Shown piece by piece: positions 1 through 37,711 of a DNA stretch of 37,711 nt. Numbering within the stretch: the first letter of the stretch is position 1; each line of letters begins with the position of its first letter. Under the pieces are notes generated by a model. The model saw only the letters and a program-made list of their open reading frames with translations, did not search any database and was not told where the DNA came from. Where the stretch lies: positions 1 to 37,711 of the forward strand of contig CAIXIX010000337.1 in the NCBI GenBank assembly GCA_903919615.1, read 5' to 3'. This DNA comes from an uncultured Chthonomonas sp. (GTDB lineage Bacteria > Armatimonadota > Chthonomonadetes > Chthonomonadales > Chthonomonadaceae). Made by a program: the position numbers and the translations under genes.

Positions 1-288
1 CCCGGCCTCAACGCTGTTCTGTTCTCGCAACTGACAGAGAACCAGAGCTTGACGCCGCGCCAATTCGGTGGCCTGTGGTGGATAATCAAGTGCAATCACC
101 ATAGCATCGAGACCATCGATGACTTCGAAAAGGTGAAAGATCAGTGCCGCGATGCAGTACTTGTCGAGAAGGGAAAGAAGCAAAACGGCTCGGCTTTGGA
201 ATCTGAGCGAGCGGAATTCGTAAAGGCATCAGCAGTGATAGTAACCTTACCAAAGTATGTTGACCTGTCCTTCGGCATTCATGAATAA
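1..288 (+). CDS. 3' end of an unidentified protein (start outside the window)
   Basis: The frame is open from the first base of the window to the TAA at 286-288, giving about 95 residues of a C-terminus. A TTG at 49 could be read as a start, but the frame runs on to its left without a stop, so this is more likely the tail of a larger gene. The sequence is mixed polar and hydrophobic, with a WWIIKCNHHS segment and a charged lysine-rich middle. I do not recognise a family and assign no function. The next gene starts 165 bases downstream on the same strand. Confidence 0.5.
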   Translation, partial: PGLNAVLFSQLTENQSLTPRQFGGLWWIIKCNHHSIETIDDFEKVKDQCRDAVLVEKGKKQNGSALESERAEFVKASAVIVTLPKYVDLSFGIHE

Positions 289-453
289 CCCTTCAGGCAT
301 TGCTACTTTTGGGGCTGAGATATTTATTTCAGCGTGAATCGGCAATCGCGGGAGGTTATCAGAATGTCTCTGGAGAACGACACCAACGGACAGATACATA
401 CTCGTATTACCTATCGATCTCGATGAATTTCGAAAATTGATCAAGGCAGGAAA

Positions 454-1842
454 ATGAATCCCGAAGAACCATCTATTACCTCTACATCGCGACGCGACTT
501 CCTCAAGACTACAGGAACCGTAGCGGCGGCATCGGTTCTCGCCGGTGTAAATCTTCCCTCGGCGCATGCCCAGGGCAGCGACCTGATTCAGGTGGCTCTC
601 GTTGGCTGCGGCGGTCGCGGCAGCGGCGCAGCCGTGCAGGCGCTCTCGACAAAGGGCGGCCCTATTAAGCTTGTCGCAATGGGCGATGCATTCGAAGATA
701 GACTCAAAGCCAGCTACGACAACATCAATGGCACAATCGGCCAGAATGTTGCCGTTCCACAAGATCATAAATTTATTGGCTGGGACGCTTATCAGAAGGC
801 GATGGATGTGCTGAAGCCAGGCGACATCGTCATCCTGACCACCCCGCCAGCATTCCGCTGGGTTCACTTTACCTACGCTATCTCGAAGAAGCTCAATGTC
901 TTCATGGAGAAGCCGGTTACCGTCGATGGGCCTACGAGCCGCAGAATGCTTCAGCTTGCGGCCGAAGCCTCTGCGAAGAACCTGAAGGTTGGCGTTGGAC
1001 TGATGTCTCGCCATGCAAAGAACCTGATGGAACTGCACGACCGCGTTAACAATGGCGAAATCGGCGATGTTATCCTGATGCGCGGCTATCGAATGCACGA
1101 TCCGGCTGGCTATTTCGAGTCTCTGCCAAAGCCAGATACCATCAGCCATCTGGACTATCAGGTTCGGCGCTTCCACAGCTTCCTGTGGGCAAGCGGCGGC
1201 AACTTCAGCGACTTCTATATTCACCATATCGACCACTTGAGCTGGATGAAGAACGACTGGCCAGTAAAGGCTCAGGCGCTCGGCGGCCGACATTTCAAGA
1301 CCAGCCCGGAAGGCATTCCGTTCGTCGATCAGAACTTCGATACCTACTCGGTTGAGTACACGTTCAAAGATGGCAGCAAGTTCATCTTTGATGGCCGCTG
1401 CGTTACCAACGCGACGGGTATCTACTCTAGCTACGTGCATGGCTCCAAGGGCGTCGCCATCGCAGCGCGCGCAAACGACATGGGCGGTCCGTCTGCGATC
1501 TTCAAGGGCCAGAACCTTGAGGGCCAGCCCGTGTGGGAATCGACCGATCGCACGAATGCCTACCAGAACGAGTGGGATGAGCTGGTATTCGCAATTCGCA
1601 ACAACAAGCCATACAATGAAGTTGAGCGCGGTGTTTACGCCAGCGTAACCACCAGCCTCGGCCGCATGGCGGCGCATACGGGCCAGGAGATGACGTTCCA
1701 GGATATGCTGAACTGTGACCATGAGTTTGCACCTGGTCTCGATAAGCTGACCAAGGATTCGCCGGCTCCGCTGCAGCCAGGACCCAACGGTCGCTATCCG
1801 CAGCCGCAACCCGGTGTCAACCTGAAGCGCGAATACGCGTAA
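454..1842 (+). CDS. Exported Gfo/Idh/MocA family oxidoreductase with twin-arginine signal
   Basis: This 462-residue NAD(P)-dependent oxidoreductase probably acts on a sugar, inositol or related polyol. The N-terminus carries a twin-arginine motif (SRRDFLK, residues 12-18), an Ala-rich hydrophobic stretch and an AHAQ cleavage-like site near 37-40. It is therefore likely exported folded with its cofactor. The Rossmann fold begins after the signal with VALVGCGGRG (residues 47-56). The family's EKP motif, whose lysine is usually catalytic, is at 152-154, and the C-terminal substrate domain contains a His-rich HHIDH at 257-261. The ATG at 454 follows a GGCAGGA SD sequence. An intrinsic terminator lies 65 bases after the stop, so the gene looks like a single unit. 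The substrate cannot be told from sequence alone. Confidence 0.9.
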   Translation: MNPEEPSITSTSRRDFLKTTGTVAAASVLAGVNLPSAHAQGSDLIQVALVGCGGRGSGAAVQALSTKGGPIKLVAMGDAFEDRLKASYDNINGTIGQNVAVPQDHKFIGWDAYQKAMDVLKPGDIVILTTPPAFRWVHFTYAISKKLNVFMEKPVTVDGPTSRRMLQLAAEASAKNLKVGVGLMSRHAKNLMELHDRVNNGEIGDVILMRGYRMHDPAGYFESLPKPDTISHLDYQVRRFHSFLWASGGNFSDFYIHHIDHLSWMKNDWPVKAQALGGRHFKTSPEGIPFVDQNFDTYSVEYTFKDGSKFIFDGRCVTNATGIYSSYVHGSKGVAIAARANDMGGPSAIFKGQNLEGQPVWESTDRTNAYQNEWDELVFAIRNNKPYNEVERGVYASVTTSLGRMAAHTGQEMTFQDMLNCDHEFAPGLDKLTKDSPAPLQPGPNGRYPQPQPGVNLKREYA

Positions 1843-1907
1843 GGGACGACGACGCAAGCGGCGAGGGAACTACCTACGTCGTCGGAGAGAAGTGCCTGCA
1901 AGCAGGC

Positions 1908-1939
1908 GGGAAGGGCGATGAGCCCTTCCCTTTCTTTTT
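1908..1939 (+). terminator. Intrinsic terminator after the exported oxidoreductase
   Basis: A perfect 9-bp stem, GGGAAGGGC (1908-1916) with GCCCTTCCC (1922-1930), encloses a five-base loop and is followed by TTTCTTTTT. This is a standard rho-independent terminator that separates the oxidoreductase from the purH leader. Confidence 0.85.
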
Positions 1940-2017
1940 GCCACATGGTGATGTGTGGTTTATCGTGTTTCAAAGCGACTAGGTCGGTTGGATCTTCAAC
2001 CGGTAGGCACGCTCTGG

Positions 2018-2038
2018 CCACTCTCACTGTGAGAGTGG
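2018..2038. promoter_or_regulatory. 21-base palindrome upstream of purH promoter
   Basis: CCACTCTCAC (2018-2027) and GTGAGAGTGG (2029-2038) are perfect inverted repeats around a single central T. A one-base loop is too tight for a good RNA hairpin, so a dimeric-protein binding site is the more natural reading. It ends 18 bases before the proposed -35 element of purH. No known operator is recognised. A second, smaller inverted repeat lies upstream (CGGTTG 1985-1990 with CAACCG 1997-2002). Confidence 0.4.
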
Positions 2039-2056
2039 TCTCCACCGCGCACCAGC

Positions 2057-2084
2057 TTGCGGCGATTCAGCTTTATGGTATCCT
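2057..2084 (+). promoter_or_regulatory. Candidate sigma70-type promoter for purH
   Basis: TTGCGG at 2057-2062 and TATCCT at 2079-2084 are separated by 16 bases. Transcription would begin near 2091, just before the first helix of the riboswitch at 2105, which is where a leader RNA should start. The hexamers are imperfect and the site is inferred from position. Confidence 0.4.
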
Positions 2085-2104
2085 AACTACATAAATCTTT
2101 ACAC

Positions 2105-2214
2105 CGCAGACAACTGGCGTTCACAGGGAATACCCTGGGGGAGTCTGCGATGAGCATTTGCCGCGCGCCTGGGCCCTCAGCAAACAACAGCACGAGAGGA
2201 GTCCGGGCTTTTTT
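2105..2214 (+). ncRNA. ZTP (pfl-type) riboswitch with intrinsic-terminator expression platform
   Basis: The leader fits the ZMP/ZTP-sensing pfl RNA class. Helix P1 is CGCAGAC (2105-2111) with GTCTGCG (2143-2149), 7 perfect bp. Inside it lies the conserved CTGGCG-like strand (2114-2119), then P2 CAGGG (2124-2128) with CCCTG (2133-2137), then GGGGGAG. The second conserved domain, CCGCGCGCCTGGGC, is at 2161-2174. GCCTGGGC (2167-2174) can pair over 8 bp, two of them G-U, with GTCCGGGC (2201-2208), directly before six T residues (2209-2214). Aptamer folding and terminator formation therefore compete for the same bases, so ligand binding should allow read-through. This class is known upstream of purine and folate genes; ZMP (AICAR) is the substrate of PurH. 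Confidence 0.88.
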
Positions 2215-2243
2215 GTGCCCGAACGCCAGAAAGGAAGCCTGGT

Positions 2244-3866
2244 ATGAGCCAGAGTAACGTTGCATCGAGGCAAAAAAGAGCGCTGATCAGCGTCTCAGAC
2301 AAAACGGGACTTATCGATTTTGCCGCTGCATTGAGCGGCCTCGGATTCGAGATTGTCTCCACGGGAGGCACCGCTAGCGCTATCGCAGCTGCGGGTGTTC
2401 CGGTCATAAACGTTAGCGAAGTCACTGGCTTTCCCGAGATGCTCGAAGGCCGCGTTAAGACGCTTCATCCGGCAGTTCACGGCGGCCTGCTGGCACGACG
2501 AGACGTTGTAGAGCATATGGAGACCATTGCGGCGCATGGCATTAAGCCGATCGACCTGGTCTGCATCAACCTGTATCCCTTCGTTACCACCGTAAGCAAA
2601 CCTGGCGTTACGCTGGAAGATGCGATCGAGAACATCGACATCGGCGGCCCCGCAATGATCCGCTCTGCGGCCAAGAATCATGAGAGCGTTGCAGTAGTGG
2701 TCCATGCGGCTGACTATAATGGCGTTATCGCGGAGCTTACCGAGAATGGTGGCGAGCTTACGCTGAAGACGAAGCGTAACCTTGCCGCAAAGGCGTATGC
2801 TCACACGGGCCAGTACGATGCGACGATTAGCCAATGGCTAGCATCTCGATTCGCTGCGGATGGTGACGCGAGCCTCGCGTTCCCGTCGGAGATCGCACTG
2901 GGATACAAGAAGGCCCAGGACTGCCGATACGGCGAAAATCCGCACCAGAAAGCTGCCTTCTACGTTCAATCCGGTATCAAAGAGCCGTCTGTTGCGACAG
3001 CAGTTCAACTGCATGGTAAAGAGCTCTCGTTCAACAACTACTACGATCTGAATGGGGCGCTCGAAACGGTAAAAGAGTTTAGCGAAGAGGCCCAACCAGC
3101 GGCAGTCATCGTAAAGCACACGAACCCGTGCGGCGCGGCGCTTGCAGACACGCTCGCTGAGGCGTTCTTGAAGGCACGACTGGGAGATCCGATCTCCGCT
3201 TTCGGCGGTATTCTGGCCGTAACGCGACCTCTCGATGCCGCAACCGCCGAGCAGATAACGGGTAAGAACACCTTCTTCGAAGCGATTATCGCGCCTTCCT
3301 TCGATGAGGATGCGATCCCGATCCTTACTGGGAGAAAGAAGTGGGGAGCGAACCTGCGCCTGTTAAAGGTCGGCGATCTTAAGGGATGGCGAGAACTCGC
3401 CGCATCGAGCGGGCTCGACTACAAGCGAGTTGTCGGTGGAGCGCTGCTTCAGCAGCCGGATCACCTTGTACTCTATGAAGCCGATCTGAAGGTGGTAACG
3501 GAACGGGCGCCAACCGCAGCAGAGATTGAAGAGCTCCTCTTCGCCTGGAGAATCGTTCGTCACGTGAAGAGCAATGCGATTGTGTTCACGAAGGACAGGC
3601 AGGTAATCGGGGTCGGCGCGGGGCAGATGAACCGCGTACGCAGCGTAAAGCTCGCTGTGGAGCAGGCCGGCGGCGAGGCCAGCGGAGCGGTAATGGCATC
3701 CGACGCCTTCTTCCCGTTCCCGGATGGACCGGAAGCGGCCGCGGCGGCCGGGATCACTGCGATCATCCAGCCGGGCGGATCGGTGAAAGATGCGGAGACG
3801 ATAGAGGTCGCGAACAAGAACGGCATCGCGATGGTGTTTACGGGAATTCGTCACTTCCTGCACTAA
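2244..3866 (+). CDS. purH: Bifunctional AICAR transformylase / IMP cyclohydrolase PurH
   Basis: This enzyme catalyses the last two steps of de novo purine synthesis: AICAR plus 10-formyl-THF to FAICAR, then ring closure to IMP. It is 540 residues, slightly longer than the usual 510-530. The N-terminal MGS-like cyclohydrolase domain shows STGGTAS (39-45) and the KTLHPAVHGG signature (72-81). The transformylase domain shows RYGENPHQ (228-235) and the catalytic KHTNPCG (291-297, Lys291 and His292). The ATG at 2244 follows AGGAAG with a six-base gap. The gene is alone on its transcript, behind the ZTP riboswitch and ahead of a strong terminator, so ZMP/ZTP (accumulating when 10-formyl-THF is short) should induce it. 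Function is certain from the motifs. Confidence 0.98.
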   Translation: MSQSNVASRQKRALISVSDKTGLIDFAAALSGLGFEIVSTGGTASAIAAAGVPVINVSEVTGFPEMLEGRVKTLHPAVHGGLLARRDVVEHMETIAAHGIKPIDLVCINLYPFVTTVSKPGVTLEDAIENIDIGGPAMIRSAAKNHESVAVVVHAADYNGVIAELTENGGELTLKTKRNLAAKAYAHTGQYDATISQWLASRFAADGDASLAFPSEIALGYKKAQDCRYGENPHQKAAFYVQSGIKEPSVATAVQLHGKELSFNNYYDLNGALETVKEFSEEAQPAAVIVKHTNPCGAALADTLAEAFLKARLGDPISAFGGILAVTRPLDAATAEQITGKNTFFEAIIAPSFDEDAIPILTGRKKWGANLRLLKVGDLKGWRELAASSGLDYKRVVGGALLQQPDHLVLYEADLKVVTERAPTAAEIEELLFAWRIVRHVKSNAIVFTKDRQVIGVGAGQMNRVRSVKLAVEQAGGEASGAVMASDAFFPFPDGPEAAAAAGITAIIQPGGSVKDAETIEVANKNGIAMVFTGIRHFLH

Positions 3867-3973
3867 GAACAGAAGAGATTCAGGTGTTAGGTGTTACGTG
3901 TTGGGTTTTAGGTTTCAAGGTGGACTAAGCGCGCCCCCTTGCCCAATGAACACAGAATAGTGCTTAATCGACT

Positions 3974-4019
3974 AAAAAAACCGCGGAGCAGATCGATTTG
4001 ATCTGCTCCGCGGTTTTTA
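3974..4019. terminator. Strong bidirectional terminator between convergent genes
   Basis: A perfect 14-bp stem (3981-3994 with 4000-4013) and a five-base loop are flanked by seven A on the left (3974-3980) and five T on the right (4014-4018). It works on both strands and separates purH from the convergent oxidoreductase. Confidence 0.93.
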
Positions 4020-4049
4020 CGTTTGTTTGCAACAAAACGAAAGCCGCTC

Positions 4050-5063
4050 TCAGCCGAGCAGAACAGGCTTGCCTGTTTCGATCGACTCGATTGCGGCGAG
4101 TGCGATGCGAACCGCTTCCTTGCCATCCTGGGGCGAGATGGAGGGGGTTGCTCCTCGATGCAGGCAATCGATGAAGTGCTCGAGCTCAAGCTGATACGGA
4201 TTGTTGCCAGTTGGACTTTCGGGGATGGCGACGCCAGGCTGACCGCCTGCTGCAGCCGTGCTGAAGGCCGGCTTGAACGGCGCGCCTGTTGGCTGATTTG
4301 CATTGTATTCCAGCAGTCCGCCGTCGCCGGCAATTTCGAAGGTAACCTTGAAGCCGCCCGGGTCTGCCCAGGTGCCCTCAACATGCCCAATCACGCCGCT
4401 CTTAAACTTAAGCGTGACAAGCGCATAATCGAACGCTGGAAGTTTGCTATCTCCAAGGCCGCGCGCGTAAACACGCTCCACTTCACCAAAAGTCCAGCGA
4501 AGCCAATCGAAGTCATGGATGATCAGGTCGAGAACAAGGCCGCCGCTGCGCTTGAAATCGGCGTACCAATCGTCCCAGGCGCGAGGCATCGGTCCGCCAC
4601 GTCGCGTGCGCACAGACGCCGGCAAGCCGACGTTGCCAGCCTCCACCTGCCGCTTTGCGAGCGAGAATTCCGGAAAGAAGCGTACGACGTGAGCGACAAA
4701 TAACGGGATACCTGCAGCCTCACAGGCCGCGATCATTCGATCGCAATCCTCCAGACTTCGGCCCATCGGCTTTTCGGTTGAGATTCCACGGATGCCCAGT
4801 TCTGCGGCGCGCTCGGCGGCACGAACTACATAATCCACATGCCAGGGCGTCGGACAGCAGACATCCACGACGTCTGGCCGGATCTCCTCCAGCATTTTGT
4901 CAAAATCTGTAAAGGCTTTCGCACCATGCTGTGCGGCAAGCGCCTGCGCAGCTTCTGGGCTTGTATCGAGCACACCAGCAAGTGTCGCGCCCTTTATCTC
5001 TCCATAACAACCAGCATGCACGCCAGCCATTCCGCCAGCTCCCACGAGCGCCACACGCATCAT
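4050..5063 (-). CDS. Cytoplasmic Gfo/Idh/MocA family oxidoreductase
   Basis: This NAD(P)-dependent dehydrogenase of about 337 residues has the standard two-domain layout. The Rossmann motif VGAGGMAG is at about residues 7-14 and the EKP motif at about 97-99. The dimer/substrate domain contains LIIHDFDWLRW near 179-189. Its substrate is probably a sugar or cyclitol derivative, which the sequence does not identify. I place the start at the ATG at 5063; the open frame can be extended five codons to a GTG at 5078, but those residues precede the usual beta-strand start of the family. It lacks a signal peptide, unlike the relative at 454-1842, and is not a close copy of it. It is convergent with purH and divergent from the secreted hydrolase gene. 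Confidence 0.9.
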   Translation of the reverse strand: MMRVALVGAGGMAGVHAGCYGEIKGATLAGVLDTSPEAAQALAAQHGAKAFTDFDKMLEEIRPDVVDVCCPTPWHVDYVVRAAERAAELGIRGISTEKPMGRSLEDCDRMIAACEAAGIPLFVAHVVRFFPEFSLAKRQVEAGNVGLPASVRTRRGGPMPRAWDDWYADFKRSGGLVLDLIIHDFDWLRWTFGEVERVYARGLGDSKLPAFDYALVTLKFKSGVIGHVEGTWADPGGFKVTFEIAGDGGLLEYNANQPTGAPFKPAFSTAAAGGQPGVAIPESPTGNNPYQLELEHFIDCLHRGATPSISPQDGKEAVRIALAAIESIETGKPVLLG

Positions 5064-5260
5064 CCCACTGCACCTCACACCTTAAAATTACAGATGCCGT
5101 CCAATTAGGCGCAGTCGTTCGCGATTCCTGCTAGCTAGCGCAAGCGCAAGAAACTACCGCTTCGCAAGGAAGAGCCTGTGTAAATACAGGTTAGAACATG
5201 CCAGAATTCAATTAACAAATCACGGCACGTACTTGGAAACCCAAGGGGTGACATCTACAT

Positions 5261-6196
5261 ATGTTCATTACAAATGCCATACATACCATCTTCGGGGTTG
5301 CTGCCTTCTGCGCTTTCATTGTTGGCAGTACGGGGATTTGCACAGCACAGGAGTCGCTAAATGGGCCGAAATGGCAGGGTGATGCCGATGGATTTACGAT
5401 CATCGCTCCATTGCGCTCTGCACCCTATCCCCACCCTAGTAGATCGGCGGGGCATACCTACGACGGCAAAGTCTATTCAACCAAGGATCACTACTCAAAT
5501 AGCGATGTGGCAATTTTCGTCCCAACAGGTTTCAAACCGTCGGCAACAACCGACTTTATTGTTCACTTTCATGGCTGGAACAATCACGTCTCAGAGGTTC
5601 TGAAGCGGTATCGACTCCGCGACCAGATGCATGCTGCACGCGTCAACGCTATCCTCGTCGTTCCACAAGGCCCCTACGATGCGCCGGATTCGGGTGGGGG
5701 AAAGCTTGAACTGGACGCAGGTGGATTCGCAATGATGATGAAAGACGTTATACACGTGTTGAAGTCCAGTGACACTGGCATAAAGTCGGATCGAATCGGC
5801 AAAATCGTGCTATCCACTCATTCTGGTGGCTACGCCACGACCGCCGGTGTGCTGGAACATGGTGGGCTGACCGACCACATTACTGACCTGTTGTTATTCG
5901 ATTCGACCTATGGCGGCCTGGATAAATTCGCTTCCTGGGCTGCAGGCAGCAGGCGCCGCAGGCTAATCAGCCTTTTTACCCAGCATCTTGCGCCAGAAAA
6001 CTTCATTCTTCAGGTTGAACTCAAACGACGTGGAATAAAGGCTGAGACTGAATTGCAGGAGGCGATCACAACTGAAATGGTTCAGCCCCGGGGCGTGCAC
6101 ATGTACCACATTCAATCGATTGAACACGATGAGATCCTGCAGAAGCAGAGCTACTTTGAGCTCTTCTTACGCGGCAGCGCGCTGTCAAAAATGTAG
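5261..6196 (+). CDS. Secreted alpha/beta-hydrolase-like protein
   Basis: The 311-residue product has an N-terminal hydrophobic segment (about 8-27) ending in CTAQ, consistent with a signal peptide cleaved near residue 30. The body reads like an alpha/beta hydrolase. DFIVHFHGWNNH (98-109) resembles the strand with an oxyanion-forming HG. KIVLSTHSGGY (181-191) resembles the nucleophile elbow with Ser188. LLLFDSTYG (210-218) carries a possible acid, Asp214, and IEHDE (287-291) a possible catalytic His289. The elbow is T-H-S-G-G rather than a strict GxSxG, so activity is an inference. An AAGGGG SD sequence lies about ten bases before the ATG. The substrate is unknown. The following gene, also exported, may share the transcript (109-base gap, no terminator seen). 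Confidence 0.65.
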   Translation: MFITNAIHTIFGVAAFCAFIVGSTGICTAQESLNGPKWQGDADGFTIIAPLRSAPYPHPSRSAGHTYDGKVYSTKDHYSNSDVAIFVPTGFKPSATTDFIVHFHGWNNHVSEVLKRYRLRDQMHAARVNAILVVPQGPYDAPDSGGGKLELDAGGFAMMMKDVIHVLKSSDTGIKSDRIGKIVLSTHSGGYATTAGVLEHGGLTDHITDLLLFDSTYGGLDKFASWAAGSRRRRLISLFTQHLAPENFILQVELKRRGIKAETELQEAITTEMVQPRGVHMYHIQSIEHDEILQKQSYFELFLRGSALSKM

Positions 6197-6305
6197 CGGC
6201 CTACCGAAAAGCAGCAAGCGCCGACGGAAATTTGAAAGTGCGGTAGGACATTCGAATGAATGAGTTTAAATTGTCACCGTAATTTCGAATCAGGACGTAT
6301 CTGTT

Positions 6306-7361
6306 GTGTTTACAAATCACCGCATCGCTCTAGCTGCCGCCGCAATATTTTGTTTGGGCACGGCGCTCTGCTCTTCTCCCGCCGTTTCGGATCCAATGCC
6401 TCCTCTGAAACATGCGCTAAGTCAGATGACCTACCGATTGGTGTGGGAGTCGTATATCGATGGCAACTGGGAGATATACACGTCACATGCCGATGGATCA
6501 GGCATCCGAAATCTTACACGAACCCCCGGAGTTCACGAACACGACCCGCATCCGTCACCGGACGGGAAGCACATTGCCTTTACCGTAGATTCAGGTGAAG
6601 GCAGGGACGCTATACGCAGCCTCTGGGTGATGGACTCAGATGGCAATCACCGAAAGAAGATTGCGGATTACGCGCGTGAGCCCTTCTGGAGCCCGGATAG
6701 TCGGAGTATTGGATACCTGCCGCAACTCTATCCGAAGTTCTTCCTGGCAGAATCCTACAACAAGGGCCTGCTCTTCTACGACATTGAGACGGGCAAAACA
6801 ACTCCACACGTGAATTCCAAGGGCATATCGCGGGTCTACAATCCGAGCTATTCGCGAAACGGCAAATGGATCGCTGTCGTCTCCAATGGCGACCCGGACG
6901 ACGGCCTTGCGCTGATCGAAGCCCATGGGAACCGGATCATCAACCTCCATTCGATTGGATGCCGGCCCAATCTCTCGCCAGACTGCACGCACATTGCGTG
7001 GGGGAAGACGGATCATGACCTTTGCGTCGCGCCACTAGACCTCAGCTCCGAAAATCCCGTTGTCGGCAAGCCGTCGCTGATCATACACGATTCAATTAAC
7101 AAGATTTACCATATCCACTGGTCGCCGGACAGCCGCTATGTAGCGTTTAGCCGTGGGCCAGAAGGCAGAGGCGACATCACCAGAAAGGGCAGCTTTCAGA
7201 GCGCAAACGAGATCATTGGCGTTTACGCCGGCGGCTGGAATATCTACGTGGCCTCCGCCAAACGAACAGGTGTTTTAGACCTTGCAAACGCATCCAGTGC
7301 AGATCTGGCGCAGATTTCCACGAATGGAGCGAGCAACAAGCAGCCTGAATGGGTGAAATGA
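6306..7361 (+). CDS. Exported TolB/PD40-type beta-propeller protein
   Basis: The 351-residue product begins with a signal-like hydrophobic segment (about 7-25). At least five PD40-type repeats follow, each with a core such as SPDGKHIAF (84-92), SPDSRSIGY (129-137), SRNGKWIAV (183-191), SPDCTHIAW (224-232) and SPDSRYVAF (273-281). This repeat builds the beta-propeller of TolB and of many periplasmic or surface proteins that bind proteins or sugars. No catalytic domain is fused to it, so a binding or scaffold role is likely. I take the GTG at 6306 as the start because it gives an intact signal peptide and follows CAGGA by about eight bases. The gene is convergent with the next one, with only 13 bases between stops and no terminator visible. 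Confidence 0.8.
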   Translation: MFTNHRIALAAAAIFCLGTALCSSPAVSDPMPPLKHALSQMTYRLVWESYIDGNWEIYTSHADGSGIRNLTRTPGVHEHDPHPSPDGKHIAFTVDSGEGRDAIRSLWVMDSDGNHRKKIADYAREPFWSPDSRSIGYLPQLYPKFFLAESYNKGLLFYDIETGKTTPHVNSKGISRVYNPSYSRNGKWIAVVSNGDPDDGLALIEAHGNRIINLHSIGCRPNLSPDCTHIAWGKTDHDLCVAPLDLSSENPVVGKPSLIIHDSINKIYHIHWSPDSRYVAFSRGPEGRGDITRKGSFQSANEIIGVYAGGWNIYVASAKRTGVLDLANASSADLAQISTNGASNKQPEWVK

Positions 7362-7374
7362 GCTTAGAGCGAGG

Positions 7375-8010
7375 TTAGAGGGGCTGCCACCGAAATAGCT
7401 TTGCGGTTGCTTCGGGAGTGACGTTAGGCGCATGCTTTTGAAGCAGATCGATCACGTGATCGCGCGCTTGGGTTACCGGAATTTGCTCGGCTTTTGCGAA
7501 GCTATCCGGAAAGGCCTCTTCGCACAAGCACCAGCGGTAGCCATAGGTGCCGCGGGTTCTGCCGGTGATATCATATTTCGTTAAAAGGAATTTCTGTTCC
7601 AGTGTCGCGAGGTAGAGCATGCGGCTGCCGGGGAGCCACGGTAATGCCTGTGTTGGCGTTGGACCATTGCGCTGGATGTGCTCGTAAACGCGAATCGCAT
7701 TAACTGCAAGCTGCCCTTTTTCGTGCAGATTGTGCGCATCGATATCGCCCTGCGCTGCGATCATATAGGGCAGCAGATCCAGGGATACGAATACAGGGGT
7801 ATCCGGAGCGAGCAGCTTGCCATAGAAGATCTTGCGCTCAATATGCAGATCGTCTTTCCAGAACCATGTATTCATGGTTACATCCATGCCGTTCCAGAGT
7901 GTAACCGCTTCAAGCGAAGGAAACCAGGGAAGCCTGGGTTGGTGGCGCCAGGTGCAAATCTGCATCTGGTGTAAGTACTGGACAAATTCCTCTGGGGTGG
8001 TCACCTGCAT
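7375..8010 (-). CDS. AlkZ-related / winged-helix-type hypothetical protein
   Basis: The 211-residue soluble protein is rich in Trp and aromatic residues. Features visible are an N-terminal TTPEEFVQYL segment, a middle part with WFWKDDLHIERKIFYGKLL followed by FVSLDLLPYMIA, and a C-terminal helical part. From memory, this layout resembles proteins annotated as AlkZ-related, distant relatives of the HTH_42 DNA glycosylases that unhook damaged bases, but no catalytic motif can be confirmed here. The ATG at 8010 has only a weak upstream SD. The gene is divergent from rex, and the Rex operator at 8120-8137 lies about 110 bases upstream of its start, so Rex could also affect it. The function is uncertain. 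Confidence 0.6.
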   Translation of the reverse strand: MQVTTPEEFVQYLHQMQICTWRHQPRLPWFPSLEAVTLWNGMDVTMNTWFWKDDLHIERKIFYGKLLAPDTPVFVSLDLLPYMIAAQGDIDAHNLHEKGQLAVNAIRVYEHIQRNGPTPTQALPWLPGSRMLYLATLEQKFLLTKYDITGRTRGTYGYRWCLCEEAFPDSFAKAEQIPVTQARDHVIDLLQKHAPNVTPEATAKLFRWQPL

Positions 8011-8119
8011 AGCAATTGGTTCTGCAGGGTGGCATGAACTACCTGCTGAACTGGATTATTCAAAGCCCACAGTGCCCTTTCGTCTGGATAACAGCAATCT
8101 TCCAGTTCATTTCATGCAT

Positions 8120-8137
8120 TTGTTACGTATTTCACAA
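8120..8137. promoter_or_regulatory. Rex operator candidate (ROP) before rex
   Basis: TTGTTACGTATTTCACAA matches the Rex box TTGTGAA-N4-TTCACAA at 12 of 14 defined positions. The right half-site is perfect; the left differs at two bases. It lies five bases upstream of the -35 element of the rex promoter, suggesting NADH-responsive autoregulation. Confidence 0.75.
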
Positions 8138-8142
8138 TTAGC

Positions 8143-8172
8143 TTGACGCTAGATTCGGGGCACAGGTATACT
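8143..8172 (+). promoter_or_regulatory. Sigma70-like promoter of rex
   Basis: TTGACG (8143-8148) and TATACT (8167-8172) are separated by 18 bases, each within one base of the sigma70 consensus. Transcription would start near 8179, leaving a leader of about 45 bases before the chosen rex start. Confidence 0.75.
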
Positions 8173-8224
8173 CCCGCAGTCTGCGGACTCTTTGTTTATG
8201 ATGATAGTCGGCGAGGTTCCAAAC

Positions 8225-8932
8225 GTGACACCATCCAGCAACGGTAAGCCACCCCCGCCTGTTCCTACTTTGGAGCGTCTGGCAACATATCATCGCTTTC
8301 TTGTTGACCTCTCGCATGCGCAGGTCGAAACCATCTCCTCTGCAGAAGTTGAACGCCAGACTGGCATCAACGCAGCTCAGTTCCGAAAAGACCTATCCTA
8401 CTTCGCGCAATTTGGCAAGCCTGGCGTCGGCTACAATGTTGTGGATCTGAGGGACCGAATCGCGCGTATCCTGAAGATCGACCAAGATCAGAAACTTATC
8501 CTGGTTGGCGCCGGCAACCTCGGTTCCGCGCTTGTGGGATATCCAGGTCTCAAGGAGCATCGCTTTAACCTGGTAGCGGTCTTTGATAACAACTATGGCA
8601 AGATCGGCCGGCCACTGTGGAACCTCGAGATCATGGACGTCACACGCGTCAAAGAGGTGAACCAGCAGCATCGAGCACGAATAGCAATTCTCGCGGTTCC
8701 GTCGGTCTCAGCGCAAATGGTTACCGACCTGCTTGTTGCCGCCGGAATTCGGGCGATATTGAACTTTGCTCCAGTTATGCTTCGCGTGCCAGATACCGTC
8801 TTTGTGAGAAATGTCTCATTCTTGCAGGAGCTATCCGTTCTCTCCTATCACCTCTCTGCCGATCCACCATTCGACGGACTTTCTATCCTACGTGAGCTCG
8901 ATGACCACGGTAACATGGCCGAAACCGATTAG
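8225..8932 (+). CDS. rex: Redox-sensing transcriptional repressor Rex
   Basis: Rex binds DNA when the NADH/NAD+ ratio is low and leaves it when NADH rises. The winged-helix half contains TLERLATYHRFL (15-26) and the recognition region RKDLSYFAQFGKPGVGY (54-70). The Rossmann half has ILVGAGNLG (92-100), followed by the usual NADH-binding and dimerising region with FAPV and NVSFLQEL-type motifs. With the GTG start at 8225 it has 235 residues, a little over the usual 210-220. I prefer this GTG because GCGAGG sits eight bases before it; in-frame ATG codons at 8198 and 8201 are alternatives but lack an SD. The operator and promoter just upstream point to autoregulation. The tetrapyrrole genes follow 45 bases later. 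Confidence 0.96.
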   Translation: MTPSSNGKPPPPVPTLERLATYHRFLVDLSHAQVETISSAEVERQTGINAAQFRKDLSYFAQFGKPGVGYNVVDLRDRIARILKIDQDQKLILVGAGNLGSALVGYPGLKEHRFNLVAVFDNNYGKIGRPLWNLEIMDVTRVKEVNQQHRARIAILAVPSVSAQMVTDLLVAAGIRAILNFAPVMLRVPDTVFVRNVSFLQELSVLSYHLSADPPFDGLSILRELDDHGNMAETD

Positions 8933-8977
8933 CAGGTGTATACTTTTAGCATCGTAACGATCTGAGAGCGATTTTAG

Positions 8978-9622
8978 ATGCCTAAACTGTACCCTGTGCA
9001 CCTTATCCTCACCGGGCGGCTATGCCTCGTCGTTGGTGGTGGCATCATTGGTGCACGCAAGGCACTCGGACTTTTAGCGGCCGGCGCAAGGGTTCGTGTG
9101 GTATCGCTCGATTTTTGCGATGGCCTCCGGTCCTGTTCACACGAACTTGAACTGATTGAAGCAGCCTACTGCAGTGAGCACATGGACGACGTCTTTCTCG
9201 CAGTAGCCGCAACCGACAGTCGACAAGTGAATGCTGCTGTTGTCAGTGACGCCCGAGACCGAAGAATTCCGGTTAACTGCGCCGACAACCAGCAGGATGG
9301 AGATTTCATCGTACCGGCAAGCATCCGCCGAGGCGATCTCTGCATATCTGTTTCCACAGGCAGTGCAAGCCCAGGACTTTCCATGCGTATAAAGCACGAC
9401 TTAGAGGCGCAGTTTGGTGACGAATTCGCAGATTACGTGAAAATTCTTGGGGAGATTCGTGAATTGCTTAAAGCAGCAAGAAAGACTGAGCAATCCCCAG
9501 TAGATAGCGCGATGGCAGCGTTGCTAGATTCTCAGGAATCCCTTTTGTCGCTGCTGCGGTCGGACGGATACTTAGCGGCGAGACATGCGGCGCTGCAGCT
9601 CATAGAGCGCTTACCGGAGTAG
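8978..9622 (+). CDS. Precorrin-2 dehydrogenase / sirohydrochlorin ferrochelatase (SirC/CysG N-domain type)
   Basis: The 214-residue enzyme matches the N-terminal NAD-dependent module of CysG and the Met8/SirC family, which oxidises precorrin-2 to sirohydrochlorin and in some members inserts iron. The NAD-binding motif VVGGGIIGARKA is at 18-29. The VNCADNQQDGDFIVPA segment (99-114) holds the conserved aspartate, Asp103, aligned by motif with the CysG catalytic Asp. No methyltransferase domain is fused, so uroporphyrinogen methylation must be encoded elsewhere. It lies between rex and hemA, and its stop is five bases before the hemA start. A TATACT hexamer at 8939-8944 may give it its own promoter in addition to read-through from rex. 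Confidence 0.92.
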   Translation: MPKLYPVHLILTGRLCLVVGGGIIGARKALGLLAAGARVRVVSLDFCDGLRSCSHELELIEAAYCSEHMDDVFLAVAATDSRQVNAAVVSDARDRRIPVNCADNQQDGDFIVPASIRRGDLCISVSTGSASPGLSMRIKHDLEAQFGDEFADYVKILGEIRELLKAARKTEQSPVDSAMAALLDSQESLLSLLRSDGYLAARHAALQLIERLPE

Positions 9623-9627
9623 GTTAT

Positions 9628-11064
9628 TTGCACCTTGTACTTGTGGGGCTCAGCCATCATCGTGCACCCATAGCGGTGCGCGAGCGTATATCTTGCCCCG
9701 AACACAAATTGAATGATGCGCTCGCGCACCTATCCGGATGCCCCGGAGTTCGCGAAGCAATTATCCTTTCTACCTGCAACAGAATGGAGGTCTACGCCCT
9801 GATCGAAGGCGCTGACCTCGGAACAGCATACGCTGCTATCTGCAGGCATCTCTCCTCGTTTCACAACATTCCAGAGATTCAGTTCGATGCCTTTATATAT
9901 CGAAAAGCAGAACACGATGCTGTAGCTCACCTGTTGCGAGTGGCATCGGGTTTAGATTCGTTGGTTCTGGGTGAGGCGCAGATCATTGGTCAAGTTCGCA
10001 CGGCGCTTCGTTCAGCGCATGCAGCCGGCGTAGTTGGCGGAACACTTTCTCATCTGTTTCAGCAAGCGTTGAACAGTGGCAAGCGCGTACAGCAAGAGAC
10101 CGGCCTGAGCCGGGGAGCGTTCTCGATTGGCCATGCTGCCGTAGATCTCGCGGCTCGCATTTTTGACCTCTCTGAAGCTACCGTAATGATCCTCGGTGCG
10201 GGCAAGATGAGCACTCTGGCAGCAAAACACCTTGTCGCGAGTGGCGTACGGTACATCATGGTAGCCAACAGAACCCACCACAAAGCGGTATCTATGGCAG
10301 CCTCATTGGGCGGCACTGCTGTCGATTACGATGAATTCCCCCAGATGCTTGCCAAAGCAGACATTGTAATTGCGTCAACGGCTGCGCCTCATCCCGTTAT
10401 TCGCCGTGATACGCTAACTCCCGTTTTGAAGAAGCGGCGTGGTCGACCGCTTTTCTTAATCGACATTGCTGTGCCTCGCGATGTGGATGAGGATGTTGCC
10501 GAACTCGACAACGTGTTCCTTTACAACATCGATCATCTTCAGGAGGCCGTGGCGGATCGGGTTCGTGGCCGTGCGACCGAAGCAGTTGAAGCCGAGAAAA
10601 TTGTTGGGGACGAAGCCCTCCAGTTCCTGAACTGGTATCGCGCTCGCGAGGCTGCCCCAATCATAAAACAGCTCCGTGGCCGCCTTGATGATTACGCTCG
10701 AAAACGGCTGGAGATAATGCGTCCGGGTCTTTCATCTCTCACCGAAAAGGAGTGGAGCCACATCGAGCTGCACATCAGTTCCCTGATGGATGAAGTAGCC
10801 CGCGAGCCTATCCTGCGGATGAAGCGTGCCAGCAAGGACGCTGCAGTTCGATTAGATAGCAACGCAGAACAGGTTCGATACGATCTGCTTTCTGCTGCGC
10901 GAGAGATTTTTGGGCTTGGAGTTGAAGACCAGGCTAGTGAGAGTGAGAGCATTGTCGATTCGCTTCCTTTGCCTGCTCCGCAGAATGGAACAGCGCATAT
11001 GAACGCAGTTTCTCACGCCATTCCGCCGATTGTGGACTTACACAAGCTGGAGCATCGATCGTGA
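9628..11064 (+). CDS. hemA: Glutamyl-tRNA reductase
   Basis: This enzyme makes glutamate-1-semialdehyde from Glu-tRNA, the first committed step of C5-pathway tetrapyrrole synthesis. It begins LVLVGLSHHRAP. The catalytic STCNRMEVY is at 48-56 with Cys50 as nucleophile. The GLDSLVLGEAQIIGQV motif is at 108-123, and the NADPH-binding ILGAGKM at 188-194. The start is a TTG at 9628, with GGAG overlapping the stop of the preceding gene. At 478 residues it is longer than usual because of a Ser/Pro-rich tail of about 50 residues after the dimerisation domain. Its TGA overlaps the GTG of the next gene (GTGA), so the two are translationally coupled. Confidence 0.98.
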   Translation: MHLVLVGLSHHRAPIAVRERISCPEHKLNDALAHLSGCPGVREAIILSTCNRMEVYALIEGADLGTAYAAICRHLSSFHNIPEIQFDAFIYRKAEHDAVAHLLRVASGLDSLVLGEAQIIGQVRTALRSAHAAGVVGGTLSHLFQQALNSGKRVQQETGLSRGAFSIGHAAVDLAARIFDLSEATVMILGAGKMSTLAAKHLVASGVRYIMVANRTHHKAVSMAASLGGTAVDYDEFPQMLAKADIVIASTAAPHPVIRRDTLTPVLKKRRGRPLFLIDIAVPRDVDEDVAELDNVFLYNIDHLQEAVADRVRGRATEAVEAEKIVGDEALQFLNWYRAREAAPIIKQLRGRLDDYARKRLEIMRPGLSSLTEKEWSHIELHISSLMDEVAREPILRMKRASKDAAVRLDSNAEQVRYDLLSAAREIFGLGVEDQASESESIVDSLPLPAPQNGTAHMNAVSHAIPPIVDLHKLEHRS

Positions 11065-11921
11065 ACTCCGCAATACTAACCGGGATAGCCTTTGCACTCT
11101 ATCTTTCCGCTGCCGTTTGTTATGGCGCCAGCCTATTTCTAGATGCGCCTGCGGCTCCGCAATCGATAGGTACTGGAACAAGCAGCAATCGACCGTTACT
11201 TTACGCTGTCCGATTTCTCGCAGCCGGGATTTTGTCTCAATTTCTCGCTGTTGGCGCAAATTGCGCTCACACCCATCATTCACCATTCGCAAGCGTTTAT
11301 GGAACACTGATGGTTGCGGCATGGGCAATCGCTATTGTGTATCTGGCCTGGGATCGTCGGGCAAAAATGCCAGCCGTTGGAGCAGTAGCAATGCTGACGG
11401 ACTGCATTATCCTTGGATTTGCAGATTCCCAGGCGCATTCGCGAATTGCCAGGGATCCCGTGCTCAGTCATCCTGTCGTTTCTCTTCACGTGCTTGCGAT
11501 TATCGGCGCTTATGGGTTGATCCTCGTTGCCTCAGGCTGTGCAGTGATGTATTTGATAGAGAACAGAATGCTAAAGAAGCACTCCCGCAATAGCATTCTA
11601 CGAAAGTTTCCACCTTTAACGTCTCTCGACAGCATTGCCTACCAGTGTATCGCTTATGCAACTCCCCTGCTGACGATTGGACTCGGCGTCGCTATTTCGT
11701 TGATATTTGCGGGCGGTGTTAAGGGCTCACCACGTGAGTGGTTTCTCGGAGCCCAATTTATATCGACTGCGATCCTCTTAACTCTCTTCACGCTCTACCT
11801 TGCTGCGCGCCTTGCCGTTGGCTGGCGAGGCGTTCGGCTGCAGTACATTCTGTTGATTGGCATTCTGTGTGCTTTTGCAGCCTTTGCGCTGCCTACGGCT
11901 GCTGCGCACCACTTTAATTGA
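11061..11921 (+). CDS. HemX-like membrane protein of the CcsA / cytochrome c assembly family
   Basis: The 286-residue protein has about eight predicted membrane helices. It contains HTHHSPFASVYGTL (70-83) and SHPVVSLHVLAIIGAYG, which resemble the histidine-bearing helices of the CcsA/HemX family (Cytochrom_C_asm). The tryptophan-rich WWD loop typical of true haem-exporting CcsA proteins is not recognisable; the matching region reads GSPREWFLGAQF. In Bacillus, HemX is encoded next to hemA and lowers the amount of glutamyl-tRNA reductase. Direct overlap with hemA here fits that role better than cytochrome c maturation. No start choice is needed because the GTG lies in the GTGA overlap. Its specific function is inferred from position and fold. 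Confidence 0.8.
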   Translation: MNSAILTGIAFALYLSAAVCYGASLFLDAPAAPQSIGTGTSSNRPLLYAVRFLAAGILSQFLAVGANCAHTHHSPFASVYGTLMVAAWAIAIVYLAWDRRAKMPAVGAVAMLTDCIILGFADSQAHSRIARDPVLSHPVVSLHVLAIIGAYGLILVASGCAVMYLIENRMLKKHSRNSILRKFPPLTSLDSIAYQCIAYATPLLTIGLGVAISLIFAGGVKGSPREWFLGAQFISTAILLTLFTLYLAARLAVGWRGVRLQYILLIGILCAFAAFALPTAAAHHFN

Positions 11922-11934
11922 CAGGTACGCTCCT

Positions 11935-11940
11935 TATAAT
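11935..11940 (+). promoter_or_regulatory. Perfect TATAAT -10 candidate before the TIM-barrel gene
   Basis: TATAAT stands 14 bases after the hemX-like stop. A TTGACA at 11918-11923 overlaps that stop codon, but the 11-base gap to TATAAT is too short for a standard promoter. At normal spacing only a weak CTTTAA is found. The leader to the proposed start would be about 83 bases. Confidence 0.35.
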
Positions 11941-12029
11941 GTAAACTTGACCGATTGTGCGCACGCATTTCACCAGCAATAGGCACAATGCATCATGCGC
12001 TACCACTTTGCGAAGGGACACCCGGACAG

Positions 12030-12911
12030 ATGCAGTTGTCCGCAATTACCGACGAGATCTCACAGGACTTTGAGCATGCGCTTGATGTTTTGCTAGAGTA
12101 CGGAGCTACAGGCGCAGAATTGCGCGGGCTCTGGGGGATCAATATATCGGATCTCGATGCTGATCATGTGTCGAGGGCGAAACAGGCGCTTCGCGAACGG
12201 GGCTTGAAGGTGGCTTGTCTTGCCACTCCGTTTTACAAGTGCGACCTCTTCTCGGCCGACCCTGATTCCGATGCTGGCCCCATGCATCTTGCGCGCGGAC
12301 GGGGGCTGCCTGAGCAGATCGCTCTGCTTAAACGCTGCATCGAGCTTGCACACACGTTCGACACGCGCCTCATCCGCGTGTTTAGTTTCTGGCGTAAGGA
12401 CGCGTATACCCCAGAAATTGAAGCTCGTATTATCGATGCATTTGCCGAACCGGTGCGAATCGCCGAAGCCGAGGGCATTACTCTTGCGCTGGAAAATGAG
12501 CACGCTTGCTTTGTAGGGACGGGTGAGGAGGCTGCGCGCATTGTGGCAGCGGTTAACTCTCCTAACCTGCAAATTGTCTGGGACCCAGGCAACGCGTTCT
12601 TTGCTGGAGAAGAGCCTTTCCCAACCGGTTACGACGCTGTTAAGCCCTGGCTTTGCCACGTGCATATCAAAGATGGGAAAATGGTTGATACTCTGGACCA
12701 GGGATTGCGCGCGGAGTGGTGCGTCGTAGGCGATGGGGAAATCGACTACACAGGGCAATTTGCCGCGCTCAAGGCCGATGGTTACACCGGTTATATCTCG
12801 CTGGAAACTCACTATGTGCCGACGACTGGCACTGGCGAAAATGGCAAAGGCATTCCGGAGGATGGCTCCAGACCTTGCCTTGCGGCGCTGCGTAAGTTTA
12901 TAGACAGCTAG
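12030..12911 (+). CDS. Sugar phosphate isomerase/epimerase-type TIM barrel
   Basis: The 293-residue protein belongs to the AP-endonuclease-2/xylose-isomerase-like TIM-barrel superfamily. Likely metal ligands follow the family order: Glu155 in LALENEHAC, Asp185 in IVWDPGNAF, His210 and His212 in CHVHIKD, and Glu259 in ISLETHY. GDGEIDY (234-240) is also typical of sugar or hydroxypyruvate isomerase-like members. I set the start at the ATG at 12030 (MQLSAITDEIS), where the first barrel strand begins. The open frame extends 25 codons further to 11955, but that part looks non-conserved. The substrate is unknown; two Gfo/Idh/MocA dehydrogenases in the window often work with such enzymes in sugar or inositol breakdown. 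Confidence 0.85.
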   Translation: MQLSAITDEISQDFEHALDVLLEYGATGAELRGLWGINISDLDADHVSRAKQALRERGLKVACLATPFYKCDLFSADPDSDAGPMHLARGRGLPEQIALLKRCIELAHTFDTRLIRVFSFWRKDAYTPEIEARIIDAFAEPVRIAEAEGITLALENEHACFVGTGEEAARIVAAVNSPNLQIVWDPGNAFFAGEEPFPTGYDAVKPWLCHVHIKDGKMVDTLDQGLRAEWCVVGDGEIDYTGQFAALKADGYTGYISLETHYVPTTGTGENGKGIPEDGSRPCLAALRKFIDS

Positions 12912-12995
12912 TTACATTTAGAAATATGCACGGGTTGTGAGCAAAGCATCTCAATTCGCCCGGCTGACAATGGTCTGACAAGGAACTCGACGTAT

Positions 12996-14771
12996 ATGGA
13001 CTTTCTCTCGTTAACCTGGTGGCGTAAGATCTACGCCAAAGGTGGGCGTGTCTTCGCGATCGGTTGCGCACTGGTGTTTGTTATTCCGATCATTCTGACT
13101 GCCGGTTTCAATATCAAGCATGGCCCTTCCGGAGCTGATATACAGCAGGGTGGAACGCTTGCTTCCGTTAACGGGGAACCCATCACATCTCGTGATCTAT
13201 CGTGGGTCCCGTCCGAAAGTCTAGGCGGCACTCCCGGGCGCGGACATGCCGGTATGTACGGCCAAACGATCTTCTCCCTCGTACAGCACAAAGTGATCGA
13301 GCAGATCGCAAAGAAAGAGAACGTGCATCCAACCGATGCTGAAATCGATCGCGCGATCGCGAAAGTACGCGAAAAAGAGGTTGGAGCGAAAGCCACCGAC
13401 ATCGAGTGGGAGAACTATCTTTCTGAGCGACATCACGTTGCTGCCTCTGATTTCCGAGAGTACATGGCATCCCAGGTTACCGTTGAAGCCCTGGTTGAGC
13501 ATTATAAAGCGGCAGAGAATGTAACGGCAGCCGATGCCCAGAAGCTTAACTCCGAAGTGAAGCTAACGACCGTGTTCATTGCTTCCAAAGCGACAGGCAG
13601 CCCCTTCCCACCCTCTCCCAAATCGCTGCCAGAGGCGGAAGCAGAAAAGAAGGCAAACGACCTTCATGCTAAGGCAGTTACCGGCGCTGATCTCGTTGCC
13701 ATCGCAAAAGCGAATTCAGCAGATTTCCAAGCGACATCGAAGACTCCCGGTGTATCGGATTGGCAGAAGGAGTATGTCGACAATCAGTTTGGAGCCTTCA
13801 TGTATGGCAAGGACGTAGATGAAGCGGTTCAGAAGACTGCTGTTGGTCAGATCAGTCCTGTCGTGAAGGCGACCGGATTCCGGACAGGTTTCTTCTTCGC
13901 AAAAGTCGTCGAGCGACGGTTGAATACTCCAAAAGACTTCGATGAAAAGAAAGAGATCGCATCGCTCAAGGAGCAGCGCGCCTACAAAAAGCTTGATGCC
14001 ATTATCAAAGCTGCAGTGAAATCTGCCAAGGTTGTATTCTCGGCCGAACAGATTGATAAGAAGGCATACTACGATTACGCACACTTAATGATGATGCAGC
14101 AGGAGATGGGTGGAATGATGGGCATGAGCCCGTCCAGTGATGCCCCGACTCAGGCTGATATGGACAAGCAGCAGGCGGAGGTCGATGCCGATTTCGAAGC
14201 GCTGCTCAAGAAAACGCCGGAGGACACAACCGCGACCCTGATGGTTGCGGCATCTGTACAGACCAAGATGGCGACTGCTCCTCCGACGCAGCAACCTGTA
14301 CTCCGGGATCGACTCATTTCGCTGTACGAAAGCGCCTTTAAATCGACTGAGGACATCAACTCTCGTTTCACGCTCGCTGGACTGTACGTGGACAAGAAGG
14401 ATTACAAGTCGGCGTTCACCCAGTACTCCAAGATAGCTAAGCTTCTCGATGATGATCCGCCGTATGACTTGAATTCCAGAGAGAAGCAGCGACCAATCAG
14501 GGAAAGAGTTGTAACAGCGCTCAAGGGCTTCTCTCCCACGGATGTTCCTGAAGCTGCGGCGGCTGTGAAGGATCAGGAAACCAAGCTTGCCGACCTCGTC
14601 ACAAAGCTGACGGAAGATAAGGCAAAGCAAATCGAAGAGCGCAAGAAGACGGATGAGCTCCAAAAGCAACTGCAGAAGGCGACATCCGCTCCTGCTGTCC
14701 CCTCGAAGACGCCACCTCCTGCTGGTGGCCCGACACCTGCACCACAAAAGCCCGCAAAAGCGAGCAACTAA
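12996..14771 (+). CDS. Membrane-anchored SurA/PpiD-like peptidyl-prolyl isomerase with TPR
   Basis: The 591-residue protein has one membrane helix (about 17-37) after a short basic N-terminus, so the rest should lie outside the inner membrane. A SurA_N-like helical region spans about 50-175, starting SVNGEPITSRDLS. A parvulin-like domain covers about 187-305 (ADLVAIAKANSADF, VVKATGFRTGFFFAKV). Next come a Met-rich stretch (365-377, seven Met in thirteen residues), about one to two TPR units (435-490), a charged coiled-coil-like helix (525-562) and a Pro/Ala/Lys tail. It likely helps fold exported proteins. TPR plus Met-rich parts are not the usual PpiD layout. An AGGAA SD lies ten bases before the ATG. 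Confidence 0.85.
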   Translation: MDFLSLTWWRKIYAKGGRVFAIGCALVFVIPIILTAGFNIKHGPSGADIQQGGTLASVNGEPITSRDLSWVPSESLGGTPGRGHAGMYGQTIFSLVQHKVIEQIAKKENVHPTDAEIDRAIAKVREKEVGAKATDIEWENYLSERHHVAASDFREYMASQVTVEALVEHYKAAENVTAADAQKLNSEVKLTTVFIASKATGSPFPPSPKSLPEAEAEKKANDLHAKAVTGADLVAIAKANSADFQATSKTPGVSDWQKEYVDNQFGAFMYGKDVDEAVQKTAVGQISPVVKATGFRTGFFFAKVVERRLNTPKDFDEKKEIASLKEQRAYKKLDAIIKAAVKSAKVVFSAEQIDKKAYYDYAHLMMMQQEMGGMMGMSPSSDAPTQADMDKQQAEVDADFEALLKKTPEDTTATLMVAASVQTKMATAPPTQQPVLRDRLISLYESAFKSTEDINSRFTLAGLYVDKKDYKSAFTQYSKIAKLLDDDPPYDLNSREKQRPIRERVVTALKGFSPTDVPEAAAAVKDQETKLADLVTKLTEDKAKQIEERKKTDELQKQLQKATSAPAVPSKTPPPAGGPTPAPQKPAKASN

Positions 14772-14782
14772 GGACCTCGCGT

Positions 14783-14816
14783 GTTCCGGACTGGAAGATA
14801 ATCTCCGGTCCGGGAC
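14783..14816 (+). promoter_or_regulatory. Strong RNA hairpin 11 bases before rsmI, no T tract
   Basis: GTTCCGGACTGGA (14783-14795) pairs with TCCGGTCCGGGAC (14804-14816) over 13 bp, two of them G-U, around an eight-base loop. No T run follows, so it is not a classical terminator. It sits between the foldase stop and the rsmI ATG, and could protect mRNA ends or limit ribosome access. Confidence 0.6.
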
Positions 14817-14827
14817 TACGAGAATGG

Positions 14828-15538
14828 ATGCCAACCTTGCCGCATCCGCCCGTTCACAACCGCAAAGGCACACTCTATGTTGTGTCGCTTCCGATTGGTA
14901 ATCCAGCAGATATAACAGATCGGGCAAGAGACATCCTCTGCACTGCGGAGCTTATACTCTGTGAGGATACACGAATTGCGCGCCCGTTCCTGAAATCAAT
15001 TGGATCTGAGAAGGAGGCGGTGAAGTTACGCTCTCGCAATGACATCGACGTAATCCGAACTGCGGTAGTCGCCCTCGAGAGTGGAACAGACGTTGCTTTA
15101 GTGAGCGATGCAGGAACCCCGCTTGTTTCAGATCCGGGTCTAGCCTTAGTTTGCCGCGCTCTGGACGGCGGGCTTGCGGTTAAAGCTGCGCCCGGAGCAA
15201 GCGCAGTTCTCTGTGCACTTGCCGTGTCAGGTTTCAGCGCGCAGAGGTTCGTGTTTGACGGCTTTCCGCCAAGGTCTCGATCTGACCGTCGGACGTTTTT
15301 CCAGTCACTCAGGTCAGAGCGAAGGACAATCGTTTTATTTGAAACTAAGTCGCACTTACGCTCCACGATCAGAGAGCTCGCGACTCAGCTTGGCGCGGAT
15401 CGTATGGCATCAGTTCTGCGTAATTTGACACTCAGCGATGAGGCTCGGTACGCTGCGAGCCTAGGCGACCTGATCATTGAATTGAATCCGCCACCTGCAG
15501 GTGAGTACGTAATAGTGATCGAAAGTGCACCAGCATAG
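14828..15538 (+). CDS. rsmI: 16S rRNA (cytidine1402-2'-O)-methyltransferase RsmI
   Basis: RsmI uses SAM to methylate the 2'-O of C1402 in the decoding centre of 16S rRNA. Recognised family motifs, in order, are LYVVSLPIGNPADIT (the glycine-rich start of the tetrapyrrole-methylase fold), CEDTR, ALVSDAGTPLVSDPG, APGASA and FVFDGFPP. The protein has 236 residues, about 50 fewer than E. coli RsmI, and ends soon after the catalytic fold; the usual small C-terminal helix-turn-helix extension seems absent. The SD before the ATG at 14828 is weak (GAGAA) and directly follows a strong hairpin. An unexplained stretch of about 500 bases follows before the glycan locus. Confidence 0.95.
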   Translation: MPTLPHPPVHNRKGTLYVVSLPIGNPADITDRARDILCTAELILCEDTRIARPFLKSIGSEKEAVKLRSRNDIDVIRTAVVALESGTDVALVSDAGTPLVSDPGLALVCRALDGGLAVKAAPGASAVLCALAVSGFSAQRFVFDGFPPRSRSDRRTFFQSLRSERRTIVLFETKSHLRSTIRELATQLGADRMASVLRNLTLSDEARYAASLGDLIIELNPPPAGEYVIVIESAPA

Positions 15539-16049
15539 AAGATTCGATTAAGATTTCGTTACGGCAGCAATCTCTGGCACGGAATGTGCAATTCTTTAGT
15601 AGTCTGAAAGCGCAGAGACCCCGAGTGCGTCTCGACTGCTGTATTGAGGGCATCGAACTGAACAGATCGAAACGTAATGCGTCTAATGACTCGCCGGGCA
15701 ATCCAGCGTCGGGTGCCAACCATAGCGATGTCACTTTCACTAGTGCGGAAATGCAACAGCGAGATTCGTTTCTCGAATGCGTATTACCGTCCGCTATCCA
15801 CGAACTTTCAGAGCGTGTGTTCTGTTCCAATGCTGCAATCATCCGCTTTGATATACTGCCCTCTTTGAAGACGCCAAAGCGCTGTGCTAATGTTGCTTCT
15901 GATTCAGGTATCATGCAGCAATTAAACAACAGCAACCTGCGCAATCTTCATTAAGTTGGTTTTCTGGGGATGCCCATGAGAGCCTCCCTGCACGATCTGT
16001 ACCCGTTTGCTCACGCTGGCAAACTGCACACAAAGAAAGCACCAAACCT
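15539..16049. other. Intergenic stretch without a convincing gene
   Basis: About 510 bases separate rsmI from the first glycan gene. Two overlapping frames of 122 and 156 codons run on opposite strands, but neither has an SD, a domain or protein-like composition. A TATACT at 15852-15857 could be a -10 element, although no good -35 accompanies it. I see no terminator. The promoter of the sugar transferase gene is presumably here. Confidence 0.5.
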
Positions 16050-16895
16050 ATGGCGACTATGCGAGAAAGACCAACCACGCTAATCTCAGGTGGCACAGAA
16101 CGTGGCAGAGCTGTGGTGTCTGAATCGTTACATAACATTTCCATACCATTGGACCAGGCACATATGGATACTCTGGAGACTATTGATGCTGCAGGCGGCA
16201 TGGATCGCACGCCCGCTGCAGTACGCTCACCGATCGATTGTACGGAAAAATTTCAAAAAGGCTATTTGGATCCGGCGTTTCCCGTTAAGACGGTTTCCTA
16301 CGGGGGGCTAAAGCGGGCGTTCGACGTCGTGTTTGCGGCTGCTTTTATTCTGGTGACGTCTCCCGTTTTCCTGATTCTTGCGCTGCTTGTACGGATCACA
16401 TCCAAAGGCCCAGTGTTATTCCGTCAGATTCGCGTTGGACGAGGTGGCCGGTATTTTCACTGTTATAAGTTCCGGTCAATGTGCGTGGACGCGGAAGACC
16501 GCAAAGAGCAGTTAATGCACTTGAACGAGGCAGATGGCCCCGTATTTAAGATCAAAAACGACCCTCGAATAACGTCGTGCGGCATCTTCATGCGCAAGTT
16601 TAGCCTTGATGAACTTCCACAGTTCTTCAACGTGATTAAAGGGGATATGTCCGTCGTTGGCCCTCGCCCTCCTATACCCAGCGAAGTTGATCGGTACACT
16701 CAAAACGATAGGCGTCGCCTGAGCGTTGTGCCAGGTTTGACGTGCCTCTGGCAGATCGGTGGCCGCAGCAATTTGAACTTCGAGCGGTGGGTTCAACTCG
16801 ACCTTCAGTACATCGACAATATGTCGTTTACTGGTGACTTGAAGATCATTGCGCAAACAATCCCTGCGGTACTTACTGGTTCGGGCGCACACTAA
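16050..16895 (+). CDS. Undecaprenyl-phosphate sugar phosphotransferase (initiating glycan transferase)
   Basis: This bacterial sugar transferase (WcaJ/RfbP/PglC family) moves a sugar-1-phosphate onto undecaprenyl phosphate, the first step of glycan assembly. It is the short type: a disordered N-terminus of about 80 residues, one hydrophobic re-entrant or membrane helix (92-113), then the catalytic domain. Motifs are LFRQIRVGRGG (123-133), YKFRSM (139-144), the catalytic SLDELPQFFNVIKGDMSVVG (185-204) with Asp187-Glu188, and PGLTCLWQI (228-236). The donor (UDP-glucose, UDP-galactose or another) cannot be read from sequence. A strong terminator follows at once, so this gene is transcribed apart from galE. 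Confidence 0.94.
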   Translation: MATMRERPTTLISGGTERGRAVVSESLHNISIPLDQAHMDTLETIDAAGGMDRTPAAVRSPIDCTEKFQKGYLDPAFPVKTVSYGGLKRAFDVVFAAAFILVTSPVFLILALLVRITSKGPVLFRQIRVGRGGRYFHCYKFRSMCVDAEDRKEQLMHLNEADGPVFKIKNDPRITSCGIFMRKFSLDELPQFFNVIKGDMSVVGPRPPIPSEVDRYTQNDRRRLSVVPGLTCLWQIGGRSNLNFERWVQLDLQYIDNMSFTGDLKIIAQTIPAVLTGSGAH

Positions 16896-16920
16896 ATTCA
16901 GACAATCAGGTATGCAAAAG

Positions 16921-16956
16921 TCCCCCGCAACCATTGAGGAGTGCGGGGGATTTTTT
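16921..16956 (+). terminator. Intrinsic terminator after the sugar transferase
   Basis: TCCCCCGCA (16921-16929) pairs perfectly with TGCGGGGGA (16942-16950), followed by six T residues. This ends the initiating-transferase transcript. Confidence 0.93.
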
Positions 16957-17260
16957 GATTACTGTGAGTGCCTGCAATGCACCAAGAATAGCAGCATCGG
17001 CTGAACATGCTTTGTCTCCTCCATATCGCTGATGTGCACACACAATTATTCAGGTCACAGCAAGATTTTACGGCAGCAAGTCGATAGAGACAGTATCGGT
17101 ATTTGTTAACATCACTTACTCCAATTGTGTTTCCTCAGTTTGGCCGAATTGTCACCACACGCAGGATATGAACGAGACAGTGTCGATGTAAGGCCTCCCT
17201 CCTGATTAAGCAACGGGACTTATCGCGTATACTGATTACAAAACATAAGGAGCTTGGTAA
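16957..17260. other. Intergenic region with probable galE promoter
   Basis: No open frame here looks coding. TATACT at 17228-17233, with a weak TTAAGC 16 bases before it (17206-17211), would start transcription near 17240, about 20 bases before galE. AAGGAG just before the galE ATG is a good SD. The remaining sequence shows no clear repeat or RNA structure. Confidence 0.45.
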
Positions 17261-18235
17261 ATGATTCTCGTAACTGGCGGAGCGGGATATATTGGCAGCC
17301 ACTACGTGATGCAGGCCATTGAGGCTGGAGAATCGGTCGTTGTGCTGGATAACCTTGCTTACGGGCATCGTGAAGCCGTTGTTGATGGCGCTGAATTAAT
17401 CGTTGGAGACATGAGTGATCGCGGGCTATTGGACCAAATCTTCTCACAACATCGCATTGATGCAGTCGTACATTTCGCAGCATTTGCATACGTAGGTGAA
17501 TCGGTAACTGCCCCCCGCAAGTACTATCTTAACAACACCGTCGCAACCTTGAATGTATTGAATGCCATGGTGGACCACGGTGTTCTTAAATTCGTATTCT
17601 CGTCAACCTGTGCCACCTATGGCAACCCACAATATATGCCAATTGACGAGAAACATCCGCAGTCGCCAATCAATCCCTATGGAGAGAGCAAATTTTTCGT
17701 TGAGAAGATGCTTCAAGCATATAACAACGCATATGGCCTCCGATTCTGCGCGCTCCGTTACTTCAATGCTGCGGGAGCCGACCCGGAGGGAAAGATCGGT
17801 GAGAGCCACGATCCAGAGACGCACCTTATCCCCCTTGTACTGCAGACCGCAACTGGTCAACGAGATACCATAAGCATATTCGGTACGGATTACGACACAC
17901 CAGACGGCACATGCATTCGGGATTACATCCATATATTGGATCTGGCGCGTGCTCACGGGCTTTCACTTAAACGCCTTCGTGACGGCGCAGAGAGTGGCTT
18001 CTTTAACCTTGGAACGGAGACCGGTATTTCCGTAACTGAAGTGATTGAAACATGCCGTAGAATTACTGGCAAGCCAATTCCAACGCTTTTCAAAGATCGC
18101 CGCCCGGGCGATCCTGCCAGACTTGTAGCGAGTGCGACGAAGGCACGCACAGAACTTGGCTGGGAACCGCAATTTGCGGACCTGGACAGCATAGTTAGAA
18201 CTGCATGGACGTGGGAGCAAAACCGAAGATACTAA
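17261..18235 (+). CDS. galE: UDP-glucose 4-epimerase
   Basis: GalE interconverts UDP-glucose and UDP-galactose (or the N-acetyl forms) with tightly bound NAD. It is 324 residues, close to the usual length. The NAD-binding GGAGYIGSH is at 6-14, the catalytic SSTCATYG at 114-121, and Tyr140-x3-Lys144 in NPYGESK. NAAGADPEGKIGESHDPETH is the usual GalE substrate-loop region. An AAGGAG SD lies ten bases before the ATG. The gene is immediately followed by rmlA and probably leads the nucleotide-sugar operon, supplying galactose-type donors for the glycan. Confidence 0.96.
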   Translation: MILVTGGAGYIGSHYVMQAIEAGESVVVLDNLAYGHREAVVDGAELIVGDMSDRGLLDQIFSQHRIDAVVHFAAFAYVGESVTAPRKYYLNNTVATLNVLNAMVDHGVLKFVFSSTCATYGNPQYMPIDEKHPQSPINPYGESKFFVEKMLQAYNNAYGLRFCALRYFNAAGADPEGKIGESHDPETHLIPLVLQTATGQRDTISIFGTDYDTPDGTCIRDYIHILDLARAHGLSLKRLRDGAESGFFNLGTETGISVTEVIETCRRITGKPIPTLFKDRRPGDPARLVASATKARTELGWEPQFADLDSIVRTAWTWEQNRRY

Positions 18236-18268
18236 ATGGCGACCGCCACGAAGCTTGGAGGCCAAAAA

Positions 18269-19150
18269 ATGAAGGGTATTGTACTTGCTGGGGGAAGTGG
18301 AACGCGCCTCTACCCCGTTACTCATGCCGTATCGAAGCAGTTATTACCGATCTACGATAAACCAATGGTTTATCATCCGGTATCCACGTTGATGCTCGCG
18401 GGAATTCGTGAGATACTCCTCATATCAACACCGGTTGATTTACCCCTCTTTGAAAGATTGCTGGGAGATGGCAGCCAGTACGGTATTGAGATCCAATATG
18501 CGGCTCAGCCGCGACCCGAGGGGCTGGCGCAGGCTTTTCATATAGGAAAGCAGTTTTTGGCCGGCGGTCCCGCATCGCTCGTTCTCGGAGACAACATCTT
18601 CTATGGAGATGGACTCAAAGAGCGCTTGTGCAGTGCAGCCGCCCGAACGAGTGGAGCCACCATCTTTGGCTATCGTGTAAAGGACCCAGAGAGATACGGC
18701 GTGATGGAGTTCGACGGCGAAAATCGCGTGATTTCGCTAGAGGAAAAGCCTTCAGCTCCGAAGTCTCATTACGCCATTGTGGGCCTCTACTTCTACGATA
18801 ACCAGATTACAGACATCGCAGCCAATATTGAGCCCAGCGCTCGTGGAGAGCTAGAGATAACGGATGTAAACAAAGTCTATCTTGACAGAGGCATGCTTCA
18901 AGCAGAGCTGCTAGGCAGAGGGATAGCATGGCTCGACACGGGAACACACGACTCCCTTTTGCAGGCCAGTAACTATATTGAAGCGATCCAGAACAGACAG
19001 GGCCTTAAGGTTGCATGCCTTGAGGAGATCGCGTTTCAGCAAGGATACATTTCCGCAGACCAGGTATTGGCACAGGCTTCACGATTGGGTAAGACTGAAT
19101 ACAGTCAGTACCTGTCGCGCCTCGTAACGGACGATCCCGTTCGAGATTAA
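18269..19150 (+). CDS. rmlA: Glucose-1-phosphate thymidylyltransferase RmlA
   Basis: RmlA joins dTTP and glucose-1-phosphate into dTDP-glucose, the first step to dTDP-rhamnose and other dTDP-deoxysugars. The nucleotide-binding GGSGTRLYP (8-16), [11 protein letters not shown] (23-33), [11 protein letters not shown] (80-90) and LGDNIFYG (106-113) are all intact. The protein has 293 residues, the normal length. I use the ATG at 18269 because GGAGG precedes it by seven bases and the family starts with MKGIVLAGG. The frame can be extended to an ATG at 18236 touching the galE stop, but that adds 11 non-conserved residues. It is closely linked to galE and lies ahead of a GNAT gene. Confidence 0.96.
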
Positions 19151-19173
19151 TAGACACAACTAGGACAATTAAG

Positions 19174-20037
19174 ATGGTTGAGCTACTTCCCGAAGCTGAC
19201 GGTTTTTTGGTTCGCCCGATGACTCGTCAGGACCTCACACATGCATACAAATGGTCACTTGAAGAGGGCTGGAATATTGGTCGCTACGACCATGATGCAT
19301 TTTATGCGACCGATCCGGCCGGGTTCTTCATTGGCGAGCTTAATGGCGAGCCCATCGGAAGTGTAAGCGGCGTTGCATACGGCGAAAGCTACGGTTTCGT
19401 AGGAATATACATACTGCGTCCAGAGTACAGAGGCAAGGGCTACGGCATACGGATCTTTAATGCCGCAATGGAGCACCTCGCAGGGAGGTGCATTGGCCTT
19501 GATGGTGTAATCGCTCAACAAGACAATTACCGCAGAAGCGGCTTCACATTTGAGTACAGGAATATACGCTATCAGTGGAAACCGACTTCCTCACCTCGAA
19601 TTCCAGATGGAATTGTCTCTGCATTGGATGTACCATTCGAACTGCTCGCTGCGTACGACGCTGACCATTTTCTCGCGAGGCGTGATGCTTTCCTGAGCCG
19701 CTGGATATCCCTGCCAGAAGCGAGCCCGCTCGTATCCGTCACGAACGGACGCATTGATGGCTTTGGCATGATCCGAAGATTCGCAAGCGGATGGTCCATT
19801 GGGCCGTTGTTTGCAGACACACCTGAGATTGCAGAAACGCTTCTAACTTCGCTAGGCAGCAACCATCCCGGTGAAGATGTTTACCTCGATGTTCCCGAAG
19901 TCAATGCGGCCGCCCTCGCCATGGCTAAGGCGCATAACATGTCGCCTGTTTTCGAAACAGCGCGGATGTACACAGGGCCAGCCCCCAAGCTGCCCCTCGA
20001 TGAGATCTTCGGCGTCACCACCTACGAATTGGGGTAG
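19174..20037 (+). CDS. GNAT acetyltransferase with YitH/HsdE-like second domain
   Basis: The 287-residue protein opens with a GNAT fold: FLVRPMTRQDL as first strand and VGIYILRPEYRGKGYG (76-91) as the acetyl-CoA pyrophosphate-binding motif. From about residue 140 a second domain follows (DGFGMIRRFASGWSIGPLFADT), resembling the Acetyltransf_18 half seen in two-domain GNAT proteins. The acceptor is unknown. Because it lies between rmlA and rmlC-like, an amino group on a dTDP-sugar is a reasonable guess, but two-domain GNATs of this kind also occur outside glycan loci. The ATG at 19174 follows a weak SD (ACTAGGA about 11 bases before). Confidence 0.8.
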   Translation: MVELLPEADGFLVRPMTRQDLTHAYKWSLEEGWNIGRYDHDAFYATDPAGFFIGELNGEPIGSVSGVAYGESYGFVGIYILRPEYRGKGYGIRIFNAAMEHLAGRCIGLDGVIAQQDNYRRSGFTFEYRNIRYQWKPTSSPRIPDGIVSALDVPFELLAAYDADHFLARRDAFLSRWISLPEASPLVSVTNGRIDGFGMIRRFASGWSIGPLFADTPEIAETLLTSLGSNHPGEDVYLDVPEVNAAALAMAKAHNMSPVFETARMYTGPAPKLPLDEIFGVTTYELG

Positions 20038-20083
20038 AATCCACAACCGGGTCAAACGAACAATTGAAAGTGAGTATTTAAGG

Positions 20084-20551
20084 ATGAGCAGCGCCGAAAT
20101 CGAAACACCAATTCCTGGCGTCATTACCAAACAGCTTAATAAATGGGCCGATTCGCGCGGCTGGCTGGTTGAGCTGTTTCGTGACGATGAACTGCCCGAT
20201 GGATTTGAACCCACTATGGGATACCTCTCCGTAACACACCCGGGAGTACCACGCGGCCCGCATGAACATCGCGACCAGTCTGACGGCTTTGTATTTCTCT
20301 CTGGTACCTTCGAGATTACTTTATGGGAGAACCGCGGCGATCGTGAGAAGATAAAGCAGGTAATTATTGCCGGCGCCGAAAATCCAATTTTCCTCGTCGT
20401 TCCACCGGGGGTTGTTCACGCGTACCGAAATATTGGTTCCGAGGACGCATTCGTCCTGAATTTTCCAGATCGCCTCTACGCTGGATGGGCGAAAAAAGAG
20501 CCCGTAGATGAGATTCGACACGAGGAGATAGATTCGGAGTTCAAGTTATGA
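20084..20551 (+). CDS. dTDP-4-dehydrorhamnose 3,5-epimerase family cupin (RmlC-like)
   Basis: This single-domain cupin of 155 residues is shorter than typical RmlC (about 180). DSRGWLVELFR (23-33) matches the DxRG..E.F start of RmlC. RGPHEH (57-62) replaces the usual RGLHYQ while keeping the likely catalytic His60. VVPPGVVHAYRNIG (105-118) gives the second cupin motif, and Tyr132 may be the acid. It may be a 3,5-epimerase, a 3-epimerase or a 3,4-ketoisomerase acting on the RmlB product; the sequence favours the epimerase family. The start is the ATG at 20084; a frame extension to the left would overlap the GNAT gene. Its TGA overlaps the rmlB ATG (ATGA). Confidence 0.8.
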   Translation: MSSAEIETPIPGVITKQLNKWADSRGWLVELFRDDELPDGFEPTMGYLSVTHPGVPRGPHEHRDQSDGFVFLSGTFEITLWENRGDREKIKQVIIAGAENPIFLVVPPGVVHAYRNIGSEDAFVLNFPDRLYAGWAKKEPVDEIRHEEIDSEFKL

Positions 20552-21600
20552 GCTCATCAAAGACAGTGCTGGTTACCGGCGGCGCCGGTTTCATAGGAAG
20601 CAACTACTGTCGCTACGTGCTTAAGAATCATCCGGATTATCGCGTTGTCGCGCTCGATGCGCTCACTTATGCGGGCAACCTATCGACGATGGCGGATATG
20701 CAGAACAATCCAGAGACTGCGCCGCGATTTAAGTTTTATCCTGGAAAGATCCAGGACGAAACGGTTGTAAATGGCATTATCAAGGCTGAGAAGATTGACT
20801 TTATCGTCAATTTTGCGGCAGAAAGCCACAACGACAGGTCTATACTCGATCCCGGCAGCTTTATTCAGACAGATGTGTATGGGGTCTTTACTCTGTTGGA
20901 TGCTGTCCGACGCCACGGTGTAGAGCGGATGTGCCACATATCGACAGACGAAGTTTACGGTACCATCGATGATGGTCAGTTTACAGAATCGAGCCCGATA
21001 GAGCCCAACACCCCCTACTCTGCCAGTAAAGCTGGCGGCGAACTTCAGGTTCGCGCTCATCGAATCACCTACGGAACGCCCACAGTAATCACACGCTGCG
21101 GTAACAACTTCGGGCCCTTCCAATATCCGGAAAAGTTGATCCCCTTCTTTGTATCCAGACTTATCGACTACAAGAAGGTGCCCCTTTATGGCTCTGGCCA
21201 GCAGGTTCGAGACTGGGTATACGTGATGGACCACTGCTCCGGTATTGACCACGTGCTGCATTACGGGGTTACCGGTGAGGCCTATAATATCGGCTCCGAT
21301 TGTGAAAAGCCCAATATCGATATCACGCATCGTCTCCTGAAACTCTTAGATCGCCCGGAATCGCTCATCAAGCAGATTGGAGATCCCAGAGGCGGCGCAC
21401 ACGATAAGAGATACAGCATCGACGCTTCAAAGTTGAAGTCGATAGGGTGGAAACCAGCTTACAACTTTGAGGAAGCGCTTGAGAGCACTGTACGGTGGTA
21501 CTTGGACAATCAGTCATGGTGGCGAGACATAACCGCGACAAGCGACTACCAGCAGTTCGTTGCCAGTTTCTATGGCAAGTACCTAGGTGAGGACCTTTAA
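20548..21600 (+). CDS. rmlB: dTDP-glucose 4,6-dehydratase RmlB
   Basis: RmlB converts dTDP-glucose to dTDP-4-keto-6-deoxyglucose, the branch point for rhamnose and for 3- or 4-amino deoxysugars. It is 350 residues with GGAGFIGSN (11-19), AESHNDRS (91-98), STDEVYG (132-138) carrying the dehydratase pair Asp134-Glu135, and Tyr157-x3-Lys161 in YSASK. RCGNNFGP and the substrate-binding YGSGQQVRDW stretch are present. The four-base overlap with the cupin gene shows translational coupling. No rmlD follows, so the last reductase, if the product is rhamnose, lies elsewhere. Confidence 0.97.
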   Translation: MSSSKTVLVTGGAGFIGSNYCRYVLKNHPDYRVVALDALTYAGNLSTMADMQNNPETAPRFKFYPGKIQDETVVNGIIKAEKIDFIVNFAAESHNDRSILDPGSFIQTDVYGVFTLLDAVRRHGVERMCHISTDEVYGTIDDGQFTESSPIEPNTPYSASKAGGELQVRAHRITYGTPTVITRCGNNFGPFQYPEKLIPFFVSRLIDYKKVPLYGSGQQVRDWVYVMDHCSGIDHVLHYGVTGEAYNIGSDCEKPNIDITHRLLKLLDRPESLIKQIGDPRGGAHDKRYSIDASKLKSIGWKPAYNFEEALESTVRWYLDNQSWWRDITATSDYQQFVASFYGKYLGEDL

Positions 21601-21916
21601 CGGCTTCAACTGCACGCCGGGAATATATGAACAATGGGTGTCGGTCTCGATGGCATTACGAGGTCGCGTGTCGAATTTGCGCGGCACAGCGGAGGGCGGC
21701 CGCGTTGATTCGACGGTAACGCTTCTTTGCCCGAAAAATCTTGTCTGTTACGCGTGACCGTTTGCTTGACCGGCTTAGGGTGCACGCGCCATAATCTTGA
21801 GTCAGCAGCAATTGGTCGGGCATACCGGTTTGCCGTTTCGGGCCGAGAGCTGTATTGGCAGCCGGTTGCGAGGTTTTAATTTTTGCCATCCGGCGTTTCG
21901 GTTTAGGAGCTACTCT
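21601..21916. other. Intergenic region with promoter for the second GNAT gene
   Basis: TTGACC (21766-21771) and CATAAT (21790-21795), 18 bases apart, make a fair sigma70-like promoter with a start near 21802 and a leader of about 115 bases. The open frame here is an in-frame extension of the next gene and lacks an SD. No terminator is seen after rmlB. Confidence 0.45.
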
Positions 21917-22510
21917 GTGACACGCGAAAACTTGTGCGCGGGCGATGGGCCGTGGGCCGTAGATCACTTGCTCAATACGGGCCAGCGCGTATCTGTCAGG
22001 CCCCTCCGAAGTGATGACGTTTCGCGGCTGGGCGATTACCTATTGTCTCTCTCGGAAGAGACGCGCCGTCGGTGGTCGCCCCACGGGTTCGATCGCGATG
22101 CCGCGGTTGCTGTATGCAACGGGTTAGGGTCGGATGACGTGGTTCGGCTTGTTGCTACGACTAGTGCCGATGGTGATGACCAGATAATCGCATACCTGCT
22201 TGTCAAGCTTGGCGTTCGGGAACGCGAGTCGGTTCGATACGCTGCTTACGGCATCGCTCTTGACAACGATTTTGACTGTACTTTCGCTCCGTCCGTTGCT
22301 GATGCCTATCAGAACTCAGGTCTCGGCAGCCGCATGCTTCAGCACGTGAAATCGGTGCTGCGGTGTATCGGGCGGGAGCGCGTCGTTCTTTGGGGCGGTG
22401 TTCAGGAGACTAACCTGCGCGGCATACACTTCTATACGAAGGCGGGTTTCGTTAAGGTAGGTGAATTTTATACGGATAAAAACAATTGGGATATGTTAGT
22501 TGAACTTTAG
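21917..22510 (+). CDS. GNAT family N-acetyltransferase
   Basis: This single GNAT domain has 197 residues. VSVRPLRSDDVSRLGDYL (25-42) is the first strand and helix. QNSGLGSRML (132-141) is the acetyl-CoA-binding turn, followed by VLWGGVQETNLRGIHFYTKAGF, the typical last strands with an N-x-R-x-x-x-F-Y-x-x-x-G-F pattern. I choose the GTG at 21917 because TTAGGAG lies seven bases before it; the frame is open 40 codons further to 21797, but that region contains the promoter. Within the glycan locus it may acylate an amino sugar. It is set apart by more than 300 bases on each side, unlike the compact genes around it. Confidence 0.82.
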   Translation: MTRENLCAGDGPWAVDHLLNTGQRVSVRPLRSDDVSRLGDYLLSLSEETRRRWSPHGFDRDAAVAVCNGLGSDDVVRLVATTSADGDDQIIAYLLVKLGVRERESVRYAAYGIALDNDFDCTFAPSVADAYQNSGLGSRMLQHVKSVLRCIGRERVVLWGGVQETNLRGIHFYTKAGFVKVGEFYTDKNNWDMLVEL

Positions 22511-23171
22511 GCGGGCTTTTGGTTGCTACCATTCGGCTGGAACTGTGCTGTGATGCGTTTTGCGGTCGCAGAATTCGGGTTTCTGGTGCAAGTTCATGGG
22601 GGCGATACGCGCTGCTTAGGTTTTTGTGAGTGTCATGGTGAGATATGTTCGTTCGCGTCGATTGGTGCGGAGGTTCTCTGTTATGCGGGTCGCGCTTTCG
22701 GTCTTCGGCGATAATTTCAAACAGATCGCCTGTTCGTCCTGAGCCACACAGGATTGGAGAGGTATTCTGCTGCGGATAACGCCCGTGCGCCTTTACCCTA
22801 AACGGCCGCGTCTCAAAATCTGACCACGCTATGGCATGGAATGTGCACTTTGGCATCTGGAGTCGCCGGCAACACCGGTTAATGACCTCAATCTCGCTGC
22901 AGCGAAAAAATGCTGACATCAATGCGATGATCGTCTCCAGCATGATGACAAGCACGTGAAGCTTCTCAACGGTTTTTAGTGCGCAAATGTCAACTTTTAA
23001 CCGGCCGTTGGTGCTTTGCTTCAGCCACTTTGGTCCCTGCTCCAAAGTGCGAAGCGAGCGCTCGATTGGCCGTGCGCTCGAGATCGGGCACGATCCCTTA
23101 GGGTATACTTAGTCCGACACTTAGCCTGATACCACATTACATTGTTTGGCGGGAGCACTACACTAGGCCAT
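22511..23171. other. 660-base gap without a convincing gene
   Basis: A 197-codon minus-strand frame spans most of the gap but becomes His/Ser/Pro-rich, unlike a protein, and has no recognised domain. A 10-base palindrome CGAGCGCTCG at 23055-23064 is followed by a further GCGCTCG (23074-23080). A TATACT -10 candidate lies at 23104-23109, about 60 bases before the exporter gene, without a good -35. This may be decayed coding DNA; I could not identify a relic. Confidence 0.45.
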
Positions 23172-24020
23172 ATGGAAACAAGCTCAACGGCGACTCGTGC
23201 GCCGCTATATACGATTAGGCCAAGCACCGGCTGGTCCGCCGTTAATCTTAAAGAACTCCTTCAATACCGTGATCTCCTATTCGTATTTGCCAGTCGCGAT
23301 GTTAAGTTGCGATATCGGCAAACTCTCCTTGGTCCAGTATGGATTCTGCTGCAGCCTTTGATGGGCGCCGGCGTCCTGTCATTCGTTTTTGGCGGTATAG
23401 CCAAACTTAAGGCCCCAGGACACATGCCTATCTTTGTATACAGCTTTACGGGCATGCTTGGCTGGAACGTGTTCTCTGGCCTCATTTCCAAAGTAAGTGT
23501 CTCATTGGTCGGAAACACTCACCTTATCTCGAAAGTCTATTTTCCGAGACTGTTGCTGCCATTCTCTACCATTTTCGGAGTACTCATCGATTTTACTGCT
23601 GCGCTCCTCATTGTGCCGTTTCTGCTGGTTGCATTCCACATTACTCCAGGCTTACCGCTGCTAATGCTTCCGGTTTGGGTTTTTCTACTCGCCCTCATGG
23701 GTATGGGGATCGGCCTCTGTGCTTCCGCTGTTATGGTCCTCTATCGGGATGTCTCTCCGATGGTCAGTGTCGTTATGGGATTCCTGCCGTACATCAGTGC
23801 TGTGGGGTTTGATCTAACGCAAGTTCGGCCGGAGTTCAAACACATTGTTGTGTATAATCCGATCATCGGGTTACTGGAAGGCATGAGGTGGTCTCTCGTA
23901 AACCTGCCATTCAGTGGAAGCGCAAATCTCGCTTATTCCGTGGTGGCATCGGTCGCGATCTTTTTCCTCGGCATAATGGCATTTAAGAGAATGGAAAGGA
24001 TATTCGCGGATGTCATCTAG
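23172..24020 (+). CDS. ABC-2 type polysaccharide export permease (Wzm-like)
   Basis: This is the membrane half of an exporter that moves undecaprenyl-linked glycans across the inner membrane. It is 282 residues with about six membrane helices. The cytoplasmic N-terminus carries the family's RDVKLRYRQTLLGPVWILLQ (42-61) just before the first helix. ASAVMVLYRDV, ahead of the last helices, is also typical. I choose the ATG at 23172, preceded by CTAGG; the frame can be read from a TTG at 23142. Its last 11 bases overlap the ATPase gene, so the two subunits are coupled. The partner's sugar-binding tail shows that the substrate is a finished glycan. Confidence 0.93.
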   Translation: METSSTATRAPLYTIRPSTGWSAVNLKELLQYRDLLFVFASRDVKLRYRQTLLGPVWILLQPLMGAGVLSFVFGGIAKLKAPGHMPIFVYSFTGMLGWNVFSGLISKVSVSLVGNTHLISKVYFPRLLLPFSTIFGVLIDFTAALLIVPFLLVAFHITPGLPLLMLPVWVFLLALMGMGIGLCASAVMVLYRDVSPMVSVVMGFLPYISAVGFDLTQVRPEFKHIVVYNPIIGLLEGMRWSLVNLPFSGSANLAYSVVASVAIFFLGIMAFKRMERIFADVI

Positions 24021-25293
24021 CGACCTCGCAATTTCTGTGCGTGGTGTCGCGAAAAGCTACATGATTGCGCACGAAGCTAACAAAGAAGAGAGCAACGATT
24101 TTAGCTTTACAGCAGCCGTACGCAAACGCGCTCGGTCGGGGGGAAAACGCGAGGAGTTCTGGGCGCTCCAGGGTGTTTCGATGGATGTTTACCGAGGAGA
24201 TGTCGTCGGAATCATTGGTCGTAACGGAGCCGGTAAGAGCACGCTCCTGAAAGTACTCAGTAGAATTACTGAACCGACACGCGGTGAAATCGATGTCTAT
24301 GGGAGGGTCGGCAGCCTGCTTGAAGTTGGCACTGGCATGCACCCGGAGCTGACAGGCAGAGAGAATATCTTCCTAAATGGCGCAATCCTCGGAATGCGAA
24401 AGTCCGAAATACGCTCGAAGTTCGATGAGATTGTTGATTTCTCAGGCATTGAGCGATTCTTAGATACACCTGTAAAGCGCTATAGCTCCGGTATGTATGT
24501 CCGTTTGGCTTTCGCCGTAGCTGCTCACCTGAACCCGGAAATCCTGATCGTCGACGAGGTTCTTGCCGTTGGTGACTCCGAATTTCAAAAGAAGTGCCTT
24601 GGCAAGATGCAGGATGTCGCTTCACACGGGCGTACAGTTCTCTTTGTCAGCCATAACCTGACAGCAGTTCAGGGCCTCTGTAAATCGGCGGTATGGTTAG
24701 CTAAGGGTAAAGTCAAAGAGGCCGGAGACGTCGGACGGGTTTGCAACAATTATCTCAATGAGGCCTATTCGGAGTCGGCTGTTGATCGAAGCTGGGACGA
24801 CATGGAAACGGCTCCTGGGGACGCCTCATTCAGGCTTGCGCGTGCGCGGGTTAGCGTAAACGGCCCTGAGAATGACGTGATTTCCGTCTCTACGCCGCTA
24901 TATTTGGAGTTCGAATACTGGAACCTCCAACCCGACACCGTTTTGAACCTTAGTTTGCACGTATACAATGAAACCGGTGTGATGGCGTTTAATACGACCT
25001 CGGTAGGTGAGCCTAACTGGGACGGTCGGGCCTTTCCATGCGGGAAGTACAGGACTGTGTGCGAGATACCCGCTGGTTTGTTAAACGACGGCACTTATAG
25101 GGTTGAGTTGCTTGCGGTTAAGGATAGAGGTACTGTGGTCTTCATGATGGAGGATAGCTTGTTGTTCGAGGTGGTGGAGGATCCAAGTACCCGGGCCGGG
25201 TGGATGGGTAAATGGCCTGGTGTGTTGAGGCCAAATTTGTCATGGTGCACAACTGTTTCTGATGGCGCAATAACGACGGTTCGCCAGGCTTAG
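24010..25293 (+). CDS. Polysaccharide ABC exporter ATPase with C-terminal glycan-binding domain (Wzt-like)
   Basis: The 427-residue ATPase partners the preceding permease. Motifs are Walker A GRNGAGKST (70-78), signature YSSGM (158-162), Walker B ILIVDE (178-183) and H-loop SHN (214-216). The KVLSRITEPTRGEI segment and the LLEVGTGMHPELTGRENI Q-loop region are typical of the Wzt/TagH group. From about 265 to 410 a beta-rich domain with many aromatic residues follows, corresponding to the Wzt C-terminal domain that in O-antigen systems recognises the modified non-reducing end. Its presence implies that chain length is set by an end cap (methyl, phosphate or sugar), though no capping methyltransferase is in view. 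It overlaps the permease gene by 11 bases. Confidence 0.95.
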   Translation: MSSSDLAISVRGVAKSYMIAHEANKEESNDFSFTAAVRKRARSGGKREEFWALQGVSMDVYRGDVVGIIGRNGAGKSTLLKVLSRITEPTRGEIDVYGRVGSLLEVGTGMHPELTGRENIFLNGAILGMRKSEIRSKFDEIVDFSGIERFLDTPVKRYSSGMYVRLAFAVAAHLNPEILIVDEVLAVGDSEFQKKCLGKMQDVASHGRTVLFVSHNLTAVQGLCKSAVWLAKGKVKEAGDVGRVCNNYLNEAYSESAVDRSWDDMETAPGDASFRLARARVSVNGPENDVISVSTPLYLEFEYWNLQPDTVLNLSLHVYNETGVMAFNTTSVGEPNWDGRAFPCGKYRTVCEIPAGLLNDGTYRVELLAVKDRGTVVFMMEDSLLFEVVEDPSTRAGWMGKWPGVLRPNLSWCTTVSDGAITTVRQA

Positions 25294-25526
25294 GAGGGCC
25301 CGGCTGCGTGGATGCTTACCGCAGACGGTTTGGTACGCTTGTTTACCCAGGCGGTGCCGTGATCGGTCGAGTGGGCTATCGGGCGTTGGCTGAATGCAGG
25401 TAATTGGTTCTTGCATTTGGAGCTCCTGCGAAGCGTTGGCTGTTTACGGCTGTAGTGAGCCCAAGGATTTCGGCGAGCACACCGGCGTTGTGACCTTTGG
25501 ATGCAGCATTATGGAGGCATTATTTG

Positions 25527-26753
25527 ATGACAGACGGTAGGACTACATCGGTCGGCGATCTTGCAATTGGAGGTGCGCAGCCGGCGTTCGCTCAACCGAT
25601 TCACGTAGGGCGGCCAAACGTGGGCGATCGCGAAGCGCTTTTGCGCAGGATCGGTGATTGCCTTGACCGAAATTGGCTCACTAATAATGGTCCGTTGGTC
25701 CAAGAATTCGAGTCACGTGTTGCCGATTACCTTGGTGTTAGACACTGCATCGCTGTATGCAATGCGACTATTGGGCTGGAGATTACGATTCGTGCGGTTG
25801 GGCTTGCTGGTGAGGTTTTAGTTCCTTCTTATACTTTTATAGCGACAGCTCACGCGTTGGACTGGCAGGGGATTAAACCTGTCTTTTGCGATATTGATCC
25901 GTTGACCCACAACATCGATCCATCCGAGATAAGTCGGCACATTACGCCTTTGACGACCGGTATTATTGGCGTTCACCTTTGGGGACGGCCCTGCGCGGTT
26001 CGGGAGTTACAGGCGGTTGCTGAAGAACATCAGATCAAGCTGATTTTTGACGCGGCGCATGCTTTTGGTGCTTCATATGAGGGGAAGCGTATTGGTGGCT
26101 TTGGTGAGGCCGAGGTTTTCAGCTTCCATGCCACGAAATTCGTGAACGCGTTCGAGGGCGGCGCGGTCGTAACAAATAATGACGATATTGCAAAGAAAAT
26201 ACGTTTGATGACGAATTTTGGATTTGCGGGGTACGACGACGTTGTCTATTCTGGCACCAATGGTAAGATGACCGAGGTTTGTGCGGCGATGGGACTGACT
26301 AGCCTGGACGCGATGCCAGATATAGTTAGCCGGAACTTTGCTAACTACCTCGCTTACCAGAAGGGTTTGGCGGGGCTGCCTGGACTTCGCCTAATCGACT
26401 ACAACGGTGTGCAGGACTGTAACTATCAATACGTTGTCGTAGAAGTTGACGAGGACGTTTCGGGCTTAACGCGCGACGAGATAGTTAGGATATTGCACAG
26501 TGAAAACGTCCTCGCCAGGAAATATTTCTGGCCTGGCTGTCATCGGATGCGTCCTTACAGGGACAAATATCCATATTCTGACGCTTTTCTCCCGGCTACA
26601 AACGCTGTGGCAAAGCGCGTGATGGTGTTGCCTACGGGCACGGCTATCGATTACGTTAGCGTAGAACGTATTTGCCGCATATTATACACCGCGCTGTTGC
26701 ACTCTGCCGACGCTCGGGCACTCTTGGTTGAGGACAGACAAATTGCGCAATAA
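25527..26753 (+). CDS. DegT/DnrJ/EryC1/StrS family sugar aminotransferase
   Basis: This PLP-dependent aminotransferase of 408 residues adds an amino group to a keto-sugar nucleotide. CNATIGLEI (78-86) binds the cofactor phosphate. FDAAHAFGASY (174-184) carries the ring-stacking and Asp residues, and Lys204 in SFHATKFVNAFEGG is the Schiff-base lysine. The start is the ATG at 25527 with GGAGG eight bases before; an ATG-less extension reaches 25497. RmlB in this locus makes a 4-keto sugar that could be a substrate, and either GNAT could then acylate the amine. A role in forming a PLP-bound dehydrating variant is unlikely because the lysine is present. About 230 bases without a gene separate it from wzt. 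Confidence 0.93.
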   Translation: MTDGRTTSVGDLAIGGAQPAFAQPIHVGRPNVGDREALLRRIGDCLDRNWLTNNGPLVQEFESRVADYLGVRHCIAVCNATIGLEITIRAVGLAGEVLVPSYTFIATAHALDWQGIKPVFCDIDPLTHNIDPSEISRHITPLTTGIIGVHLWGRPCAVRELQAVAEEHQIKLIFDAAHAFGASYEGKRIGGFGEAEVFSFHATKFVNAFEGGAVVTNNDDIAKKIRLMTNFGFAGYDDVVYSGTNGKMTEVCAAMGLTSLDAMPDIVSRNFANYLAYQKGLAGLPGLRLIDYNGVQDCNYQYVVVEVDEDVSGLTRDEIVRILHSENVLARKYFWPGCHRMRPYRDKYPYSDAFLPATNAVAKRVMVLPTGTAIDYVSVERICRILYTALLHSADARALLVEDRQIAQ

Positions 26754-26802
26754 CGCTCGCGAAGCGCGCTAGCTCTGATCGTTGAGGAGATAACCGATTA
26801 TC

Positions 26803-27741
26803 ATGGCAAAACGACCGCTCGTGGCTGTAAGCATGATTACATACAACCATGAGAAATATATAGCGCAAGCGATCGAGAGCGTTCTTGAACAGGTGGCTCC
26901 TTTCGACTTCGAACTCGTTATAGGCGACGACGCGTCAACTGATAAGACTTTTGATATTGTGTCCGGATATGCGGCTAGGTATCCGGACCTAATTCGGGTG
27001 CTCAAATCCGGGCCAAATGTCGGGTCTCAGAGAAACTTTTTCAGGACATACCTCGAATGCAGAGGTTCGCAGTACATTGCTCTACTTGACGGCGACGACT
27101 ACTGGACCTACAATCACAAGTTACGTGATCAAGTTGCGCTGTTGGAGGCAGATCACTCCCTTTCCATGTGCTTCCACACTGCCGGCAGAACAGTTGAGGG
27201 CGTCGGCCCGGCTAGCCCTTGGCCTGACGTCGTGATTCCGGCGGTCACAAGTCTTGACGCGTTGCTCAGATACGATTACATTGCAACGTGCTCGGTGCTC
27301 TATCGCAACGCCTACCAAATTGTTATTCCTGATTGGGCATATGGCTTGAGGATCGCCGACTGGCCGTTGCACGTTTTCCATGCGATGCATGGCGACATTG
27401 GCTATATTACTGATGAGATGGGAGTGTACCGCCTTCATGGCGGAGGCATCTGGACGAGCCAATCAGCGCACACTCGCATGATTTGGAATCTCGACTTTTT
27501 GGAGCGCTTGTCGACTTATTTGGACCCAAAATTCGCTGTGGGTATCCGCGAAGGACAGATCGGATGCTTGGATGCCTGGCGGTGCGATTGTGTCTGGAAC
27601 AGCGATTACGGAACTGCTTGGAAGGCGGCGCTGGCTGCTGCTCGGTTGCGGCCGGGGTTGCTGGTAAAGCCGAATTTCATTCGGGGTTGTCTGGGCATCG
27701 CGAAACGCCAGGCAGCTTCAAAGTTTTCTCGTGGAACTTAG
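26803..27741 (+). CDS. Family 2 glycosyltransferase
   Basis: The 312-residue GT-A-fold protein begins VAVSMITYNHEKYIAQAIES, the usual GT2 start. VIGDDASTDKT (39-49) is the nucleotide-binding acidic motif, and LDGDDYW (95-101) holds the metal-binding DxD. The C-terminal half is helical without clear membrane spans. GAGGAG precedes the ATG at 26803 with a rather long gap. Donor and acceptor are unknown. It follows the aminotransferase by 49 bases and is not a member of the paralogous set found downstream. Confidence 0.9.
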   Translation: MAKRPLVAVSMITYNHEKYIAQAIESVLEQVAPFDFELVIGDDASTDKTFDIVSGYAARYPDLIRVLKSGPNVGSQRNFFRTYLECRGSQYIALLDGDDYWTYNHKLRDQVALLEADHSLSMCFHTAGRTVEGVGPASPWPDVVIPAVTSLDALLRYDYIATCSVLYRNAYQIVIPDWAYGLRIADWPLHVFHAMHGDIGYITDEMGVYRLHGGGIWTSQSAHTRMIWNLDFLERLSTYLDPKFAVGIREGQIGCLDAWRCDCVWNSDYGTAWKAALAAARLRPGLLVKPNFIRGCLGIAKRQAASKFSRGT

Positions 27742-28070
27742 CCCCCTTCAGCGTGAAAATATGATTTCTGGTTGTGGGTCCTGGGTTTGTGAACTACACC
27801 TTTATCGCCGTGGTGCCGGGTGTGCCGCTAGGTTTTACCTAGCTGGTCGCATGCAGGGGCTCTTCAAACAACTGTTTAGATTGGCGAAGGTGGTCGCAAC
27901 ACCCGGCGAGTGCAATTCGGGGCACTGTGGTAAGGCGAGCGGTTGATTAAACTGTTTTGTCAACGCAGTGTTACGCATTGATAATGCGCTGATGCGTTGT
28001 ATAGATTCGGTGCCGCAGCCCCAACCATTCGGAGTTGGTAGCTACTTGACGTTTAACACAGGAGTTAGCC
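27742..28070. other. Intergenic region with gmhA promoter candidate
   Basis: TTGTCA (27957-27962) and GATAAT (27980-27985) with a 17-base spacer form a good sigma70-like promoter. Transcription would start near 27992 and give a leader of about 80 bases. A 71-codon frame at the left overlaps the end of the glycosyltransferase and looks random. No terminator is visible. Confidence 0.55.
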
Positions 28071-28637
28071 ATGATTACAGCCGCTGAATATTTAGATGGG
28101 GTTCGGCATCTGCTTGATCAGATATCAGAACAAGAGATCGACCGCCTTGCCGACGCGATCTACACGGCATGGAAACACGGGCGTCACGTTATTATATTTG
28201 GTAATGGGGGCAGCGCCGGAACGGCATCCCACATCGTCAACGACCTACAGAAGTGCATACAGCTCGAAACTGGTAAGGCTGTGCGGGCTATGTGCCTTTC
28301 CGATTGCACCCCGCTTGTTATGGCCTGGGCAAACGATACGGAGTTCGCGAATGTCTATGCTCCGCAAATTGCTTGCTGGGGTGAGCCTGGCGACCTCGTG
28401 ATTGCCATCAGCGGAAGCGGAAATTCCCCTAACATTATTCGCGCCGTTGAGAAGGCAAACGAGCTGGGGCTTCATACCTTTGGGCTAGCCGGTTACGACG
28501 GTGGCCTCCTCGAGAAGACCGCCAAGGATTGCATTGTCGCCAGAACTTTCAATATGCAGCAGATTGAGGACATTCATATGATAGTTCTTCATCTCGTGTT
28601 CTCATTGGTCAGAGACCGAGTTACGCAGGTAGTCTGA
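28071..28637 (+). CDS. gmhA: Sedoheptulose-7-phosphate isomerase GmhA
   Basis: GmhA converts sedoheptulose-7-phosphate to D-glycero-D-manno-heptose-7-phosphate, the entry to both ADP- and GDP-heptose. It is a single SIS domain of 188 residues, the normal length. IIFGNGGSAGTASHI (41-55) and ISGSGNSPN (113-121) bind the phosphate, and Gln164/His169 in MQQIEDIHMIVLH correspond to the family's catalytic/metal region. The ATG follows AGGAG by seven bases. A promoter lies just upstream. gmhB is found 2.3 kb further on, which strengthens the call over other SIS proteins such as DiaA. Confidence 0.92.
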   Translation: MITAAEYLDGVRHLLDQISEQEIDRLADAIYTAWKHGRHVIIFGNGGSAGTASHIVNDLQKCIQLETGKAVRAMCLSDCTPLVMAWANDTEFANVYAPQIACWGEPGDLVIAISGSGNSPNIIRAVEKANELGLHTFGLAGYDGGLLEKTAKDCIVARTFNMQQIEDIHMIVLHLVFSLVRDRVTQVV

Positions 28638-28813
28638 GCTCCGTGTGAACAGGTCTACCCACACTTAACCGGGGCCAATCCAACGATTCGAACGGCAGCG
28701 GCACGTTCAATTCATCCGATCAGCGTTCTACCAGGACTTGGAAGGCCCAGCGTCTTTGGCCAAACAAGCGCTAACAGGGCCACGGTCGTAATAGCGCCTT
28801 CTGGAGACCGACA

Positions 28814-29785
28814 ATGACAAGCGGTATCGTTATCCCGCACGTGCCAACCTCCATTACAATTCTCATATGTACTAGGAACCGATCCGAAAGTCTGCGGAAA
28901 ACACTTCTGGCAATTGAAGAATGTGAAGTCCCGGTGAGCGCCACTGGCGGTGTTGAGATACTTGTGGTGGACAATGGGTCTACGGACGATACCGCGCAGG
29001 TCGCATCAGATCACATCACCGCAAAATATACCATTCGTTACCTGTTCGAACCAGTTCGCGGAAAGAGCAATGCCTACAACGCTGGCGTTAATGCGGCCCG
29101 CGGTGAAGTCATTATATCGACGGATGATGATGTCATACCAAGTGCGTCGTGGCTAATTGAACATATTCAGCCGTATACAGAAGTGAACGTCGCTCTAGTT
29201 CAAGGCAGAGTGATCCTTGATTTCGGCGAGAACTCCCCGCCAGAATGGCTTGGTCCGTTACATAGACAGTTCCTTGCAGAGACTGCGTTCGGCGATGCCC
29301 CGATCTGCCCATTTGAGGGCGGATTTATTGGCGCGAATATGTCTTTCCGCAAGTCCGCCATACCATCGGAAAATCCTTTCGAACCTTTACTTGGGCCGGG
29401 CAGAGCCGGGTTCGGAGAAGAGGAACATTTTGCTGAGGCAATTATGCGTTCCGGATTCGTCGGTTACTACAACCACCTGGCCAGCGTCAAACACGTGATC
29501 TCGCCCGAACGGCTAGACCCAAAATATTTTACGGACACCGCGCTTCGAATGGGACGCAGCTTGAGTTTTCGCCTGGCAATTGGGGAACACCAGGATGCAA
29601 CCAGATTTAACGCAATCACCGTGACGAGGGCCTACGTTGGAGCCTGGCGTTCAAAAATGCGATGTGCATTTACCCGTGAGGCGTGGTACGGCAGCGCAGA
29701 CCATCTGAGGTTTCTGGTCTATATTGGATTCGCTCGCGCAAACCTCCTCGGGTTCGATCGCTTGCGCAAGAGCCTGGAGGATTAG
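28814..29785 (+). CDS. Family 2 glycosyltransferase, paralogue A
   Basis: The 323-residue GT2 protein starts SITILICTRNRSESL. VVDNGSTDDT (51-60) is the acidic nucleotide site, RGKSNAYNAG (82-91) the family loop, and STDDDVIPS (102-110) the DxD. Downstream motifs IGANMSFRKS and LLGPGRAGFGEEEHF are shared with the genes at 29905 and 32487, so the three arose by duplication. EEEHF is the likely catalytic-base region. TGGAG lies eight bases before the ATG. Each copy probably adds a different sugar or linkage to the same glycan. Confidence 0.9.
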   Translation: MTSGIVIPHVPTSITILICTRNRSESLRKTLLAIEECEVPVSATGGVEILVVDNGSTDDTAQVASDHITAKYTIRYLFEPVRGKSNAYNAGVNAARGEVIISTDDDVIPSASWLIEHIQPYTEVNVALVQGRVILDFGENSPPEWLGPLHRQFLAETAFGDAPICPFEGGFIGANMSFRKSAIPSENPFEPLLGPGRAGFGEEEHFAEAIMRSGFVGYYNHLASVKHVISPERLDPKYFTDTALRMGRSLSFRLAIGEHQDATRFNAITVTRAYVGAWRSKMRCAFTREAWYGSADHLRFLVYIGFARANLLGFDRLRKSLED

Positions 29786-29904
29786 CCATGGCTGCCTTAT
29801 TTAAGGAATCTCGCCTCGACAGGCTGACCTCGGCTAGATGTCATTGGAGTCTATAAACGGGTGGCACATAGCCCTGCCGATAGGCGACTACTGGAGGACA
29901 AACC

Positions 29905-30924
29905 TTGGGTGACAATACATCAATTGGGTCTTCGGAATTTTCCGCGACAATCTTAATATGCACGTGCAACCGGGCGCGGAGCCTCTCAGCGACTTTGCAG
30001 GCACTGGCTCAGTGTACAGTTCCGGCAGGAAATACGGTCGAACTTCTCGTGGTTGACAATGCCTCTGCCGACGATACGAAGGCGGTTGTCGGCGATTACG
30101 TGCCAGCAAATATGTCAGTTAGGTATGTTTACGAAGCCGTGCGCGGGCAGGCCAACGCACGAAATGCCGGTGTAGCAGCCGCGCGCGGCGATATTATTAT
30201 ATTTACGGACGATGATGTTGTGCCATCTCACGATTGGATTGTTCACGTTCTCGATTGTTACACGGATCCCCAGGTCGCAGCTGTGCTTGGAAAGATTGAT
30301 CTTCGATTTGACTCCGCACCGCCGGATTGGCTGCAAAAAACACACCGAAGTCTTGTTGCTGAGGCGGATTTCGGTCCGGACCGCATTTTTCCGTTCGATC
30401 GCTGGCTGATTGGTGCAAATATGTCGTTTCGTGCTTCGGTCGCTCGTATCAGCGGGCCCTTTATCCCGCTTCTTGGTCCCGGAGCATCTGGATTCGCCGA
30501 CGACACCGAATACTCGGAGCGTTTGAAGAGGATGGGATTTCTTCAGCTCTATGAGCCTGCGGCAAGAGTGGAACATCTAATTTCGGGTGCACGCTTAACG
30601 CGTGCTTATTATAGGGATGTCGCATTCAGGCTCGGCGTAAGTAGGAGCATTATATTGGCTCAAAACGGTTCGCCTTCCGCGAATTTCCATCCTGGCACGC
30701 TGTTACGTGCAACCTTGAAGGATCTGTCGCGTCGGCTGAGGGCCGCGATTAGACGAGAAACGTACTATGGCACCGACCCACATCTGTGGTACATAAACTA
30801 TCTGGGAATCGCGTGGGGCAACTTCCTGGGACTGGAACGGCTTACACGAAGGTATTCTGCGTGCGAGCCGAGCCGTAAGGAGCGCATTACTGCCACGTCG
30901 GCTCAGGTCGAAAGGCCTAGATGA
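29905..30924 (+). CDS. Family 2 glycosyltransferase, paralogue B
   Basis: The 339-residue GT2 is related along its whole length to its neighbours at 28814 and 32487. It has ATILICTCNRARSL (14-27), VVDNASADDT (49-58), FTDDDVVPS (100-108), IGANMSFRAS and LLGPGASGFADDTEYSERL. The start is the TTG at 29905, well supported by GGAGG seven bases before it. Its stop overlaps the gmhB start as ATGA, so translation is coupled to heptose synthesis. A role in adding heptose is possible but not shown by the sequence. Confidence 0.9.
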   Translation: MGDNTSIGSSEFSATILICTCNRARSLSATLQALAQCTVPAGNTVELLVVDNASADDTKAVVGDYVPANMSVRYVYEAVRGQANARNAGVAAARGDIIIFTDDDVVPSHDWIVHVLDCYTDPQVAAVLGKIDLRFDSAPPDWLQKTHRSLVAEADFGPDRIFPFDRWLIGANMSFRASVARISGPFIPLLGPGASGFADDTEYSERLKRMGFLQLYEPAARVEHLISGARLTRAYYRDVAFRLGVSRSIILAQNGSPSANFHPGTLLRATLKDLSRRLRAAIRRETYYGTDPHLWYINYLGIAWGNFLGLERLTRRYSACEPSRKERITATSAQVERPR

Positions 30925-31484
30925 TGCGTGATGCAGTGTTTTTAGATCGCGATGGTGTGATTATTGAAGACAGGGCCGACTTCGTAAAGTGCTGGGATGA
31001 GGTCGCATTTGTACCGTCGGCTTTTGACGCCATTGCGAAGCTGACCGATGCGGGCCTGCCCATCGTTATCGTGACCAACCAGTCTGCCATCGGGCGCGGC
31101 ATTATTACGCAGTCCTTTCTGATGGATCTGCATGCTCAAATGCTCGCTGAGATCGAAAGCCATGGCGGTCGAATAGCGGGAGTATACTTCTGCCCACACC
31201 ACCCCAATGATGGCTGCAGTTGTCGGAAACCCCTTCCCGGGATGATTTTCCGCGCTGCTGCGGACCTAGACATCAACCTTGGTAAATCTTATCTGGTAGG
31301 CGACTCTGCGACAGACATTCAGGCGGCAAATGCTGCCGGCGTGAATCCTGTGCTCGTGCTTACCGGGAAGGGTGAAAAGCACCGTTCGCTTGTGGCCGCC
31401 AGCTCTTCCGGACAGACACCAGCAATAGCCGCCAACCTTGGTGAAGCTGCCGACCTGATATTGACGCGCCGCTCAATGAGATGA
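30921..31484 (+). CDS. gmhB: D-glycero-D-manno-heptose-1,7-bisphosphate 7-phosphatase GmhB
   Basis: This HAD-superfamily phosphatase of 187 residues removes the 7-phosphate from heptose-1,7-bisphosphate. The nucleophile motif LDRDGVI (8-14) gives Asp9 and Asp11. VTNQSAIGRG (51-60) is the second HAD motif with GmhB-type residues. The zinc loop CPHHPNDGCSCRKP (91-104) has Cys91, His93, Cys99 and Cys101 plus Lys103. VGDSATD (126-132) is the final Asp motif. Histidinol phosphatase shares this subfamily, but gmhA nearby makes the heptose role far more likely. It overlaps the genes on both sides by four bases (ATGA). Confidence 0.93.
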   Translation: MMRDAVFLDRDGVIIEDRADFVKCWDEVAFVPSAFDAIAKLTDAGLPIVIVTNQSAIGRGIITQSFLMDLHAQMLAEIESHGGRIAGVYFCPHHPNDGCSCRKPLPGMIFRAAADLDINLGKSYLVGDSATDIQAANAAGVNPVLVLTGKGEKHRSLVAASSSGQTPAIAANLGEAADLILTRRSMR

Positions 31485-32422
31485 CAAATCAATCCGAGAA
31501 TAGCGCAGTTCCAACGGTATCGGTAATCATCCCAACGTATCGGCATCGTGACTACGTGCTTGCAGCGCTCGATTCCGTTTTTAAGCAGACGTATTCGGAT
31601 TACGAGATCCTGCTGATCAATGACGGTTCGCCAGACGACACAGCAGATGTCGTGCGGTCGGTGGTGGAGCAGCGAGGAATTAGGTACTATGAGAAACCGA
31701 ATGGCGGCCAGGCGAATGCCCGGAACTTCGGGCTTCAACTGGCTCGAGGCAGGTACATTGCCTTTCTCGATGACGACGATTTATGGCCCGCAAATAAACT
31801 AGAGTGGCAGGTGGCTGCGCTAGAGGGCGCACCTGATGCGGTGATGGTGTATGGCGGAATGCGCCTGGTTGGCTCGAGTGAGGATGCCGCCCTGGACCCT
31901 GGTCCAGGTGCACCTGAAGGGAATGTGACGGATTCGTTCTTGCGACGGTGTCGGATCTGGTCTCCTGGTCAGACTGTCATTCGTACAGATCACCTCAAAG
32001 CGATTGGCGGGCTTGATGAATCTCCTTTGATCCAGGGCGCCGATGACTGGGATATGTACATACGTCTCTCAAAGCGTGGAGAGGTAGTCTATCGCAATGA
32101 GCTTGCGCTCATGTACCGTACGCATGATAGCAACGCGTCGCAAGATGCAATCCGAATGTACCAGGTTCAGGTGAGAGTTTTCCACAAGCACCTTGGAATT
32201 GCGCCGTGGCGAGAACCGGCAGTTCGTCGAGAGTTCCGGGGCGCAACAGGGGCATATTGCCTGAGGGTGCTGGATCAGGCGCTAGCACGCCGTCGATCTG
32301 GCCGGAAGTTAGGGGCGTTAGCTGCGGCTCTCTATGCAGTACGGATTGCGCCAACGCTGTTGCGCGAGCGACATTTCTGGGTTCATCGCGCCTGGCCGCT
32401 AGTAACAGGCAAGGGATGGTAA
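31481..32422 (+). CDS. Family 2 glycosyltransferase
   Basis: The 313-residue GT2 opens with VSVIIPTYRHRDYVLAALDS. INDGSPDDT (46-54) is the nucleotide site, GGQANARNFG a family loop, and FLDDDDLWPANKLEWQ (95-110) holds the DxD. QGADDWDMYIRLSKRG contains the likely catalytic acidic pair. It belongs to the common EpsE/WcaA-like group and resembles the protein at 36658 more than the ILICTCNR paralogues. It starts in an ATGA overlap with gmhB. Donor and acceptor are unknown. Confidence 0.9.
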   Translation: MTNQSENSAVPTVSVIIPTYRHRDYVLAALDSVFKQTYSDYEILLINDGSPDDTADVVRSVVEQRGIRYYEKPNGGQANARNFGLQLARGRYIAFLDDDDLWPANKLEWQVAALEGAPDAVMVYGGMRLVGSSEDAALDPGPGAPEGNVTDSFLRRCRIWSPGQTVIRTDHLKAIGGLDESPLIQGADDWDMYIRLSKRGEVVYRNELALMYRTHDSNASQDAIRMYQVQVRVFHKHLGIAPWREPAVRREFRGATGAYCLRVLDQALARRRSGRKLGALAAALYAVRIAPTLLRERHFWVHRAWPLVTGKGW

Positions 32423-32486
32423 CAACCTATCGCACAGCGTTCGACTCCAGGCTGTTCCTGGTTATAGACTGGAAAGCGGTTCGTGC

Positions 32487-33419
32487 TTGAAAGCAAGCGT
32501 CATCATATGCACCTGCAACCGGGCTCAAAGTTTAGCGCAAACGCTGCAAGCTATCGAGGCTTGCGGCGCCTTGCTGCCCATTGAATCGGAGGTGGAGCTT
32601 CTTGTCGTCGATAACGCATCGACGGATAAGACTCGCGAGGTTGTAGAAAGCCACCACTCTGCGTTTTACTCGGTTCGTTACGTATTCGAGCCGAACCGTG
32701 GCAAGGGCAACGCCTACAATGCCGGGCTGAGGGAGGCTATTGGCGAAATCTGCATCTTTACAGATGATGATGTAGTGCCTTCTGAAGTGTGGTTAAAGTC
32801 GCATTTAGATGCTTATCAGGACAGTGCAGTGGCGGCTGTCCAGGGAGCTATAGAACTCCAGTTCGATACCCAGCCGCCGCCATGGCTCTCATCGATGCAC
32901 CGAGATATGCTTGCCGAGAAGCTGCCAGGCGAGTTGCGGATCTTTCCCTACAATGATGGGCTTGTTGGGGCAAACATGTCGTTCCGAAAGTCGGTGGCCA
33001 ATGCAGCAGGACCCTTCAGCCCCATTCTTGGCCCTGGGCGCGCCGGGTTTTGGGACGAATCTGAATTCGCCTTAAGAGTTAAACGTCTCGGGCTGCTCAC
33101 ACTTTTCGAACCAGCCGCCCGGGTTAAACACCTGATATCGGCTTCGCGCCTTACAGTTCCCTACTTTGCAGACGCCGCGTTCAGGCAGGGCGTTAGCACC
33201 TACCTCGCCGAGGAGTTGGGCGCTTATACCGTTACACGAAGACCCGTGTATCGAACACTGTATGTTCTGGCCCGACAGATAAAAGTACGAATCAAGTCGG
33301 CCTTGAAATCTGAACATTACAATATGACGTCGGACTATCTGCTTTACAGAATGCATATGGGCGCCACCTGGGCGTGGATAGTCGGTTTTGAACGGCTGAA
33401 TCGGCGGTACCGCGTGTGA
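32487..33419 (+). CDS. Family 2 glycosyltransferase, paralogue C
   Basis: The 310-residue GT2 is the third member of the paralogous set. It has ASVIICTCNRAQSL (3-16), VVDNASTDKT (40-49), RGKGNAYNAG (71-80), FTDDDVVPS (91-99), VGANMSFRKS and ILGPGRAGFWDESEFALRVKRLG. The start is a TTG at 32487 with GGAAAGCGG as a loose SD; the frame begins at the first beta strand, so there is no room for a later start. It is separated from copies A and B by gmhB and another GT2, so the duplication was not a simple recent tandem event. Confidence 0.9.
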   Translation: MKASVIICTCNRAQSLAQTLQAIEACGALLPIESEVELLVVDNASTDKTREVVESHHSAFYSVRYVFEPNRGKGNAYNAGLREAIGEICIFTDDDVVPSEVWLKSHLDAYQDSAVAAVQGAIELQFDTQPPPWLSSMHRDMLAEKLPGELRIFPYNDGLVGANMSFRKSVANAAGPFSPILGPGRAGFWDESEFALRVKRLGLLTLFEPAARVKHLISASRLTVPYFADAAFRQGVSTYLAEELGAYTVTRRPVYRTLYVLARQIKVRIKSALKSEHYNMTSDYLLYRMHMGATWAWIVGFERLNRRYRV

Positions 33420-33465
33420 CGAGGGTCTCGGACTGTAACGTTGCTTGGGTGCGGAGATTTGGGGC

Positions 33466-34353
33466 ATGATGCGATCGCGGGTTACCTTTTTAACTCCAAC
33501 CTTTGGGCGCGACCTTAAGCGGTTCACACTTCTGCGCGAATCGATGGAGAGGTGCGACATCGACATACCGCACATCGCTGTCGTTCAAGACGAGCACCTG
33601 GCGCAGTTTAAGGCGATACCCTTCCAGCGGGGCCTGACGCTGCTATCAACACGAGACGCACTTCCTCCCGATATTGAGCGCAGGCGCACCGCACGTGGAT
33701 ACCCGCGAAAGAACCCGATGCACTGGATATCGCCAAAGCCAATAGTTGGCTGGGCATCGCAGCAGATCGTTAAGCTCTGTGCGCCTTCTTACATCGACTG
33801 CGAAGGGATCATCTGTCTGGATAGCGATGTCTTTTTCGTCGATCGTGTGGACGAAGCGGATTTCTTCACGACCGATGGAAGATTGCATCTGTATGAAAAG
33901 GACAGGGAGTTTACCGTCGAGACAATCACCTGGATGGCGCAAAGCATGCGTGCATTGCAGGTGCCACTGGGCCAAGACCCTTATCTGTATGTGCATAATC
34001 CCGTGCCTCTCAGTCGCACCGTACTGCAGTCTATGCAAGCCCGACTTGCCGAGATCCATGGTAAGAGCTGGATTGAGGTGTTTCTCGAAAACAACCTCAC
34101 CGAGTACACTACCTACGGAGTGTTTGCGCGATATGTTAACGGACTTACGGGGCTTGCACCCGTAAGACCGCCGTATACGCTTAATTACTGGCACGAGGGA
34201 CAGCTCCAGGGTTACACTGATAGCCTCGTGACACGCGTGGAGGAAGAGCGCGCCAGAATAGTGTGCATCAGCGCCGCGATTGGACGCGATGTAACTGAAT
34301 ACCGGCCGTTGATTGAGAGATTGTGGTCGATGCGTCTGAAGGGACCTGCCTGA
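33466..34353 (+). CDS. DUF6492-like putative glycosyltransferase
   Basis: The 295-residue protein has a GT-A-like start, VTFLTPTFGRDLKRFTLLRE, with a LDSDVFFVD segment (118-126) whose Asp-Ser-Asp is a classical metal-binding DxD. GWASQQIVKL (95-104) lies before it. From memory this pattern fits the DUF6492 family found in surface-glycan loci, whose activity is not established. It is not close to the GT2 genes around it. I choose the ATG at 33466, preceded by GGAG with a nine-base gap, over an upstream TTG at 33445; the next codon is also ATG. The following gene starts two bases after its stop. Confidence 0.75.
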   Translation: MMRSRVTFLTPTFGRDLKRFTLLRESMERCDIDIPHIAVVQDEHLAQFKAIPFQRGLTLLSTRDALPPDIERRRTARGYPRKNPMHWISPKPIVGWASQQIVKLCAPSYIDCEGIICLDSDVFFVDRVDEADFFTTDGRLHLYEKDREFTVETITWMAQSMRALQVPLGQDPYLYVHNPVPLSRTVLQSMQARLAEIHGKSWIEVFLENNLTEYTTYGVFARYVNGLTGLAPVRPPYTLNYWHEGQLQGYTDSLVTRVEEERARIVCISAAIGRDVTEYRPLIERLWSMRLKGPA

Positions 34354-34355
34354 AG

Positions 34356-35501
34356 ATGAGCTTGATCTGGGTAAATTATCCTGCCGAAACTTACACGCCG
34401 ACCTCAAGCGGAGCGCTTGCAACCATTATTTGGGAGTGCAGTAAGCAGGCAGTAAGCGAAGGCATCGTTCCTACTGTCATCACGCGACCGTCGCCGTTCG
34501 CCTCTTTCGCCGTCCCCGAAATCTGTTTTGTGCCGTATCCCCGGCTGCCATCGAACCGACTGTTGAAACGCGCTCTGGGTGCGCACCGGCGCGTAACAGG
34601 CTGGGAACATCTTCGCCATCGCGCATACGCCATTCGTGTAGCAGCGGCAATATCCGCTCTCAACAGACCGGCCGACCCGCTTGTGCTTTTTAACGATCCC
34701 GCGATGGCCGTGTTCCTGCGTGGGCGTTTTCCAGAGCGGTGGATCGTTCACTGGTTCGAAAACCAGCATCGCGCGCCATCTAAATGGGTCCGCGATCAGT
34801 TCGCATCAAGTGTAAATGTCACTCTGGGAGTGAGCGATTTTACAAGTGCGTGGATTTCCAGCCACTATTCAGTCCCAACCGTTAAGACGCTGTATAACGG
34901 CGTGGATACCCAGCTCTTTTCACCGACGAATGAGATGAATGATGGGCCGCCCATTATTGGATTTGTCGGCAGAACCGGAATTGAGAAAGCGCCTGATCTA
35001 CTGCTTAAGGCTGCAATCAAGCTGAGCGCCAGAGATCGCAATTTTGCCCTCCAGCTCGTTGGTTCGAATCACTGGGATCGCTTTGAGTTCGATGAGTATC
35101 AACGCGAGTTGAGAGAGCTCTCTGCAACCCTTGAGGCTTCAGGGGTTAAGACTTTTCATACGGGACATGTTGGTCGAGCCGAGCTTCCGGAGGTACTACG
35201 CAGAACTCAGATCCATGTTGTGCCTTCGCGCTGGGATGAGCCATTTGGTCTGACTACTGTTGAAGGTATGGCGACAGGGCTCGCGATCATCGCATCGGCT
35301 ACTGGTGGAACGCCAGAGGTCGTGGGCGAAGCCGGCCTGCTTTTTGCAAAAGACGATGTCGAAGGACTTGCGGAACATCTGTATACGCTGTTGCATGAGC
35401 CCGAAATTAGGATTAGGTACATGAAGGCTGCTCGTAAGCGCGCGGAGCAGTTTACATGGCGCAGAACCTGGCAAGAGCTCAAGGTTCACTCGGGACTATA
35501 A
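34356..35501 (+). CDS. Family 4 (GT-B) glycosyltransferase
   Basis: The 381-residue protein has two Rossmann-like halves. The N-terminal acceptor half contains TPTSSGALATII (14-25) and a conserved NDP (113-115). The donor half runs from YNGVD (180-184) through GFVGRTGIEKAPDLLLKA (202-219) to the GT4 signature DEPFGLTTVEGMA (294-306), with Glu295 and Glu303 as the EX7E pair, then GGTPEVV. The ATG at 34356, two bases after the previous stop, gives the proper first strand; a longer in-frame reading from 34323 would overlap that gene. The next gene, two bases away, is a related GT4 copy. Confidence 0.92.
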   Translation: MSLIWVNYPAETYTPTSSGALATIIWECSKQAVSEGIVPTVITRPSPFASFAVPEICFVPYPRLPSNRLLKRALGAHRRVTGWEHLRHRAYAIRVAAAISALNRPADPLVLFNDPAMAVFLRGRFPERWIVHWFENQHRAPSKWVRDQFASSVNVTLGVSDFTSAWISSHYSVPTVKTLYNGVDTQLFSPTNEMNDGPPIIGFVGRTGIEKAPDLLLKAAIKLSARDRNFALQLVGSNHWDRFEFDEYQRELRELSATLEASGVKTFHTGHVGRAELPEVLRRTQIHVVPSRWDEPFGLTTVEGMATGLAIIASATGGTPEVVGEAGLLFAKDDVEGLAEHLYTLLHEPEIRIRYMKAARKRAEQFTWRRTWQELKVHSGL

Positions 35502-35503
35502 AG

Positions 35504-36661
35504 ATGAGAATCTGTTTACTAAATTCACCCATTGAATTCTATTCCCCAATTTCGGGCGGCGCAGTCACCACAATTTTGATGCAGTCCGCTAAACAGCTTA
35601 TTGCGCTCGGGCATGACGTCACGATTCTATCGCCGCTCAACGGGAATGAGGTGTATCCTGTTGGGCGCGTAATCGAGGTGGATAGCCGTGTTCGCGACGA
35701 CCTTAAGCGTGGTTTTCGAAGTCTTGTTTCGCTGCATAGCTGGATGATGGGCTGGGATTGGGCCTATTATCGTTACTATCTAAAGTCGTTTATGGCATGC
35801 CTGCGCGATATGAAGCCGGCTCCCGATATCGTGATCGTATTTAACGATCTGGTGTCTCCAAAGTACATTAAGCGCGTGGTGCCGACAGCGAAGACGGTTG
35901 TGTGGCTGCAAAACGCACAACAGACGCGGTTACGAAGCTTGAAGAAACCGCTTGAGAGCATTGATAAATACCTGGCATGCAGCACGTTTATTAAAGATTA
36001 TTTGGTTGGCAGGTATGGTCTTGCGGAAGACGCGATAAGTGTCGTTAATAGCGGAGTTGACCTGGACGCCTTTCGCCCGGCGGCTGGATTTCTAGAACCA
36101 CAATCTCCCCTGCGCACGCTATTTATTGGACGGCTCGATCCGAACAAAGGCGCCGATCTGGCGGCAGATGCTGTTGCATCTCTCCAGTTGGAGGGCCTGA
36201 AAATTGACTTAACTGTGGCGGGCGGCATCTGGTTTTACCTGCGCGGCAACGAACATACCGACGAGTACGTGCCAACACTTCAGCGAAAACTTGAGGCGAT
36301 CAATGCTACGTTTACTGGATACGTTGCGCGCCATGATGTACCGGCGCTTATTCGCGAGCACGACGTGGCCTTTGTTCTATCTCGCAATGATGAGCCATTT
36401 GGGCTTGTTACTCTCGAAGCCATGGCCAGTGGATGCGCCGTAATGGCGTCTAACCGAGGAGGCCTTCCCGAGGCATGCGGCGGAGGTGCGATCCTTGTGG
36501 ATCCTGACAACATGGAGCAGATCATCGACGCGCTTCGACTGCTAGCAACGGACCCAGAACAGCTTAATACATGGAAACAGAAAGCTGTAGCTCGCGCGTC
36601 CAGAGCCTCCTGGGAGTCGGTCGGAACGCGATTGAACACGATCTTGAGAACAGTGAAGTGA
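35504..36661 (+). CDS. Family 4 (GT-B) glycosyltransferase
   Basis: The 385-residue GT4 shows a glycine-rich N-terminal loop, FYSPISGGAVTTIL (12-25), and FND (113-115) at the same place as in its upstream neighbour. VNSGVD (181-186), LFIGRLDPNKGADL (206-219) and the donor signature NDEPFGLVTLEAMA (295-308), with Glu297 and Glu305, follow. The ATG at 35504 lies two bases after the previous stop, and the family's first strand MRICLLNSP starts there; an upstream ATG at 35456 inside the previous gene is less likely. Its stop overlaps the next gene by four bases (GTGA). Confidence 0.92.
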   Translation: MRICLLNSPIEFYSPISGGAVTTILMQSAKQLIALGHDVTILSPLNGNEVYPVGRVIEVDSRVRDDLKRGFRSLVSLHSWMMGWDWAYYRYYLKSFMACLRDMKPAPDIVIVFNDLVSPKYIKRVVPTAKTVVWLQNAQQTRLRSLKKPLESIDKYLACSTFIKDYLVGRYGLAEDAISVVNSGVDLDAFRPAAGFLEPQSPLRTLFIGRLDPNKGADLAADAVASLQLEGLKIDLTVAGGIWFYLRGNEHTDEYVPTLQRKLEAINATFTGYVARHDVPALIREHDVAFVLSRNDEPFGLVTLEAMASGCAVMASNRGGLPEACGGGAILVDPDNMEQIIDALRLLATDPEQLNTWKQKAVARASRASWESVGTRLNTILRTVK

Positions 36662-37590
36662 GCCAAAAGTTGGCCCAAACGGCCGCAAAATCTCTTGTAA
36701 GCGTGATCATACCAACTTACAATTGCTCAGGGTTCCTAAAAGAGTCTATTTCAAGCGCTCTCGCCCAGACGTATCGCGATCTGGAAGTAGTTGTAGTAGA
36801 TGATGGATCAACGGATGATACTGCTCACGTAGTATCCATGTTTGATGACCGGGTTCGTTACATCTATCAAACGAATGCGGGTACAGCCACTGCGAGAAAT
36901 ACAGGTATATCCAACGCGCGCGGAAGCTTGATCGCGTTTCTTGACCATGATGATTTGTGGCTGCCGAACAAATTGGAGCGCCAGGTTCCGTATCTGCTGG
37001 CCGATGATACGATTGGAATGTTATTCTGCGGCCGCCAGTTCTTTAACACCTATACTGGCCAGGTTACATCGACGCATCCTGCAGAGCCCGAACTTGATGT
37101 CCATGAGCTTCTTGGCCATACTACGATCGCCTTGCAATCGGCCATCGTGCCGATGTCTGTGTTAGAGGATGTTGGACTTTTCGATACTGAACTCCTGGGA
37201 ACGGATGATTGGGAGATGACGATCCGGATTGCACGCAAATATCGCGTCGTCGGCGTTCCTGAGGTGATGGTAAGTATCCGGGGCCATGAAGGTCAGCAGG
37301 GGATTATGACGGAGCGCATGTATCAAAACTCCCTGCGTGTGCTTGCCAAGCATAAGCGAATGCACGATAACTGCGCTGCCTGCCGCTCGGCAGTAGTAAA
37401 AGCCTTCAACGCGATCAATGAAGACTATTACCAGAGGCAGCGCGTTGCGGCAACCAAGGCATTGCGCGAGCATCGCCTGATTGCCGCTCTTCAATGCCTC
37501 ACTCGCGCTTTTTCTCGCCGGCCCCAGGCATTTGCGAGAGTGCCGGCTCGATTTATCGAGGCGATCGGAAGAAAACTCAAGCGCAACTAG
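36658..37590 (+). CDS. Family 2 glycosyltransferase
   Basis: The 310-residue GT2 protein starts with a short polar tail, then LVSVIIPTYNCSGFLKESIS. VVDDGSTDDT (46-55) is the nucleotide site, and FLDHDDLWLPNKLERQ (94-109) holds the DxD variant DHDD. LLGTDDWEMTIRIARKYR contains the likely catalytic acid pair. I choose the GTG at 36658, which forms a GTGA overlap with the previous gene, the same coupling seen throughout this operon. The frame is open further left to an ATG at 36571, but that would overlap the previous gene by 91 bases. It resembles the GT2 at 31481. Confidence 0.9.
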   Translation: MSQKLAQTAAKSLVSVIIPTYNCSGFLKESISSALAQTYRDLEVVVVDDGSTDDTAHVVSMFDDRVRYIYQTNAGTATARNTGISNARGSLIAFLDHDDLWLPNKLERQVPYLLADDTIGMLFCGRQFFNTYTGQVTSTHPAEPELDVHELLGHTTIALQSAIVPMSVLEDVGLFDTELLGTDDWEMTIRIARKYRVVGVPEVMVSIRGHEGQQGIMTERMYQNSLRVLAKHKRMHDNCAACRSAVVKAFNAINEDYYQRQRVAATKALREHRLIAALQCLTRAFSRRPQAFARVPARFIEAIGRKLKRN

Positions 37591-37619
37591 CAGCGTTGTG
37601 CCCGTTACGGAGAGTTTGT

Positions 37620-37711
37620 TTGAATACAGACACCTGCATCGTCTACCTGCATGGTAATGATTGGGACGGAGTACGATCCCGGCAGCGCTACCTGTTGGAG
37701 GCGCTATCTGA
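37620..37711 (+). CDS. 5' end of a probable glycosyltransferase, cut by the window edge
   Basis: A TTG at 37620, with GGAG seven bases before it, opens a frame that runs to the window edge. The visible residues include IVYLHGNDWDGVRSRQRY, which resembles the start of GT4-type transferases in which a WD..R.RxQ motif follows the first strand. Only about 30 residues are present, so the family call is tentative. It continues the operon, 29 bases after the preceding stop. Confidence 0.55.
   Translation, partial: MNTDTCIVYLHGNDWDGVRSRQRYLLEALS

Follow-up and report, generated by a model that had tools for sequence, protein, structure and literature searches.

A predicted ZMP/ZTP-sensing ON-switch with an overlapping terminator before a stand-alone purH gene from Armatimonadota

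Does the leader of purH in this Chthonomonas contig contain a riboswitch, and how could the element that senses the ligand be coupled to the decision to transcribe the gene? A first-pass annotation of the window (the whole stretch of DNA analysed, 37,711 nucleotides) had proposed a ZTP riboswitch whose sensing element and off-switch exclude each other, placed before a stand-alone purH. Our analysis indicates that the leader is very probably a ZMP/ZTP-sensing transcriptional ON-switch of a single-gene purH unit, the layout being read from the sequence and the ligand-dependent steps being drawn by analogy from studied members of the class.

The aptamer and the gene that follows it

When the whole window was searched with cmscan, Rfam 15 gave a single match above its gathering score, namely the ZMP/ZTP riboswitch aptamer (pfl motif, RF01750) at 2100..2181 on the plus strand, with 54 bits against a gathering score of 39, an E-value of 3.2e-6 and an alignment over the full model (1-86). 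A match to the pfl/ZTP covariance model, which the first-pass annotation had left to be sought, was thereby obtained, and the elements it had named by eye (P1, P2, CTGGCG, GGGGAG and the distal GCCGCGCGCCTGGGC) could all be located at exact coordinates. According to the cmscan alignment, P1 is formed on the plus strand by CGCAGAC (2105-2111) and GTCTGCG (2143-2149) and encloses P2 (CAGGG, 2124-2128, with CCCTG, 2133-2137); the junction strands CTGGCG (2114-2119) and GGGGAG (2138-2143) lie inside P1, and P3 consists of GCC (2160-2162) and GGC (2172-2174). For the pseudoknot we relied on the structure already established for this class (PMC10085676) and on the complementarity found here: the conserved strands CUGGCG and CGCCUGGGC can form it through the complementary segments GGCG (2116-2119) and CGCC (2166-2169). 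Folding of short transcripts gives pair probabilities >0.9 for P1 and P2 (2105-2149), and the folding energy of the aptamer shows no excess over shuffles. The source genome has one copy of the aptamer.

The aptamer is followed by a purine/one-carbon gene, purH (2244..3866, plus strand), which encodes a bifunctional AICAR formyltransferase / IMP cyclohydrolase of 540 aa and was identified by the NCBIfam equivalog models TIGR00355 (664.8 bits, cut-off 528) and NF002049 (726.4 bits, cut-off 402). Its probable ribosome-binding site, read from the sequence, is AAGGAAG at 2231..2237 on the same strand. The description of purH as a stand-alone gene agrees with our results, since it is the only gene between two terminators. 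One of them (1908..1930, plus strand; a 9-pair stem with TTTCTTTTT) belongs to the upstream gene and separates it from the purH unit; the upstream frame (454-1842) lies on the same strand as purH and resembles Gfo/Idh-type oxidoreductases, with matches below cut-off. The other (3976..4018), a 20-pair stem with a T-tract that is visible as an inverted repeat and usable on both strands, stands after purH and faces a gene on the opposite strand. A promoter before the aptamer is not established: the best site, TTGCGG-16-TATCCT, has only 7/12 matches. This weak promoter-like site coincides with position 2057, at which the first-pass annotation had let the element begin.

A terminator that shares its strands with the aptamer

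Downstream of the aptamer core we predict an intrinsic terminator at 2167..2214 (plus strand), with a 12-bp stem in which GCCTGGGCCCTC (2167-2178) pairs with GAGG (2196-2199) and GTCCGGGC (2201-2208), leaving A 2200 bulged; the complete 3' arm thus reads GAGG-A-GUCCGGGC (2196-2208). The stem is followed directly by TTTTTT (2209-2214), and the hairpin alone folds at -21.8 kcal/mol. The terminator shares positions 2167-2174 with the aptamer, including all of the P3 3' strand (2172-2174). The 5' arm of the terminator also serves as the final strand of the aptamer (the 3' strand of P3 with most of the pseudoknot strand), which makes the two structures mutually exclusive. Such a terminator, sharing the P3 3' strand and followed by a U-run, is what characterizes an ON-switch of the pfl type. 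The eight-base pairing before six T residues, on which the first-pass annotation had based the mutual exclusion, is present and includes two G-U pairs, although the stem exceeds the stated length by four pairs; the overlap itself is seen at 2167-2174 and is kept in relatives. Our analysis refines that picture in one respect, as the terminator strand takes not only P3, but also all but one base of the four-base pseudoknot strand CGCC (2166-2169).

When the sequence beyond P3 was shuffled 200 times, 7% of the shuffles yielded a stem as good and none a stem plus T-tract as good. The energy of the hairpin alone is unexceptional for a G+C-rich sequence (equalled by 20 of 200 shuffles); the case rests on the comparative evidence described below. 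In folds of growing transcripts P1 and P2 are in place by 2150, P3 is partial at 2176 (probability 0.58), and the terminator fully displaces P3 once 2206 has been transcribed, with a probability near 1.0 from there on. A transcript ending at 2214 is 12.5 kcal/mol more stable in the terminator state than with P3 formed, with the pseudoknot and the ligand not counted. Since these calculations include neither ligand nor pseudoknot, they show only the competition of the two states and termination as the ligand-free default.

Conservation among relatives

Analysis of 31 genomes of the same order revealed one aptamer each in 22 of them. With a readable leader defined as at least 300 bases, 25 purH genes of the order qualified, and aptamer strings were found upstream of 21. 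The leaders of the remaining four (L118, L123, L129 and L135) lack the aptamer and gave no Rfam match to other RNA families at E 0.1 or better; the existence of these four genes implies a loss or gain of the switch inside the order. In 19 of 30 loci we found a strand that can pair with the 3' strand of P3, each matched by at most 2.5% of shuffles, and in many of these 19 it is followed by a T-tract.

The sequence of the upper terminator stem varies from genus to genus, with the pairing retained. For 14 genus representatives the summed duplex energy is -83.9 kcal/mol, compared with -45.7 kcal/mol (sd 7.2) after swapping of the 3' arms among the genera, and none of 20,000 permutations of the 3' arms was as good as the observed combination; this figure is approximate, because we set the limits of the arms by hand around the invader and their lengths differ. 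The compensatory change in the upper stem between genera argues that the terminator is under selection and not a chance hairpin.

Three loci from one genus of the same family (L022, L023 and L024) possess the P3-complementary strand with no clear U-run behind it, and the switch of that genus may therefore not end in an intrinsic terminator. In L028 (632-1622, minus strand) a ZTP aptamer (43.6 bits) immediately precedes a frame of 280 aa whose beginning resembles that of a type IV prepilin (MRRTFTLIELLVVIAIIAILAAILFPVFAQ); no purine or one-carbon gene adjoins it, and this is an unexpected neighbour for the ZTP class. In more distant genomes of the phylum (L004, L011, L016 and L027) the aptamer precedes frames that we read by eye, from the translated start, as glyA-like (serine hydroxymethyltransferase).

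Alternative readings of the leader

Recognition of an aptamer by a covariance model could also be reconciled with a decayed riboswitch, in which the binding of ZMP/ZTP has been lost and the terminator goes on to attenuate transcription constitutively. We consider such decay extremely improbable: the conserved core (ACUGGCG, GGGGAG and GCCG..CGCCUGGGC) agrees with the model consensus in the cmscan alignment, and the score of 54 bits falls well inside the range of 41 to 64 bits observed among the relatives.

Another reading is raised by GAACGCCAG (2221-2229), which lies just before the ribosome-binding site and is perfectly complementary to CTGGCGTTC (2114-2122) of the aptamer core. If these strands paired after read-through, they would open the aptamer and alter access to the purH start, so that the RNA would act also, or mainly, on translation; alternatively, the helix could add a further level of control, specific to this lineage, by opening the aptamer once the terminator has been passed and thereby releasing the ligand or tuning the translation of purH. 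Apart from the exactness of the nine-base match, the fold of the complete leader, which uses this helix at a probability near 1, and the shuffles of the window leader, of which 0.5% contain a complement as good, speak for such pairing. The same fold, however, leaves the start codon unpaired and the ribosome-binding site only partly paired, and no comparable complement exists in the other 29 leaders, that of the same genus included; with 30 leaders examined, a single coincidence of this kind is unsurprising. As a conserved second switch the helix was rejected, being present in 1 of 30 leaders. Given its absence from the other 29, the complement is most likely due to chance, judging from the leaders compared; an action on translation appears very unlikely to us, and we attach very little credence to a second regulatory layer.

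Proposed mechanism and relation to known systems

In the transcriptional ON-switch that we favour, the strand 2196-2208 would, at low ZMP/ZTP, pair with the P3 3' strand as it leaves the polymerase and then migrate into the pseudoknot strand, completing the terminator, whereupon transcription would end in 2209-2214. High ZMP/ZTP, which would arise when the purine pathway is stalled or 10-formyl-tetrahydrofolate is short, would lock P3 and the pseudoknot, block the terminator and allow purH to be read, and the PurH made in this way would consume ZMP. For the feedback loop of the first-pass annotation, the most fitting description is an ON-switch in which the substrate induces the enzyme that uses it, and the enzyme then lowers the ligand.

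When the pfl motif was described in 2010, purH was one of the genes most often associated with it; terminators were seen to overlap the 3' region of the motif, and an ON-switch function was predicted (PMC2864571). Later work identified ZMP/ZTP as the ligand (PMC7266159). The element in the window has the same aptamer above the gathering score, purH directly downstream and a terminator overlapping the 3' end; compared with RF01750 elements upstream of purH the layout is identical, and only the lineage (Armatimonadota) differs. In the pfl riboswitch of Clostridium beijerinckii, a model system for strand displacement, an invader captures the 3' strand of P3, advances through the pseudoknot and completes the terminator, an outcome that is prevented when the ligand stabilises the aptamer (PMC10085676). 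The same layout (invader against the P3 3' strand, pseudoknot, terminator and U's) is seen here at the level of sequence, but the C. beijerinckii element controls pfl, whereas that of the window precedes purH and its invader forms two G-U pairs and leaves an A bulged. A common wobble pair in the purH-regulating invaders of Clostridium raises ON-state expression (PMC10085676), and by analogy the G-U pairs and the bulged A may tune the switch described here.

The leader is an ordinary representative of a well-known riboswitch class, and purH is one of the gene contexts best known for that class; the pairing with purH is already known in other bacteria, and what is known of the class is unchanged. 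For the lineage itself, the switch would place purH under the known ZMP/ZTP alarm signal, and the comparison of genera suggests that a strand-displacement terminator has been kept, with compensatory changes, across an order distant from the studied Firmicutes.
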